From: an uncultured delta proteobacterium
GTDB lineage: Bacteria; Desulfobacterota; WTBG01; CAIYCZ01; CAIRTM01
Direction: 5' to 3'
DNA length: 64,000 nucleotides
NCBI GenBank assembly: GCA_903881505.1
Contig: CAIRTM010000077.1
Location: 1 to 64,000 of the forward strand
Shown here: piece by piece, positions 1 to 64,000 of the stretch
Layout of the letters: every line of letters starts with the position of its first letter
Numbering within the stretch: the stretch's first letter is position 1
Made by a program: the position numbers and the translations under genes
The notes under the pieces: model-generated
The model's database searches: none
What the model was told of the DNA's origin: nothing
Seen by the model: the letters and a program-made list of their open reading frames with translations, nothing else

Positions 1-129
1 AACAATAAATAATTGCTAATTAATCTTTTCTAGTAGTCTATATATAGAAATAAGCAAAGCGTTCGTATGTCTCATAAAAAGGACACAACACCAAATTAGA
101 AGCCCGCAATATTCATCATGGAAATTATC

Positions 130-789
130 TCAGCGAGGACCGAATACGATCGTGCCGGGCCTGACCATGGTTGCGCCTTCTTCGATGGCAATACGGTAAG
201 AGTCGGTCATGCCCATTGAAAGCGTATCAAGGCAGGTCATGCCAAGGCCCCGCAGCTGGTCAAACAGATGCCTGGTTTTTCGGAACGCTGCGCGCACATC
301 ATCACCCGCGCCCAGTGGCCCCATGGTCATCAGCCCATCGAGGCGCACATGTTCAAACGTGCATAGCCCGCGAGCAAGACCGGCAAGCGCTTTGAGATCG
401 GGCGCGACACCGGTCTTGGACGCTTCAGAGGCGCTGTTGACTTCAATATAGACCGGCACAACACGACAAAAACGGGCCGCCCGGGTATCGATGGCCCGGG
501 CCGTCTCCAGCGAATCAACCGTTTGCATAACATCAAAAACCTGCAGGGCCTTATTTATCTTGTTGGTCTGCAGGTGCCCGATCAAATGCCACCTGACCCG
601 GTCAGCATCAGGCCCGAGGGCCGCTCGCGCCTGCTCGGCCTCCTGCACATAATTATGCCCAATATCGGTGGCCCCGGCCTCAATTACCTCAAGCATTTCC
701 TCTGCGCTGCGCGTTTTGGCGGCAACAACGATGGTGACGCGGGCCGGTATCTCGTCTCGCAGGCGTTGGTATGTGTCCGCAATGCTCAT
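130..789 (-). CDS. yggS: YggS/PROSC family pyridoxal-phosphate homeostasis protein
   Basis: ORF translation: VAAKTRSAEEMLEVIEAGATDIGHNYVQEAEQ, WHLIGHLQTNK, and C-terminal LSMGMTDSYRIAIEEGATMVRPGTIVFGPR typical of YggS. Start chosen at the internal ATG (MSIADTYQRL). Confidence 0.93.
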   Translation of the reverse strand: MSIADTYQRLRDEIPARVTIVVAAKTRSAEEMLEVIEAGATDIGHNYVQEAEQARAALGPDADRVRWHLIGHLQTNKINKALQVFDVMQTVDSLETARAIDTRAARFCRVVPVYIEVNSASEASKTGVAPDLKALAGLARGLCTFEHVRLDGLMTMGPLGAGDDVRAAFRKTRHLFDQLRGLGMTCLDTLSMGMTDSYRIAIEEGATMVRPGTIVFGPR

Positions 790-863
790 TGACAGCACCA
801 TCAGTAAGTAACCCAAAGCCCTCCTCGAAGCGACGCAGGCCCCTCCAGAGCACGCTTTTCACG

Positions 864-942
864 CGCTATCGGGATCGGAATCGGGACCGGGGACGTGCTC
901 GAAACTTCAAAACCTTCGCTTGCGACACCGATCCTGATAGCG
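864..942. repeat. Imperfect inverted repeat (15-nt arms, 14/15 complementary, 49-nt spacer) with a degenerate ATCGGGATCGGAATCGGGACCGGGG run next to the left arm
   Basis: CGCTATCGGGATCGG (864-878) versus CCGATCCTGATAGCG (928-942), read directly. Confidence 0.6.
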
Positions 943-966
943 ATGTATCAAAAAAACAGGGGGCCT

Positions 967-1345
967 AAGCCCCGCGAGCTTCACTTCCAGATATTCAGCA
1001 ACGCCTTCCTGCACGCCTTAGCGGCCCAGGCCGCTGCCTGCATGCCCCCAAACAGCGCGGCCGCAACTGTCGGGTTACTATGTCGTTGATACCGGCAGGG
1101 ACAAAGCGAAGCCCTTCAAGCATGCGCATGGAGCTCGCAAGGCCTTCGCTCCGCTCCCGCATCAGCTGCCAGGCCCGGCACAAAAGCTCCGAGCGCGCAT
1201 GGGCGGTCGTGGCCGACCACGACGTAAATGCCCGGGAAGCGTCAGCCCGGCTTCCGTCCGGCACGATGCCGGCCACCTCGCCGGTAGCCGGATTATAACC
1301 CTCAAAACCGGCGGCAGCTGTCATCCATTTTCCATCGATCAACAT
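967..1345 (-). pseudogene. Remnant of NAD(P)-dependent aldehyde dehydrogenase (GabD/succinate-semialdehyde dehydrogenase-like) with large internal deletion and C-terminal frameshifts
   Basis: N-terminal ALDH start (LIDGKWMTAAAGFEGYNPATGEVAGIVPDGSRADASRAFTSW) runs directly into the C-terminal ALDH region (EGLRFVPAGINDIV). The remaining C-terminus (ALFGGMQAAAW, VQEGVAEYLEVKLAGL) is spread over other frames. Confidence 0.8.
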
Positions 1346-1431
1346 GCCATGCCTCCTGTAATCGGCAAAGCATACCGCGGCTGCCCGGCGCAGACCGCCT
1401 GCGCTTGTCCGGGCAGGGGATTCAAGGCGTG

Positions 1432-2451
1432 CTAACGCGCGGGCGCTCTGGCAACCAGCCCTGCGAGCGCGCCCACCTCGCGCATCAGCTGCTCGAACTG
1501 GGCCGGATACAGCGACTGCGGACCATCCGAAAGGGCCCGGGTCGGATCGCAGTGCACCTCGATCATCAGGCCGTCGGCGCCGACCGCCACGGCTGCCCGG
1601 GCAAGCGGTATCACCTGATCGCGCCGGCCGGCAGCATGGCTGGGGTCGACGATGATCGGCAGGTGGCTGACCGCCCGTACCGCAGGTATCGCGCTCAGAT
1701 CAAGCGTGTTGCGCGAATGGTCGGCAAACGTTCGCACGCCGCGCTCGCACAGAATGATGCGCCGGTTGCCCTCGGAGGAGATGTACTCGGCCGCCATCAG
1801 CAGCTCCTCGATCGTTGCCGACATGCCCCTTTTGAGCAGAATCGGCTTCGGACTTTTGCCCGCGCGCTTGAGCAGGCTGAAATTTTGCATATTGCGCGCC
1901 CCGATCTGGACGATATCGGCAACCTGCTCGACCAGGGCGATATTTTCATGGTCGATCGCCTCGGTCACGATCAGAAGACCGGTCTCCTCACGCACCGTGC
2001 GAAGTATTTCAAGGCCCTTTTCCCCGAGGCCCTGAAAGCTGTAGGGCGAAGTGCGGGGCTTATAGGCCCCGCCCCTGAAAAAACGCGCGCCGGCTGCCCT
2101 GACCACACGCGCTGTGTCCAGACACTGTTTCATGCTCTCCACCGCGCAGGGCCCGGCCATAACCGTCTGATGACCGGCCCCGACGCGAACATCTCCGAAC
2201 TCAATAACTGTATCCTCGGCCTTGAAATCGCGTGAAACCATTTTATAGGGCTTTGACACATGAATGGCGTCTTTGACGCCCTCCAGCGCCAGAAACGGCG
2301 CGGATTCAAGCGGGCCCGAGTTGCCCACGATACCGATGGCGGTGCGTTGCGATCCGGGGACCGGCACCGGCGTATATCCCATGCTTTCAATAAGATGGAT
2401 CACCGCATCAACCTGCGGTCCGGTCGCGTTTTTATCCATGACGATCAGCAT
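1432..2451 (-). CDS. aroF: 3-deoxy-7-phosphoheptulonate synthase, AroF/type I-beta with N-terminal ferredoxin-like domain
   Basis: [92 protein letters not shown]. Confidence 0.95.
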
Positions 2452-2497
2452 CGGCGTCACTCCTTGCAAGCAGTTAAAAAACCCACCTTCAGAGGGG

Positions 2498-3796
2498 TCA
2501 GTCAGTACGGTTGTCTATCACGCGCACTGCCTTTCCTTCAGTTTTTGGCAATGTGTTCGGCTCCACAAGATCTACGCGGGGCGTTATCAGAATATCGCTG
2601 CGCAGCTCTTCCGTGATTTTCTTTCTCAAAAGTTCAAGCTGCTTTAAATCGCCGGAGAAAAACTCCCGCGCGACCTCGACCCGCACAATCATGTGGTCAT
2701 TGTAGCCCTTGCGCTCGAGGATGATCTGGAAATCAGTGCCCACCCCGTCGGTCTCCATCAGCTTTTTCTCGATCTGGATGGGGAATATGTTCACGCCCTT
2801 GATGATGAGCATGTCGTCGGTACGGCCGGTAATGCGCTCAATGCGGCGGTGGGTGCGGCCGCAGGCACAGGGCTGGGCAATAATGCGCGTGAGATCTTTT
2901 GTGCGGTAGCGCAGGATCGGCATGCCCGCACGCTTCAGCGTGGTCATAACCAGCTCGCCTTCAACACCGTCGTCAACAGGCTCAAGCGTGTCGGGATCGA
3001 TGATCTCCATCAGGAAATTATCCTCCCACACATGCAGGCCTGCCTGGCACTGGCACTCAAAACCGACGCCGGGCCCGTTCATCTCGGAGAGCCCGTAGGA
3101 GTTAAAGGCCTTCAGTCCGTAAAACTCCTCAATTCTGTGCCGCGTTTTTTCCGAGTGCGGCTCTGCTCCCAGAAAAGCTATCCGCAGACGGGTGTCCCGG
3201 CGCGGGTCAAGCCCCATTTCATCGAAAACCCCGGTCAGATGCAGCGCATAGCTGGGAATGATATGTACAGCCGTTGTTTCAAAATCCCGCATAAGCTGTA
3301 TCTGGCGCTTGCTGTTGCCGGCGCCCACGGGAATCGTGAGCGCGCCCAGGCGCTCGGCGCCGTAGTGAAACCCGAGCCCGCCGGTAAACAGGCCGTAGGT
3401 CATCATATTCTGGAACACGTCCGCTTTGCGCATACCGGCCATGTACATGGAACGGGTGAGCGTATCCGTCCAGGCATCAATGTCTGCCGCGGTGTGGAAT
3501 ATCACGGTTGAGCGGCCGGTTGTGCCCGACGATGAGTGCATGCGCACAAGCTCGTCCTTTGCGGCCGCGAGCAGCCCGTAGGGCCAGGACGTGCGCAGAT
3601 CGTCCTTGGTCGTGAACGGAATGCGCCGGATATCATCGAGGCTTTTGATCGCAGCGGGCTCAAAGCCTGCCCCGGCGAACAGCTGCTTATAAAACGGCGC
3701 ATTCGCCGCACGGCTGACCGTCGTTTGCAGGCGCGCAATCTGCAGCGTCTCCAGATCGTCCCGCGGCATGGTTTCAATCTTCTCGTCCCAGAACAT
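2498..3796 (-). CDS. paaK: Phenylacetate--CoA ligase
   Basis: MFWDEKIETMPRDDLETLQIARLQ; SSSGTTGRSTVIFHT AMP-binding motif; LSEMNGPGVGFECQCQAGLHVWEDNFLMEI; GRTDDMLIIKGVNIFPIQIE. Confidence 0.95.
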   Translation of the reverse strand: MFWDEKIETMPRDDLETLQIARLQTTVSRAANAPFYKQLFAGAGFEPAAIKSLDDIRRIPFTTKDDLRTSWPYGLLAAAKDELVRMHSSSGTTGRSTVIFHTAADIDAWTDTLTRSMYMAGMRKADVFQNMMTYGLFTGGLGFHYGAERLGALTIPVGAGNSKRQIQLMRDFETTAVHIIPSYALHLTGVFDEMGLDPRRDTRLRIAFLGAEPHSEKTRHRIEEFYGLKAFNSYGLSEMNGPGVGFECQCQAGLHVWEDNFLMEIIDPDTLEPVDDGVEGELVMTTLKRAGMPILRYRTKDLTRIIAQPCACGRTHRRIERITGRTDDMLIIKGVNIFPIQIEKKLMETDGVGTDFQIILERKGYNDHMIVRVEVAREFFSGDLKQLELLRKKITEELRSDILITPRVDLVEPNTLPKTEGKAVRVIDNRTD

Positions 3797-3840
3797 GCGT
3801 GGATCCTTCCCGGCAGCCTGGGCCTGGCACAGACTGCTGC

Positions 3841-3872
3841 AAAAACAAAAAGCCGCCCGCGAAAACGCGGGA
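3841..3872 (-). terminator. Candidate Rho-independent terminator after archease gene
   Basis: Minus strand: CCCGCG-TTTT-CGCGGG hairpin followed by CGGCTTTTTGTTTTT. Confidence 0.6.
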
Positions 3873-4006
3873 CGCGCTTAAAAAACCTGCTCGTGTACAG
3901 CCGGTACGAGTATAGGCAGGCACCCCGCATGAGTCAAGGATAAAAGCTGCCGGCGGGCCTGCGGCGCCGGATAGCGCCTGTGCCCCAGTGCATCAACGGC
4001 CCCGTT

Positions 4007-4432
4007 TCACGTATCAAAAATAACGGTGGCCGTATATCCTGCGTCAGTGTGCCGCACCCGCAGCCTATGGTAGGTTGCCGCTTTCACGAGAGACGTGACA
4101 GCATGCCGTACCGGATCATAGTGCTCGCCGTATGCGCGGGCCTCAAGGCAGCTGCCATCCAGAACGACACGGAAACGCGAAAACACGATGTGTTCGGTAT
4201 CAAACACATACAGCACGCTGTTCAGCCAGTCCACCAGCAACTCTTCGATTGAATCGCTCCTGCAGGCAAATTCGCGTTCAAGCACCGGCTGCACGCCGGC
4301 GGCATCGACCATGATGTCAAACATGGCAAACGCAGTACGCTCAAACAGCTCAGCCATGCTGCGCCCGAACACGCGCACACCGGTATCGGCGGTATGGTCG
4401 ATCAGTTCATATATGTCGTTTGTACGCGCCAT
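4007..4432 (-). CDS. Archease family protein
   Basis: YELIDHTADTGVRVFGRSMAELFERTAFAMFDIMVD...ELLVDWLNSVLYVFDTEHIVFSRF; C-terminal KAATYHRLRV typical of archease. Confidence 0.9.
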   Translation of the reverse strand: MARTNDIYELIDHTADTGVRVFGRSMAELFERTAFAMFDIMVDAAGVQPVLEREFACRSDSIEELLVDWLNSVLYVFDTEHIVFSRFRVVLDGSCLEARAYGEHYDPVRHAVTSLVKAATYHRLRVRHTDAGYTATVIFDT

Positions 4433-4441
4433 CGCTCGCGG

Positions 4442-6340
4442 CTAGATCCCCAGGACATCCGACTCATCAACAATCACCCGGTGCCACAGCTCAAGGTACA
4501 CCAGGGCCCAGAGCCGGTAACTGTGGTCTGCGCTGCCCTGCATATGCTCGCGCAGCAGGCGCTCAATCGCGGCGCGACGGAAATACCCGCGCGATGCTGT
4601 GCGGCTGTCGAGCAGAACGTCGTGCGCGGGCTGCCTGAGATCTTCCCGGAACCAGCGCTGCAGGGGCACGCCGAAACCCATTTTTTTGCGATGCAGAATT
4701 TCGGGCGGGAGTTTTTTCTCAAAGGCTTTTTTAACGCAGTATTTTGACATGCTGCCGCGCAGCTTCATCCGGGCCGGCAGCCTGGCGGCGAATTCCATCA
4801 GCTCATGGTCCAGGAACGGCGAGCGCGCTTCCAGCGCATGCGCCATACTGGCGATATCGACCTTGGCCAGCAGGTCATAGGGCAGATACAGGGCCACATC
4901 CGCGGCAAGCGTGCGGTCAAGCAGTGACGGGGCCCGGCAGCGCTGCAGCGCCTCAGCCATCAGCCGCACCGAATCGCAGGAGCTGATCGCCTGCGCAAAG
5001 GCGGGGTCGTACAGATCGCGCTTCATCTCTTCCGTAAAATAGCACAGCCAGCCGACATAGCGCCGGGCTGGATCGGCATGCAGGCCGGACAGAAAACGCT
5101 TTGCCCTTCGAAGAGGGCTCCAGCGCGCCTGCCGGTGCGGCAGGAACCGCGCAAGAGCGCGCAGCGGCGCGCACGCACAACCCGGCACCCGCGCAGCCAT
5201 CATGTTGGCATAGTAGCGCTCATAGCCCGCGAATGACTCATCGCCCCCGTCGCCGTTGAGCGCGACCGTGACATGCCTGCGGGTGAGTTCGGCCACGTAC
5301 CACGTGGGCACGCAGGAGGGATCGGCATACGGCTCACCGTAATGGCGGATGATATCCGGAAGAACCCGCAGGGCCTCCGGTTTTACAACGTACTCGGTAT
5401 GCTCGCAGCCGAACAGGCCGGCAACCCGGTGCGCATACGGCAGCTCGTTAAAATCCTGGTCCTCAAACCCGATCGCGAATGTTTTTATGGGCCGGTCCAT
5501 GAGAGCGCTCATCTGCGCGACAACCGCGCTGGAGTCAAGCCCGCCGCTCAGAAACGCTCCCAGGGGCACATCGCTTCGCAGCCGTATCCGTACCGCTTCC
5601 TGAAAAACAGCCCGGAAGCGTTCAATCAGTTCGTCTTCATCGGCTTCGTCGGCTTTGGGCTCATAGTTCAGGTCCCAGTACCGCCGGATCGAGACGCGGC
5701 CGTTCTTCAGGGTGAGCGTATGCGCGGGCGGCAGCTTGTATATCTGTTTGAAGATTGTCTGCGGCCCCGGCACATACTGATAGGTCAGATAATGGTGCAG
5801 GGCCTCAATGTTTACATCGCGGCTGATGGACGCATCCTGCAGCAGGGCCCTGATCTCCGAGGCGAACACAAAACCGTCTCCGGTTTCGGCGTACACAAGC
5901 GGCTTCTTGCCGACGCGGTCGCGGGCGCAGAAAAGCTCCTGCGCCCGTTCATCCCAGACGGCGAAGGCGAACATCCCGCGCAGGCGCCCGACGCACTCCG
6001 GCCCCATGTCCTCATACAGGTGCACGATCACTTCGGTGTCGGTGGTTGAGCGGAAAATATGACCGCGCGCCTGCAGCTCTGTGCGCAGCTCGGGGAAGTT
6101 ATAGATCTCGCCGTTGTATACGACCCAGACACTGCCGTCCTCGTTGCACATAGGCTGATGCCCGGCAGGCGAGAGATCAATGATGCTCAGGCGGCGATGC
6201 CCCAGGCCGGCTCTGCCGGCAACATGCACTCCGCTGTCATCCGGGCCCCGGTGGCGCAAAGCGGCGCACATGCTCTCAATCAGCGCCCGGTCCTGCGTGC
6301 GCTGCCGGTCAAAATAAATTTTTCCGCAAATGCCGCACAT
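4442..6340 (-). CDS. asnB: Asparagine synthase (glutamine-hydrolysing)
   Basis: MCGICGKIYFD N-terminal nucleophile Cys; RHRGPDDSGV; LSGGLDSSAVVAQM PP-loop; full-length 632 aa. Confidence 0.95.
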   Translation of the reverse strand: MCGICGKIYFDRQRTQDRALIESMCAALRHRGPDDSGVHVAGRAGLGHRRLSIIDLSPAGHQPMCNEDGSVWVVYNGEIYNFPELRTELQARGHIFRSTTDTEVIVHLYEDMGPECVGRLRGMFAFAVWDERAQELFCARDRVGKKPLVYAETGDGFVFASEIRALLQDASISRDVNIEALHHYLTYQYVPGPQTIFKQIYKLPPAHTLTLKNGRVSIRRYWDLNYEPKADEADEDELIERFRAVFQEAVRIRLRSDVPLGAFLSGGLDSSAVVAQMSALMDRPIKTFAIGFEDQDFNELPYAHRVAGLFGCEHTEYVVKPEALRVLPDIIRHYGEPYADPSCVPTWYVAELTRRHVTVALNGDGGDESFAGYERYYANMMAARVPGCACAPLRALARFLPHRQARWSPLRRAKRFLSGLHADPARRYVGWLCYFTEEMKRDLYDPAFAQAISSCDSVRLMAEALQRCRAPSLLDRTLAADVALYLPYDLLAKVDIASMAHALEARSPFLDHELMEFAARLPARMKLRGSMSKYCVKKAFEKKLPPEILHRKKMGFGVPLQRWFREDLRQPAHDVLLDSRTASRGYFRRAAIERLLREHMQGSADHSYRLWALVYLELWHRVIVDESDVLGI

Positions 6341-6427
6341 GGCTGCTCCCGCAGGGCATTATGTAATCACGACGGCTATTGAATTCACTTATAGCCAAAG
6401 CACACCGTTTTGCACAGTAAAAATTGC

Positions 6428-6455
6428 AAAAAAAACCCGGGCACAAGGCCCGGGC
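6428..6455 (-). terminator. Rho-independent terminator of metK
   Basis: Minus strand: CCCGGGC-CTTGT-GCCCGGG followed by T8, just downstream of the metK stop. Confidence 0.85.
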
Positions 6456-6489
6456 GGATGTACTTCTCAGCAGCAGTCCTGCTGTCGGA

Positions 6490-7653
<1,164 letters not shown>

Positions 7654-7710
7654 TGCGCGTATCCTTTCGCAAACAGAGTGAACAGATAAAAAATAATCAC
7701 ATATCAATAC

Positions 7711-7739
7711 GTTATATTCCAGACACCTGCGGTTGTCAA
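7711..7739 (-). promoter_or_regulatory. Sigma70-type promoter for metK
   Basis: Minus strand TTGACA (7739-7734), 17-nt spacer, TATAAC (7716-7711); about 58 nt upstream of the ATG. Confidence 0.75.
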
Positions 7740-7779
7740 ACCAAAAAAAATACCCTCCCAGGGCGTGGCATGTTTGCTC

Positions 7780-7801
7780 CCGGTGCAGCTGTGCATACCG
7801 G
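7780..7801. promoter_or_regulatory. Imperfect palindrome in the metK/suhB divergent intergenic region (possible operator)
   Basis: CCGGT-GCA-GCTG-TGC-AT-ACCGG read directly. Confidence 0.3.
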
Positions 7802-7907
7802 CACCCCCCCCTCGGGACCGTAAAAGACCCTCGGGGCTTTATAGTCTGAAAACTTTATGATATAGTTTTGAAGCTGAACAGCCGAAAACATACCATGGCC
7901 CCGGCGA

Positions 7908-7941
7908 CGGGTTGTAAGCCTGAGCAAGAGGATACAACCCG
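7908..7941 (+). other. Leader hairpin just upstream of the inositol monophosphatase start
   Basis: CGGGTTGTA (7908-7916) / TACAACCCG (7933-7941), perfect 9-bp arms, 16-nt loop; ATG at 7960. Confidence 0.5.
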
Positions 7942-7959
7942 CAGGACTGGCAGCAGGTT

Positions 7960-8742
7960 ATGGAAACAGAAATGATCGCAACCGGCCTGGAGTCCCTGCG
8001 CCGCGGCGCAGACATAGTCAAAACCTCCTACGGACGGGCAACCGGCATCTCGCACAAGGGCAAGCTTGACCTTGTCACCGATACTGACCGCCGTGCTGAG
8101 GAATGCATCGTCTCGTTTCTGCAGCGCGAGACTCCGCACTGCGGTATTCTGACTGAAGAACGTGACGAAATTGCCGGTTCCGGCGCTGAGCGATGGGTGC
8201 TTGATCCGCTTGACGGGACAACGAATTTCGCGCACGGCTATCCCTTTTTCTGCGTTTCCCTGGCCCTGGAGCGCTCGGGCCGGGTCGTGTGGGGTGCGGT
8301 GCTGGATCCCCTGCGCGATGAGCTGTTCAGCGCCCGCAACGGACAGGGGGCCTTCTGCAACGGCACACCCGTGCGCGTGTCAGGCCCCACGGAGCTTGAC
8401 CAGGCGATGTTGTGCACAGGGTTTCCCTATGATATACACGACAGCGACGTGGACAACCTTGACCATTTCGCGCGTCTTATAAAAAAGGCCCGGGCCATAC
8501 GCCGCGACGGAGCGGCCGCGCTTGACCTGTGCTACGTTGCCGCAGGGCGATTTGACGGCTTCTGGGAAATGAAACTCAAGCCCTGGGACTTGGCTGCCGG
8601 GGCCCTGATCGTGACCGAGGCGGGCGGGCGCGTGAGCGGCTTTGACGGACGTGATCTGAGCCTTGGCGCAGGCGCTGTGCTGGCAACCAACGGCCGCCTG
8701 CACAGCGCCATGCTTGACATTCTCGCACTCGGCCGGAGTTGA
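7960..8742 (+). CDS. suhB: Inositol monophosphatase family protein
   Basis: DLVTDTDRRAEECIVSFL; GILTEERDE; WVLDPLDGTTNFAHGYPFFCVSLAL; WDLAAGALIVTEAGGRVSGFDG. Confidence 0.93.
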   Translation: METEMIATGLESLRRGADIVKTSYGRATGISHKGKLDLVTDTDRRAEECIVSFLQRETPHCGILTEERDEIAGSGAERWVLDPLDGTTNFAHGYPFFCVSLALERSGRVVWGAVLDPLRDELFSARNGQGAFCNGTPVRVSGPTELDQAMLCTGFPYDIHDSDVDNLDHFARLIKKARAIRRDGAAALDLCYVAAGRFDGFWEMKLKPWDLAAGALIVTEAGGRVSGFDGRDLSLGAGAVLATNGRLHSAMLDILALGRS

Positions 8743-8745
8743 TCT

Positions 8746-9330
8746 ATGCGCTCTTCATGTGTTGCCGCGCTCAGCGCGGCAATAATTCTGAGTTGTGTTT
8801 CCGCCGCTCCTGCGGAAATTTATAAATATACCGATACGCGGGGCGTTATGCATTTCACCAATATGCCGACCAGCCCGAAATACCGCCCTGTATTCCCCGG
8901 GCAAAAAAGCTCCGTCGCTTTTGGCAGCTCTTTCAATGACCGTCAATACGACCATATCATCCGCATGCTGTGCCGCGAACATCAGATGGATTTCGCCCTT
9001 GTAAAGGCGGTCATCAAGGCTGAGTCGGCCTTCAACCCCCGCGCGGTCTCCAGAAAAGGCGCGCAGGGGCTCATGCAGCTCATGCCCGATACCGCACGTG
9101 ACATGATGGTGGATGATCCGTTTGACCCGTACGACAATCTCCGGGGCGGCGTGCGCTACCTGCGCCAGATGCTTGATACGTTCGGCGGCGATGTCAGCCT
9201 CGCGCTTGCAGCCTATAACGCCGGCCCGGGCGCTGTTCAAGACTCAAATACCATGCCGCCCTATCCCGAAACACGCACCTATGTCAGGCGCGTCCTGCAA
9301 TACCGCCGCGAGTATCTGAGCATGCGCTGA
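8746..9330 (+). CDS. Lytic transglycosylase (SLT) with N-terminal DUF4124-like region and signal peptide
   Basis: EIYKYTDTRGVMHFTNMP; KAVIKAESAFNPRAVSRKGAQGLMQLMPDTA; NLRGGVRYLRQML; LALAAYNAGPGAV. Confidence 0.92.
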   Translation: MRSSCVAALSAAIILSCVSAAPAEIYKYTDTRGVMHFTNMPTSPKYRPVFPGQKSSVAFGSSFNDRQYDHIIRMLCREHQMDFALVKAVIKAESAFNPRAVSRKGAQGLMQLMPDTARDMMVDDPFDPYDNLRGGVRYLRQMLDTFGGDVSLALAAYNAGPGAVQDSNTMPPYPETRTYVRRVLQYRREYLSMR

Positions 9331-9353
9331 CCACAGGAAGGAATATTTGAACC

Positions 9354-9803
9354 GTGACGACCGCAGATGTCCTGATCAAACAGCTGCCCGGCAGCGAAGA
9401 CCTGCCCCTGCCCCGATACATGACGCCGCACGCAGCCGGCATGGACCTGTATGCCGCGGTTCCCGAAGATATCATTCTTGCGCCCGGAGAGCGCGCGCTG
9501 GTGCCCGCCGGCATTGCGATCGCGCTGCCTGAAGGCAGCGAGGCCCAGATCAGGCCGCGCAGCGGGCTTGCTGCCGCGCACGGACTGACGCTGCTGAACG
9601 CGCCCGGCACCATCGATTCTGATTACCGAGGGGAAATAAAAATCATCCTGGCCAATCTCGGCCAGAAGCCGTTCACGATCCGCCGCGGCGAGCGCATCGC
9701 CCAGATGATAATCGCGCCGGTCGTGACCGCGCGTCTGCGCGCCGTGGACGACCTGCCTGAAACCGGCCGGGGCAGCGGCGGCTTCGGCCATACCGGCCGC
9801 TGA
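9354..9803 (+). CDS. dut: dUTP diphosphatase
   Basis: GTG start; [87 protein letters not shown]-terminal [11 protein letters not shown]. Confidence 0.96.
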
Positions 9804-9832
9804 GCACATCCCTGTCCTCCTCAGGAACCGGC

Positions 9833-11032
9833 TCACTCCTTCGTTTGTATGGTCCTGTGGACTGTCGCCCACGCATCCGTTTTAAAATACCGCAGCAGCC
9901 GGTCTATGCCGCGCGCCATTTCCCTGCGGCCGGTTTTAATGGCCCTGACCGCTCCGGGCTCAACCTCCTCGTCCGGAAAAATCTCAACCGGAAAGCGCGT
10001 GGCGATCACGCTGATTTCCTCAACGCCCGGCGTTGATGCCTTGAAATTCAGTGAGCTGCCTTCAGCCGGTATCCGCACTTCGGTTCCGGCCCGTACAAGC
10101 GCGTCGGACTGGTCACGGTTGGGAAACAGCATATAGCCGCCCGACTGCGGGCTGAAATAGATAAGCGTGACATAGCAGTCCTGTGCGGCCTTGACAAAAA
10201 ACACGATCTCCTCACCCGGCCGGAACGTATCGCCCTTTTTGCCGGTGCGAAGCTCGAGTTTCAGGCTCTGGGCAGGGTTGGCGACTTCAGCCAGGCTTTC
10301 GACCGTGGAGACAAAGGGCCGGGGCGGTACATCATCGGTGGCGATCTGTTCCCGGCCGTCCTGCAGGCCGCATACCCAACCCTTCAGCCCGGCCGGGGTT
10401 TCGATGGCAAACCAGCATGTTCTTTGATCATTTGCGTGGAATTCATCGGCGATGGCGAATGCGTCGGCAGGCTGCAGTGTCGCGATGAGGGCGCTTTTCG
10501 AATCCGCTGACGCGCGCACCTGCAGCTGGGCAAGCGGCCGGTAGCGGGCTGAAACATAGGAGCGCTGCGCAAGCATCTGCGGGCTGGCCTCGAAGCGCTC
10601 AAGCAGCTCGCGCGCCCGGTCACGGTTCGGCCTGTAACGGTCGAACTGGTACACCAGGAAACAGGCCTCCATGGTTTCGCGGCCGGGCATCAACGACATG
10701 CGCCGCATGATGGCGGCATGGGCGTTGAGTGCGGCCTCGCGCACCAGGGGACTGCGGTCGCCCTCGAGCACGCGGTACAGGGATGCGAACACCTCGGGAC
10801 CGCGAAAGCGGCCGAGCCCGGCCGCGGCCCGCAGGCGCATCTGGGCATCATCGCAGGTGAGCATGATTTCAGCGACATCGGCAAACACCAGGTCGCCGCA
10901 CTTTTCCTGATCAAGCATCCAGTCAAGCCGTTTTGGCGCGCACGGGTCGTCTGCTGCCTGCGCCCCGCCCAGCCCGAGCATCAACAGCACACTTACTCCT
11001 GCCAGCGCTGCGCCGGCTCTGCAAAACTTCAT
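9833..11032 (-). CDS. Secreted multidomain protein: HEAT-like N-terminal repeats, SH3-like segment, C-terminal DUF4384-like domain
   Basis: Signal peptide; ALNAHAAIMRRM / LRAAAGLGRFRGPEVFASLYRVLEGDRSPLVREAALNA HEAT pattern; CWFAIETPAGLKGWV SH3-like; GDTFRPGEEIVFFVKAAQDCYVTLIYFSPQSGGYMLFPN DUF4384-like. Confidence 0.75.
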   Translation of the reverse strand: MKFCRAGAALAGVSVLLMLGLGGAQAADDPCAPKRLDWMLDQEKCGDLVFADVAEIMLTCDDAQMRLRAAAGLGRFRGPEVFASLYRVLEGDRSPLVREAALNAHAAIMRRMSLMPGRETMEACFLVYQFDRYRPNRDRARELLERFEASPQMLAQRSYVSARYRPLAQLQVRASADSKSALIATLQPADAFAIADEFHANDQRTCWFAIETPAGLKGWVCGLQDGREQIATDDVPPRPFVSTVESLAEVANPAQSLKLELRTGKKGDTFRPGEEIVFFVKAAQDCYVTLIYFSPQSGGYMLFPNRDQSDALVRAGTEVRIPAEGSSLNFKASTPGVEEISVIATRFPVEIFPDEEVEPGAVRAIKTGRREMARGIDRLLRYFKTDAWATVHRTIQTKE

Positions 11033-11105
11033 ACGGTTTCGTCTCCTTTCCTGGAGGAAGTAATCTTATGGTGTACACAGGATGTTTCCTGGCCGGCAAC
11101 AGTCC

Positions 11106-12227
11106 TTACCCACGGGGAAAAATGCGCTGATACTTCGGGTCCTTCACAAAAAAAAGCGGGTCGGTTACTTTGCCGCCTTCGATATGTAACCGCGCGTTGC
11201 CGGGAAATCCGAACTTTTCGACATAGTCCTTCTGAATGCCGGTGCAGATCGGGCTTGCGTCGCAGTGCCGGCACTCCTGGTTCTGCCGGTAATAATACTT
11301 AATCCTGAAATTAGACAGCAGTTTGCCGAGCAGTGTATCAAACCGCCGGAAGCTGAACGTCGGCGTGTTGCCCGGGCAGAAGATACCGGCCGCCAGCGCC
11401 GCAAGGGCCTTCACCCAGCCCTTCTGAAATACAACATTCAGGAACGGGTCCCATTCCTGGGCTTCATGAAATTTCTGCCACTGCGTCCTGATTGCATCCG
11501 GATGCCTGCGCAGGAAGCAGAACGGCAGGAAACGCACATTGATCATGCTGAAGCGGTCTTTCCACACGTCAAGCGCGCCGGATATGGCCTCGCCGATGGC
11601 ATGATAGTCGGAGAAGCGCACCGGGCCGTTTTTTTGGACATGCACGGCTGTTTCCGACGGGTTGAAAACAATCAGGTTGACGGTGGCGGGCCGCCATGCG
11701 TGCACTGAGGCCAGAAACCGGCCGATATCGCCGTAATTCGTGTTCGTTATGACCGTATTGATCCGGACGGGGATGCCCAGCGCGGTAAAATTTTCAATCG
11801 ACTGTATAATTTTCCGGTAACTGCCGGGAACGCCCGTAAGGCTGTCATGGACAGCGGCATCATGGGAGTGGATTGAAAACAGCGCTTCGGTAAGCCCGCT
11901 CTGCTGCAGTGTTGCGCAATAGGCCGCATCAGACGTTACAATGCCGTTTGTTATGATGTTGACGGTACGGTAGCCCGTCTGCCGGCAGAAGCTGATGAGC
12001 TCCGGCAGGTCTTTGCGAATGGTCGGCTCACCGCCGGAAATATCGATGGCGCGCTTGCCGAGCGCATGGGCAAAGCGGATTTTTCTCTTATTCTGGGCGG
12101 TGGTTGAATTTTTGACGGTTCCGCGCCGCAAGTCCTCAAGGTAATAGCAGAAAGCGCAGCGCGCATTGCAGGCATAGCCGGCGTGCAGCACGAACCGGTC
12201 GGTCACTTCATAGCGGAGTAGCGGCAT
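11106..12227 (-). CDS. Radical SAM protein with SPASM-like C-terminal Cys cluster
   Basis: CNARCAFCYY (CxxxCxxC), DISGGEPTIRKDLPEL; C-terminal CRHCDASPICTG. Start MPLLRYEVTD at 12227. Confidence 0.88.
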   Translation of the reverse strand: MPLLRYEVTDRFVLHAGYACNARCAFCYYLEDLRRGTVKNSTTAQNKRKIRFAHALGKRAIDISGGEPTIRKDLPELISFCRQTGYRTVNIITNGIVTSDAAYCATLQQSGLTEALFSIHSHDAAVHDSLTGVPGSYRKIIQSIENFTALGIPVRINTVITNTNYGDIGRFLASVHAWRPATVNLIVFNPSETAVHVQKNGPVRFSDYHAIGEAISGALDVWKDRFSMINVRFLPFCFLRRHPDAIRTQWQKFHEAQEWDPFLNVVFQKGWVKALAALAAGIFCPGNTPTFSFRRFDTLLGKLLSNFRIKYYYRQNQECRHCDASPICTGIQKDYVEKFGFPGNARLHIEGGKVTDPLFFVKDPKYQRIFPRG

Positions 12228-13071
12228 TTTTTTTCTTTTCCATGCGATAGCCGTATGCCTGGTACACAACCGCCAGGAAAATCAGCGCGAGCACCGCCGG
12301 CGCCCAGGCACCCGCGCGCATGAGCGAATTTTTAAACGACCACAGCCGCAGCAGGAAAAAACCGCCCACGCTGCCGAGCCGCCGTTTTATATGATAGTTT
12401 CCGCGGCCGCGCGTGATCTGCCAGGCCATAAATTGCCGCAGGCCCTCGACCTCGGCGTGATAGACCTTCTGCTGCCTGACATACTTTATTTTGAAACCGC
12501 GCGCAAGGGCCGCCTTGGCAAACACCGTATCCTCCCCGCCGGCCACCGGGAACGTGGGATCAAAACAGCCAATCCGCAAAAAAGCATCTTTGCGTATGGC
12601 CAGATTGCAGCTGCTGATACTGCCGGTATAGCCCTGCGCGTCCACCCGCCACACATTCTCAAAACCGATTGCGCCGCCTCCCGGAAACCCGAGCTGAGCT
12701 ACGAGCCTTCCCAGCAGTGTTGCGGCCTCGACTGCCGTGTCGCCTGCCGCTATATGCTCATGCGCCGTGGCCTCAAGCGCTACGCGCAGCGTGTCAGGCC
12801 CGAGGCGGCAGTCGGCATCGGTGAAAAACAGAACAGCATGTGCGGCCTGCTGTGCGCCCGTGTTGCGGGCGTCGGCCGGTCCGCTGTTGCGCTCCTTGTA
12901 CACAACCCGCACGGCGGGGTCGTGCGGCAAAGCCGCATAGTGCCGCTCAGTGGAGCAGTCATCGACGAATATAAGCTCGCAGCCCGGCTGCGCCTGCTTG
13001 CTGAAGGATTCGTATACAGCGCGCAGCTGATCGGCGCGCACATTGAAGCAGGGAACGATGACCGATATCAT
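12208..13071 (-). CDS. Glycosyltransferase family 2
   Basis: ISVIVPCFNV; ELIFVDDCSTE; ARNTGAQQA; FTDADCRLGPDTL; C-terminal TM. Confidence 0.9.
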   Translation of the reverse strand: MISVIVPCFNVRADQLRAVYESFSKQAQPGCELIFVDDCSTERHYAALPHDPAVRVVYKERNSGPADARNTGAQQAAHAVLFFTDADCRLGPDTLRVALEATAHEHIAAGDTAVEAATLLGRLVAQLGFPGGGAIGFENVWRVDAQGYTGSISSCNLAIRKDAFLRIGCFDPTFPVAGGEDTVFAKAALARGFKIKYVRQQKVYHAEVEGLRQFMAWQITRGRGNYHIKRRLGSVGGFFLLRLWSFKNSLMRAGAWAPAVLALIFLAVVYQAYGYRMEKKKNAATPL

Positions 13072-13928
13072 GGCCTGTTTCTCACTGCAACCATCGTCAG
13101 GCAGTACATAAGAAGCTCGGCGCCTATGGCCGCCAGCCTGAACAGGACTATAAGCTGGGTCAGCAAAAAGACGTCATGGCCACCCTGCCTGAAAATCTCC
13201 ACGAACACCACCTCCCGGATTCCGATGCCGCCCGGCGAGCCCGGAACCACGAAACCGGCCAGGTATGCAACCGCGAAGCCTGTCGTGTACTGCGCAAAAC
13301 CGATGCCGGGAATAGGTACCATGTATCTGCTGAGAATGCACAGTATCGCTCCGAACAGCAGCGCCGAACAGCTGTAGAGCGCTATGACGGCCAGGTGGCG
13401 CGCCTGCGGCGCGAGGGCTCTTTTTTTTATAACCACCCAAACGGCCGCGGCGGCGCAGGCCACGCCGGCAGGCAGCATCACCCGGCCACCCGTCAGCTCC
13501 GAAGCGAGTTCCCGTCCGAACGCCGTGACGAACACACATCCGAACAGGAGATACGTCACGACCAGGAGCAGGGTTTCAAACACGATCAGCCGCGTGTTTT
13601 CACCGCCTTTTACGCCCAGGCTCCTGAGCTGCAACCAGCGTGAAAAAAAATGCGCGATGTTGCCGGGCAGGTATTTGTATATCTGGGCCGCGCTGTTGAT
13701 GCGCAGCAGCTTCCAGTAGGAAACCCTTGTTTCGAGCAGCGCTGCGATGATGACCGCCTGAATGCCATGCGTAAGGCAGAAAAGCGCCGCGGCGGCCGGA
13801 AGCGCTGCGCTGAACGAGAACTCGATCCTGTCCGCGTTCCGGGCAAGGGTTGCCAGCAGGTAAAAAACCGCTGCAAGCGTGGCAAGCGTGCCGAAAGCAC
13901 GCAGTGTTTTTTTTATCGCCGGGCGCAT
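13068..13928 (-). CDS. Flippase-like/LPG-synthase transmembrane-domain membrane protein (UPF0104)
   Basis: Multiple TM segments; RINSAAQIYKYLPGNIAHFFSRWLQLRSLGVKG; GFVVPGSPGGIGIREVVFVEIF. Confidence 0.85.
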   Translation of the reverse strand: MRPAIKKTLRAFGTLATLAAVFYLLATLARNADRIEFSFSAALPAAAALFCLTHGIQAVIIAALLETRVSYWKLLRINSAAQIYKYLPGNIAHFFSRWLQLRSLGVKGGENTRLIVFETLLLVVTYLLFGCVFVTAFGRELASELTGGRVMLPAGVACAAAAVWVVIKKRALAPQARHLAVIALYSCSALLFGAILCILSRYMVPIPGIGFAQYTTGFAVAYLAGFVVPGSPGGIGIREVVFVEIFRQGGHDVFLLTQLIVLFRLAAIGAELLMYCLTMVAVRNRP

Positions 13929-13955
13929 CGGGCGGCCTTCAGATATACGCGGGAA

Positions 13956-14903
13956 CTATCGCGCACGGTGCTCGTTTTTAACCTTTATCTGCTCAAGAAG
14001 CTTGCGATTGACCGAAAGCAGGTCGGCGATGAACGCGATCAGGCAGGTCTGAAACCCCATGCCAAGGAGAATACTCGCCAGAATCAGGGACTGCACATGC
14101 CCGCCGCCGGTGCCGGTGACAAAATAAAAGTACAGGAACCTGAGCCCGAGCGCCAGGCCCAGCAGCAGCAGCAGGCTGCCGACTGCCATGAAAAATTTAA
14201 AGGGCTGGTAGACGACGAATATCCGCAGGACCGTGACGGCCGAGCGCATGATATAGGCCGGGATGCTTTTGACAAGTCGCGACGGCCTGATCTCGCGGTT
14301 CACCCTGACCGGGACCGAGGTGATGGCCATAGCCTTCTGGCCGGCCTGAATAATGGTCTCAAGCGTATAGGTGTAGTCGCTGAAAACATTCAGCTGCCCG
14401 GCGCAGGAGCGGCTCATGGCCCGGAACCCGCTCGGCGCATCGGGAATGTCGGTATGGCTGACCGCGCGCACGACCCAGCTTCCGGCCTTCTGCAGCATTT
14501 TTTTTGAAAATGAAAAATCCTGTATCGTTGCGATCGGACGTTCCCCGACGACAAAATCGGCACTGCCGGCAAGAATCGGCGCCACCAGCGCGGCAATGTC
14601 ATCGGCGCAGTACTGATTATCGGCGTCCGTGTTCACGATCACGTCAGCGCCCAGTTCAAGGGCGGAGGTGATGCCGGCCATGAAGGCTTTTGCCAGGCCC
14701 TGGCGTTTGGGAAAGCTCACGATATGGTCAACGCCCAGGCCGCGCGCGCACTCAACGGTCCCGTCGGTGCTGCCGTCATTGATGACGAGCCATTCAACCG
14801 CTTCGAAACCGGGCACATGGCGGGGCAGGCCGGCCAGCGTAACCGGCAGGGTCCGGGCCTCATTGTGGCAGGGGATCTGGATGATAAGCTTCACGGACGG
14901 CAC
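13956..14903 (-). CDS. DPM1/GtrB-like family 2 glycosyltransferase (probable polyprenyl-phosphate sugar synthase) with C-terminal TM helices
   Basis: IIQIPCHNEARTLPVTL; WLVINDGSTDGTVE; VNTDADNQY; DAPSGFRAMSR; two C-terminal TM stretches. Confidence 0.87.
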   Translation of the reverse strand: MPSVKLIIQIPCHNEARTLPVTLAGLPRHVPGFEAVEWLVINDGSTDGTVECARGLGVDHIVSFPKRQGLAKAFMAGITSALELGADVIVNTDADNQYCADDIAALVAPILAGSADFVVGERPIATIQDFSFSKKMLQKAGSWVVRAVSHTDIPDAPSGFRAMSRSCAGQLNVFSDYTYTLETIIQAGQKAMAITSVPVRVNREIRPSRLVKSIPAYIMRSAVTVLRIFVVYQPFKFFMAVGSLLLLLGLALGLRFLYFYFVTGTGGGHVQSLILASILLGMGFQTCLIAFIADLLSVNRKLLEQIKVKNEHRAR

Positions 14904-16402
14904 CTCGTTGCAGTGTTGTCAATGCGGGTAAAACGCTGCGTGAACAGGCAGACCAGCACGCACAGGCTGAGCAGCACATGGGGGATTGCCGGTGCGCTGT
15001 AGCGGCTGAGATTATGCGAAAAAAAAGCATTAAACGAAAGCATTAAAAACGGCAGCGCTATAAACGCCGTTATGCGCGGCCTGCCCGCACACGGGCCGTA
15101 GGCGGCCAGGCCAAGGAACGCGGCTGCGCACAGCGCGTTGAGGGCTGTAAACAGCCCCCCGCCATAGAAGCACCACATGCCCCGCCAGGCGAACAGCAGC
15201 GACATGAGCGTATGCCGCACGGGGTGCCGCACTATCCACTGGCGGGCCTCGCGCTTCAGATACCCATCGGCCGCAAGTTCAGGATTGGCATGTCCCTGTG
15301 AGGCAAACCGCCTGATCACCCTGGCCCGCTCGGCCCGGCTCCGGCTGTGGAACGAAATCGCATCTTCGGGCCTGCCGGCCCGCTCAGCCGCCTCATCCAT
15401 GAGCGCAAACCCGGAATCGGATGAGCGGTTCAGGCGCGCCCCCCGTCCGCCTTCTTCGAAGTCCGCGGGGGCGCGGTCAAGAGACGAGTTTTTCACCAGC
15501 TTTTTGTAGGCGCCGGGCCCCCAGAGATACAGGGCCGAAACAGCCTCATCCATGGTCATGGTGTCGCGCAGCATGCGGCCGTATAAAACAGTTCCGCCCC
15601 GCTGGGCCAGGGTTGACGTGCCGAACTGCATGTAGTTGCGCAGCATCCAGGGCCCGGCAGCAACCGCGATGCCCGCCGTAAAAACAGCACAGCACGCGAA
15701 CGCGCGAACGGATTTCAAACGCGCAGCGGGTGCACAGCAGAAAAAAACAATCAGCACTGCCAGGGGCGCCAGGTAGAGGAAAACCGCTTTTGTAAGGCAC
15801 AAAACGCCGTAGAGCGCGCCCGCCGGCAGGAACAGGCGCACCCTGCCCGCGCGCACGCTTATGACAAGCAGCAGCGATGCCCAGAGCATGACCGCAGCGG
15901 TCGGGATCTCCGTACAGAGCGTGTCGGCATGTTCGGGATTTCTCAAAAATACCAGCCATATCAGCACACACGACAAACATGCCGCAAGGGTGCTGCGCGT
16001 CAGCTCGACAGCCAGGGCCGCGGCGCCGAGCAGCACCAGCAGCGCCCAGGCAATGTTCACCCGCTTCACCTGCCGGCACAGGCTGCCGCCGGCCGCCTGC
16101 TCAAAATCCATATTCGGCGAGAACGCCGGATGCAGGCGCATGAAAAGCGCGGCCGCGGCCGGAACGACCGGTTCGCGGTAATTATCAGGCGATGGCTCTC
16201 CCGCGGCCGGCTCCTCAATCGAAAACACGCCCCAGACATTCAGGTTAAAGCCCGCCCGCAGGTTCTGGCGGGCATCATGTGTGATAGGCGACTGCGTGAA
16301 TACGCTGTCAAGCCGCCAGCACAGCACCACAATGACCGCCAGCAGCAGCGCCCGGTACAGCAGGTGTCGTTTCCCCGCAGGTATAAGCGACGGCGCCTTC
16401 AT
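14891..16402 (-). CDS. GT39/ArnT-like polytopic membrane glycosyltransferase
   Basis: About 10 hydrophobic segments; N-terminal ITHDARQNLRAGFNLNVWGVFS and PDNYREP shared with 18734-20233. Confidence 0.7.
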   Translation of the reverse strand: MKAPSLIPAGKRHLLYRALLLAVIVVLCWRLDSVFTQSPITHDARQNLRAGFNLNVWGVFSIEEPAAGEPSPDNYREPVVPAAAALFMRLHPAFSPNMDFEQAAGGSLCRQVKRVNIAWALLVLLGAAALAVELTRSTLAACLSCVLIWLVFLRNPEHADTLCTEIPTAAVMLWASLLLVISVRAGRVRLFLPAGALYGVLCLTKAVFLYLAPLAVLIVFFCCAPAARLKSVRAFACCAVFTAGIAVAAGPWMLRNYMQFGTSTLAQRGGTVLYGRMLRDTMTMDEAVSALYLWGPGAYKKLVKNSSLDRAPADFEEGGRGARLNRSSDSGFALMDEAAERAGRPEDAISFHSRSRAERARVIRRFASQGHANPELAADGYLKREARQWIVRHPVRHTLMSLLFAWRGMWCFYGGGLFTALNALCAAAFLGLAAYGPCAGRPRITAFIALPFLMLSFNAFFSHNLSRYSAPAIPHVLLSLCVLVCLFTQRFTRIDNTATRCRP

Positions 16403-18732
16403 GGCTCTCTACCCGTGTTCATTGCGTACGATGCGGCCAGGCCGCGATACAGGTCCATATACTTTTCAGCTATGCTGCTGATCGCATAGCGCTCTTCTAC
16501 GGTCCGGCGTGCTCCCGCGCCGAGCCTGCGCGCAAGGGCTTCGTCGGAAATAATTTGTTTGACAGCGTCGCTTATCTGGTCCGCGCTGCCGGGGTCGACA
16601 AGGATTCCGTTGACGCCGTTGCGGATAACATCAGGCGCGGCCCCGGTACGGGTGGCGATCACGGGGAGCCCTGCGGCCATGGCCTCCAGAATGACATTTG
16701 ACATGCCTTCCGACAGCGACGGCTGCACGGCAACCGCGGTATTGTCAAAAAATGTTTCCACCGAAGCGGTTTCTCCGTGAAAGACGACCGCGCGGCCAAG
16801 CCCGAGTTGCTCGGCTTTTCTCTCAAGATTGCGCTTCTCCGGGCCGTCGCCGACGATTTCAAGGCGCAGGCTGCCGCTTTCCCGGTACAGCTGGGCAAAG
16901 GCATCCAGTAAAACGGTATGGCCCTTGCCGCTGATCAGCCTGCCGACGCATATGATCCGTGTGCGTGCCTGCGCGGGCCCGTTTCGGGGAGCGAACCTGC
17001 GCGTATCAACGCCGTTCGGAATGCAGACGACCTGCTCGCGGGAAAACCCCTGTTCCAGGGCCTCGCGCGCCGAGGCCGCCGAGGTGACGGCCAGGCGGTC
17101 AGCGCGGCGCAGCACTTTTAAAATAAATGCCCCCAGGAACACCTTCGACAGGGACGAAAAATCGCTTGTAGGACCTGAGCTGGTTATTTTAATGACTGTC
17201 ATTTTTTTAAACAGCAGGCCGGCAATAACAGCGGCCGGCGAATGGAATCCCTGCAGAATATGGCAGTGGATAATGTCGTAGCGCTTTCTGTTCAAGGCCA
17301 TGAAAGCAATGCAGGAAACAGCATACCACAGGGAAAACAGCAGCGGCGCTTCGACGGTACGTATCCGCCGGTGAACGGGCACGCCGCGTATCCGCTCGAG
17401 CACGGGCAGCCCCTTGAAAGACCTGGTGAGCACGCTGACATCGACGCCGCGTTCCTGCAATGCTTCAGCAAGCAGCAGGGCCTGGTTTTCCGCCCCGCCG
17501 CAAAACGGGTGAAAATACGACAGGGCCATCAAAACGCGCGGTTTCCAGGCATGGCCGTCGTGCATGCGCTGCGTTTCCCGGCTGGGCCGTATCGCGCCGC
17601 CAGCGCGTTCCGGCACGATCAACTCACGGTACAGTGCATGGTAGCTGGCGGCAACCTGCTCTATGCCATAGCGCGATTCTGCGAGCGTGCGGGCAGCCCG
17701 CCCGATGCGGTCGGCCAGATCCGCATCAGACAACAGCCGCTGGACCGCGTCATTGATCTGCCCGGCGCTGCCGGGATCGACCAGCAGCCCGGTTGCGCCG
17801 TCCTGAATAATATCCTCGGCCGCCCCGGTGCGCGTGGCGACCACGGGCAGGCCGGCCGCCATGGCTTCCAGAATAACATTCGACATACCCTCCACCAGCG
17901 AGGGCTGCACGAAAATGCATGTACTGTCGAACCGCCGTTCCATGTCCGGCACTGAGCCGTGGAACCTGACGCTGCCGGCAAGGCACGCGCCGGCCGCAGC
18001 GTGCCTGAGGCTGTCCTCCAGCGGGCCGCTGCCGAATATGTCGAGCATAAGCCCGGCGTGCTCCCGTTGCAATAAAGAAAAAGCATCGAGAAGGACATCC
18101 AGACCCTTGTTCGCGCCCAGGCTGCCCGCATACACTATTCTGCCGCGCGCACCCGTATGTCCGCTGGCCGGCCGGAAGCGGGCCGCATCCACGCCGTTTG
18201 GCATTACCGCAATCTGCCCATCAGGAAATCCGTGCGCATGCGCCTCGGCAACCGATGACCGGCTAAGCGCGATAATGCGGTCGGCATGTTTCAAAAGGCC
18301 GAGCATCCAGGGGCCGCACAGGCAGTTCTTCAGCATCGTGAAATCGCTCAGGGCTCCGGAGCTGGCGACCTTGATAATCACCTTCTTGCCGAACAGCAGT
18401 TTCATGCACAGTGCCGCCAAACTGTGGAAGCCGTGCAGAATATGGCAGTGAATGATGTCATATTCCCTGCGATGGGAAACAAGATATACCAGGCATGTTA
18501 AAAAATACGTCACGCCGAACAGCTTGCCCCGGTCGATGACCCTGATGGACCGGAGGACCGGAACACCATCCACATGCTCATCATCCGGCAGCCCCGGCAC
18601 CCGGCGCGTCAGCACCGCTACGCCGACCCCGCGCCGCAAAAGCGCCCGGCAGAGCAGCAGCGCCTGATTTTCCGTTCCGCCGACCACCGGATGGAAATTC
18701 GAAAGTATCATCAGCACTCTGGGCCGGCGCAT
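16399..18732 (-). CDS. Tandem double-domain GT4 glycosyltransferase (two complete GT-B units in one ORF)
   Basis: Copy 1 PRVLMILSNFHPVVGGTENQALLL...EGMSNVILEAMAAGLPVVATRTGAAEDII; copy 2 PRVLMALSYFHPFCGGAENQALLL...EGMSNVILEAMAAGLPVIATRTGAAPDVI, uninterrupted frame. Confidence 0.92.
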   Translation of the reverse strand: MRRPRVLMILSNFHPVVGGTENQALLLCRALLRRGVGVAVLTRRVPGLPDDEHVDGVPVLRSIRVIDRGKLFGVTYFLTCLVYLVSHRREYDIIHCHILHGFHSLAALCMKLLFGKKVIIKVASSGALSDFTMLKNCLCGPWMLGLLKHADRIIALSRSSVAEAHAHGFPDGQIAVMPNGVDAARFRPASGHTGARGRIVYAGSLGANKGLDVLLDAFSLLQREHAGLMLDIFGSGPLEDSLRHAAAGACLAGSVRFHGSVPDMERRFDSTCIFVQPSLVEGMSNVILEAMAAGLPVVATRTGAAEDIIQDGATGLLVDPGSAGQINDAVQRLLSDADLADRIGRAARTLAESRYGIEQVAASYHALYRELIVPERAGGAIRPSRETQRMHDGHAWKPRVLMALSYFHPFCGGAENQALLLAEALQERGVDVSVLTRSFKGLPVLERIRGVPVHRRIRTVEAPLLFSLWYAVSCIAFMALNRKRYDIIHCHILQGFHSPAAVIAGLLFKKMTVIKITSSGPTSDFSSLSKVFLGAFILKVLRRADRLAVTSAASAREALEQGFSREQVVCIPNGVDTRRFAPRNGPAQARTRIICVGRLISGKGHTVLLDAFAQLYRESGSLRLEIVGDGPEKRNLERKAEQLGLGRAVVFHGETASVETFFDNTAVAVQPSLSEGMSNVILEAMAAGLPVIATRTGAAPDVIRNGVNGILVDPGSADQISDAVKQIISDEALARRLGAGARRTVEERYAISSIAEKYMDLYRGLAASYAMNTGREP

Positions 18733-18733
18733 G

Positions 18734-20233
18734 TCAGCTGTCACGGCTGTTCTCCTGCTGCGCAGCGGCACCTGTGCGCCGGCGCACCGCCTGCACGCCC
18801 ACGGCCAGGCTTATGACCATGAAGGGTATGGCGGGGGTATTAAACCGCGGCAGGCTGTTCGTCAGCAGGGCGTTGAGCACGAGAAGACACAACGGAGCCG
18901 CAGCAAACGCGACCAGTTCGCCCTGTTGTTTGAGCGCGGCATACAGGCACACGCAGACAAAGGCCGCATATGCGGCCGCGCCGAAAGCCGTCCAGAAGCC
19001 GCCGCCGTAAAAACACCACATTCCGCGCCAGGCAAGCGGCAGGCTCGCCGCCATATGCCGGAAGGGGTGCCGGGCGATCATCTCCAGCGCTTCTTTGCGC
19101 AGGTATGCATCGGCGGCATGCGCTGCATTGGGGCGGCCAGCCTGCTCGAAATAGTGCTGCATCCGCACGCGCTGCGCTCGCGCAACGGCATAAAATGAAA
19201 CCGCATCTTCAGTCCTTCCCTGCCGCTGCGCGACAGTGTCGTCTCCGGCAAAGCCTGCGTCGGCCGAGCAGTTCAGCCGGGCGGCCCTGCCGCCGCGTTC
19301 ATACTCAAGGGAGCTCACATGCAGCGGCGTACCGCGCACAAGCCGCCTGTATGCGCCGGGCCCCCAGCTGTGAAAGGCGGCCCGGTACTCAAACGCGTCC
19401 ATCCGGTTTATCAGGGCGCGCGTATACAGGGCCAGCCCTCCCCTGTCCGATATTTGCACGCTTCCGAAATGAACGGCATTGCGGATAAGCCAGGGGCCGG
19501 CGGTGAGCAGCACGCCGATACACATCAGGCCCGCGTATTTCATGAGCCGTGCCGGCGCCGCCGTTGTGCGCATCGCGGCCGCGACGGCGGCGCCTGCAAT
19601 CATCAGGGGCGCGGCATACAAAAATATCGCCTTGGTGAGCGCCAGGCCGCCCAGCGCCGCACCGGCGCAGAGCGATGTCCATGGCGAGGGCCGGGTCGCA
19701 AAAACCCCGAAACACAACGCGCAGGCAAGCATGCACGCCGAGGCAGCCATTTCGGTAGTGAGCCTGTCGATGTTCGCGGGGTCCCGCAAAAAGCATGCGA
19801 ACACAAGAACCATCACGACAAGCGCTGCAGGGCCGCTGCGGCTGAGGCGGTACGCCAGCGCCGCACTTGCGCACAGCACCGCAAACGACCACAGCAGGTT
19901 GATTCTCTTGAGCGTGCGGCTGTCAAAGCCGCGCCCGGCGCAGTCGCCGTCGATGCAGGCCCCTCCCTCGCCGAGCAGGCCCATATAGGCCGCGGTTACA
20001 AGCACCGGCAGCGGCTCGCGGTAATTATCCGGCACGGGCTTCGCGCCCGATGGCCCGCTTTTTGAAAACACGCCCCATGCATACAGATTCCAGGCCGACT
20101 GCAGGTTCTGCCGTGCATCGCTCCGGTTGGGCGCGTCGGTAATGCGCCTGTCGAGCTCAGCGCACAGCAGCGCCGCCGCTGCCGCCGCCAGCAGGCACGC
20201 AATCATCCTGCGGGTTCTGTTCTGTGCCGCCAC
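18734..20233 (-). CDS. GT39/ArnT-like polytopic membrane glycosyltransferase, paralog of 14891-16402
   Basis: SDARQNLQSAWNLYAWGVFS, PDNYREP, WGPGAYRRLVRGT, AWRGMWCFYGGG all matched in the neighbour. Confidence 0.7.
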   Translation of the reverse strand: MAAQNRTRRMIACLLAAAAAALLCAELDRRITDAPNRSDARQNLQSAWNLYAWGVFSKSGPSGAKPVPDNYREPLPVLVTAAYMGLLGEGGACIDGDCAGRGFDSRTLKRINLLWSFAVLCASAALAYRLSRSGPAALVVMVLVFACFLRDPANIDRLTTEMAASACMLACALCFGVFATRPSPWTSLCAGAALGGLALTKAIFLYAAPLMIAGAAVAAAMRTTAAPARLMKYAGLMCIGVLLTAGPWLIRNAVHFGSVQISDRGGLALYTRALINRMDAFEYRAAFHSWGPGAYRRLVRGTPLHVSSLEYERGGRAARLNCSADAGFAGDDTVAQRQGRTEDAVSFYAVARAQRVRMQHYFEQAGRPNAAHAADAYLRKEALEMIARHPFRHMAASLPLAWRGMWCFYGGGFWTAFGAAAYAAFVCVCLYAALKQQGELVAFAAAPLCLLVLNALLTNSLPRFNTPAIPFMVISLAVGVQAVRRRTGAAAQQENSRDS

Positions 20234-20260
20234 GGGCGCGTCCTCACACGTCTGCAGGTT

Positions 20261-21460
20261 TTACACACTGGCATCTTCAAACCTCAGGCGCAAAAAATTA
20301 TCGATCGCCGCTTCAGGCCGCATGCGCGCAAAAACCGTCGAGCGGCTGATGGCGCTGACATTGAAAACGCTGTGACCGCGCCATGCCCTGAGTATCGCAG
20401 CGGCCAGGTCTTCGGCAGAGCCATTCGCCGCCAGAAGGCCGGTGGCCTGATCCTGCACCAGTTCATCGATGCTGGAACCATACGTGCCGATCACCGGCAC
20501 ATCCAGCAGCAGGCTCTCAATGACCGTATTGGGCAGATTATCGACACGCGAAGGCAGCACCGCGGCAACGGCTTTCCGCACCACGGCGTACAGCACTGCC
20601 TTTTCCTGGGCGCCGATGAGCGTAATTCTTGATGCCTGCGGTCCGAACAGCCGGGCACACTCCTGCTGCGTTGCAGCGTCGGCGAATGTCCCGCACCAGA
20701 CCATGCTGAAATCCGGCGCCTGCTGCCAGACGATCGGCAGCGCATGTGCCAGAACCAGGGAACCCTTGCGGGGCGCAAACGAGCCGAAGTGTATCATAAA
20801 CCTGCCGGGCAGGCTGAACGGCAGTACAGCGGCCGGCTGCGCATCGAGAAAAGCAGGCGGGCGCAGCACGTCCGTGTGTATGCCCCACTGATTGGTGAAT
20901 TCCCGGGCCAGAAAGCTGCTCGGGGCGTAGACGCGGTCGGCCCGTTTGGCCGCGGTCTTCTCCAGAAAACTCATCAGCCTGAAGCCCGCGCCCTTTTTCC
21001 CGTCAGCCGCAAACCACAGGTCGCGCTTGGAGCTCATGCGCATCACATGCGGCCGCTCCGTTCTCCTGCGCACCAGCAGCCCGCAGCAGCCGCAATTGGT
21101 GCTCTGCACAATGTCAAAACAAGCCTGCCGCTCACGCGCATCAAGCGCGCGGCTCAGATACCAGGCATTGTTGAGAGAGGCGGCCGGCCCTGACCACAGG
21201 TTCCCGAACAGGCGCACGAGCACCCAGTTGACCGCCTTGCGCATAAAGCTGTCAGCGGCGATTATTTTGACGCTGTGTACCAGTACCCCGTTGACGGTCG
21301 CGGTTCCGGCCGGGCCTGCCGAGGCCACGAACACTTCGACCGCGTGCCCGGCTTCGCACAGCGCGCGCGTTATCCGGCCAAGATACGTGCCCAGACCGCC
21401 CGAGGTGCCTGTTGCGGTTATAAACTCATTTGTTAAAAATGCGATACGCATGGTGTTCAC
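20261..21460 (-). CDS. Glycosyltransferase family 4
   Basis: TGTSGGLGTYLGRITRALCEAGHAVEVF; VLPSRVDNLPNTVIESLLLDVPVIGTYGSSIDELVQD. Confidence 0.92.
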   Translation of the reverse strand: MNTMRIAFLTNEFITATGTSGGLGTYLGRITRALCEAGHAVEVFVASAGPAGTATVNGVLVHSVKIIAADSFMRKAVNWVLVRLFGNLWSGPAASLNNAWYLSRALDARERQACFDIVQSTNCGCCGLLVRRRTERPHVMRMSSKRDLWFAADGKKGAGFRLMSFLEKTAAKRADRVYAPSSFLAREFTNQWGIHTDVLRPPAFLDAQPAAVLPFSLPGRFMIHFGSFAPRKGSLVLAHALPIVWQQAPDFSMVWCGTFADAATQQECARLFGPQASRITLIGAQEKAVLYAVVRKAVAAVLPSRVDNLPNTVIESLLLDVPVIGTYGSSIDELVQDQATGLLAANGSAEDLAAAILRAWRGHSVFNVSAISRSTVFARMRPEAAIDNFLRLRFEDASV

Positions 21461-22254
21461 GGTATGCGGGCGCCTGACGCGGTAAAAAGCTCGGCCGCCC
21501 GGGCGTTCAGTTCACGGCAGCAGTCCTCAAGCGGACCGTCGTTCTTGACATGCAGGACCGCGATACCCCGGACGGCCAGCTCGTGCGCGGCCGCGGCCAG
21601 GCAGGCCTCAAAATTGCGCTCCAGCTGCGCGCGCCGCGCCGCGTCCGCGTTTTTCAAGCGCGCGGGGAGTCGTCCCCGGGCGGCAAGCCGCGCCGCGCGG
21701 CTCTGCGCCGGCGCATCAACGCAGATGACCGCGTCCGGCGCGGGGACTGCGGCGATATAGGCCCGCACCTTATCCGGATCAGCGGCGCCCGCGCAATAGC
21801 CGAACATCGACAGCGCCCTGCTGCAGAAACCCTCGTCCAGCACCAGCGCCTCGTCCTGTTTCAGCATTTCCGCGGCCAGCTCATAGCCGCTAAACAGGCG
21901 TACCAGCCACGTGACGAGCAGGACGCTGTCCTGAAACTGCTCCGGACGGCGCAGTATGGCGCCGAGCGTGCGCACCAGCCCGCCGTGATCATCAAGGAAC
22001 CTGTCCAGCGCTTCACAGGAAAAACGCGGCCGGGCATACACCGCATGCAGCCAGCGTTTGCCGCGCGCATACGAACAGTACGCAAGCGGGCGGCGCAGGT
22101 CATACCAGCGCGAACGCCGTCGCAGCGCGACATACAATGCCTCCTCTGCCTCAAAGGCCTTACAACCCAGGCTGCGCGCATAGCGGCACAGCTCGCGTGC
22201 CAGTGTGGTTTTACCGGCGCCCGGCAACCCGAGAAACTCGACATGCGTCTTCAC
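21457..22254 (-). CDS. P-loop NTPase, nucleoside/adenylate-kinase-like
   Basis: VEFLGLPGAGKTTLARELCRYARSLG Walker A; LVLDEGFCSRAL Walker B-like; DAVICVDAPAQSRAARLAARGR lid-like. Confidence 0.75.
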   Translation of the reverse strand: MKTHVEFLGLPGAGKTTLARELCRYARSLGCKAFEAEEALYVALRRRSRWYDLRRPLAYCSYARGKRWLHAVYARPRFSCEALDRFLDDHGGLVRTLGAILRRPEQFQDSVLLVTWLVRLFSGYELAAEMLKQDEALVLDEGFCSRALSMFGYCAGAADPDKVRAYIAAVPAPDAVICVDAPAQSRAARLAARGRLPARLKNADAARRAQLERNFEACLAAAAHELAVRGIAVLHVKNDGPLEDCCRELNARAAELFTASGARIP

Positions 22255-23693
22255 AGCATCTCCCAGACAGCGGTTTTGACCGCGAGCGCCACGGACGCGT
22301 ACGGGCCTTCGGCGTCAACAGTCACAGCCGTCGCATCGGCCCTGATGCTGTTGACTGCGCACACCTTCTCTTGCAGCCGTCTCAGTGATGCGGCAGGTTT
22401 GCGTGCGTTCAAAACCTCGGCTGCGGCCTGCAGTACAATCATACGATCCGGCGGTGCAAGGCGGGCATAGAAAAAACGCTCGAGGCGGGCAAGCAGGCCC
22501 CCCGGCTGTTTCTGCAGCCGCGCTCCGTCCATGGGCTCTTCCATGGCATTGAATTGCCGCAGGGGAAAGCGCTCACCGATGACAACACATCCTTTGCTCC
22601 TGAACGACTGCGCGCTCCGGCTCTGCGCATAGCGCTGCCGGGCCACATACGCCCACAGCAGTGCGTCCAGGGTCCGCGAGCAGAACCCGAAAAAACGCGC
22701 CGCCGGACCGATCCCGCGGCGTATGCAGTTTGCAGAGAGCATATCGGCCCTTTGCCGGGCTTTCGTAAAAAAAATGTACGGCCCCGCTGATTTCGGTATG
22801 CCGAAATACAGCACTCTCACCTCCAGCTTCCAGCCGAGCCATGCGGCAAGGTCGCGCGCCAGCGTGGTCTTGCCCGAGCCGTCGGCCCCGACAAGCGCAA
22901 AAAAAACGCCCCGGTCCGGGAGCGTTTTCTTTTTCTGACCATGCCCGCGCACGTTTTTCAGGCGCGCTGCCGCCGTAAAGCGGGCACGGTTCACCACGGA
23001 TGCTGTACAGCAGTTTTTCAGGCTGCGCGTCAGCCGTACTTTAAAACCCAGAAAGTATGCAGGCGTGACCCGGCCGGCGCTGTAGCGCCGGAAAAAACCG
23101 GCCATCAGGCGCTCGTCCAGCCGCAGCCCGGAGGCCTGCAGATGCCGGCCGATATTCTCCGCATCCACACGCCCAAGCAGCCAGTCGAACTCCGCCCTGG
23201 CGGCAGCGGGAATCACTTCGCGGTACGGCCGCAGCAATGCTTTCGCCAGGTCCCGGAAGCGGGCCTTCAAGGCCGTGCGCACGGCCAGCACGATCAGTTC
23301 GCGGGCGTACGCGGGGATCGCGACATCAAACAGCGTCACGCATTCCGACAACAGCCACTGCTCTATTGGCAGATGATAGTTCTTCGGCCTGCCGCCGGTA
23401 ATAATCCTGAAATGCAGGTGGATATGGCCGAGCCTGCCCGTTGCGCCGTCAAAAACCAGCCAGTCCTCGATGCCGGGATACCGCGATGAGGGCTGCGGAA
23501 CAACCTGCTTGCAGCCGGCCTGCCGCAATATACTCCTGCACGCATCGGCCTGGGCGCCGTCAACCAGGATATCAAGATCGGTTTCCCCGGCAAGCGCTTC
23601 GCCGAGGTGCTGGTTGCTTTTCCAGTGGCAGTACCGTATCGGGTGGCGGTTCAGGGCGGCAACCAGCTCTGCAACGGCGCGTACGTGGCTCAT
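22251..23693 (-). CDS. Nucleotidyltransferase-fold domain fused to thymidylate-kinase-like P-loop domain
   Basis: N-terminal RYCHWKSNQHLGEALAGETDLDILVDG (NTase motif) and C-terminal FFALVGADGSGKTTLARDLAAWLG (Walker A). Confidence 0.75.
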   Translation of the reverse strand: MSHVRAVAELVAALNRHPIRYCHWKSNQHLGEALAGETDLDILVDGAQADACRSILRQAGCKQVVPQPSSRYPGIEDWLVFDGATGRLGHIHLHFRIITGGRPKNYHLPIEQWLLSECVTLFDVAIPAYARELIVLAVRTALKARFRDLAKALLRPYREVIPAAARAEFDWLLGRVDAENIGRHLQASGLRLDERLMAGFFRRYSAGRVTPAYFLGFKVRLTRSLKNCCTASVVNRARFTAAARLKNVRGHGQKKKTLPDRGVFFALVGADGSGKTTLARDLAAWLGWKLEVRVLYFGIPKSAGPYIFFTKARQRADMLSANCIRRGIGPAARFFGFCSRTLDALLWAYVARQRYAQSRSAQSFRSKGCVVIGERFPLRQFNAMEEPMDGARLQKQPGGLLARLERFFYARLAPPDRMIVLQAAAEVLNARKPAASLRRLQEKVCAVNSIRADATAVTVDAEGPYASVALAVKTAVWEML

Positions 23694-24850
23694 GACCGTG
23701 CCGCCCTCACGAAAGAAAGATAGCGTTCGGCGCGCAGCTGCCATGCATACTGCGCCGCGTCGCTGCGCGCCCGGGCTGCCATCGCCGCCGCCGCGCCGGG
23801 ATTGTCAAGCGCCCATTGCAGGCCGCGAGCCAGGCATTCGGCGCTGTCGGCTTCAACCAGCACGGCATTGTGGTCATGCCGCAGCACCTCGCGGACAACC
23901 GGGAAATCAGCCGCAATAATGGTTTTCCCCGCGGCCAGGTAGTCAAACATTTTCATGGGCGACATATACGCATGCGCGGATGCGCTGGTATAGGGCATCA
24001 GCACGATGTCGGCAGCCGCCAGCCAGCCCGGCAGCGCCGTAGCGGGAATATGGCCGGTAAAGCGCATGTTGCGCAGGCTGTTCCGGGCCGCCATGGCGCG
24101 GTACGGTTCCATATCATCAGGACTGCCGCCGATGATGAGAAAAAAAATATCCCTGAAGCGCTCGGCACAATACATAATATGTTCAATGCCCCGGCCCGGA
24201 TACAGGCTTCCGCTGAAACAGACGATTGCTCCGGCAGCGGGCAGCCCGAGCCGCTCGCGCAGGTCCTGCCGGGCCGGCAACCCCTCATGGCGCTGCGGAT
24301 CCGCACCGTTGGGCAGTACCGCGATCCTGCTTTCCGGCACTCCGGCCTCAGCAAAAGATTTCCGGCCCGCCTGCGTTGTAGTAACGACCCTGCCCCGGCA
24401 CCGTGGTCTGTTCATGGTCTCGATAAAACGCGGGAAAAGACGGCTGCCGGAAGGCTTTAAAAAATTATGGCATTCGAAGACGAATGGCGTGCCGAACCGG
24501 GCGGCCGTCAGCGCCAGCTCAATCTGCCGGGCGTTGATCATGCGGGCGCCCGCCAGCACCGCGCCGCACAGCGCCAGAAAGGCGTATCCGTTTCTGCGTA
24601 TCGCAGCGGGGCAGCGCTTGAAGGGATCGTAAAGGTAGCGTATGGAAAAATTTGGGGGCAGCCCGTAAAAATCCCACAGTGTGCCCGCGCAGCCCAGCTC
24701 ATCGAGACTCAGGGCCTGGCCCCTTGGAATGATCAGGTCAACTGCTGCTCCCCGGGAGGCCAGGGCGCAGCACATGTTCATGACACAGACCGCATCAGCA
24801 GAGCGCGACGGGATGGAACCGGTGCATGTCAGATATGCGATTTTATACAT
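23690..24850 (-). CDS. Glycosyltransferase family 4
   Basis: IPSRSADAVCVMNMCCALASRGAAVDLI; VLPNGADPQRH; ICFSGSLYPGRGIEHI; MSPMKMFDYLAAGKTIIAADFPVVREVL. Confidence 0.9.
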   Translation of the reverse strand: MYKIAYLTCTGSIPSRSADAVCVMNMCCALASRGAAVDLIIPRGQALSLDELGCAGTLWDFYGLPPNFSIRYLYDPFKRCPAAIRRNGYAFLALCGAVLAGARMINARQIELALTAARFGTPFVFECHNFLKPSGSRLFPRFIETMNRPRCRGRVVTTTQAGRKSFAEAGVPESRIAVLPNGADPQRHEGLPARQDLRERLGLPAAGAIVCFSGSLYPGRGIEHIMYCAERFRDIFFLIIGGSPDDMEPYRAMAARNSLRNMRFTGHIPATALPGWLAAADIVLMPYTSASAHAYMSPMKMFDYLAAGKTIIAADFPVVREVLRHDHNAVLVEADSAECLARGLQWALDNPGAAAAMAARARSDAAQYAWQLRAERYLSFVRAARS

Positions 24851-25796
24851 CTGCTTTTTCCGCATCACGCGCAGAAGGCCCCCTGTATTCATCCCATCTG
24901 ATGCGCCATCCCAGCAGGGCCATCATATTGGCAAGCGCCGCGACCATATCGCTGAGCGCGCGTGCAACGCTGCTGAAGCCGTGCACGGGGCTCACCGGAA
25001 GGATGAGCACCCCGGTGATGATTTTTTTCAATAACCCGAAAAACAGCGCGATTTTCTGCGACGCCGCCAGCTCGGCATAGCCGGGCTTGAGATTGCTCTT
25101 TCTGAACCTGCTCTTGAGCAGATAGGAAAGGCACATCCGTTCCCGGGCCAGCACCTCGAAGACGGGCGCGTCCGCAGTCCACATGATGACAGCGCCCTGC
25201 CGGGCCGCCCGGTAAAAAAAATCCGTGTCAGAGCCGCCCGCCGCGCCAAAGCCCTCATCAAAACGAAGGCCCCTCTGCACGGCAAGCGTGTGAAGGTTAA
25301 AGAGCACGTTGCCGGTTGCGGCCGTGCGCAGCGGTGTTCCGGCCGCGCGCCGGGCGTTTTGAAAAAAATTCCCCTCGATGATCCAGCGCGGCGTTCCCGG
25401 CGGATAGACGGTTTCAACATAACCGGCCATGACATCGGCACCCGAGCCGATATAGCGGTCCCAGAGCGTGGCCAGCCAGCCGGGGCTGACATACTCATCA
25501 TCGTCGATAAACGCCAGATCGGTGATGCCGATCTTCACGGCCCGCTCTATCACATTGTTGCGGGCAAAGGGAATGCCCCGGCGCGGCTCCACGCCGTAAT
25601 GCACGGCACAGCCCGCAGCTGCGCTGAACCTCTCTGCAACCGGGCGCGCCGAGCCGGCCGGGTCGTTGTCGGCGATAATCACGCAGACATCGACAGCGGC
25701 CGGGCGCTCCAGCTGCGCCAGGCTCTGCAGGCAGCGCCAAAGCTGCTCAGGCCGCCGGCAGGTACAGACGCCGACGGCAAGGTTTCTGGCTCCCAT
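24843..25796 (-). CDS. Glycosyltransferase family 2
   Basis: MGARNLAVGVCTCRRPEQLWRCLQSLAQLERPAAVDVCVIIADNDP; FIDDDEYVSPGWL; the ORF-track N-terminal extension is out-of-frame readthrough over the next gene. Confidence 0.87.
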   Translation of the reverse strand: MGARNLAVGVCTCRRPEQLWRCLQSLAQLERPAAVDVCVIIADNDPAGSARPVAERFSAAAGCAVHYGVEPRRGIPFARNNVIERAVKIGITDLAFIDDDEYVSPGWLATLWDRYIGSGADVMAGYVETVYPPGTPRWIIEGNFFQNARRAAGTPLRTAATGNVLFNLHTLAVQRGLRFDEGFGAAGGSDTDFFYRAARQGAVIMWTADAPVFEVLARERMCLSYLLKSRFRKSNLKPGYAELAASQKIALFFGLLKKIITGVLILPVSPVHGFSSVARALSDMVAALANMMALLGWRIRWDEYRGPSARDAEKADV

Positions 25797-25825
25797 ATGT
25801 TCACACCGCGTCAACGGCAGCGACC

Positions 25826-26914
25826 TCAGCGGTCTATCAGCGCGTTGAGAATTGAAATGTGCTTTTCCATTGAAAAATTCTCCTGCACGTGCCGCCGGCC
25901 CTGCCGCCCCAGCGACAGGGCGTAGTCCCGGTCGTCCAGCAGCCTGAGCATGGCATCGGCCATGCCGTCGACGTCGTGCTCGCCGACCAGCAGGCCGGTC
26001 TGCCCGTGCAGGACGGCATCCGGAATGCCGGCATGCTCGGTCGCAACGACCGGCAGGCCGGATGCAGCGGCCTCGAGCACGGCAACCGGCATGCCCTCCA
26101 TATCCCCGTCGTCGGCCGTTATCGAATGCTGAACAAAGCCGCGCGCTCTCTCGTATACGTTCTGCAGCGCGGGGGGATCGACTACACCCGGGAAGGAAAC
26201 GGCGTGTTCGCATCCCAGGTACCGGGCGATGTTTTTACAGGCATTCAGCAGCGGCCCCTCGCCCGCGAAATACAGCCGCGCGTCGGGGTGGGACTTCAAA
26301 ACCCTGGCGAACGCCAGCACGGTGTAATGCGGCGCTTTCTTGTTGACGAACCGGCCTGCGGCCGCGAACGTTTTTTCGCTGCAGCGCGGGTTCACCAGAA
26401 AAAACGCCTCCTGCGGTCCGTACGGGGCATAGGTGATCTTTTCCCTGGCGGCCCCGAGTTCAACCAGCGCGCCGATCATGGGCCGTGACACCGCGACGAT
26501 CGACTCGGCATAATCGAACATCCGGGCGTACTGTTCACGCCAGCGTTCCACGACCCTGCGGACCGATATGTCATAGCCGTGGAAGTGCACGATCAGCGGC
26601 AGGCCTGCCTTCCGGCAGGCGTTCAGGACGGCCGCCCCGGTCGGCCCGTATTCGGCGAACACCTTGTCCACCCGGTTGCGCCTGAAGGAGCGCAGCAGCG
26701 CATCCTCCTGCAGGGTCGTGCCCGCTGAAGGGCGCAGCCTCTTCAGGAGTGCGTCCATGCGGCCGGGCTGAAGAGGCGCCTGTCCTTCACAGCAGCCCGG
26801 CAGGGCGCCGCCGTAATAATACACGACACGGGCTCCCAGCAGCCGCCGGTGCGCCAGGATAAAGGTTTCGCTGGCGGCCGACTTATTGGGCGATATGAGG
26901 GCGATTGTCTTCAT
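25826..26914 (-). CDS. Glycosyltransferase family 4
   Basis: LIVHFHGYDIS; FAAAGRFVNKKAPHYTVLAFARVLKSHPDARLYFAGEGPLLN; EGMPVAVLEAAASGLPVVATEHAGIPDAV. Confidence 0.93.
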   Translation of the reverse strand: MKTIALISPNKSAASETFILAHRRLLGARVVYYYGGALPGCCEGQAPLQPGRMDALLKRLRPSAGTTLQEDALLRSFRRNRVDKVFAEYGPTGAAVLNACRKAGLPLIVHFHGYDISVRRVVERWREQYARMFDYAESIVAVSRPMIGALVELGAAREKITYAPYGPQEAFFLVNPRCSEKTFAAAGRFVNKKAPHYTVLAFARVLKSHPDARLYFAGEGPLLNACKNIARYLGCEHAVSFPGVVDPPALQNVYERARGFVQHSITADDGDMEGMPVAVLEAAASGLPVVATEHAGIPDAVLHGQTGLLVGEHDVDGMADAMLRLLDDRDYALSLGRQGRRHVQENFSMEKHISILNALIDR

Positions 26915-26917
26915 CCC

Positions 26918-28525
26918 CTATTTCCTGGCAACGCCGTAAAGACCCGGCATCATAGTGTTTTTGCTGAATGCCCCGGGCCGGACATCACCCGCAAGCAGCC
27001 TCCGGATCACGGGCGTCAGTACCCATGAAAAAATTCTTCTCCTGGCTTTCGCCATGGGTTTCCGTCGGGCCCACAGTCCCAGCATCTGGGCCAGAGCCGC
27101 ATTCCAGCCGCCGGTCGGCCGCAGGACAATATCGCTGTAGCCTGACTGCGTCAAAATTTTTTCGAGCGCAAAGGGGGTGTACCGGAAGTAGTCGAAGGGA
27201 ACCTCATGCAGCGGCCACACATACGGAACCGTAAAAAAAAGCAGGCCGTTGTCCTTCAGGACCCGGTTCACCTCTCTCAGGGCGCGGTCGGGATTTACGA
27301 TGTGCTCCAGAACCTCCGTGGCCAACACGACATCAAAAGAGCTCTCCGCGAACGGCAGCGTTTCGCCGTTCCAGACGATATCGGGCCCGGGTCCGCCATA
27401 GTCAAGAGCCGCGGCGATATCCAGACCGATGTACTCTGTAACCCCTGCATACGCAAGAATATAGTTTTTATAGGGCATCCTGCCGCAGCCGTAATCAAGC
27501 AGGCGGCCGGAAAACAGGTTGCGGTTCTCCCGGATTGCGGCAAAAATTGCCGTCCGGTGAACGTACCTGTCAAGATTTCCCCCCGTCAGCTCCGGACGGG
27601 TGTAGGCATTCTCGTCAGGAACCGCCCGCATGCCGGCCGGCGGACTTGATTGTACAGGCGCACACACGGGCCCGGGCCCCGTGTGTGCGCCGTGGCGCCG
27701 CAGGCTTTCGCGGTACTCCTGCAGGAACGGCGCAAGCGGGGCGTCATCACCCCTGTCTATCCCCCTGATGGTGCTGTGCGTAAAATGTATGAATACCACG
27801 GAATAGACGCCATTAATCAGAACAGTGCCGTCGCGCTGCACGCGCCGGCATTCGAGCCGGTTCCAGTTGGCCACATTGCAGCCGCGGTGCCTGATGATTT
27901 TCACCCGGTCAAAATATACCGGCAGCAGGTTGAGGTGCGCCTGGTCGACAAACTGTCCCCGCGCGGCATTTTTTTCACATACATATAAACAGGCCGACGC
28001 CCACCATGCAAGCGCGGGCAGCGCATCCCTGGTAACGCCGACAAAGCCGCCGTTGTAAAGTCCGGACGTATACAGGGTGAAAAAATTCGTGCTGTCGGCC
28101 TGCGGGTCTGAAGAGCGCCAATGCGGCGTCAGGATAATGTCATGCGTCTCAAGTTCATCAAACAGGAAACTGTAGTCGTTAAAAAAATGTATGTCGTTAT
28201 CAACATAGATAAGCGCCTCAGCGTGCCCGCGCTCCAGCAGATGCTGTAAAAAAACAGGTTTCATGGCCCACCGGAAGGCGTCCATGGATACAGCGCGGTA
28301 TTTCTCGAGGATCTTCCGGCCCGTGCCGTTCATGCAAAGATCGTCGGTGCCGTACAGTCGGATGCCGTGCGAGCTTGTTATGCGGTCCGCGCCTGCACAT
28401 GCAGCGTCGCTGATAAAAACATTCAGGACGACGTCTGAATTAAAACGCATAAGTGAGTCATACAGCGCACACACATACGGCATATAATCCAGCGTGCTAA
28501 TCGTGCAAAAACTCATGGCATTCAT
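26918..28525 (-). CDS. Fusion: N-terminal nucleotide-diphospho-sugar transferase (GT8-like) and C-terminal class I SAM methyltransferase
   Basis: N-term FCTISTLDYMPYVCALYDSLMRFNSDVVLNVFISD, ALIYVDNDIHFF; C-term LLDYGCGRMPYKNYI, LPFAESSFDVVLATEVLEHIVNPDRALREVNRVLKDNGLLFFTVPY. Confidence 0.8.
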   Translation of the reverse strand: MNAMSFCTISTLDYMPYVCALYDSLMRFNSDVVLNVFISDAACAGADRITSSHGIRLYGTDDLCMNGTGRKILEKYRAVSMDAFRWAMKPVFLQHLLERGHAEALIYVDNDIHFFNDYSFLFDELETHDIILTPHWRSSDPQADSTNFFTLYTSGLYNGGFVGVTRDALPALAWWASACLYVCEKNAARGQFVDQAHLNLLPVYFDRVKIIRHRGCNVANWNRLECRRVQRDGTVLINGVYSVVFIHFTHSTIRGIDRGDDAPLAPFLQEYRESLRRHGAHTGPGPVCAPVQSSPPAGMRAVPDENAYTRPELTGGNLDRYVHRTAIFAAIRENRNLFSGRLLDYGCGRMPYKNYILAYAGVTEYIGLDIAAALDYGGPGPDIVWNGETLPFAESSFDVVLATEVLEHIVNPDRALREVNRVLKDNGLLFFTVPYVWPLHEVPFDYFRYTPFALEKILTQSGYSDIVLRPTGGWNAALAQMLGLWARRKPMAKARRRIFSWVLTPVIRRLLAGDVRPGAFSKNTMMPGLYGVARK

Positions 28526-28545
28526 CGCGTTCGGCTTTCCCGGAA

Positions 28546-29733
28546 TCAGGATTTTTGGGACAAGGCCGCCCGTACACAGCGCACGTAATGGCGGTAGAGG
28601 TCTACATCCTTTTCATACGCATACAGCGGGGGGGAAGGATTGGAGTCGGGCCAGATGATCGTGCGCCCGGCAAGCGCTTCGCCGACTTTACCCCTGAGGT
28701 CGCTGCCAGCGCTCAGGCTTTCATAATCATACCTGAAAAAAACATTATCCCATATCTCTTTCGAATGGTAGGGCGACAGGCAGGCGAATCCGGTAAAGTT
28801 TTTATGAACCTGATGAGCATTGCCCTGCCATGACGCCCCGCGCGCAAATTGCATGGCATAGAAGTCGTTCAGCGTGCCGCGGTGATAGCTCTTGTGAAAG
28901 GCCATGAGGGTATCGCCCAAGGTCCCCGCCCAGAAAAAACACTTCCCGCCCAGCTCGGCGCCGATTCGTTTCAAAGTCGGCAGCCAGCGCATATGCCGTG
29001 GGTTCGAATACAAATCTCCTGCTACGATTTTCGCGCTCAGATCAGCCCCCGTTTCTTCGTTTTTGCCGTCATGTTCATAGATGCGGTTTATCAAAATCCC
29101 GTTGTCGCTGACCCACCGCTTAACCAGCGGAGCATTCGGTTCGGACGAAAAAACGTTCCAGCGTGAATCATGAACCTTGGGAGCCAGCAGAATCAGCTGG
29201 CTGTCTTTTCCCCCGGTAAGAACAACATGGTTGTAATCCGGGAATTCGTTCTCGATACCATTGATAAACGTGCTTATGTAGAACGCCGTTTTCTCTATGA
29301 AAGCACCGTTGCCGACAAAATCCCCCCCGGGAATCGGTGCGGCCGTATTGGCATCAAACGTGACGGACTCAAACGGCCGCATCTTGAAAATTTCCGCATC
29401 GATAGTTTCACGGGTATGGTACCAATCGCACACAACCCGGTCCCTTTCTGCAAAACAGCCCAGCAGCCTGTCGAGCCACACACAGCCTTTATGGCCATCT
29501 TTTTCACTCAGCCTCCAGGGTGCGGGCTTAAACTTCCGGTTAAGTCTGAACACGCCCTTGTGCTGTATCAGGCGTACAACAGACGTCGAAAGGTAAAGCC
29601 CGGCATCCCGTCTATAATAATAGCAGGGATATATACCCGCGCTTTCATCAGCGCAACCGTCGGCAAACACGACATCTTCTGCGCATAAAGCGGTATACAT
29701 ATCCAGGCATGTAATTTTTCTGCACCGTTTCAA
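28546..29733 (-). CDS. PP-loop (asparagine-synthase C-domain-like) ATPase-type enzyme without an N-terminal glutaminase Cys
   Basis: VVLTGGKDSQLILLA PP-loop-like motif; region before it resembles a degenerate Asn-synthase N-domain; no MC start motif. Confidence 0.55.
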   Translation of the reverse strand: MKRCRKITCLDMYTALCAEDVVFADGCADESAGIYPCYYYRRDAGLYLSTSVVRLIQHKGVFRLNRKFKPAPWRLSEKDGHKGCVWLDRLLGCFAERDRVVCDWYHTRETIDAEIFKMRPFESVTFDANTAAPIPGGDFVGNGAFIEKTAFYISTFINGIENEFPDYNHVVLTGGKDSQLILLAPKVHDSRWNVFSSEPNAPLVKRWVSDNGILINRIYEHDGKNEETGADLSAKIVAGDLYSNPRHMRWLPTLKRIGAELGGKCFFWAGTLGDTLMAFHKSYHRGTLNDFYAMQFARGASWQGNAHQVHKNFTGFACLSPYHSKEIWDNVFFRYDYESLSAGSDLRGKVGEALAGRTIIWPDSNPSPPLYAYEKDVDLYRHYVRCVRAALSQKS

Positions 29734-29897
29734 GCGCCAGCTCCATCCATATCAATATCGCACCAAACCCATAGGCAGAATGCTTCTATCATTCATTCGA
29801 CGGACCGCCCGGAGCGCGCTGCGGCATCTGCCGGCGCACCCCCCCCGCCTGAAGCTTCATGCTCTCCTGTGCAGACGGAGCCTTTTTCCGCCGGTTC

Positions 29898-30782
29898 TCA
29901 ACGCGGGCACATGCGGGCCTTGATTTTTTTTACACCCGCAGCCAGTTTCTCCAGCAGATGAATCCCGGGGGACATCACCCGCTGCTGCTCAAGCACCCAT
30001 TTTCTCCATGCCCTGCTGTTGGAGAATTCCACTCCGTGCAGAACCTGTATCCTGCGCACTGAATCCTCATGGGCTGCCATCGCGTAACGAACCGCTGCCG
30101 CCTTCCTGTCGCGCCTGACAAACCGGCCTGCCGCATGGTCATGGTGCAGCGTGACGGACTGAAGCGTGACAGCGGCAACAGGCTGTGTCCGTATGCCCCG
30201 GATTGCCATTTCATAATCTTCAAAGCCTACGAACATGCCGCTGTCATACAGGCCCAAACGTTCGAACAATCCCCTTCGCACGATCGAGGCGCCGCCGGGA
30301 AAACAATTCACGCGCATGCCGGGAGCGCACTCGGACGGCTCCATAAAACGAAAAACCATTTTATTATCGATAATCTCCATTGAAAAGTAGGGCATGCAGC
30401 GCTTTTCCCAGACATTGAATATTCTGGGGATAAAGACCTCAGCGTCCGGATGTTCCGCGATCGCTGCCAGTGCAGTGTCCACCCAGTTGTCGGTTTTTAT
30501 AACAATATCGTTATCGACAAAAAAAAGTAATTCCTCTCCGGTTTTTTCGATCAGGAAATTGCGGCCCCCGCTGACGCCGAGGTTCACGCCGCTTGTGAAT
30601 ATGGTCACCTGCTTGAGCGGCGCGCAGAAACGCTCGACGGCGCGTGAATTGCGCTCCGATGAGCCGTTGTTCAGGATGTATATCGGTACGCCGGAGGGCA
30701 GGAAGCTTTTGACGCACGCAATCGTCTGGCGCGCTTTTTCAAAGAACAGGATGAGGACCGCGAAACGTTTCCCGATGTCCAC
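29898..30782 (-). CDS. Glycosyltransferase family 2
   Basis: IYILNNGSSERNSRAVERF; GVNLGVSGGRNFLIEKT; LLFFVDNDIVIK; FPGGASIVRRGLFERLGLYDSGMFVGFEDYE. Confidence 0.9.
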   Translation of the reverse strand: MDIGKRFAVLILFFEKARQTIACVKSFLPSGVPIYILNNGSSERNSRAVERFCAPLKQVTIFTSGVNLGVSGGRNFLIEKTGEELLFFVDNDIVIKTDNWVDTALAAIAEHPDAEVFIPRIFNVWEKRCMPYFSMEIIDNKMVFRFMEPSECAPGMRVNCFPGGASIVRRGLFERLGLYDSGMFVGFEDYEMAIRGIRTQPVAAVTLQSVTLHHDHAAGRFVRRDRKAAAVRYAMAAHEDSVRRIQVLHGVEFSNSRAWRKWVLEQQRVMSPGIHLLEKLAAGVKKIKARMCPR

Positions 30783-30784
30783 GC

Positions 30785-31789
30785 TCAGACCCCCGCAAGG
30801 TTCTTACAACATTCACGCACATAGCGCAGCTTGCTTCCGGCGGTCGGCAGCAGGCCCCACCGGGCGAATACGGCGAACAGCGCCGGCGAGGCGCTTTTCA
30901 GTTCGATGCTGCGCGCCGGCAGAGGCTTCATATACGACCGGAGCATGTTCCGGAACATGCTCCCGTGCCCGTCTCTGCCCGCGCGGTATATCTTCTCGAG
31001 CAGCGCTGCTGCCGCCCGCACCTCTTTTCCGTTCACGGGCGCAAAACGCTCGCCGGTCATGTCAAAATACATCCCTTCCTCATCCGGTGAAAGGCGCAGG
31101 CCGATGCCGAGCAGGTTGTGCCTGCGCACCCGGTCGGCGAACGCATCCTGCTGGCGGATCCGGCAGGTGCCGGCCTGCAGGCCGTGCACCCGGTAGCGCA
31201 GCAGGACCTCCTGCACGCCCGCGAACGTCAGGGTGTCGACCGTGCGGCACCAGAGTTCGTAATCCTGGGCGTACAGGTAGGCTTCGTTATAAGGCCCCGC
31301 GCAGTTCTCAAAGCTTTTCCTGCGCATGCAGACGGTCGAATGGGCGATGCAGTTCCTGAAAAAAAGCGTATCCCGGATGTCGGCGTGGCCGGCGCGCGTT
31401 TTGACAACCCTGCTCCGGTCGCCGAACATCTCATACCAGCTGCCGCAGACACCGATATGCATCTCCCGCTCCATGAACGCGACCTGCTTTTCAAGCCGGT
31501 CCGGCAGCGCGATATCGTCGGCATCCATGCGGACTATATACCTGCCCGCGGATTGCGCGAAGCCCCTGTTCAAGGACGCGGCCAGGCCCAGGTTGCACCC
31601 GTTGTGGATAAGCCGTATGCGCGGGTCGGGGCAGGCTTCCACGATACGGAGAGTGCCGTCGGTAGAGCCGTCATTGACGATCAGGAACTCAAAATCAGTG
31701 AATGTCTGGCGCACGATACTGCCGATTGCTTCGGCGAGGTAGCGTTCACTGTTATGAACAGACATCAATACCGTAACGCACGGGGCCAT
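30785..31789 (-). CDS. Glycosyltransferase family 2
   Basis: VTVLMSVHNSERYLAEAIGSIVRQTFTDFEFLIVNDGSTDGTLRIV; RMDADDIALPDRLEKQVAFM. Confidence 0.94.
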   Translation of the reverse strand: MAPCVTVLMSVHNSERYLAEAIGSIVRQTFTDFEFLIVNDGSTDGTLRIVEACPDPRIRLIHNGCNLGLAASLNRGFAQSAGRYIVRMDADDIALPDRLEKQVAFMEREMHIGVCGSWYEMFGDRSRVVKTRAGHADIRDTLFFRNCIAHSTVCMRRKSFENCAGPYNEAYLYAQDYELWCRTVDTLTFAGVQEVLLRYRVHGLQAGTCRIRQQDAFADRVRRHNLLGIGLRLSPDEEGMYFDMTGERFAPVNGKEVRAAAALLEKIYRAGRDGHGSMFRNMLRSYMKPLPARSIELKSASPALFAVFARWGLLPTAGSKLRYVRECCKNLAGV

Positions 31790-31814
31790 GGCGTGTGTAT
31801 GTTCGCATGCGATG

Positions 31815-31836
31815 GGGGCCCGCCGCAGCGGGTCCC
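31815..31836. other. GC-rich hairpin (9-bp arms with one G:U on plus strand) in the wzt-GT2 intergenic gap
   Basis: GGGGCCCGC-CGCA-GCGGGTCCC read directly. Confidence 0.45.
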
Positions 31837-31982
31837 GTTAGCAGGATGCCGCCCGAGCGTTGCCGGGCAGCGACAGAGCATGGTACTGCCGAGGCAGCCG
31901 GTGTCCGTTCACAACCGCACGCCTCGTTATGGCCATCCCGGACAGGCGCAGCGCGGTCCTGTATCCAGAAGGGTGTCATGGT

Positions 31983-32001
31983 CCCCGCACCGCGTGCGGG
32001 G
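31983..32001. other. Perfect 8-bp GC hairpin in the wzt-GT2 intergenic gap
   Basis: CCCCGCAC-CGC-GTGCGGGG read directly; no adjacent T tract. Confidence 0.5.
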
Positions 32002-32070
32002 TGGCGTTCCCTGAAGCGCGTGCGTGTTTACCGAGGGGCGCGCGCGGCGGGGCATCCCGTCCGAGGAACC

Positions 32071-33429
32071 TCAGGAGCCGCCGGCCGCCCCCCCGCCGGG
32101 GGGTATTCTCTCAAGCTCCCAGGAATCCTGCGACAATACAATGCCGCGTTCAAAATGTCCGTGTGACTTGACCGAAAACGAGACATTGGTAAAGCCGTGG
32201 TCATAGGACTCACCCGTTGCCCCGTTCATTATATGATAATTTATGAAGTAGACTCCCGGGCCGAGGTGATGCTCCTTGTAGGTCACAACGGCCCGGTAGC
32301 GGCCCGGACTGATGTTCCTGAAGCGGTGCCTGTTGCGGTCGTTGCTTTTCGACCAAAGGCAGTCGATGTTTTTCGCCTCGTTCAAAACGGCGAGAGCGAA
32401 GAAGATCTCCTCACTCTCTTCATTGATTATGAAATCAAGAAAAACCCTCAGCTCCTCAAAAGCCCCCACCTCGAAGACCCGCTCGCCCTGCCGGTTGAGC
32501 AATCCCAGGTCGACGAACGCCACACGGCCTCCATCCGAATGGCGCTGCCTGAAAAGCTCCCTGTTTCCCGCGTCCCTGTTGATCGCCGCCACGCGCATAT
32601 CCTTGCACAGGTTTTCGTAGCGTATGAGCCCCTCGTTCGAATCACCGTCAAAAAGCAGCCTGCCGTGATCCATGATTATCACACGGTCGCACAGTACGCG
32701 GATCTGGTCCAGGTTATGACTTATAAAGATAAGGGCGTTCGCCTTTGCGCGAAACTCCCTCATCTTGCGCATTGACTTATTGCGAAAAGCAAGATCGCCC
32801 ACGCTCAGCACCTCATCGACCAGCAGGATGTCCGGCTCGCAGTGCACCGCGATCGCAAATCCCAGCCTGACCCGCATGCCGCTTGAATACGTGCTGATCG
32901 GGGCTTCTAAAAAATCGCCGATATCGGCAAACGCAATAATTTCATCGAGCTTTGCGTCAATCTCCCGGCGCTTCATCCCGAGGATCGTGCCGTTGAGGTA
33001 AATATTCTCCCGGCCGGTCATGTGCGGATGGAATCCGGCGCCGACCGCGATGAGGGCCCCGATGCGGCCTGCAAAGGCAATACGGCCTTTATCGGGGGGG
33101 AATATGCCGGTTATAAGCCGGAGCAGGGTCGATTTACCGGAACCGTTGGCGCCGATTATGCCGAGTGCTTCGCCTCTGCGAAGCTCAAAGTTGATGTCCT
33201 CAAGCGCCCAGAATTCATTGTTCCTGAGCCGATCGGTGCCATACGGAACTCCCAGCACGCTGCGGACCGAATCAGCCACGCCATAATACATGCTGTGCCT
33301 GAGCGTGCGGCAAAACTTCTTGTGCAGGTTCTCGACCCGCAGCACGCTATCGTTCTCAAAGCTGACGGCAGGCTGGATCGGCTTCATAATCATGAAATCC
33401 CCTACGAACGCGGTGCGTTTCACAAACAT
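32071..33429 (-). CDS. wzt: Polysaccharide ABC exporter ATP-binding protein with Wzt-like C-terminal beta-sandwich domain
   Basis: IIGANGSGKSTLLRLITGIFPPDKGRI; YSSGMRVRLGFAIAVHCEPDILLVDEVLSVGD; about 170-aa C-terminal extension (VDLGLLNRQGERVFEVGAFEELRVFLDFIINEE...). Confidence 0.9.
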   Translation of the reverse strand: MFVKRTAFVGDFMIMKPIQPAVSFENDSVLRVENLHKKFCRTLRHSMYYGVADSVRSVLGVPYGTDRLRNNEFWALEDINFELRRGEALGIIGANGSGKSTLLRLITGIFPPDKGRIAFAGRIGALIAVGAGFHPHMTGRENIYLNGTILGMKRREIDAKLDEIIAFADIGDFLEAPISTYSSGMRVRLGFAIAVHCEPDILLVDEVLSVGDLAFRNKSMRKMREFRAKANALIFISHNLDQIRVLCDRVIIMDHGRLLFDGDSNEGLIRYENLCKDMRVAAINRDAGNRELFRQRHSDGGRVAFVDLGLLNRQGERVFEVGAFEELRVFLDFIINEESEEIFFALAVLNEAKNIDCLWSKSNDRNRHRFRNISPGRYRAVVTYKEHHLGPGVYFINYHIMNGATGESYDHGFTNVSFSVKSHGHFERGIVLSQDSWELERIPPGGGAAGGS

Positions 33430-33468
33430 GCCCCTGCGTAGAGACCGCAGGCGCTCCCTGACGCACCG

Positions 33469-34320
33469 TCAGAACATTTTTTCAATCACCTTTTCTTCGG
33501 CCACGTAAAACCACTTCATGGACAGCAGCAGAAGAAGAAAAGCCGAAAGGGTCAGACCCAGGAACACATCAGCGCCGGCGGTGCGTCCGAACACGATCAG
33601 GTCGCGGGCACAGCCGTGCAGATACGTCATGGGATTGAGCGCCAGGATCGCCTTCACGATGCCGGTCCTGTCTTCGGCCGTGTAGACAACGGGTGTCAAA
33701 AACATCAAAAAGCCCAGCAGGTACCCAAGCGCTTTTTCGATATCCATTGCGACTACCGTGATGATCGATGCGGTCAGCCCTATGGCCGCGGCAAAAACAA
33801 GCATAGGAACCACCAGCACGGGAGCCGCCCAGTACAGCGCATGCAGGTTGACCCCGAAGCACAAAAGCAGCACGCTCACAAACACAAAGCTGATCAGAAA
33901 ATTCGCATAGGCCTGCAGCAGTTCCTTCACCAGCATGGTGTGATGGGGATAGTGCACCTGGTCGATAAAGCCCTGGCCTGCCTTCAGGGTCCGCGATGCG
34001 GCAACGACGCAGTTGGAAAAAAAACCCCACAGGGTGGTGCTGATGATTACAAACGCCGGATAGGGGAAGTCCATGGTGCCCGGATTGAGCACTCCGGCGG
34101 CGTTCATGAACACCCACGAGGCGAAGCCGAGAAGGGGCGACAGGACGATCCAGCCCAAGCCCAGAAATGACTTTTTATACTGCATGAAAAAATCGCGTCT
34201 GAACAGCTGCCAGATAAGCTCGCGGCAGCGCACGGCATCGGCGGCCATAATGCATACCGCAGCAAGCATACCGGTTCTGCGGCGCTGATGGGCTTCATAG
34301 ACGGTTATGCCGGTGTGCAT
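33469..34320 (-). CDS. wzm: ABC-2 type polysaccharide export permease
   Basis: LIWQLFRRDFFMQYKKSFLGLGWIVLSPLLGFASWVFM; ALNPMTYLHGCARDLIVFG; adjacent to wzt. Start MHTGITVYE at 34320. Confidence 0.88.
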   Translation of the reverse strand: MHTGITVYEAHQRRRTGMLAAVCIMAADAVRCRELIWQLFRRDFFMQYKKSFLGLGWIVLSPLLGFASWVFMNAAGVLNPGTMDFPYPAFVIISTTLWGFFSNCVVAASRTLKAGQGFIDQVHYPHHTMLVKELLQAYANFLISFVFVSVLLLCFGVNLHALYWAAPVLVVPMLVFAAAIGLTASIITVVAMDIEKALGYLLGFLMFLTPVVYTAEDRTGIVKAILALNPMTYLHGCARDLIVFGRTAGADVFLGLTLSAFLLLLLSMKWFYVAEEKVIEKMF

Positions 34321-34378
34321 GCGTGTACCTTCCATATGCGGCGCCCGGGACCAGGCCGGCAACGGAGCGCGGCAGGGT

Positions 34379-35999
34379 TCAGTTTCCGGCGGCGCCCGGG
34401 TCAGGGCGCCGCTGCCAGTCAATGCCTTTTTCCATCGCGGACACAGGAACCGCGCGGTAGCCCTGCAGCTCCGGGCGGTGGATGCTGCAGGCATCCTTAT
34501 GCCAGAAAAAAACCCAGGGCGCCTGCCCGGCGATCATGTGTTCGCACTGCGCATAGAGTTCTCCGCGTCTTACAGGATCCCGCGTTGCAACAGCCTGTTC
34601 AATCAGGCGGTCAAACGGCGCGCCCCTGTAGCGGCTGCGGTTGCCGCCCGCGCCCAGATTGGCGGAATGGAAAAGCGGAAAGAGAAAATTTTCCGCGTCA
34701 GGGTAATCGGCCCACCAGGAAAGCCAGAAGGCATCGGCTTCGCCGTCGGCCACCGCGGCCAGAAACGTGCTCCACTCAAGCTGCACGATCGAGGCCCGTA
34801 TGCCGACGTCCTGCAGATAGGACTGCACAGCCTGGCACATGTCAAGGTTTTCACTGTCGGCTGTCTGGTATATCCGCATGGCAAAACCGTCCGGGTAGCC
34901 GGCCTCGGCCAGCAGGGCCCGGGCCCGCTGCGGGTCGTAGCCGTAGCCGGACGGGGCCGCGCCGCTGCGCAGCAGGGGCGGCACCGGGCCGCGCGCGATC
35001 TGGCCGCGGCCGTCAAGAATCGCCGCAAGCATGGTCTGCCGGTCGATTGCACAGTTCAGCGCCTGCCTGACGCGCACGTCCGCAAAGGGCGCGCGGCTGC
35101 AGTTAAGGCCCAGATAATAGGTATTGAGGCCGGGCGCCTGCTGCACGCAGTCTCGCCAGGCGCGGTCGCGGGCATAGCGCGCGTATTCCGATGACATGAT
35201 GTCGGGAAGTATATCCAGCGAGCCCTTCTCAAAGGCGACCATGGCCGTGAAATCCTCGGGGATAATGCGGTAGCAGATACCGCTGCTCAGCGGGCCCGGA
35301 CCTCGCCAGTTGGGGTTTTTCGCAAGCCGCACATGCTGGTTATGCTTCCACTCAGCAAGCATGAACGGGCCGCTGCCGCCGGCCTGCCGGCCGAAGTCTG
35401 CCCCCAGGCGCTCAACCTCTTCCCTGGGCACCACATATGCGGTCGGCAGCCCCAGCATGCTCAAAAACGGGGCAAAGGGCTCGGCCAGCTCGATTTCAAG
35501 CGTCCGGGCGCTCAGCGCCCTGAGGCCCGCAACGTGCCCGGTGCGGCCCTGCATAAAGGCGTCGGCCCCCTGTATGCGCGCAAGCACCCAGGTGCGCGGC
35601 GAGCGGGTCTGCGGCGCGAGCACGCGCTCGAAGGAAAAGGCCACATCGTGAGCGGTCACCGCGCGGCCGTTAAAAAAAAAAGGCGTCGTCGCGCAACTCG
35701 AAACGGTACGTCCGGCCGTCATGTGAAAGCGTCCAGGAACGTGCCAGATCAGGGCAGGGCCGCAGCCGGTCATCAAAGCCGACCAGGCCGCTGAAAAGCT
35801 TGGCGGCAATGCGCGCGCTGTCAAGGTCCACGATGCGGGCCGGATCGAGCGTGGCCGGGTTCTTCTTCAGCCGCACATAAATCCAGCCGGGCTCCCGTTC
35901 AACGGATGCCCCCGTACAGCCGCCCATCCAGCACGCGGCCGCAGCGCACACGAGGAGCGCGCCTGTTCTTCTGAGTAATCCTCGAACACTGGCTGCCAT
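34379..35999 (-). pseudogene. Peptide/oligopeptide ABC transporter substrate-binding lipoprotein (SBP_bac_5), split by a 1-nt frameshift at a 10-T tract
   Basis: N-part MAASVRG...MGGCTGAS...LARSWTLSHDGRTYRFELRDDAFFF* and C-part FFNGRAVTAHDVAFSFERVL... join in frame if one base of A10 (35672-35681, plus strand) is removed. Confidence 0.85.
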
Positions 36000-36093
36000 C
36001 TGCCGGCCACAAGCCTTACGGCGGTTTTATATGCGCGCTGCGTATTCCTAAGATCGGCTGAGGGCGCGTCCTGCGCCATGGCCCATCCCCGTA

Positions 36094-36498
36094 TCAGCCC
36101 AGCTGCAGCCTGATCCAGGCCATGATCACGTCGTGAACGTAGACGATCTCTTCTTCCTCGAGCTGCCGGCCCGTCTCAATCCGGTGCCAGGCATGCAGGC
36201 AGCGGCGGCAGCAGGTCGCGGTTGCGTGCTGGGCGACGAAAACAGGGTGGCCTCGAAACGGGGTCTGGCGGCCGTCGTTGGGCACGGCGGCAGGGGCCAG
36301 CCGGACGCGGATAAAATCAGCCGCATGGGCGCTGACGACACCCAGCCCTCTGCCGGCAATCCAGTCCCGGTCACGGCCCGACAGGCGAAACCGCGAGCGG
36401 AACCGGGAAGCGCCCAGCTTCAAAAACAGTTCGTCCAGGCCCGCCGGCCTGCCCACACCGGGCCCTATGCTTTCAGCCTGGCCGCGGCGGCCCTGCAC
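36094..36498 (-). CDS. DUF4186-like conserved protein
   Basis: LGASRFRSRFRLSGRDRDWIAGRGLGVVSAHAADFIRVRLAPAAVPNDGRQTPFRGHPVFVAQHATATCCRRCLHAWHRI...VIMAWI. Start uncertain. Confidence 0.75.
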   Translation of the reverse strand: MQGRRGQAESIGPGVGRPAGLDELFLKLGASRFRSRFRLSGRDRDWIAGRGLGVVSAHAADFIRVRLAPAAVPNDGRQTPFRGHPVFVAQHATATCCRRCLHAWHRIETGRQLEEEEIVYVHDVIMAWIRLQLG

Positions 36499-36860
36499 AG
36501 CCGCACGAGCGCGAGCCAGATGCGCCGCAGCAGGCCGGGATTGCGCAGCTTTTCTATGCGCGCACGTGCCTGGGCCAGCTCCAGCGCCGTGAAGTCGAGC
36601 CGGTGCAGGTTTTCTTCGAGCTCGAGCTCAAGCATGCCCAGCTCGTCGCGAGCGTCAACGATGCGCACCTCGATCATGTCCCAGCCCAGGCGCCGGGCGG
36701 ACTCAAGCCTGCGGTGCCCCGCGATAAGCTCGTAATCACTGTTGACCGTCACCGGGTTCATGAGGCCGCGCGCTTCAAGGCTGTCCATCAGGGGCTGCAG
36801 ATCGCCCAGCTGCATGCGGACCCTTTTTTTAATCCTGATCCTTTCAAGCGGTACTTTCAT
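36465..36860 (-). CDS. Orphan ParB/sulfiredoxin-fold N-terminal domain protein
   Basis: VPLERIRIKKRVRMQLGDLQPLMDSLEARGLMNPVTVNSDYELIAGHRRLESARRLGWDMIEVRIVD, LELEENLHRLDFTALE. Confidence 0.85.
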   Translation of the reverse strand: MKVPLERIRIKKRVRMQLGDLQPLMDSLEARGLMNPVTVNSDYELIAGHRRLESARRLGWDMIEVRIVDARDELGMLELELEENLHRLDFTALELAQARARIEKLRNPGLLRRIWLALVRLCRAAAARLKA

Positions 36861-36983
36861 GCCATCACCCCTGACTCGGTTATGCCCGGCGCGCCTCAGC
36901 GCGTACTGCCGCGGGCCGCTTGCATTAACCTGTTTGTATCAAGTCGCGCGCGGCAAGTCAAGGAATCCGGTCCCGCGCCCCGG

Positions 36984-37778
36984 TTAATGGGGAATTTCAG
37001 GAGAGACAACGACCCGGTCCACATGTGACGCGCGGATGGTTTCAGAAATAGCGGTATTACGGAAAAAAATCGTGTTGCCGCGCCGGATCAGCATGGTGGT
37101 CATGGCGGCGTTATCAAGATAAAAGGTGTACGTGCGGCATTCCCGCTGGCAGGGAAACACGCCGATGAAGCCTTTTTTATCAGGCGTGTCGACATTGGCC
37201 GTCAGGCAGAACCGGGTGGTGGTCACGTAGGCAAACGGAATATAGAGCGACAGGCGCAGCCGTGTGCTGACTCCGCTGAGATCAAGGCCCTGCAGCGGGT
37301 TGTCAAGCTCGGCGCGGCCGATGTTGTTGTCCTCCAGAAAGCGCTGATAGCGGGGTACATCAAGATTTGTCCTGCGGTAATGCTCCAGCGCGGCCGGGGG
37401 CAGCTTATCGAGGAAATTCATAATGCGCGGCCCGCGCTTTATTTTCGTAAGCAGCCGGCCCATGACCGGTACGAGGGCGGGATAGCGGTTTTTCAGCAGG
37501 CGGAAGACGCCCCAGTCGTTGAAAACGACCTCGGTGCCCGCAGGCAGAAGCGCAGCCAGGGCTTCAACCTGTGCCAGTCCTGCCTCGGTGACATACGGCG
37601 TAACCAGGGTGAAGGCACGGCCCGCATCACGGACCCGCTCCAGCACCCGGGTCAGCTCCTGCGCACCCGGCAGCAGGCGCTCGCAGAATTCGTCCCCGTA
37701 GTAAACCCGGCGATGCTGATCCGTCAGGTACTGCAGCTTATCGGCCTGGCTGACAAAAAGCGCGTATTCCCGCTCCAC
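36984..37778 (-). CDS. U32 peptidase/UbiV-like protein with four candidate [4Fe-4S]-ligating cysteines
   Basis: VVFNDWGVFRLLKNRYPALVPVMGRLL; Cys in YYGDEFCERLL and FCLTANVDTPDKKGFIGVFPCQREC. Confidence 0.6.
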   Translation of the reverse strand: MEREYALFVSQADKLQYLTDQHRRVYYGDEFCERLLPGAQELTRVLERVRDAGRAFTLVTPYVTEAGLAQVEALAALLPAGTEVVFNDWGVFRLLKNRYPALVPVMGRLLTKIKRGPRIMNFLDKLPPAALEHYRRTNLDVPRYQRFLEDNNIGRAELDNPLQGLDLSGVSTRLRLSLYIPFAYVTTTRFCLTANVDTPDKKGFIGVFPCQRECRTYTFYLDNAAMTTMLIRRGNTIFFRNTAISETIRASHVDRVVVSPEIPH

Positions 37779-37962
37779 GCTGCGTTCCTCGATTCAAGAA
37801 AGGCGGCTCATTCCGGCGCTCTGCGCCCGGGCCGCACGGCCTTTTCCTATGATAGGCGCTCGGCACGGCGCCGGTCAAGCCCAAAATATTTAAAGGTTGC
37901 CTGCGCTCGCCATCTGTGCTACCCATGAAAAGATATTTGTAACCTCTACGGCAGACAGCATT

Positions 37963-40149
37963 ATGCTCGGAAACCGGCGCCATACCCGCATTGGATGGGC
38001 CATTGTCTTCAGTATTTTCCTGCTGGGCGGCCTGTACGCCGCAGCCCTGAGCAAAGCGCCCGCCCCGGCAGTGCCGTCCGCATCTGCTTCCGCCAGCCTC
38101 AGCCCGCTTCCCGGGCATGCCGATGCGCAGAAAGAGGTCCTGCAGCGCCTGCGGCGCGAACACTTCCGTACGATCGCCTGCGATGATGCCCTGGCATCGA
38201 AGCTGCTGGACCGCTACCTTGAGGATCTTGATCCCGCGCGCAGCTTTCTGCTGCAGTCCGATATCGACGAATTCGCCCCGTACCGCACATCGCTCGACGA
38301 GGCCCTGCAGGCGGCCGACCTCGAGCCGGCCTTCAGCATCTTCAACCGCTTCCAGCAGCGCCGCATAGAGCGGCTTGAAGCGGTTATCGGTCGCCTCAGG
38401 GCCGGCACCGCCGACATGGACTTTACGCGCGACGAGGAGATCGAAGCCGAACGCACGGACGCCCCGTGGATACAGAGCCCTGCCGAACTCGAGCAGCTGT
38501 GGGAAAAGCGCTTGAAGCTGTCCGTGCTCAACCTGCTGCTGGCCGGCACCGACCCCGAGGCTGCGCGCGAGCAGCTGCTCAAGCGCTTTGCCAACCAGTT
38601 GCGGCTTGTGCAGCAGACCAACAGCGAGGATGCCTTCCAGATCTACATGAACTCCCTGACCCGCTGCTATGATCCGCACACGCAGTACTTCTCGCCGCGC
38701 ACCTCTGAAAATTTCAACATCAGCATGCGGCTCTCGCTTGAGGGCATCGGCGCGGTGCTCAGCGGCGAGGATGAATACACCAAGGTTGTCAGCCTCGTGC
38801 CCGGCGGCCCGGCCGACAAGTCGAAGCTCCTGGCCCCGGCCGACCGTATTATCGGGGTCGGCCAGGGAGCGGACGCGGAGCTGCAGGATGTTGTCGGCTG
38901 GCGCCTGGATGACGTTGTCGAGCTGATCCGGGGGCCCAAGGGTACCGTCGTGCGGCTTGAAGTCCTGCCCGCGGGGGTTGAAGATATGCACAAGACCCGC
39001 AAGATAGCAATCGAGCGCAGCACGGTCACGCTCGAAGACCAGGCCGCGCGCAAGACGGTGCTTCCTGTTGAGAGAGGCGGGCGCACCTACCGTATCGGCA
39101 TTATTGCGCTGCCCACGTTCTACCTTGATTTCCAGGCGCTGCAGGCCGGCGACCCCGGCTACAAAAGCACGTCAAAAGACGTCGACCGGCTGCTCAAAGA
39201 GCTGACCGGGGAGCACATTGACGGCCTGGTTCTCGACCTGCGCGACAATGGCGGCGGATCCCTGCAGGAGGCCGTCGATCTCAGCGGAAAATTTCTGCGC
39301 TACGGACCCGTGGTCCAGGTCCGCAACGCCCGCCGCGACATCGAGGTGATGCGCGACAGCGATCACCGCAGCAGCTACGACGGGCCGCTGCTCGTGGTGG
39401 TGAACCGGCTCAGCGCCTCCGCCTCGGAGATTGTCGCGGGCGTGCTGCAGGATTACGGCCGCGCCGTCATCTTCGGCTCGCAGACATTCGGCAAAGGCAC
39501 GGTGCAGTCGCTCGTCCCGCTCGCGCATGGCCAGCTCAAGGCCACCATGGCCGCGTTTTACCGCGTCAGCGGCGACAGCACGCAGTATCGCGGCATCATC
39601 CCCGACATTGCCTACCCCAGCCTTGTGGATCCGGCTGAAATCGGCGAAAGCGCGCTTGCCGACGCCCTGCCCTGGGACACCATCGATGCGGTCGCCTTCC
39701 CGCGCTGCAGCGACCTTACAGCCGCGATTGTCCGGCTCAACAGCCTTCACGCACGGCGCATGCAGCACGACCCCGACTATCGCTATCTTGTACGGCTTGA
39801 GCAGCACCTGCGCTCGCTCAGCGCCCGGAAAAGCGTTTCGCTTTCGCGCGCCCGAAGGGAGCGCGAGCAGGCCGAAGTCGAGCGGGCCAGGCTCGATATT
39901 GAGAATCAGCTGCGCGCCGCGAAGCATCTGCCCCTCTTTGAAAACTATGCCGAGATCGAAAAAGAGCGAGTATCCGACAATGAAACCTCCGCGCCCGACG
40001 CGCTGGTGGCCGAAGCGGCGCACATCCTGATCGATGCCCTTACCGCGCCGGACCGGGATCGGATCACCGGGTACTGCAGCCTGACAGGCGGCGCGCTCCT
40101 GCCGGGCCGGTTTGCGGAAACGATACGCGCCCAGGCGGGCACTCCATGA
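37963..40149 (+). CDS. prc: Carboxy-terminal processing (tail-specific) protease Prc, PDZ and S41 domains
   Basis: LAQTNSEDAFQIYMNSLTRCYDPHTQYFSPRTSENFNISMRLSLEGIGAVL; GLVLDLRDNGGGSLQEAVDLSGKF; LSASASEIVAGVLQDYGRAVIFGSQTFGKGTVQ. Confidence 0.93.
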   Translation: MLGNRRHTRIGWAIVFSIFLLGGLYAAALSKAPAPAVPSASASASLSPLPGHADAQKEVLQRLRREHFRTIACDDALASKLLDRYLEDLDPARSFLLQSDIDEFAPYRTSLDEALQAADLEPAFSIFNRFQQRRIERLEAVIGRLRAGTADMDFTRDEEIEAERTDAPWIQSPAELEQLWEKRLKLSVLNLLLAGTDPEAAREQLLKRFANQLRLVQQTNSEDAFQIYMNSLTRCYDPHTQYFSPRTSENFNISMRLSLEGIGAVLSGEDEYTKVVSLVPGGPADKSKLLAPADRIIGVGQGADAELQDVVGWRLDDVVELIRGPKGTVVRLEVLPAGVEDMHKTRKIAIERSTVTLEDQAARKTVLPVERGGRTYRIGIIALPTFYLDFQALQAGDPGYKSTSKDVDRLLKELTGEHIDGLVLDLRDNGGGSLQEAVDLSGKFLRYGPVVQVRNARRDIEVMRDSDHRSSYDGPLLVVVNRLSASASEIVAGVLQDYGRAVIFGSQTFGKGTVQSLVPLAHGQLKATMAAFYRVSGDSTQYRGIIPDIAYPSLVDPAEIGESALADALPWDTIDAVAFPRCSDLTAAIVRLNSLHARRMQHDPDYRYLVRLEQHLRSLSARKSVSLSRARREREQAEVERARLDIENQLRAAKHLPLFENYAEIEKERVSDNETSAPDALVAEAAHILIDALTAPDRDRITGYCSLTGGALLPGRFAETIRAQAGTP

Positions 40150-42335
40150 ACGACCCCCAGAGCACGTCCTCTGCCGGCGCGCTGGACCTCATCAGGATGC
40201 CGGACTGCATACTGGAGCGCTGTACACTGCTCCAGAACCTCAACAGCATTATCATGCTGCTGGATCCCGGCCACAACATCCTGTTCATCAACCGCTTCGG
40301 CCTTGCGTTTTTCGGCTACGCGGCCGACGAACTCATCGGCCGCAATGTTATCGGCACGATTGTACCCGCGACCGACAGCGCCGGCAGGGACCTTGCGGCA
40401 ATGATCGCCGACATCACCCTGAACCCCGAACGCTACGCCGGAAATGAAAACGAGAACATGTGCCGCGACGGCCGCAGGGTCTGGATAGCGTGGTCAAACC
40501 GCGCCGTGCGCGACGCAACCGGCGCGCTGCGCCACATCCTGTGCGTCGGCAACGACGCGACCGAGCGCAAAACGCGCGAGTTCAACTACAAAACGCTGCT
40601 CGACAATATTCCCCAGCGCATCTATTTCAAGGACCTCAATTCAGTCTACCTGTCCTGCAACAGCCATTATGCCGCCGACCTGGGCATCGCCCCGGCCGAT
40701 ATCGCCGGCCGCAGCGACTACGACCTGTTCCCCGAATACATCGCCCAGAAATACCGCGCCGACGACAGGCGCATTATTCAGACGAAAGCCATTGAAGACA
40801 TCGAGGAGCATTATCCGCTGCACGGCAGGATCATTACGATCAACACCATCAAAACCCCGGTGCTTGACGAGAACGGCATCGTCATCGGAGTGCTGGGTGT
40901 GTTCATGGACATCAGCGAGAAAAAACAGATCGAAAATGAAAAACGCGCCATTGAGCAGGCCCTTGAAAAAAACACGGCGTTTCTGTCCATCAAGAATGAA
41001 ATCAGCCGGCTGCTGCTGAGCAGCCGCGAGCTCAACGAAATCCTGCACATGATCTTGATCGGAGTTACGGCCAACCGGGCGCTGGGGTTCAACCGCGCTT
41101 TTCTGTTTCTGCTCAACGAGGAGACAAAGCAGCTCGAAGGCCGCGTGGCGACCGGCCCGCTGACCCATGAGGAAGCCCACAGCACCTGGGCGCGGCTCTC
41201 CCAGCAGGACCACTCCATGTCTGAGCTGTTTTACCTGCGCAAAGCCGAGATGGCCCTGGGAGACGAGCCGATACAGCTGCTGGTGCGCCAGATGAAAATC
41301 CCGCTGAGCGATCCCGACAGCCTGTTCTCGCGCCTTGTGAACCGGCAGAAATCATTCAACATCAGGGGCGACATGCGCCCGTCCCTGAGCGATTATCCCG
41401 ATTTTATAGAGCACCTCGGCACCGATGCGTTCGCGCTCGTGCCGCTGACCGCGCGCGGCACGACCCTGGGCATGCTCGTGGCCGACAACCTGATAACCGG
41501 CAAGCCCATCAGCGACGAAGACGTGCAGGTGCTGCACGATTTCGCCAACCTTGCCTCGCTGGCAATCGCCAACTCACGCCTCTATGAGCAGCAGCAGGCG
41601 AACTTTGAGGAGCTCAGCCGCGCCAGCCGCGAGCTGGCCGAGAGCCAGGAGAAGCTGGTGCGCTACGAGCGCCTTTCAGCCATCGGCGCGGTTGCGGCCC
41701 AGGTCGCCCACGATATCCGCAATCCCCTGACCGCGATTGGCGGGTTTGCCCGCCGTCTCCTGCGGCAGGGCGAGAACATCCGGCACAACCGGGAGTACCT
41801 GGGCATCATTGTGCAGGAGGTCGACCGGATGGAGCATATTTTAAGCGACCTGCTGAGCTTTTCAAAACCCCCGGCGGTCGTCAGGACACCCGGCGATATC
41901 AACACGGTCGTGCGCAGCACGCTTACCGTGTACATGCCGGAAATTAAAAAGCGGGGCATCTCGTACCGCGAAACCCTCGCCGCCGACATGCCTGAAATAC
42001 CGCTTGATGCCGCCCACATGCAGCGCGTGTTCGACAACATCGTCAAAAACGCGCTCGAGGCCATGCAGGACGCAGAGGCCGAACCATGGCTGACCATCAC
42101 GAGCGGCCATGACGGCGCCATGGCATACGTTGCGATCGCCGATACCGGAGCCGGGATCAGCGCCGATGATGCCGATAAAATTTTCGACCCGTTTTTTACA
42201 AGCAAAGCCAGCGGCTCCGGCCTGGGCCTGACCCTTTCGGCCCAGATCGTAACAGCGCACGGCGGCACCATCACCTGGCATCCCTGCGAGCCGCGCGGAA
42301 CGTGCTTTATCATCTCCCTGCCGCTGCGCGACTGA
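40146..42335 (+). CDS. Sensor histidine kinase with two PAS-like regions, GAF region, HisKA and HATPase_c
   Basis: VAHDIRNPLTAIGGFARRLL H-box; FDNIVKNALEAM N-box; IADTGAGISADDADKIFDPFFTSKASGSGLGLTLS G-boxes; ATGA overlap with prc. Confidence 0.92.
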   Translation: MNDPQSTSSAGALDLIRMPDCILERCTLLQNLNSIIMLLDPGHNILFINRFGLAFFGYAADELIGRNVIGTIVPATDSAGRDLAAMIADITLNPERYAGNENENMCRDGRRVWIAWSNRAVRDATGALRHILCVGNDATERKTREFNYKTLLDNIPQRIYFKDLNSVYLSCNSHYAADLGIAPADIAGRSDYDLFPEYIAQKYRADDRRIIQTKAIEDIEEHYPLHGRIITINTIKTPVLDENGIVIGVLGVFMDISEKKQIENEKRAIEQALEKNTAFLSIKNEISRLLLSSRELNEILHMILIGVTANRALGFNRAFLFLLNEETKQLEGRVATGPLTHEEAHSTWARLSQQDHSMSELFYLRKAEMALGDEPIQLLVRQMKIPLSDPDSLFSRLVNRQKSFNIRGDMRPSLSDYPDFIEHLGTDAFALVPLTARGTTLGMLVADNLITGKPISDEDVQVLHDFANLASLAIANSRLYEQQQANFEELSRASRELAESQEKLVRYERLSAIGAVAAQVAHDIRNPLTAIGGFARRLLRQGENIRHNREYLGIIVQEVDRMEHILSDLLSFSKPPAVVRTPGDINTVVRSTLTVYMPEIKKRGISYRETLAADMPEIPLDAAHMQRVFDNIVKNALEAMQDAEAEPWLTITSGHDGAMAYVAIADTGAGISADDADKIFDPFFTSKASGSGLGLTLSAQIVTAHGGTITWHPCEPRGTCFIISLPLRD

Positions 42336-42435
42336 GCCGGCGGCGCGTTTTTTGCGCTTGTGCGCCGCCGCCGGCCTGATATATACTGGCGCCGCTGCAC
42401 AGCGCTGCCGCACCCGAACACGGAAACCCGCCTTC

Positions 42436-43191
42436 ATGGATGCACAGGCCTTTACCAGCTCCTACATCAAACCGTCGGAACCGTTCCTGAACGAGACCTT
42501 CCGCCTGCCGCTGCCTGCGGCCGGATTCGAGCATCAGGCCGATTTCATCGTTCAGTCGCGCTGCGGCTCCACGGTCTCAACCAACCTGATAGCGAAATAC
42601 GGGCACACGGCGAGCGGCGTGCGCCTGGTTGAGGTCTATAAAAACTCCGAAAACAGCGCCACGGGCGTGTTTGTGCGCCTGCTGGGCACCATGGCGCTTG
42701 TAAAGAAGGGCTGGCCCTGCCTGTTCCTTGATGCCGCGGTCGCCAATGTCAATCCGCGCAGCGCCGCCGTTGAGCCGCTCAACACGCGAACCGCCGTTCA
42801 CATGCCCGGCGCGGACGACAGCGCGCGCGGGCGTCTCTTCGGCATGCTGACCGAGTGCTGCGCCGCGGCCGGGCTTGAGGGCAGCGGCACCATCGACATT
42901 GCGGCGCTGCCGCCGTTCTGGGGCAGCTTGTGGTTCGTGCGCAAGGAGGGTTTCGCGCCCGGCATGCTTGCGCTGCTGCGCACGGCCGCCTGGGAGTTCT
43001 ACGCCGGGCACTGCCTGCGCACGGACGCCGATGCCGGCCTCGACTATACGGGCGTGCAGCAGCAGATGATTTTAAAAAACTCCGCGGCTGAATATCAGTC
43101 GTTTCTGAACATGGGCCTTGCCGTGCCGGTTGAGGCCCAGGCCGCTTTTTTCAGCGTGCTGGTGACAGGCATCGACAGCCCGCTGACGTAA
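42436..43191 (+). CDS. Conserved hypothetical protein, family not recognised
   Basis: Uninterrupted ORF with sensible start (MDAQAFTSSYIKPSEPFLNETFRLPL); no motif recognised. Confidence 0.6.
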   Translation: MDAQAFTSSYIKPSEPFLNETFRLPLPAAGFEHQADFIVQSRCGSTVSTNLIAKYGHTASGVRLVEVYKNSENSATGVFVRLLGTMALVKKGWPCLFLDAAVANVNPRSAAVEPLNTRTAVHMPGADDSARGRLFGMLTECCAAAGLEGSGTIDIAALPPFWGSLWFVRKEGFAPGMLALLRTAAWEFYAGHCLRTDADAGLDYTGVQQQMILKNSAAEYQSFLNMGLAVPVEAQAAFFSVLVTGIDSPLT

Positions 43192-43228
43192 GCCGGGCTT
43201 TATCACAGACACAGGGAGATACACACGC

Positions 43229-43777
43229 ATGGATACCGGACTTACGTTTGAAGAACAGCGGGAACAGGGCAGATGGAACCTGAAACGCCTGGGCATTGCC
43301 GAGCGGGAGCTTGACCGCCGGGGCCTTGAGGATGAGATCGCGCGGTTTCTGAAAAAAAAGCAGTGCCTCAGCCTGGCAACCGTCAATGCCGACGGCAGTC
43401 CGCACCAGACCATCCTCGACTACGTCAGCGACGGGCTGGAAATCATCATTGCCAGCGCGGGCGGCCATAAGTTTGAAAACCTCGCACGCAGCCCCCGCGT
43501 GTCGGTCGCCATCGGCTATACCGACGGCACGGTCGAGTCCGAGTACGGGCTGACCATCGACGGCGCGGCACAGGTATACAGCGCCCCGCATCCCAAGTTC
43601 CTGGCCGGCATGCTGAAAATGAAGAGTTTCCTGGAGGAGTGGTCGCGCGCCGTGCAGCCCATGGAAAACATCATCAAGCGCGCCATTACCGCGCGCGTGA
43701 TCCGCATCAAGCCCGGACGCATGCTGTACATGAACCTGCCCGACGGCATCATTTTATCGCGCTGGGACAAAGCCTGA
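43229..43777 (+). CDS. Pyridoxamine 5'-phosphate oxidase/split-barrel FMN family protein
   Basis: IARFLKKKQCLSLATVNADGSPHQTILDYVSDGLEIIIASAGGHKFENLARSPRVSVAIG. Confidence 0.8.
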   Translation: MDTGLTFEEQREQGRWNLKRLGIAERELDRRGLEDEIARFLKKKQCLSLATVNADGSPHQTILDYVSDGLEIIIASAGGHKFENLARSPRVSVAIGYTDGTVESEYGLTIDGAAQVYSAPHPKFLAGMLKMKSFLEEWSRAVQPMENIIKRAITARVIRIKPGRMLYMNLPDGIILSRWDKA

Positions 43778-43824
43778 GCGATCCGGCGGCACCCGCAGCA
43801 GGGCCTGTTCTTTTAAACAGCCTG

Positions 43825-44400
43825 CTACGCGGCAATTTTTTTCATAAGCCACGCCATGGCGCCCCCCAGCACCCGCATGGTTTCCATGCCTTCCTGGTCA
43901 TTGCCCACGTCTCCGGGCGCACGGCCCAGCGCCATGTTCCAGTAGCTCGATCCCGGCACGATCATCTGGTTGATCAGAAAAAAATGATTCAGTGTGTCGA
44001 AGGTGTGGATCGAGCCGGCCCTGCGCACGGCGACAACGGCCGCGCCGACCTTGCGCGCCAGCAGGTTGCCGTTCTGCCGGGCAACGAATCCGGCGCGGTC
44101 GATCAGGGCCTTCATCTCGGCCGTGACATCGGTGAAATACACCGGGGAACCGAGGATGACGGCGTCGGAGGAGAACATTTTCGCGGCATACTCGTTGAGA
44201 GAATCGCTGCCGATAACGCAGCGGCGGTCTTTTGTTTCACCGCACTGCATGCAGGCCGTGCAGCCGCGCAGCTGCCGGCCGCCGATGTGCACCAGTTCGG
44301 TCTCGATGCCCTCTTTTTCAAGCTCCGCGAACACCGTCCGTATCAGCAGCGAGGTATTACCGTCTTTGCGGGGACTTCCGTTAAATGCGATAACTTTCAT
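43825..44400 (-). CDS. NADPH-dependent FMN reductase/flavodoxin-fold protein
   Basis: MKVIAFNGSPRKDGNTSLLIRTVFAELEKEGIETELVHIGGRQLRGCTACMQC; ILGSPVYFTDVTAEMKALIDRAG. Confidence 0.92.
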   Translation of the reverse strand: MKVIAFNGSPRKDGNTSLLIRTVFAELEKEGIETELVHIGGRQLRGCTACMQCGETKDRRCVIGSDSLNEYAAKMFSSDAVILGSPVYFTDVTAEMKALIDRAGFVARQNGNLLARKVGAAVVAVRRAGSIHTFDTLNHFFLINQMIVPGSSYWNMALGRAPGDVGNDQEGMETMRVLGGAMAWLMKKIAA

Positions 44401-44531
44401 GGCCGGACTCCTGTGCATGATTTTTTGCTTCAGCTGTGCTATTGTTCTGCGCGAAAAAATTGTAGAGCATGCCCGCGCATGCGTCAAGAATCAAATACGG
44501 GAACAGCCCCGCCAGTCCGGGAGTCAATGCT

Positions 44532-45404
44532 GTGAGAATACCGTCTGTCTGGTGCCTGTCCATGCTGTGCACGATCCTGTGGGCCGGATATGCAGCGGCC
44601 GGCGCAGCCAGGCCTCTGAGCGAATCCGAGGTCAGATCCCTGGTTGAGACCATGGCGGCCGACGGTTTCGAGCGTGCGTTCCTGGAAGAAATCTTCAGCG
44701 ACCGGCGCGTGCGCTACGTGCCCAGGCTGGTACGCATGCTTGTTGTGCCGCCGGACTTCAGCGCCAGCTACGGCCGCTTCACCACAGCCGCTGAGATCCG
44801 GCGGGCCCGTGAGTTCAAAGCCGCGCAGTCTGGCGCGCTTGCCGCGGCCGAACAGGAATCCGGCGTTGACGCCGGAACCATTGTCGCGATCCTGCTGGTT
44901 GAAACCGCGCTTGGCAGCAGCACCGGCCGCAGCCCGGTGCTCTCGGTGTTTGCGAGCCTGCTGCTTGAAAGCAGCCTGCACCGCGAGGCCTTCGCGGCAA
45001 CGCTCGACGGCAATCCCCGCAGGGACGACTTCATGCAGCGCCTCGACGACAAGGCCGCCTGGGCCCGGACCCAGCTCGCAGCGCTCATAACCATGCAGCG
45101 CGGCAGCGGCTTTGATGCCTGCGGCCTGCGGGGCAGCTATGCCGGGGCGTTCGGCATACCCCAGTTCCTGCCGACGAGCTACCTCGCATGGGCCAGCAGC
45201 GGTTCGGACAGCCGCAGCCCGGACCTGTTCTACATCCCCCATGCGATTCTATCTGTTGCGAATTTTTTAAAGGCGCACGGCTGGCAGGCGAACCTGACCG
45301 ACGATGAAAAGCGCGTCGTCCTTTGGCAGTACAACCGCAGCAGTGTCTATGCCGACACCGTTCTTGCCGTTGCCAAACAGCTCAACGGCAGTCCCGCGCC
45401 ATAG
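44532..45404 (+). CDS. Lytic murein transglycosylase, MltB-like
   Basis: GVDAGTIVAILLVETALGSSTG; GFDACGLRGSYAGAFGIPQFLPTSYLAWA; IPHAILSVANFLKAHGW. GTG start at 44532 with signal peptide preferred. Confidence 0.85.
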   Translation: MRIPSVWCLSMLCTILWAGYAAAGAARPLSESEVRSLVETMAADGFERAFLEEIFSDRRVRYVPRLVRMLVVPPDFSASYGRFTTAAEIRRAREFKAAQSGALAAAEQESGVDAGTIVAILLVETALGSSTGRSPVLSVFASLLLESSLHREAFAATLDGNPRRDDFMQRLDDKAAWARTQLAALITMQRGSGFDACGLRGSYAGAFGIPQFLPTSYLAWASSGSDSRSPDLFYIPHAILSVANFLKAHGWQANLTDDEKRVVLWQYNRSSVYADTVLAVAKQLNGSPAP

Positions 45405-45462
45405 CCGATCCCCCCGCGCGGTCATCAATAGCGGACACAGGGGACAGGCGCAATAGGTAGTT

Positions 45463-47217
45463 CTACAGTATCTCGATCTCGCCAAGGCAGCTGCCGACCC
45501 TGACCGGTATAACCTGGGCAGGAAGCCCGGCTGGCACCCGTGCCTTTACTTTCAATAGACCTTTTGTGCTGTTTGCCCGTGACCGCACAACCTGCAGCGG
45601 GCCAATGTCAATGATTGCAGCGGGGTCAAAACCCTCGCCCCCGCTGATCTTAAGCGTAACCTTTCTGGGTTTGGTCAGCTTAGCTGAGACTATCTGTTTA
45701 TAGCTTATGGCGAGCCGGCAGGGCGCAACACACATACCGTCTTGACATGTCGCCCCGCCCGCACAGTGCTCATCGCTCAAACACTCAACGCACCTGTCCG
45801 CCGCCTCGTCGCAGAACCCGCCGGGGCAGGTAACCGCCGTGCCGGCCTGGCAGGCACCGCCAGAGCACGTCTCGGCACCGTTGCAGTACGCGCCGTCTGA
45901 ACAGTCTGAATCATTCAGACACTCAACGCAGGAATCGGTTGCTTCATCACAGACCTCACCGCCGGGACAGGTAACCGCCGTGCCGGCCTGGCAGGCACCG
46001 CCAGAGCAGGTCTCGGCACCGTTACAGTACGCGCCGTCTGAACAGTCTGAATCATTCAGACACTCAACGCACGCATCGGTTGCTTCATCACAGACCTCGC
46101 CGCCGGGGCAGCTCACTGGAGTTCCCGCCTGGCACACGCCGCCCGAGCACGTCTCGGCACCGTTGCAGAATAAGGTATCGTCGCAGCCGGTGTCGGTTTC
46201 GCACTCATCGGACGAAGGAGTATAATGCACGACAATGCCGTTATCGCCCGCGAAATATACACTGTCCGAAGAGGAACCCCACACTGTTTTTAAACCTGCA
46301 GGACCGGGGTTGTCAGCGGGCACGACCCCCTGCACACCCATGGGAACTGACTGTATGGCCCCCCACGACACGCCGTCATAATGCCGGATTGTTCCCTGGT
46401 CGGTCACTGCATACACATCGTCAGGTGCCGACCCCCATATTCTAAAGACTGTTTCACCGTTAATACCATCTACGTCGAATTTCGTCCACGAGCTGCCATC
46501 ATAGTGCAGCAGTGTGCTGAACCCGCCGGCAAATATATCATCGGGTGATGTTCCCCAGACTGCGTACAGGTCATAGTTTGTATCTTCGAGGCCGGTGTTG
46601 AAAAGAGCCCATTCCCCGTCCGGGCTGCCGTCATAATGCAGAACAGTGCTCGACAAACCCACGGCATACATGTCGGATTCCGACAGGCCCCATAACCCGC
46701 GTATATTAATATTTTCAGGAATCCCCGGGGGCAGCCCCATCAGTTCCCATGCCGATCCCTGGTAACGCTCGACGCCATGATAGCCAAGGAAAATATCACT
46801 GTCCTGAAACCCCCAGAGAACAAAGCCCCAGCTGCTCAAGCCGCTGCCCAACTGCGACCATGTGGTGCCGTCGAAATGATAACGCCCGTTTATACCTACG
46901 ACGTACACATCATCGGGCCCGTTACCCCAGATATCAAGAACACCCAGAAATTCGGGCGGAAACCCGACCCTTTCCCAACCTGTGCCGTCATTGTAATAAA
47001 CACATGCCGCAGGAGGACCTCCATCCTCAATATATCCCATATCAGTACCGCCGATATATATATCGGTTTCAGACGCAGCGCCCCACATTGAGTGAACCCA
47101 GCAGTCCTCATCGACCTGCTCATAGCCCCACTCGCCAAACGCCGGCAGGACAAACAGAAAACAGGAACAAAAAAAGCCAAGCAGTGTACCCGCCAATACC
47201 ATGTTCCGTTTCATCAT
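45463..47217 (-). CDS. Secreted protein: WGxxxxDVY..HYDG propeller-like repeats, tandem Cys-rich modules, C-terminal Ig/IPT-like segment
   Basis: Signal peptide; repeated WGSAPDDVYAVTDQGTIRHYDGVSWG units; repeated CPGGEVCDEATDxCVECLNDSDCSDGAYCNGAETCSGGACQAGTAVT. Confidence 0.85.
   Translation of the reverse strand: MMKRNMVLAGTLLGFFCSCFLFVLPAFGEWGYEQVDEDCWVHSMWGAASETDIYIGGTDMGYIEDGGPPAACVYYNDGTGWERVGFPPEFLGVLDIWGNGPDDVYVVGINGRYHFDGTTWSQLGSGLSSWGFVLWGFQDSDIFLGYHGVERYQGSAWELMGLPPGIPENINIRGLWGLSESDMYAVGLSSTVLHYDGSPDGEWALFNTGLEDTNYDLYAVWGTSPDDIFAGGFSTLLHYDGSSWTKFDVDGINGETVFRIWGSAPDDVYAVTDQGTIRHYDGVSWGAIQSVPMGVQGVVPADNPGPAGLKTVWGSSSDSVYFAGDNGIVVHYTPSSDECETDTGCDDTLFCNGAETCSGGVCQAGTPVSCPGGEVCDEATDACVECLNDSDCSDGAYCNGAETCSGGACQAGTAVTCPGGEVCDEATDSCVECLNDSDCSDGAYCNGAETCSGGACQAGTAVTCPGGFCDEAADRCVECLSDEHCAGGATCQDGMCVAPCRLAISYKQIVSAKLTKPRKVTLKISGGEGFDPAAIIDIGPLQVVRSRANSTKGLLKVKARVPAGLPAQVIPVRVGSCLGEIEIL
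45835..46125. repeat. Near-identical tandem DNA repeat, period 141 bp (47 codons), two full copies plus diverged flanking units
   Basis: ACAGTCTGAATCATTCAGACACTCAACGCA begins at 45901 and 46042 (offset 141). Confidence 0.85.
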
Positions 47218-47429
47218 TGCGGCCCGCCCCCTTCGTTACATATGTCGTTATATCAAGTAATCTTATAATTCACAGTATAGTCAGCGCAAAGATTCCGTCA
47301 AGCGCAGTCTTAAACATATGTATTTTTTAAATGCATGTTTTCACGGCCATCATGCCCCGCCTGCGCCGGAGACCAGGAATACATGTTTCGGAAAAGGGGA
47401 AATGATCGGCGCTTCTGAAAGGCCCCGGC

Positions 47430-47969
47430 CTACCAGGTCCTGAAGCGGCCGGTATCAAGGTGGACGAAGTCCGAGTCGGCATAATAGCCGACGCCGCCGG
47501 TGCGCAGCGCGGCAGCTGTCGCGAAAAGCCGCCGCGTGGACAGGTCGGTGATGCGCACGTCAACGGCCCGGCCGTCCATATGCAGGCTGTGCGAGGCCAC
47601 GCCTCCTGATGTGCCCCGCAGCATGGCGTTGGTCTCGGGCGAGCGGTAGCCGGATATGATCTCGATCGTGCCGCGGCTGCCGGTGAGCGACTGAACCCGG
47701 CACAGTATATCCAGAAGCCCGGGGTCGATGGGGTGCACCTGCTCCGTGCGGAAATCACGCAGAAAGGCGGCCACCTTTCCCTGCACCGCGCTTGAGCGCA
47801 CGCCGGGGGCGTGCATGATTTCCAGGCACTCCCCCGTGTGGGTGTGAAAAAAAGCGAGCGGTATTTTTTTCGATTCGCTTGCCCAGCAGGTCAGCGACGG
47901 GCTGACGAGCAGCCCGGCTGCGGCCTGTGCGGCGGCGATACAAAAACGTCGTCGGCTGATGTACGGCAT
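47430..47969 (-). CDS. DUF882/YcbK (MepK)-type murein endopeptidase, Tat-like signal
   Basis: SRRRFCIAAAQAAAGLLV; IEIISGYRSPETNAMLRGTSGGVASHSLHMDGRAVDVRI; VGYYADSDFVHLDTGRFRTW. Confidence 0.9.
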   Translation of the reverse strand: MPYISRRRFCIAAAQAAAGLLVSPSLTCWASESKKIPLAFFHTHTGECLEIMHAPGVRSSAVQGKVAAFLRDFRTEQVHPIDPGLLDILCRVQSLTGSRGTIEIISGYRSPETNAMLRGTSGGVASHSLHMDGRAVDVRITDLSTRRLFATAAALRTGGVGYYADSDFVHLDTGRFRTW

Positions 47970-48053
47970 ATGCGGTGATCGCTTGTCCCTGCTGTCAGAT
48001 TACTGCTTCAGAACACACGGGGGATCTCTTTCGCACTGTCATGCGGTGTTACG

Positions 48054-49808
48054 CTAAGGGCTGAAGGCCTCGATCAGCTTCCCGTCCCGACCGTATACGT
48101 CATTATTAAAACAGACAATTCCGTCTTTGTCAAACCGGGCGGTCTGGTAGGTGATGTGCACGGGCAGCGGTTCGGACAGCCTGACGGCCGCGCGCGCCTG
48201 TGCATCGATGGCGCTTTTGATCTTTTCCGGCGTCCAGCCGCCGTCCTGGCCCGCAAGCGCGAAGGCGGCCAGTTTCAGCGGATCGCTCACCCGGATGCAG
48301 CCGTGGCTGAAATCGCGCTGGCTGCGGGCGAAAAGGCTTTGCGTGGGCGTATCGTGGAGATAGACGCTGTAGGTATTGGGAAAAACGAACTTTATCCGTC
48401 CAAGGGCGTTCCACGGGCCCGGGTCCTGCCGCAGGCGGTACCGGTTCATCATGGCCGGGCTGACCGTATTCCAGTCGATACCGGTCGAGTCGATCTCGGG
48501 CGCGTCCTCGCTCCAGCCCTCGAACACCCTGATGTGGCGCTTTGCCAGTGAATGCGGGTCTTTTTTCAGGTCCGGCAGCTCTTCGTTGCGTGCGATCGCG
48601 TCCGGGATGTTCCAGTACGGATTGATTTCGATCGATGAGATACAGTCGCTGAAAACCGGGGTCTGGTGCTTGAACTTGCCCACGATCACCGGAAAGCTGA
48701 AGGCCTCCCTGCCCTGCTCAAACGCGCTGAGGCTGAAACCCGCTATGTTGACCAGAATATATTTTTCTCCGAGATCGTGGTCCTGCCAGCGCCAGCGTGC
48801 CATATTGATAATGATCTGCTGAATGCGCTCATCGACCGGCACGTTCATGGCGGCAAGGGTCTTATCGCCGATAACGCCGTCAGGTGCAAGGCCGTGGCGT
48901 TTCTGGAACCTCGCGACCGCGGCCACAAGCTGCGGGCCGTAGTGCGGCTGGGGATCCCCGTGCTCGATGTCCGGTTCGAGGTCCCCGGTCACGGCCAGTC
49001 GCCGGATGATCGCGGGCATGCGCCCGTCATGATCGCCGGGGCGGATGGCCGGCCCCGGATCGACCGCGGGCCAGCCGCCCTGCCGTTGAATCTCCCGGTA
49101 CAGCGCGAGCGCTTTTTTCAGGCCCGTGTAATGCTCGTGGCCGGGGGGCAGGCCCTCAAGACAGGCGGCAATGTCAGGCGCCGCCAGGGCCTTTGCCAGG
49201 GCCTCGCGCGGCTTGAACTCGATGGACTGCGCCCGGGGGAACCGGCCCACGTCGGCATGCGGCTGCCTGATTTGTCCATAGCGGACATCATGGATGTATT
49301 TTATCAGGTTGTAGGTCAGCAGGGTGTCGAGCAGGGCAAGGTTCTGCGGGGTGCGCGTCCCGAAAAGCGCGCTGATCTGTTCGACCTCGTAGTTTTCAGG
49401 ATTGAGGCCCTCTGCCTCTGCTGTTTTCAGGAAGGAAAGCACCACCCGGGCCGCAGGGCCGGGCCCTGCCGGGCCCACCCAGTACGGGTGCGGGTTTTCC
49501 GCTTCATAGACTTCCGTGAGGCAGAAAATCCGGGACGTTACCGCCAGCTGCTGTTTTTCGAGGCCCATGAGCTCGAGGTGGAAACAGCCGAGGTAATCGG
49601 CCAGCGCTGCGGCCAGGGCGGCCGCGTCGCTGTCGGTGCGCACGGGTGCGGGGCCGGGGCCGGGTGCCGGGGCTGCAGCGGCGCACGCGAAGAACAGCAG
49701 GAACAGAACCGCGCGCGCAATGCTGTTCAGTAAAAAACTGCGGCCATGTCTAACGCCTGTTTCTACCACTCCGTCATCGCTCCCTGCGGCAGCGCGGCAT
49801 CCATGCAT
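48054..49808 (-). CDS. L,D-transpeptidase, YcbB/LdtD type
   Basis: Peptidoglycan-binding segment AVARFQKRHGLAPDGVIGDKTLAAMNVP; YILVNIAGFSLSAFEQGREAFSFPVIVGK; FSHGCIRVSDPLKLAAFAL catalytic motif. Confidence 0.92.
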   Translation of the reverse strand: MHGCRAAAGSDDGVVETGVRHGRSFLLNSIARAVLFLLFFACAAAAPAPGPGPAPVRTDSDAAALAAALADYLGCFHLELMGLEKQQLAVTSRIFCLTEVYEAENPHPYWVGPAGPGPAARVVLSFLKTAEAEGLNPENYEVEQISALFGTRTPQNLALLDTLLTYNLIKYIHDVRYGQIRQPHADVGRFPRAQSIEFKPREALAKALAAPDIAACLEGLPPGHEHYTGLKKALALYREIQRQGGWPAVDPGPAIRPGDHDGRMPAIIRRLAVTGDLEPDIEHGDPQPHYGPQLVAAVARFQKRHGLAPDGVIGDKTLAAMNVPVDERIQQIIINMARWRWQDHDLGEKYILVNIAGFSLSAFEQGREAFSFPVIVGKFKHQTPVFSDCISSIEINPYWNIPDAIARNEELPDLKKDPHSLAKRHIRVFEGWSEDAPEIDSTGIDWNTVSPAMMNRYRLRQDPGPWNALGRIKFVFPNTYSVYLHDTPTQSLFARSQRDFSHGCIRVSDPLKLAAFALAGQDGGWTPEKIKSAIDAQARAAVRLSEPLPVHITYQTARFDKDGIVCFNNDVYGRDGKLIEAFSP

Positions 49809-49891
49809 CGATTACACAGCGCCCGCAGATATACAGGCGCCCTGGTTGCTGATCGTCACACAAAAAATCCCGGCGATCCATGTCCCTTTAC

Positions 49892-50494
49892 TCAAACCGG
49901 GCCGCGCGCAAGCAGCGTGCCGAGGAGGCGCGCTTTTTTTAGTACCCGGGGGCCTACTTCCATTTTCGGGGCCGTGGCCGCGATGCCGATGGTGATCACG
50001 CCGATGGTGCGGCAGCCAAGCATTGCGGCGGCGTCTTTCATAAGCCTGACGGCGCCGGTGAGCAGGCGCGTCATAAGCGCCGGTGCGGCCGAGGAAACAA
50101 CCACCACAGCGGGCCTGGTCTTGTTTTTATTGCGCAGCTTCGGCCGCAGCATGCCCCACGGCCAGAAGGCATAACAGAGCAGCCGCTCGGCGAACCTCTT
50201 CATCACGGCCGTCACCGTGTAAAAATTGACCGACGTTCCAAGCACCAGGCCGTCCGCGCGCTCGACCGCATCGAGGATGCCGGCCATGCCGTCTTCCAGC
50301 GGGCAGGCGCCCCTGCCCGTGCCCTGCTTCTGCGTGCACTGCCGGCAGTTCGTGCAGAACTCGATATGCCTGTCGATCAGGTATATCTTTGAAGTTTCTG
50401 CCCCGGCCTGGCGCGCCGCAGCCAGAACCTCATCGATCACCGTGTCCACGGTGCCGCCCTTGCGGTAGCTGCCGACGATTGCGCTGATATGCAT
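49892..50494 (-). CDS. NADPH-dependent FMN reductase/flavodoxin-fold protein
   Basis: MHISAIVGSYRKGGTVDTVIDEVLAAARQAG; IEFCTNCRQCTQKQG; LVLGTSVNFYTVTAVMKRFAERL. Confidence 0.88.
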   Translation of the reverse strand: MHISAIVGSYRKGGTVDTVIDEVLAAARQAGAETSKIYLIDRHIEFCTNCRQCTQKQGTGRGACPLEDGMAGILDAVERADGLVLGTSVNFYTVTAVMKRFAERLLCYAFWPWGMLRPKLRNKNKTRPAVVVVSSAAPALMTRLLTGAVRLMKDAAAMLGCRTIGVITIGIAATAPKMEVGPRVLKKARLLGTLLARGPV

Positions 50495-50508
50495 AGGGGC
50501 CTGCCCGG

Positions 50509-50667
50509 CTATCCCTTGAAGCGTTTGGTGATTGTAGAGCTCATGCCGCATGTGGGGCAGTGTACGGTCGGGGGCTTTTTCTCGACCGCCGCCAGCGCAC
50601 CGCAGTCCCGGCAGACGAGGCTCGCCGGTATCCTTACCGCCTTGTCGGCCTTCTTTTCACGCGCCAT
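50509..50667 (-). CDS. Small zinc-ribbon protein (52 aa), paralog of 63154-63327
   Basis: MAREKKADKAVRIPASLVCRDCGALAAVEKKPPTVHCPTCGMSSTITKRFKG; CxxC...CxxC. Confidence 0.75.
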   Translation of the reverse strand: MAREKKADKAVRIPASLVCRDCGALAAVEKKPPTVHCPTCGMSSTITKRFKG

Positions 50668-50822
50668 GCTGCCGTCCTTTTCCGTCGTATATGCTGCGCC
50701 AGCGTAGTAATTCAAAGCGAATATCAATGCCCGATGATACCTGGCTCGTTAATGCGCATGTTCAAGCAGCATACAGGTGGTCTTCGGCGGCAGGATAGAT
50801 AGTCCGCACAAAAAATTTTGCT

Positions 50823-50851
50823 TTGACTCCATCAGGATTTGTATCTATATC
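50823..50851 (+). promoter_or_regulatory. Candidate promoter upstream of the response regulator
   Basis: TTGACT, 17-nt spacer, TATATC in an AT-rich stretch (a TATAAT also lies at 50853-50858 but with a poor spacer). Confidence 0.35.
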
Positions 50852-50915
50852 TTATAATTTAATTAAACACAACATGTGCCGCGACGGCAGGCCGAACAGC
50901 GGCTTCTGGATCATT

Positions 50916-51590
50916 ATGAAAATACTGGTTGTTGAAGACGACAGCAAAATAGCTTCTTTCGTCGCCAAAGGCCTCAGGGAGGCGGGGTTCGCCGTTGACG
51001 TCGCCGCAGACGGGGCCGAGGGGCTGCACCTGGCGCTTTCGCAGACCTATGACGCCGCCATTGTTGACATCATGCTGCCCGGCCTCGACGGCCTTGCGCT
51101 CATCGAGCGCCTGCGGGTGAAGAAGATTACCACGCCCGTCATCATACTCAGCGCAAAGCGGACCGTCGACGACCGGATCAGGGGGTTGCAGGCCGGCGGC
51201 GATGACTATATGGTAAAGCCGTTCTCGTTTTCAGAACTGCTGGCACGCATCCAGGCGCTGATCCGCAGGGCGACGCAGACGGCGGAACCGTCCCGCCTGA
51301 CGGCCGGCGATGTGACCGTCGATCTTTTGACACGGCAGGTGCAGCGCGGCGGAAGAGACATCAGCCTCCAGGCCCGGGAATTCGGGCTGCTGGAATATTT
51401 GATGCGCAATGCCGACCGCATTGTTTCAAAAACGGCCATTCTTGAACACGTGTACGATTACAGCTTTGACCCGCAGACCAATGTCGTTGACGTGCTTGTA
51501 TGCAGGCTTCGCAACAAGATCGACAAGGATTTTGATCATAAAATGATCCAGACGGTGCGGGGGATGGGCTATGTCCTCAAAACACACTGA
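50916..51590 (+). CDS. OmpR/PhoB-family response regulator
   Basis: MKILVVEDDSKIASFVAKGLREAGF; YDAAIVDIMLPGLDGLALIERLR; GGDDYMVKPFSFSELLARI; winged-helix FGLLEYLMRNADRIVSKTAILEHVYDY. Confidence 0.96.
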   Translation: MKILVVEDDSKIASFVAKGLREAGFAVDVAADGAEGLHLALSQTYDAAIVDIMLPGLDGLALIERLRVKKITTPVIILSAKRTVDDRIRGLQAGGDDYMVKPFSFSELLARIQALIRRATQTAEPSRLTAGDVTVDLLTRQVQRGGRDISLQAREFGLLEYLMRNADRIVSKTAILEHVYDYSFDPQTNVVDVLVCRLRNKIDKDFDHKMIQTVRGMGYVLKTH

Positions 51591-52971
51591 CCGCATAGGG
51601 CTTGCCTTCAGCCTGAAGCTGAGCCTGCTGTACGCCCTGTTTTTTTTCATGGCTTCGGTGGGGCTTTTTATTGTCGCATATTACAGTATTGATTATCTGC
51701 TGAGCCGGAACGAGCGCGATATTATTCAGGCCCAGATACAGGAGTACCGCGCATGGTTTGAGGAGGGCGGGATCGATGCGCTGAGCGTCCGCTTTGACGA
51801 GCAGTCAAGTACCGATAAAAACGCTTTTTTCGTCCGCATCACCGGAACGCACAACAAAGCCCTCTTCGTGAGCATCCCGAAGGGCTCGGGCTCGTTTGAC
51901 GCACAGCTGCTTGACCGGCTGGGGGAGCACCGGGCGGGGACATGGGTGACCATCAAGGACCTTGGCGAAACAAATGCCTGGACAATCGCATCGGCCCCCC
52001 TGCAGGACGGCCTCACGATTGACGTCGGCAAAAGCTCGGCGCATGCCCGGGCGTTTCTGTCCTATTTCCGCACGGTATGCATAGGCTTTCTCGTTCCCAT
52101 GCTGCTTGTCGGCATTGCCGGCGGCGGCCTGCTGACGTTTCGCACCATGCGCCCCCTGAGGCATCTCATAGGGACCGTGCGCGATATTCTCCGCACCCGG
52201 GAAATGAGCACGCGGGTTCCCGTTGAAAAGGGCAGCGGCGAGCTTAACGAGCTTGTCAGCCTTTTCAATCAGATGCTTGATAAAAACGACACCCTCATCA
52301 GGGCGATGCACAATTCGCTTGACAACGTTGCCCACGATCTGCGCACGCCCATGACCCGGCTTCGCGGCATGGCCGAGCTGGCCCTGCGCGACACCGGGAA
52401 CCCGGAGGTGGTCCGCGAAGCCCTGGCCGACTGCCTTGAAGAATCGGAGCGCATGCTGACCATGCTCAATACCCTCATGGATGTCGCCGAGGCGGAGACC
52501 GGCGTCATGCGCCTCCAGAAAACCGATCTTGCCGTCGGGCAGGTCGTGGAAAAAGTGGCCGAGATCTACGGTCTCATCGCGGAAGATAAAAACATCAGCC
52601 TGACTATAGATGTTCATGCCGATATCCATGTACAGGCCGATGCCACCCGGCTGCAGCAGGTACTGGCGAACCTGCTTGATAACGCCCTGAAATATACCGG
52701 CCCCGGCGGCGCCGTTGCCGTCCGCGCAGAGAGCCGGGACGGCCGTGTTGCCATAACCGTTTCGGATACGGGCCCCGGCATTGCCTCTCATGAAATCGAC
52801 TTGATCTGGAACCGCCTCTACCGCGGCGACCACAGCCGCTCACAGCGCGGCCTGGGGCTGGGCCTCAGCCTTGTGCAGGCCATCGTCCATGCCCACGGCG
52901 GCACGGCGAGCGTTGAAAGCCGGCCAAACAAAGGATCAACCTTTACCATTACCTTTCCCGCTGCGGCGTGA
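51571..52971 (+). CDS. HAMP-domain sensor histidine kinase
   Basis: Two TM segments; VAHDLRTPMTRLRGMAELAL; NLLDNALKYTGPGGAVAV; SDTGPGI; overlaps the response regulator. Confidence 0.95.
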   Translation: MSSKHTDRIGLAFSLKLSLLYALFFFMASVGLFIVAYYSIDYLLSRNERDIIQAQIQEYRAWFEEGGIDALSVRFDEQSSTDKNAFFVRITGTHNKALFVSIPKGSGSFDAQLLDRLGEHRAGTWVTIKDLGETNAWTIASAPLQDGLTIDVGKSSAHARAFLSYFRTVCIGFLVPMLLVGIAGGGLLTFRTMRPLRHLIGTVRDILRTREMSTRVPVEKGSGELNELVSLFNQMLDKNDTLIRAMHNSLDNVAHDLRTPMTRLRGMAELALRDTGNPEVVREALADCLEESERMLTMLNTLMDVAEAETGVMRLQKTDLAVGQVVEKVAEIYGLIAEDKNISLTIDVHADIHVQADATRLQQVLANLLDNALKYTGPGGAVAVRAESRDGRVAITVSDTGPGIASHEIDLIWNRLYRGDHSRSQRGLGLGLSLVQAIVHAHGGTASVESRPNKGSTFTITFPAAA

Positions 52972-53279
52972 TGGCTGCTTTGTACCTGACGCGCGCTATC
53001 AGGATGTGCGGCCCTCCGCGTGCTCATTTTTCCCGAAACCGCATTCGCCAGGGCATTTTCCTTTTTTCTGTAACCGTCGCCAGCAGCAGGCATGCGCTTC
53101 GTTTGCCTGAGCTGCGTTTTCACAGGTGAGCGTTGTGCCGGATACAGGGTCGGAGGCTCGAACCGCCCAGGCGGCACGCCACACATGCCTGCTGCACTGA
53201 CCCGGCTCTGGTTTTATGGAAAACGCCCTAAAAAAGCGCCCACGGACGCCCGCCTGCCCGGATCAACAATAAGCCCGGT

Positions 53280-54389
53280 TTAGTTTTTACCGTACACGAT
53301 CGTTGCCTTCTTTATCAAACCGTCAATATAATCCTTTAAAGCCTTCTGCCTGTTCTGCTCCTGAAGGCTTTTTATAATATCGGGCCTTACCTCTTCAAGG
53401 GTCTTTGTCTTGGCGGGGATATGCTCCTGCGTCTGAATAATATGATAACCAAACTGGGTTTCCACTACGGGACCGATCTCATTGACCTTCTGGCCGAAAG
53501 CGGCATCCTCAAAGGGCTTCACCATCTGCCCCCTGGCAAACGCGCCCAGGTCGCCGCCGCTGTCTTTGCTCGGGCAGTCTGAATGCTCCTGCGCCAGTTT
53601 CGCGAAATCTCCGCCGGCGAGCAGCTTGTTGCGGATGTCGTTTATTTTGGCATTTTTGGCCGTTTTTACCGTTTCATTATCCGCGGCGCCTGTCTTCACG
53701 AGGATATGGCGCGCGCGCACCATCTCGGGCTCATTAAATTCTGCCTCGTTCATTTCAAAATAATTCGTGATATCTTCCTCGGCGGGAGCAGCTTCTGCCG
53801 GAACCTGAGAATCAATAAGCTTTCTGGCTTTGAGTACGCTCCCGATATCAGAGCGCAGTTTTTCAAGGGTAACGCCCTGCTGCTTGAGCACATCCTCGAG
53901 CTTGGCGCCCGGAGGAACATGCTGCTCATATTCCTTGAGCTGCGCATTGACGTCATCATCAGCAACGGCAATTTTTTGCCTGTCGGCCTCCTGCACGAGT
54001 ACGGTCTTCTGGATGAAATAATTGGCAAGCTGCTGGCGCCATTCGCTCTTCATTTGCTCAAGCTGGTCGGGCGGCACCTGTTTTGATATGGCAGCCATCT
54101 GGCTGTCAAGCATTGCATCCACTTCCGCGGTGGTCAGCTTTTCCCCATTGACCTGCACGACGAAATCATCCTGAGCCCCGGCGGCGGGCGTTGCGTCAGC
54201 CGCCGACTCTTTCGAAGCTTCTGCCTTTGCAATCTCGGATGTTTGATTTTCACCCTTCAGTTCTGCCGTTTTTTTTTCATTTTCCGGTGCGGAACAGGAA
54301 ACAAGGCTTACTGTAACCGCCACCAAAAAAGCGGGCACAACGACGGGCACACGGGCTGCTGAATACTTCTTCATGGGGACTCCCTTCAA
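53280..54389 (-). CDS. SurA/PrsA-like peptidyl-prolyl isomerase (SurA_N + parvulin), probable lipoprotein
   Basis: VTVSLVSCSAPENE lipobox; VNGEKLTTAEVDAMLDSQM; RARHILVKTGAADNETVKTAKNAKINDIRNKLLAGGDFAKLAQEHSDCPSKDSGGDLGAFARGQMVKPFEDAAF. Confidence 0.94.
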   Translation of the reverse strand: MKGVPMKKYSAARVPVVVPAFLVAVTVSLVSCSAPENEKKTAELKGENQTSEIAKAEASKESAADATPAAGAQDDFVVQVNGEKLTTAEVDAMLDSQMAAISKQVPPDQLEQMKSEWRQQLANYFIQKTVLVQEADRQKIAVADDDVNAQLKEYEQHVPPGAKLEDVLKQQGVTLEKLRSDIGSVLKARKLIDSQVPAEAAPAEEDITNYFEMNEAEFNEPEMVRARHILVKTGAADNETVKTAKNAKINDIRNKLLAGGDFAKLAQEHSDCPSKDSGGDLGAFARGQMVKPFEDAAFGQKVNEIGPVVETQFGYHIIQTQEHIPAKTKTLEEVRPDIIKSLQEQNRQKALKDYIDGLIKKATIVYGKN

Positions 54390-54458
54390 AAATATTTAAC
54401 CTGTATCCTCTTTTAATTTGATCAATGTCACACAAGCTGCCGGGCCTGAAAAATCGAC

Positions 54459-55268
54459 TCAGCCCCGGCCGTCGGGCGGCACCAGGGGCGCAAGGGCCGA
54501 TTGTTCAACCCAGCCGCTGTTGCCCGATGCGTCCCGTATAAAAGCATATTCGCCATGGGTTTTTTTCACGGTCACATCACGGCCTTCACGGAGCGGCCCG
54601 GACTGCGCCGCCGTGTCAAAAGGCGATACGAGCAAACGGGCATCACGGGCAACAACGACGGACCTGCCGGCATCGCGAAGCCCCAGGGCAAGTCCTCCTG
54701 AAGCCGCAAGAACAATTACGGCGCAGCACAGCGCAGCCGCGGCGAAAGGCTTCGCCAGGCCCTCATCGCGCCTGCCGGCGGCGAACGCGATGCCGCGGAG
54801 AAACACCAGCAGGCCGAAGGCGGTCAGCGCGGCGCCCGCCAGCACGCTCCATCCGTTCAGGCTCATGAAGCCCGCGGCGGTGCGCCACCACGGCGATGGC
54901 GGTTCATACAGGCCGAAATCCTGGCGGGCCAGGGATAGGTTGGCCCGGATATCGGCATCACCCGGCTTGAGCAGCAGCGCCCGCTCATAGCTCAGGATGC
55001 AGGTGCCGATGTCCTTCGTGTGGTAGCAGGCGTTGCCGCGGTTATACAGAAGCGCGGCTGAAATGCCCTGTTCCTGTTCAGCCTTCCCGTACCATGCGAG
55101 CGCCTCTTCATAGCGTCCCGCGGCCAGGGCCCGGCTGCCCTGCTCGAACGCATCGGACCTGCCCGGGTTTTCCGCACTCCATGCGGATGCCGCGCCACAT
55201 GCGGTGCCGATAAGGGCCCACAGGCAGGCCAGCCTGATTGCCGCTTTAACGCTGAGTGTTCTGGGCAT
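54459..55268 (-). CDS. batE: BatE-like TPR protein with C-terminal SH3-like domain
   Basis: TPR ALAWYGKAEQEQGISAALLYNRGNACYHTKDIGTCILSYERALLLKPGDADIRANLSLA; GEYAFIRDASGNSGWVEQSALAPL; end of Bat operon. Confidence 0.8.
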   Translation of the reverse strand: MPRTLSVKAAIRLACLWALIGTACGAASAWSAENPGRSDAFEQGSRALAAGRYEEALAWYGKAEQEQGISAALLYNRGNACYHTKDIGTCILSYERALLLKPGDADIRANLSLARQDFGLYEPPSPWWRTAAGFMSLNGWSVLAGAALTAFGLLVFLRGIAFAAGRRDEGLAKPFAAAALCCAVIVLAASGGLALGLRDAGRSVVVARDARLLVSPFDTAAQSGPLREGRDVTVKKTHGEYAFIRDASGNSGWVEQSALAPLVPPDGRG

Positions 55269-57147
55269 GATTTTTCTCCAGTTTGGTGAGTTCATCAAGC
55301 AGCATATCCCGGCACCGCCGCATTTCATCCTGGGACAGCGGACGGCCGGAATAGGCAACGGCATCGGCTGTTTCGAATACCTGCCGGATCCCGGCGCCCC
55401 GGTCGCTGAGCCGCTGCTCGACATCGGCGCGGGTAATGGCTGCCGGAGAGACGCCCCACAACCGGCCCAGGCTCACCTGTGCGGCATGGCGGCAGGAGCT
55501 GAAAAAAGCCGGCGCATCGTCTTCGGCGATGGCCCGGTCCATGTCCGCCATGGATTTTTTCACGGCCTGTCGTATACCGGCGTCATCACGGCTTGTGTTG
55601 CCGCGGCTGCGGCGGTGCAGGCAGAGCCCGGCGGCGATCAGCAGCAGCGGCACGGCCTGCAGACCCCAAAACCACGGCCGGTACGGCAGGGGCCGGAGGC
55701 TTCGCACGGCGGTCCCGAACTCGGCATGCAGCGGCGCGAGGCCGCCCTCGGGAACCTTCCCGGGCGGCTCAGGGCTCAACGCGGCGCTGTTTTGAGCGGG
55801 CTGCCGGGCTGCGGCGGGCGCTGAAGCGGCGCGGTCGGCCGTGCGGGCCGGTTCGACCCGAACGGGAATCGCCTTTGTGTTCGCGGTTGCATACGCGCTG
55901 GCATCGGGATCAAAATAGCAAAGCGAAACAGGGGGTATCTCTTTCCGTGAGGCGTCTTTCGGGATAAGCGCCTGCTCGAATTCCTTAACGCCTTCATAGC
56001 CGACTCCGTCGGCGGATCTGAACTGTGCGCTCGGGGTATAGGTTTTCCATCCGTCGATATCTGCCAGGCCCGGCAGGGCCAGTCGTTCGAAATTGCCCCG
56101 GCCGCTGACGCGCACGGTCAGGGTCAGCGGATCGCCGACCGAAACCGTGCCCGGACTGGCGGACGCCTCGATGGTAAAGCGGCCTATGGCGCCGCTGAAA
56201 TCCGCGGGCCGGCCTTGTTCAGGAAGCGGCAGAACGGGCATGGCCTGCCCGTCGCTTTCAAGGCGCACCTGCTTTTCCTGCACGCTGCTGAAAAAATCAT
56301 CAAAGAAAGAATCGCTGAAAAAGTCGTCGGCAAACATGCCCCGATGCCGGGAGCGCTGCGGCCTGCGGCTTTGCACCGGCACCGCCATGACAACTTCCAG
56401 GACGGCGCCCAGGGGATACTCGCCCTCTTTCAGCGCGCAGAGGGCTTCATGCCAGGTGAGCGCGGTGTAGGGCTCGCCGTTGACCGTCTCCTGTGTCTGG
56501 CGGGGCTTTTCAGTATGGTGGGTCAGCGAAAAAGCGCTGCTGCTCAACTGCGGAGCGGCCTGCACGCCTGCCCGTGTTCCCTGCCTGAACAGGGCCACGA
56601 TATCAACCGGAACAACCTCGCCGACATACAGCCTGTTTTTCGCGGGATACATTTTCAAAAAAGCGGGCGCGGCGGCATCATCATCGTCTGCGCCGGCTCG
56701 CGGATGCGCTGCGCCTCCCGGCAGGCCCCCTGTGGACTGGACAACCCTGAGCTGCAGCGGATCGGTTGCAGCGCCTGTTTCCCCAAGGCTGATTGCCGGA
56801 ATGGTGAAATCCCCGGGCCGCACGGGCTGCACGTTATAGAGGTATTCAACGCTCTGGCTGACCCTTCCGTTCACGCTTTCAAACCGGCTGCTCTGGCCTG
56901 CCGGAATGATCCGCAGGCCCTCGACGCGGGGGATATCGGGGCTGCCGGAGCGTGATCCCGATATGCTGACGATCAGCGTGGCCTGCCCGTCCAGGCTGAT
57001 TTCATGCTGGTCAAGCACGGCATGGATCCCGGCGTCCGCCGCGGCAGCCGCAGGCGCGCCGCCCGGGATGCCGGACAGCAGCGCCAGGCCCAGCGACAGG
57101 CACAGGAAGCTGCAGCATCGTTTCGCTTTGGCTGTCAGATCCATCAC
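55246..57147 (-). CDS. batD: BatD family protein
   Basis: VLDQHEISLDGQATLIVSISG; YNVQPVRPGDFTIPAISL; MYPAKNRLYVGEVVPVDIVALFRQG; operon context. Confidence 0.9.
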   Translation of the reverse strand: MMDLTAKAKRCCSFLCLSLGLALLSGIPGGAPAAAAADAGIHAVLDQHEISLDGQATLIVSISGSRSGSPDIPRVEGLRIIPAGQSSRFESVNGRVSQSVEYLYNVQPVRPGDFTIPAISLGETGAATDPLQLRVVQSTGGLPGGAAHPRAGADDDDAAAPAFLKMYPAKNRLYVGEVVPVDIVALFRQGTRAGVQAAPQLSSSAFSLTHHTEKPRQTQETVNGEPYTALTWHEALCALKEGEYPLGAVLEVVMAVPVQSRRPQRSRHRGMFADDFFSDSFFDDFFSSVQEKQVRLESDGQAMPVLPLPEQGRPADFSGAIGRFTIEASASPGTVSVGDPLTLTVRVSGRGNFERLALPGLADIDGWKTYTPSAQFRSADGVGYEGVKEFEQALIPKDASRKEIPPVSLCYFDPDASAYATANTKAIPVRVEPARTADRAASAPAAARQPAQNSAALSPEPPGKVPEGGLAPLHAEFGTAVRSLRPLPYRPWFWGLQAVPLLLIAAGLCLHRRSRGNTSRDDAGIRQAVKKSMADMDRAIAEDDAPAFFSSCRHAAQVSLGRLWGVSPAAITRADVEQRLSDRGAGIRQVFETADAVAYSGRPLSQDEMRRCRDMLLDELTKLEKNHAQNTQR

Positions 57148-59129
57148 CAGTCCCTCCGTGGTTCATCAAGCGCGCGGGATTTTTCCGATTTCTGCACATA
57201 GGGCACGGCATTCTCGCCGGACTTCATGGCATCAAGCAGCTGCCGGGCCTCTTCCGGCGTCATCTGGCCGGGCGTGCGCTCCGGGGCCTGGCCGGCGCCG
57301 CCGCTCCCGTCCCGCTCGCGCCCCGGGGCAGGCTGCGGCATAGTGTCTGCCGGGTTGCCCCCGCCGGCCTGCTGCGCATTGTTGTTGTCCGGGCCGCCCG
57401 CGGCCCCGGCTTTTGACTGCTGAGCGTCCGGTTTCTGGTCCGGCTGGCCGCTTCCTGCCTTCTGGTCCTGCGAGCCGGACGTGTTCTGGTTCTGTGCATT
57501 CTGATCCTGCTCTTGTCCGTCCTTCTGATCCTGCCCGCTCTGGTTCTGATCCTGCTGGCTGCTATTGTTGATTCCGCTGGGGCAGGCCTTGTCCTGCTGC
57601 TGGTTCTGCTGTTTCTGCAGTTCGGCGAGTTTCTTTTTCACAAGCTCATAATTGAACTGTGCATCCCTGTCGGCGGGATCGAGCTTCAGCGCAGCCTCGT
57701 AGGCCTGCTGCGCCTGCTGCCAGGCCTGCACGGCCTGCTGCGGCGCGTCGGTTTCACTTTTTTGGCCCGTGCGGTAGAACGCATTGCCCAGGTTGTAATA
57801 CGCCTGGCGCTGCAGGGCGAGGTCCTGCGTGCGAAGCGCGGCCTGGAAGGCATCGCCGGCCTCCGAAAACCTGCCGTTTTTATACTGCGCGGCGCCCATG
57901 TTGAACTGCAGCCGTTCATTGCCGGGATCTTTTTTTGCCGCTTCGGCATACTGCTCGGCCGCATCGCCGTAGTGCCCCTGTTTATATGCCCGCTCGGCGC
58001 TCTGGGGGGATGCGCCGGCCGTTCCGGCTGCACTGAAAATCAAAAACGCCAGCACGGCTGCCGCTGCCGCCCCGGGGCGTGCTCTCCCGGCAGACGGCGG
58101 CCGGCGGCCGGCTGTTGTGATGGCGGGGGCTTTGCGGCTGAGATACGCCCGGTCGCCGATCAAAAACTCCGCCGTGAGCAGCAGCAGCGCGGCGAGCAGC
58201 GGCCAGGCAAAGCGCTCGACGGGCACTTTTTCCATGCGTCCCTGCATTTCTTTTTTCGGCAGCAGGCTCAAATTTTTGCGGTACACGGTTTCGAGCCCCT
58301 CGCCCGTCCGGCCGAAGGGTTCATAGGCGCCGCCTGCGGCAGCAGCGATTTTTTGCAGCATCTCCTCGTCAAGCCGCGACTTGACCATCTGGCCCTGCTC
58401 GTCTTTGACAAAACCCGACCGGCCCTGAAGCGGTATCAGCTCTCCGGCGGGGGTGCCCACGCCGACCGTGTAAATGGTCATGCCCCGGCCGGCTGCGTCG
58501 CGCGCCGTCTGCTCGGCATCGCCTTCGAGGTTTTCGCCGTCGGTTATCAGGATGAGGATTTTGTTGTTGGCGCTGCCCGCGAACGCGGCCTCGGCCTCAC
58601 GGATGGCGCTTGATATATCCGTACCTCCCCTGGGGATGATGCGCGTGTCAAGCTCCCTGAGGGACTGATCGACCGCGCTGTAGTCAAGGGTCAGGGGGCA
58701 CATGAGAAACGCGCTGCCCGCGAAGGGGATCAGGCCCACCCGGTCGCCGTCGAGGCGCGAGAGAAAATCCGCGACCCCGAGCTTGCAGCGCTCAAGGCGG
58801 CTCGGGGCGACATCGGCGGCATCCATGCTTTTGGAGGTATCGATGGCCACGATAAAATCGATGCCTTTTCGCCTGGTCTCCACCCAGGAAAACCCGGCCT
58901 GCGGCCGCGCAAGGGCCGCGCAGATGCAGCCGAGGGCCGCCACCAGCAGGGCCATTTTAAGGAGCCGGCCGGTCCGCGGCACCGACCGGGAAAGGCCGGG
59001 CAGCATCTGCGCAGAGGCGAACGCTTCGAGAGCCCTGGCGCGGGCCCTGCCGAAGAGCCGCAGGAGCCAGACGGCGGCGATACAGATGCCGATTCCCGCA
59101 TACAGCCAAAGGTGCTGAGCAAACTGCAT
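57144..59129 (-). CDS. batB: BatB-BatC fusion: VWA domain + TPR + Gln/Asn-rich tail
   Basis: FIVAIDTSKSMDAADVAPSRLERCKLGVADFLSRLDGDRVGLIPFAGSAFLMCPLT (MIDAS); TPR; QDQNQSGQDQKDGQEQDQNAQNQN. Confidence 0.9.
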   Translation of the reverse strand: MQFAQHLWLYAGIGICIAAVWLLRLFGRARARALEAFASAQMLPGLSRSVPRTGRLLKMALLVAALGCICAALARPQAGFSWVETRRKGIDFIVAIDTSKSMDAADVAPSRLERCKLGVADFLSRLDGDRVGLIPFAGSAFLMCPLTLDYSAVDQSLRELDTRIIPRGGTDISSAIREAEAAFAGSANNKILILITDGENLEGDAEQTARDAAGRGMTIYTVGVGTPAGELIPLQGRSGFVKDEQGQMVKSRLDEEMLQKIAAAAGGAYEPFGRTGEGLETVYRKNLSLLPKKEMQGRMEKVPVERFAWPLLAALLLLTAEFLIGDRAYLSRKAPAITTAGRRPPSAGRARPGAAAAAVLAFLIFSAAGTAGASPQSAERAYKQGHYGDAAEQYAEAAKKDPGNERLQFNMGAAQYKNGRFSEAGDAFQAALRTQDLALQRQAYYNLGNAFYRTGQKSETDAPQQAVQAWQQAQQAYEAALKLDPADRDAQFNYELVKKKLAELQKQQNQQQDKACPSGINNSSQQDQNQSGQDQKDGQEQDQNAQNQNTSGSQDQKAGSGQPDQKPDAQQSKAGAAGGPDNNNAQQAGGGNPADTMPQPAPGRERDGSGGAGQAPERTPGQMTPEEARQLLDAMKSGENAVPYVQKSEKSRALDEPRRDW

Positions 59130-59156
59130 ATCCTGTTGTCCTTTCCGCGCGTTGTG

Positions 59157-60155
59157 TTACGGCAGACGGCGCAGCCGCGTCTGCCCCAGAAGCATTTCCG
59201 CAAGCAGCAGGGCGAGGGCGGCCAGGGCCGGCCACATGAAAAGCTCACGGTAGTTTTCGAACTTCTTCACCGTGTGCGTCGTCGTCTCCATGCGGTTGAT
59301 CTCGTCGTAGATCTTTTCCAGCGAATCCGTATCGGTCGCCCTGAAGTAGCGGGCGCCGGTTTCACGGGCGATGTTTTCAAGCGCCGCCTCGTCGATATCG
59401 ACCTGCGCCATGACCATGCGCCGGTTGCCGAACTGGTCGGTAACCGGGATCGGCGCTTCGCCCCGCGACCCTGCGCCGATGGTGTACACCTTGATGCCCA
59501 GGGCCTTTGCCGCCTCGGCGGCGGTTTCAGGCTGCACGGCGCCGGTATTGTTCATGCCGTCGGTCAGCAGTATCACGATGCGCGACTTGGCATCCTGTGC
59601 GCGCAGGCGGTTGACGCTGGCCGCGATGGCCGATCCGATGGCGGTACCGTCCTCGACCGTTCCCGTAGCGATGGTTTCAAGCCGCTTCTCAAGCCATGAG
59701 TGGTCCAGCGTCAGGGGGCTGCCCACATAGGGCCGTCCGGCAAAGGCCACGATGCCGATCCGGTCATTGGGCCGTTCCTGAACGAACTGCGAAACCACCG
59801 ACTTCACCACGTCAAGGCGGCTTGCGGGCCCGCCCCGCAGGGTAAAGTCGCGGGCCTCCATCGATCCGGACACGTCAAGGGCCAGCACGATATCGATGCC
59901 GCTGGCGTTGATTTCGCTCAGGCTGCTGCCCAGCTGCGGGCGGGCAAGGCCGAGGATAAGGCCCGCAAGCACCGCGATCCGCAGGGCGGCCAGCCAGCTG
60001 CCCGCCCTGATTTTCCTGGGCCTGCCAAGTCCTTTGGCATTTTCAAGGCTCGCAAAGCGCAGGGCCGCCGCGGGGCCGCGCCTGCCCCGGATGAGCGCCA
60101 GCAGCGGAAGGGCCGCCAGGGCCCACAGGATGTCAGGGTGCATGAATCTGATCAT
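59157..60155 (-). CDS. batA: BatA VWA-domain protein
   Basis: MIRFMHPDILWALAALPLLALI; IVLALDVSGSMEARDF; RIGIVAFAGRPYVGSPLTLDHSWLEKRL. Confidence 0.92.
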   Translation of the reverse strand: MIRFMHPDILWALAALPLLALIRGRRGPAAALRFASLENAKGLGRPRKIRAGSWLAALRIAVLAGLILGLARPQLGSSLSEINASGIDIVLALDVSGSMEARDFTLRGGPASRLDVVKSVVSQFVQERPNDRIGIVAFAGRPYVGSPLTLDHSWLEKRLETIATGTVEDGTAIGSAIAASVNRLRAQDAKSRIVILLTDGMNNTGAVQPETAAEAAKALGIKVYTIGAGSRGEAPIPVTDQFGNRRMVMAQVDIDEAALENIARETGARYFRATDTDSLEKIYDEINRMETTTHTVKKFENYRELFMWPALAALALLLAEMLLGQTRLRRLP

Positions 60156-60826
60156 GGTGTCCTCGCGCAGGTCCCGGAGGCGGCCGCCGCCGGCCCGTTG
60201 CCGGCACGCCGGAATCGCCACCGGTGTGATGGTGCGGTTTTTTCTTCCGTGATCTTTGTTGTTTCCACGAACTGCCGGGCGCGCTCGTACAGGGCCTGCA
60301 TAGTGTCGGCGGTGAGATCGAAGCGCGCGAACTTGGCAAGATCGCAATGCGTCAGAAAATCCTCCAGAAGGCCGGCAAAGCCGCTGAGCCCGCCGGCGGG
60401 GCTGCCGGAAATGCCGCGCAGGAACTCCTCGGTCGTGGCGCGGGTCGCCCTGAGTTCAAAGCGGCGTTCGATATATTCCCGCAGCGCATCGGATACGGCG
60501 CAGGAGAAGGCATATGCCCGGCCGTCCTGCATAAGCGCGCGGGCGCGCTCAAGCTGCTCGAAGGCCAGAGCATGGGCCGACAGCATCCGGCTGCGCAAAC
60601 TGCGCCGCCGGTACCAGCGCCAGACGGCAACGCCGGCCGCGGCGGCCAGGGCCAGGCCGCCGGCTGCGCACACCGGCACAAGCCAGGGATAGGGTATGCT
60701 GACCGGTCCCCGGATATCGCGTATGTCGGCGGCGGTGGCATTGTCGGCAGCCTGCGCCGCGGCCGCGGATGCCCGCAGCAGCGCGGAGGCAAGGGCGGGC
60801 GGGCACAGGGCAAAGAGTTTCTTCAT
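60152..60826 (-). CDS. DUF4381-like single-pass protein of Bat operon
   Basis: Signal/TM; DIRGPVSIPYPWLVPVCAAGGLALAAAAGVAVWRWYRRR; DALREYIERRFELRATRATTEEFL. Confidence 0.75.
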   Translation of the reverse strand: MKKLFALCPPALASALLRASAAAAQAADNATAADIRDIRGPVSIPYPWLVPVCAAGGLALAAAAGVAVWRWYRRRSLRSRMLSAHALAFEQLERARALMQDGRAYAFSCAVSDALREYIERRFELRATRATTEEFLRGISGSPAGGLSGFAGLLEDFLTHCDLAKFARFDLTADTMQALYERARQFVETTKITEEKTAPSHRWRFRRAGNGPAAAASGTCARTP

Positions 60827-61746
60827 CTGGTTCTTCTCCTTTCGCGGAGATGGAAAAACCCGATCAGGTCTCCCAGGTACTCCCGGTCGGTCGAAAGTTC
60901 GAGAAAGTCAACGCCCGCCGAGGCGGCGGCGCGGCGCAGACCGGCCCGCCAGCCGTGCGCCAGTTCCGCAAAACCGCTCCGCACACGCTCGTCCGAGGTA
61001 TCGAGTTCGGCCTGCTCGCCGGTCTCGGCATCCTCGATGGTCAGGCGGCCGATGTCCGGCAGCTCGAATTCCCGGGGATCGTTCACCGCAACGGCGACAA
61101 CATCGTGGCGGCGGTTGGTGATGCGCAGCGTGGTCCTCAGTTTTTCCAGCTGCGACCCTGTCCCGAGGGCATGGCAGAAATCGGAGATGAGAAACGTGAC
61201 CGCCCGCTTGATCGTAACGCGGTTGGCGAAATCAAGGGCCGCGACGATGTCGGTTCCCGTGCCGGCGGCCTGGAAAAACAGCAGCTCGCGTATCAGGCGC
61301 AGCACATGGCTGCGCCCTTTTGCCGGAGGGATGTAGAGCTCGACCGCATCGGTGAACAGGATCAGACCCACCTTGTCATTGTTGCGGATAGCGGAAAAGG
61401 CCAGCACGCTGCCCAGTTCCGCGGCAAGCTCGCGCTTGCTGCGCAGGCCCGAGCCGAAGCTTCCCGAAGCGCTCGCGTCGATGACGAGCAGCATGGTCAG
61501 TTCCCGTTCCTCGGTGTATTTTTTTACATGCGGCTTGCCGGTGCGTGCCGTGACGTTCCAGTCGATCGTGCGCACGTCATCGCCCGGCACGTACTCCCGC
61601 ACTTCGTCGAAATTCATGCCGCGGCCCTTGAAGACCGAGTGGTACTGGCCCGCCAGCGTATCGTTCACCAGGCGCCGGGTCCGTATTTCAACGCCCCGCA
61701 CCTTTCGCAGGATCTCCCGCGCGGTCTGTGCCTGCGTCTGTGTCAT
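60823..61746 (-). CDS. DUF58 domain protein
   Basis: GQYHSVFKGRGMNFDEVREYVPGDDVRTIDWNVTARTGKPHVKKYTEERELTMLLVIDASASGSFG. Confidence 0.95.
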   Translation of the reverse strand: MTQTQAQTAREILRKVRGVEIRTRRLVNDTLAGQYHSVFKGRGMNFDEVREYVPGDDVRTIDWNVTARTGKPHVKKYTEERELTMLLVIDASASGSFGSGLRSKRELAAELGSVLAFSAIRNNDKVGLILFTDAVELYIPPAKGRSHVLRLIRELLFFQAAGTGTDIVAALDFANRVTIKRAVTFLISDFCHALGTGSQLEKLRTTLRITNRRHDVVAVAVNDPREFELPDIGRLTIEDAETGEQAELDTSDERVRSGFAELAHGWRAGLRRAAASAGVDFLELSTDREYLGDLIGFFHLRERRRTR

Positions 61747-61805
61747 GAAGTCCTCCCTGTCTGCCCGTGCATGCCCCCGGCATGCATGCCAGATGCGCCG
61801 AACCG

Positions 61806-62897
<1,092 letters not shown>

Positions 62898-63153
62898 GGA
62901 GTATGCATGTCTGCCCCCGCTTTTGCCTCAACTATAAACCCCGGTTCTTACCGCAGCCTTTCCTGAATATTACAAAGTGGTAATTATCAGCCGGGGGTGC
63001 AGGATGAGAAAGAAGGTACAAATTCCCCGGCGGGAACGCTGCGCGGGTGTGAAACGGATTTTTGCCGGAAAACCCGCAGGCTGTTTGAATAATGCGGAAC
63101 AGGGGGGAAACGGGGAAGGGAACACAGGCAGGCTGACCCTGCCGCTGCCGGAC

Positions 63154-63327
63154 TCAGCCTGCGGGCTGTCCCTTGAAGCGTTTGGTGATCGTAAAGCTCA
63201 TGCCGCATTTCGGGCAGTGCACGGTCGAGGGCTTTTTCTCGACCGCCACCAGGGCACCGCAGTCCCGGCAGACAAGGTTCGCCGCTATCTTTATTGCCCT
63301 GTCGGCCTTCTTTTTTTCCGAGGCCAT
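63154..63327 (-). CDS. Small zinc-ribbon protein (57 aa), paralog of 50509-50667; absent from the supplied ORF track
   Basis: Hand translation: MASEKKKADRAIKIAANLVCRDCGALVAVEKKPSTVHCPKCGMSFTITKRFKGQPAG*. Confidence 0.75.
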   Translation of the reverse strand: MASEKKKADRAIKIAANLVCRDCGALVAVEKKPSTVHCPKCGMSFTITKRFKGQPAG

Positions 63328-63360
63328 AGTGCTGCTCCTTTGTGTGCTGTTGTCCTGCGG

Positions 63361-63999
63361 CTACTCCTGTTCCGGTGCGCGCTTGCGCATCAGGGTGCAG
63401 AAAGCGCACGGTGCCGGCAGGTCGGGCGCAAGGCCCATTTCCTGCTTGTCCTCGACGCTTAAATTGTCAAGATGCGTGGCCGTGAGCGAGACTATTTCAA
63501 AATACGGCTCAACCGCCGCGGTGATCTGGCCGGCCGACAGCCGCGAGGGGCACACGGCCTGCCCGTCGAGGCTGCTGCTGATATTGAGCCAGTGGCCGCC
63601 TTCGCGCAGGCATTGCGCGATCCTGCGGGCCAGCATGTCGCGGTGCTCCGGGTTTGAAAACCCGTGCAGGCAGCCAAGGTCGAACACAAAGCCGAAATCC
63701 GTGCCCGGCAGGGGATCCTCGAAAAAATCGGCCAGCACAAAGGCGCATGCATCGGCGCCATCCTTTGCGCGGGCCTGCGCAAGGGCGGTTGCCGACAGGT
63801 CCATGGCCGTCACGTCAAAGCCCCGGCCCGCCAGCCAGATGGCGTTCGTTCCGGTGCCGCAGCCGAGCTCAAGCGCCCTGCAGGGCCTGATCGGGGTGTT
63901 TTGAACAATATCCGCAAGGTGGCTGTCCGGCCGCTTGACATCCCAGGGCGTGAATTTGTCCTGATAGAGCTGTTCCCAGTCGATACCGTCTTTGATCAT
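63361..63999 (-). CDS. Class I SAM-dependent methyltransferase
   Basis: WEQLYQDKFTPWDVKRPDSHLADIV; ALELGCGTGTNAIWLAGRGFDVTAMDLSATAL; FDLGCLHGF. Confidence 0.9.
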   Translation of the reverse strand: MIKDGIDWEQLYQDKFTPWDVKRPDSHLADIVQNTPIRPCRALELGCGTGTNAIWLAGRGFDVTAMDLSATALAQARAKDGADACAFVLADFFEDPLPGTDFGFVFDLGCLHGFSNPEHRDMLARRIAQCLREGGHWLNISSSLDGQAVCPSRLSAGQITAAVEPYFEIVSLTATHLDNLSVEDKQEMGLAPDLPAPCAFCTLMRKRAPEQE

Positions 64000-64000
64000 G

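Follow-up and report, generated by a model that had tools for sequence, protein, structure and literature searches.

Results

Organization of the locus

The window, i.e. the entire 64,000-nucleotide stretch of DNA analysed, contains a glycan locus in which a GT8-fold glycosyltransferase domain and a class I SAM-dependent methyltransferase (MT) domain are joined in a single ORF; this ORF adjoins a gene for a GT4 glycosyltransferase and shares the locus with genes for an ABC transporter of the Wzm/Wzt type (Table 1).

Table 1. Coordinates of the fusion ORF, its domains and other features of the locus in the window
Feature	Position	Strand	Remarks
GT4-GT4 double-domain protein	16399..18771	-	790 aa
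P-loop NTPase	21457..22254	-	thymidylate/adenylate-kinase-like
P-loop NTPase	22251..23744	-	nucleotidyltransferase-like N-terminal part (by eye); not a WbdD-type kinase
GT4 glycosyltransferase	25826..26914	-	completes the conserved GT8-MT-GT4 trio
GT8-MT fusion ORF	26918..28525	-	535 aa; ATG start
Class I SAM-dependent methyltransferase (MT) domain	26921..27610	-	subfamily signature GGWxAxxAQMxGLW
35-bp near-perfect palindrome	27657..27691	.	linker between GT8 and MT domains; single copy in genome
GT8-fold glycosyltransferase domain	27692..28525	-	residues ~1-278; DxD = D109-N-D111
Wzt	32071..33429	-	ATPase and C-terminal carbohydrate-binding domain
Wzt C-terminal domain	32074..32583	-	Wzt_C fold; beta-sandwich in model
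Wzm	33469..34494	-	ABC-2 type permease

A sequence-only reading of this DNA had assigned a GT8-like N-terminal domain and a class I methyltransferase to the fusion ORF, an assignment that is upheld by family matches and by structure prediction. Residues 337-436 match the Pfam families Methyltransf_11 and Methyltransf_23 (E 1.5e-15 and 4.7e-14, respectively), the Methyltransf_11 match spanning residues 343-431. No Pfam family was matched by the N-terminal half itself, which falls below the cut-off for Glyco_transf_8; its ortholog in a Bacteroidota metagenome-assembled genome (MAG; locus L032) matches Glyco_transf_8 (PF01501) with 28.6 bits against a cut-off of 24.3, and the DxD motif (YVDNDIHFF) is invariant among relatives. 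The AlphaFold model of the whole fusion has a mean pLDDT of 84, with values below 50 for the linker at residues 283-303, and a Foldseek comparison of the model with the PDB returned the glycosyltransferases GlyE and LARGE1, together with many class I methyltransferases.

Both catalytic domains look intact, as judged from their motifs. SAM motif I (LLDYGCGRMPYK) is intact in the MT domain and is kept in its homologs, the loss of SAM-binding residues in which had been raised as a possible objection. Relative to the sister species described below, dN is 0.16 and dS 0.94 for the GT8 half (dN/dS ~0.17), and dN is 0.19 and dS 0.79 for the MT half (dN/dS ~0.24), each estimate being an average over the periods before and after fusion; this purifying selection implies that neither half is decaying.

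A conserved GT8-MT-GT4 trio

The genus is represented by a single other genome, that of a 'Deltaproteobacteria' MAG (G001, loci L031 and L023; hereafter the sister). It has a locus that is syntenic with the window, with the same gene order except for one gene that is extra in the window and absent from the corresponding position in the sister (28546-29733, minus strand). That gene is a 395-aa ORF, the TGGKDSQ motif of which recalls PP-loop (asparagine-synthetase-like) enzymes; searches of Pfam, NCBIfam and the PDB gave no meaningful match for it.

In the sister, GT8 and MT are encoded by two genes (324 and 231 aa, respectively) that overlap by ATGGATAA. In two Bacteroidota MAGs (L032 and L038, nearly identical in this region), GT8, MT and GT4 are encoded by three overlapping genes, the products of which are 51%, 46% and 47% identical, respectively, to their counterparts in the window. 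A search of 395 sampled genomes of the phylum for close MT relatives (E below 1e-38) identified three others, i.e. G165, G119 and, more weakly, G265. In G165 the MT lies within an 837-aa protein and the following gene starts with a GT4a-like domain; in G119 (L083, 9666-12797) MT, GT4a and GT2 are present in one 1043-aa protein. The MT-GT4 pairing in these two genomes identifies MT and GT4 as recurrent partners. Gene layout thus indicates that GT8 joins MT and GT4 in some lineages, and that different pairs fuse in different lineages; by the same comparison the GT8-MT fusion is a local event, restricted to the window genome, and not a conserved feature. The proposal that the fusion is itself a design feature is accordingly not borne out, the relatives carrying two overlapping genes. 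No relative of the GT domain was found on viral contigs.

Two further loci (L067 and L068) have long ORFs that start with the same GT8-like domain (open frames of 820 and 883 aa), with GT4-like sequence downstream by eye. Adjoining the trio in L032 (3571-7119) are genes for an HMGL-like protein (Pfam match) and, by reading of the sequence, an aldolase, a cytidylyltransferase and a HAD phosphatase, a set suggestive of a CMP-ulosonic-acid pathway.

The joint between the GT8 and MT domains

The palindrome at the joint consists of 17-bp arms with one mismatch, separated by one base; it would form a GC-rich hairpin, and with one base more it would be a perfect 36-bp palindrome. Its position in such a hairpin, one base off perfection, means that an indel error is possible, and the fusion could then be unreal or not meaningful, i.e. 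two overlapping genes could have been joined by an indel of one base, introduced in sequencing or assembly, or by a frameshift of very recent origin. The neighbouring frame is consistent with this possibility, in that the GT ends there at a TGA directly before the MT homology and an in-frame ATG is available for the MT, giving a layout much like that of the sister; the fused state is also known from one assembly only. Further, the window contains a second gene broken by a single base, the SBP_bac_5 gene (~35673-35680, minus strand), in which a poly-T run one T longer than in the sister shifts the frame, the cause being a sequencing error, slippage or pseudogene formation. However, the DNA at the joint, which can be aligned between window and sister, differs not by one base but by several indels and many substitutions, with a net frame change, and both the GT stop and the original MT start codon have been lost in the window. 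Moreover, the 790-aa GT4-GT4 protein corresponds to the sum of two GT4 genes (403 and 387 aa) that overlap by ATGA in the sister, and its joint is clearly diverged, which suggests that true gene fusions arise in this lineage. On balance, we consider an artefactual or functionally empty fusion to be possible but unlikely; it is in any case compatible with our preferred explanation of what both enzymes do.

Both members of the genus fold a hairpin at the joint (z -2.1 and -1.8). It is strong and lies at the GT8 tail in each (27657-27691 in the window; ~10838-10875 in L031), despite differing sequence. The Bacteroidota copies (L032 and L038) did not fold one, and a hairpin is thus not a conserved feature of the GT8-MT-GT4 module. 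The palindrome was rejected as a dispersed repeat, being unique in the genome. A conserved RNA element was also rejected, an Rfam search of 20-36 kb giving no match.

Wzt and its C-terminal domain

The ATPase of Wzt is close to those of Aquifex aeolicus Wzt and TagH/TarH. The ~170 residues that had been noted as extra after the ATPase core are real: they match Wzt_C with 28.5 bits in the per-protein search and 31.7 bits when the whole genome was scanned (cut-off 30.4), are predicted to form a beta-sandwich, and are included in the match of the Wzt model to full-length A. aeolicus Wzt (~407 columns, ~29% identity). The Wzt_C match and the full-length match together identify them as the known carbohydrate-binding C-domain of Wzt. 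The fusion had been described as lying next to Wzt; the two are not immediate neighbours, three genes (at 28546, 29898 and 30785) and ~3.5 kb lying between them. A second Wzt with a C-domain is encoded elsewhere in the genome (contig C85), where no relative of the fusion MT was recognized within ~9 kb.

Is the fusion a writer of a cap that is read by Wzt?

The sequence-only reading had proposed that the fusion places a terminal sugar and caps the chain by methylating it, the cap then being read for export by the Wzt C-domain, in a manner like that of the Escherichia coli O8/O9a system. The A. aeolicus system and, as proposed, that of WsaE of Geobacillus are further parallels. In characterized systems, Wzt proteins with such a C-domain do recognize a terminal modification, or cap (PMC9445017), and by precedent the genuine Wzt_C domain here implies some terminal modification. 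The fused MT is, furthermore, the only methyltransferase recognized among the scanned locus proteins, those at 14891, 18734 and 28546 being without a family assignment, and WsaE, an MT-GT-GT fusion, has been proposed to cap its glycan with a 2-O-methyl group (PMC2943079).

Comparison of loci argues against such a pairing of writer and reader. If the two had been linked, the Wzt C-domains at trio loci might resemble each other; the C-domains of the window and of L032/L038 are only 15% identical where the trio enzymes are 46-51% identical, a value that lies within the background of 12-21%, with one independent trio locus being compared. The two nearest relatives of the C-domain (26% and 29% identity) are found in loci with MTs only distantly related to that of the fusion; an MT gene occurs near both, but also in ~3 of 8 other Wzt C-domain loci by the same search, so its presence there is uninformative. 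Conversely, the genome of G165, 99% complete, encodes a close MT relative with a GT4 partner, but searches of it gave no Wzt_C match and no Wzt-type ATPase at E below 1e-30; in G119, the Wzt_C genes lie either ~0.77 Mb from its MT fusion within one contig or on a different contig. The proposed link between writer and reader is therefore not supported by the background-level C-domains or by the MT-GT4 pair in a genome lacking a Wzt match.

At the residue level, the window Wzt does not retain T346, A348 and W362 of the A. aeolicus methyl-binding pocket, in a region where the alignment is weak, and transfer of that pocket to the window Wzt was rejected. Wzt binding pockets differ between cap types, and for this reason the loss of pocket residues says little.

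With regard to length control, which had also been suggested as a role of the fusion, characterized terminators carry a coiled-coil ruler (PMC11231755, PMC3482155), whereas the longest helix that AlphaFold predicts for the fusion spans ~20 residues, and there is thus no ruler; this role finds no support. A family scan detected neither a protein-kinase-like nor an AmiN-like kinase domain in the fusion, as would be expected of a terminator that makes a methylphosphate cap, but the WbdD of E. coli O8 makes a methyl-only cap and has no kinase (PMC3482155), so that a missing kinase does not exclude a methyl cap. The suggestion that kinase-like genes at 21457 and 22251 might contribute phosphate was rejected: both encode P-loop NTPases with a weak resemblance to thymidylate kinase, the folds of which are neither those of the WbdD-type kinase (PMC3482155) nor of the AmiN-like kinase of Klebsiella pneumoniae O7 (PMC11231755). 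The N-terminal part of the protein encoded at 22251-23744 includes a DLDVLVD-like stretch, and both of these adjacent NTPases are conserved in the sister locus.

Thus, the cap writer/reader idea, though not refuted, is weakly supported, and we consider it unlikely. What stands of the earlier interpretation are the intact domains, a true Wzt C-domain of the cap-reading type and the sole recognized MT; fusion by design, the link between writer and reader, length control and the supply of phosphate do not. A bolder form of the cap model, in which the fusion is a compact, ruler-free cap writer, with one polypeptide adding and methylating the terminal sugar, a different pocket in the Wzt C-domain and chain length being set in another manner, strikes us as improbable. 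If the cap model were true, the fusion would represent a small terminator without a coiled-coil ruler, and length control would become a testable question.

Discussion

Following the results of the cap tests, a glycosyltransferase and then a sugar O-methyltransferase acting in sequence, with GT4 beside them, is the best-supported mechanism. We therefore favor, with moderate confidence, the explanation that the GT8-fold glycosyltransferase, the sugar O-methyltransferase and GT4 constitute a three-enzyme glycan-building module, which adds and methylates one sugar and the members of which are occasionally fused. Normally, each member of the trio would have its own gene, the three genes overlapping and their translation probably being coupled. 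The GT8 domain would add a sugar to a lipid-linked glycan, and the MT would methylate that sugar or a neighbouring one, with GT4 working beside both and the product being exported by the Wzm/Wzt of the locus. Sugar methylation, the order of the steps and export of the glycan by the locus Wzt are what we infer from the enzyme families and their setting.

In the lineage of the window, indels in the hairpin-forming stretch at the GT8/MT overlap would have abolished the stop and start signals and brought the two frames together, leaving two catalytic domains tethered by a disordered linker of ~30 residues. Such tethering would fix the stoichiometry of the enzymes and ease the hand-off of substrate, and would introduce no new chemistry. 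The presence of the trio in only a few genomes counts against the module explanation.

Nucleotide sugars and carboxylates are also possible substrates for MTs of this class. An alternative is that the MT modifies a nucleotide sugar, or a different part of the glycan (e.g. the primer/adaptor), rather than the sugar placed by GT8. In four distant GT8/MT loci (L045, L054, L060 and L062), the MT adjoins, by eye, genes for an NDP-sugar epimerase and a DegT-type aminotransferase, as would suit a role at the nucleotide-sugar level; these MTs, however, are distant (~100 bits compared with ~240 bits for trio MTs), and the trio in the window has no adjoining sugar-nucleotide gene, making this alternative an improbable one.

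The locus is best read as ordinary biology with a small evolutionary twist. The GT8-MT-GT4 module is common to a 'Deltaproteobacteria' lineage and Bacteroidota, and its members fuse in various ways, i.e. GT8 with MT here and MT with GT4 elsewhere. The results also urge caution, in that an MT encoded near a Wzt C-domain need not be the writer of its cap.

The Wzm-Wzt transporter of A. aeolicus (PMC9445017; PDB 8dku and 7k2t) provides the closest solved full-length Wzt, sharing the arrangement of ATPase and C-domain with the window protein but not its 3-O-methyl pocket residues. GlyE (5gvv) and LARGE1 (7zvj) have the same fold as the N-terminal domain of the fusion, with ~12-14% identity in those alignments. 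WbdD of E. coli O8/O9a (PMC3482155) resembles the fusion in having a class I MT, in a locus for an ABC-transporter-dependent glycan with a Wzt carrying a carbohydrate-binding domain; the O9a protein has a protein-kinase-fold domain and a coiled coil, and no glycosyltransferase, the window fusion being the reverse in all three respects. ORF6 of K. pneumoniae O7 (PMC11231755) is likewise a single large protein, encoded in a Wzm/Wzt locus, that has both MT and glycosyltransferase modules, but differs in its AmiN-like kinase, its coiled-coil ruler, its two glycosyltransferase modules and its proven role as a terminator. The nearest architectural precedent is WsaE of Geobacillus stearothermophilus NRS 2004/3a (PMC2943079), in which an MT that modifies a sugar of the exported glycan is combined with glycosyltransferase domains in one polypeptide, again in a Wzm/Wzt locus. 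WsaE has the order MT-GT-GT, with the MT first and rhamnosyltransferase domains, whereas the window ORF as assembled has the GT8-fold domain first and the MT second, its relatives being unfused and an indel artefact being possible. Since glycosyltransferase-MT fusions in Wzm/Wzt loci are already known, the architecture of the fusion is itself no surprise.
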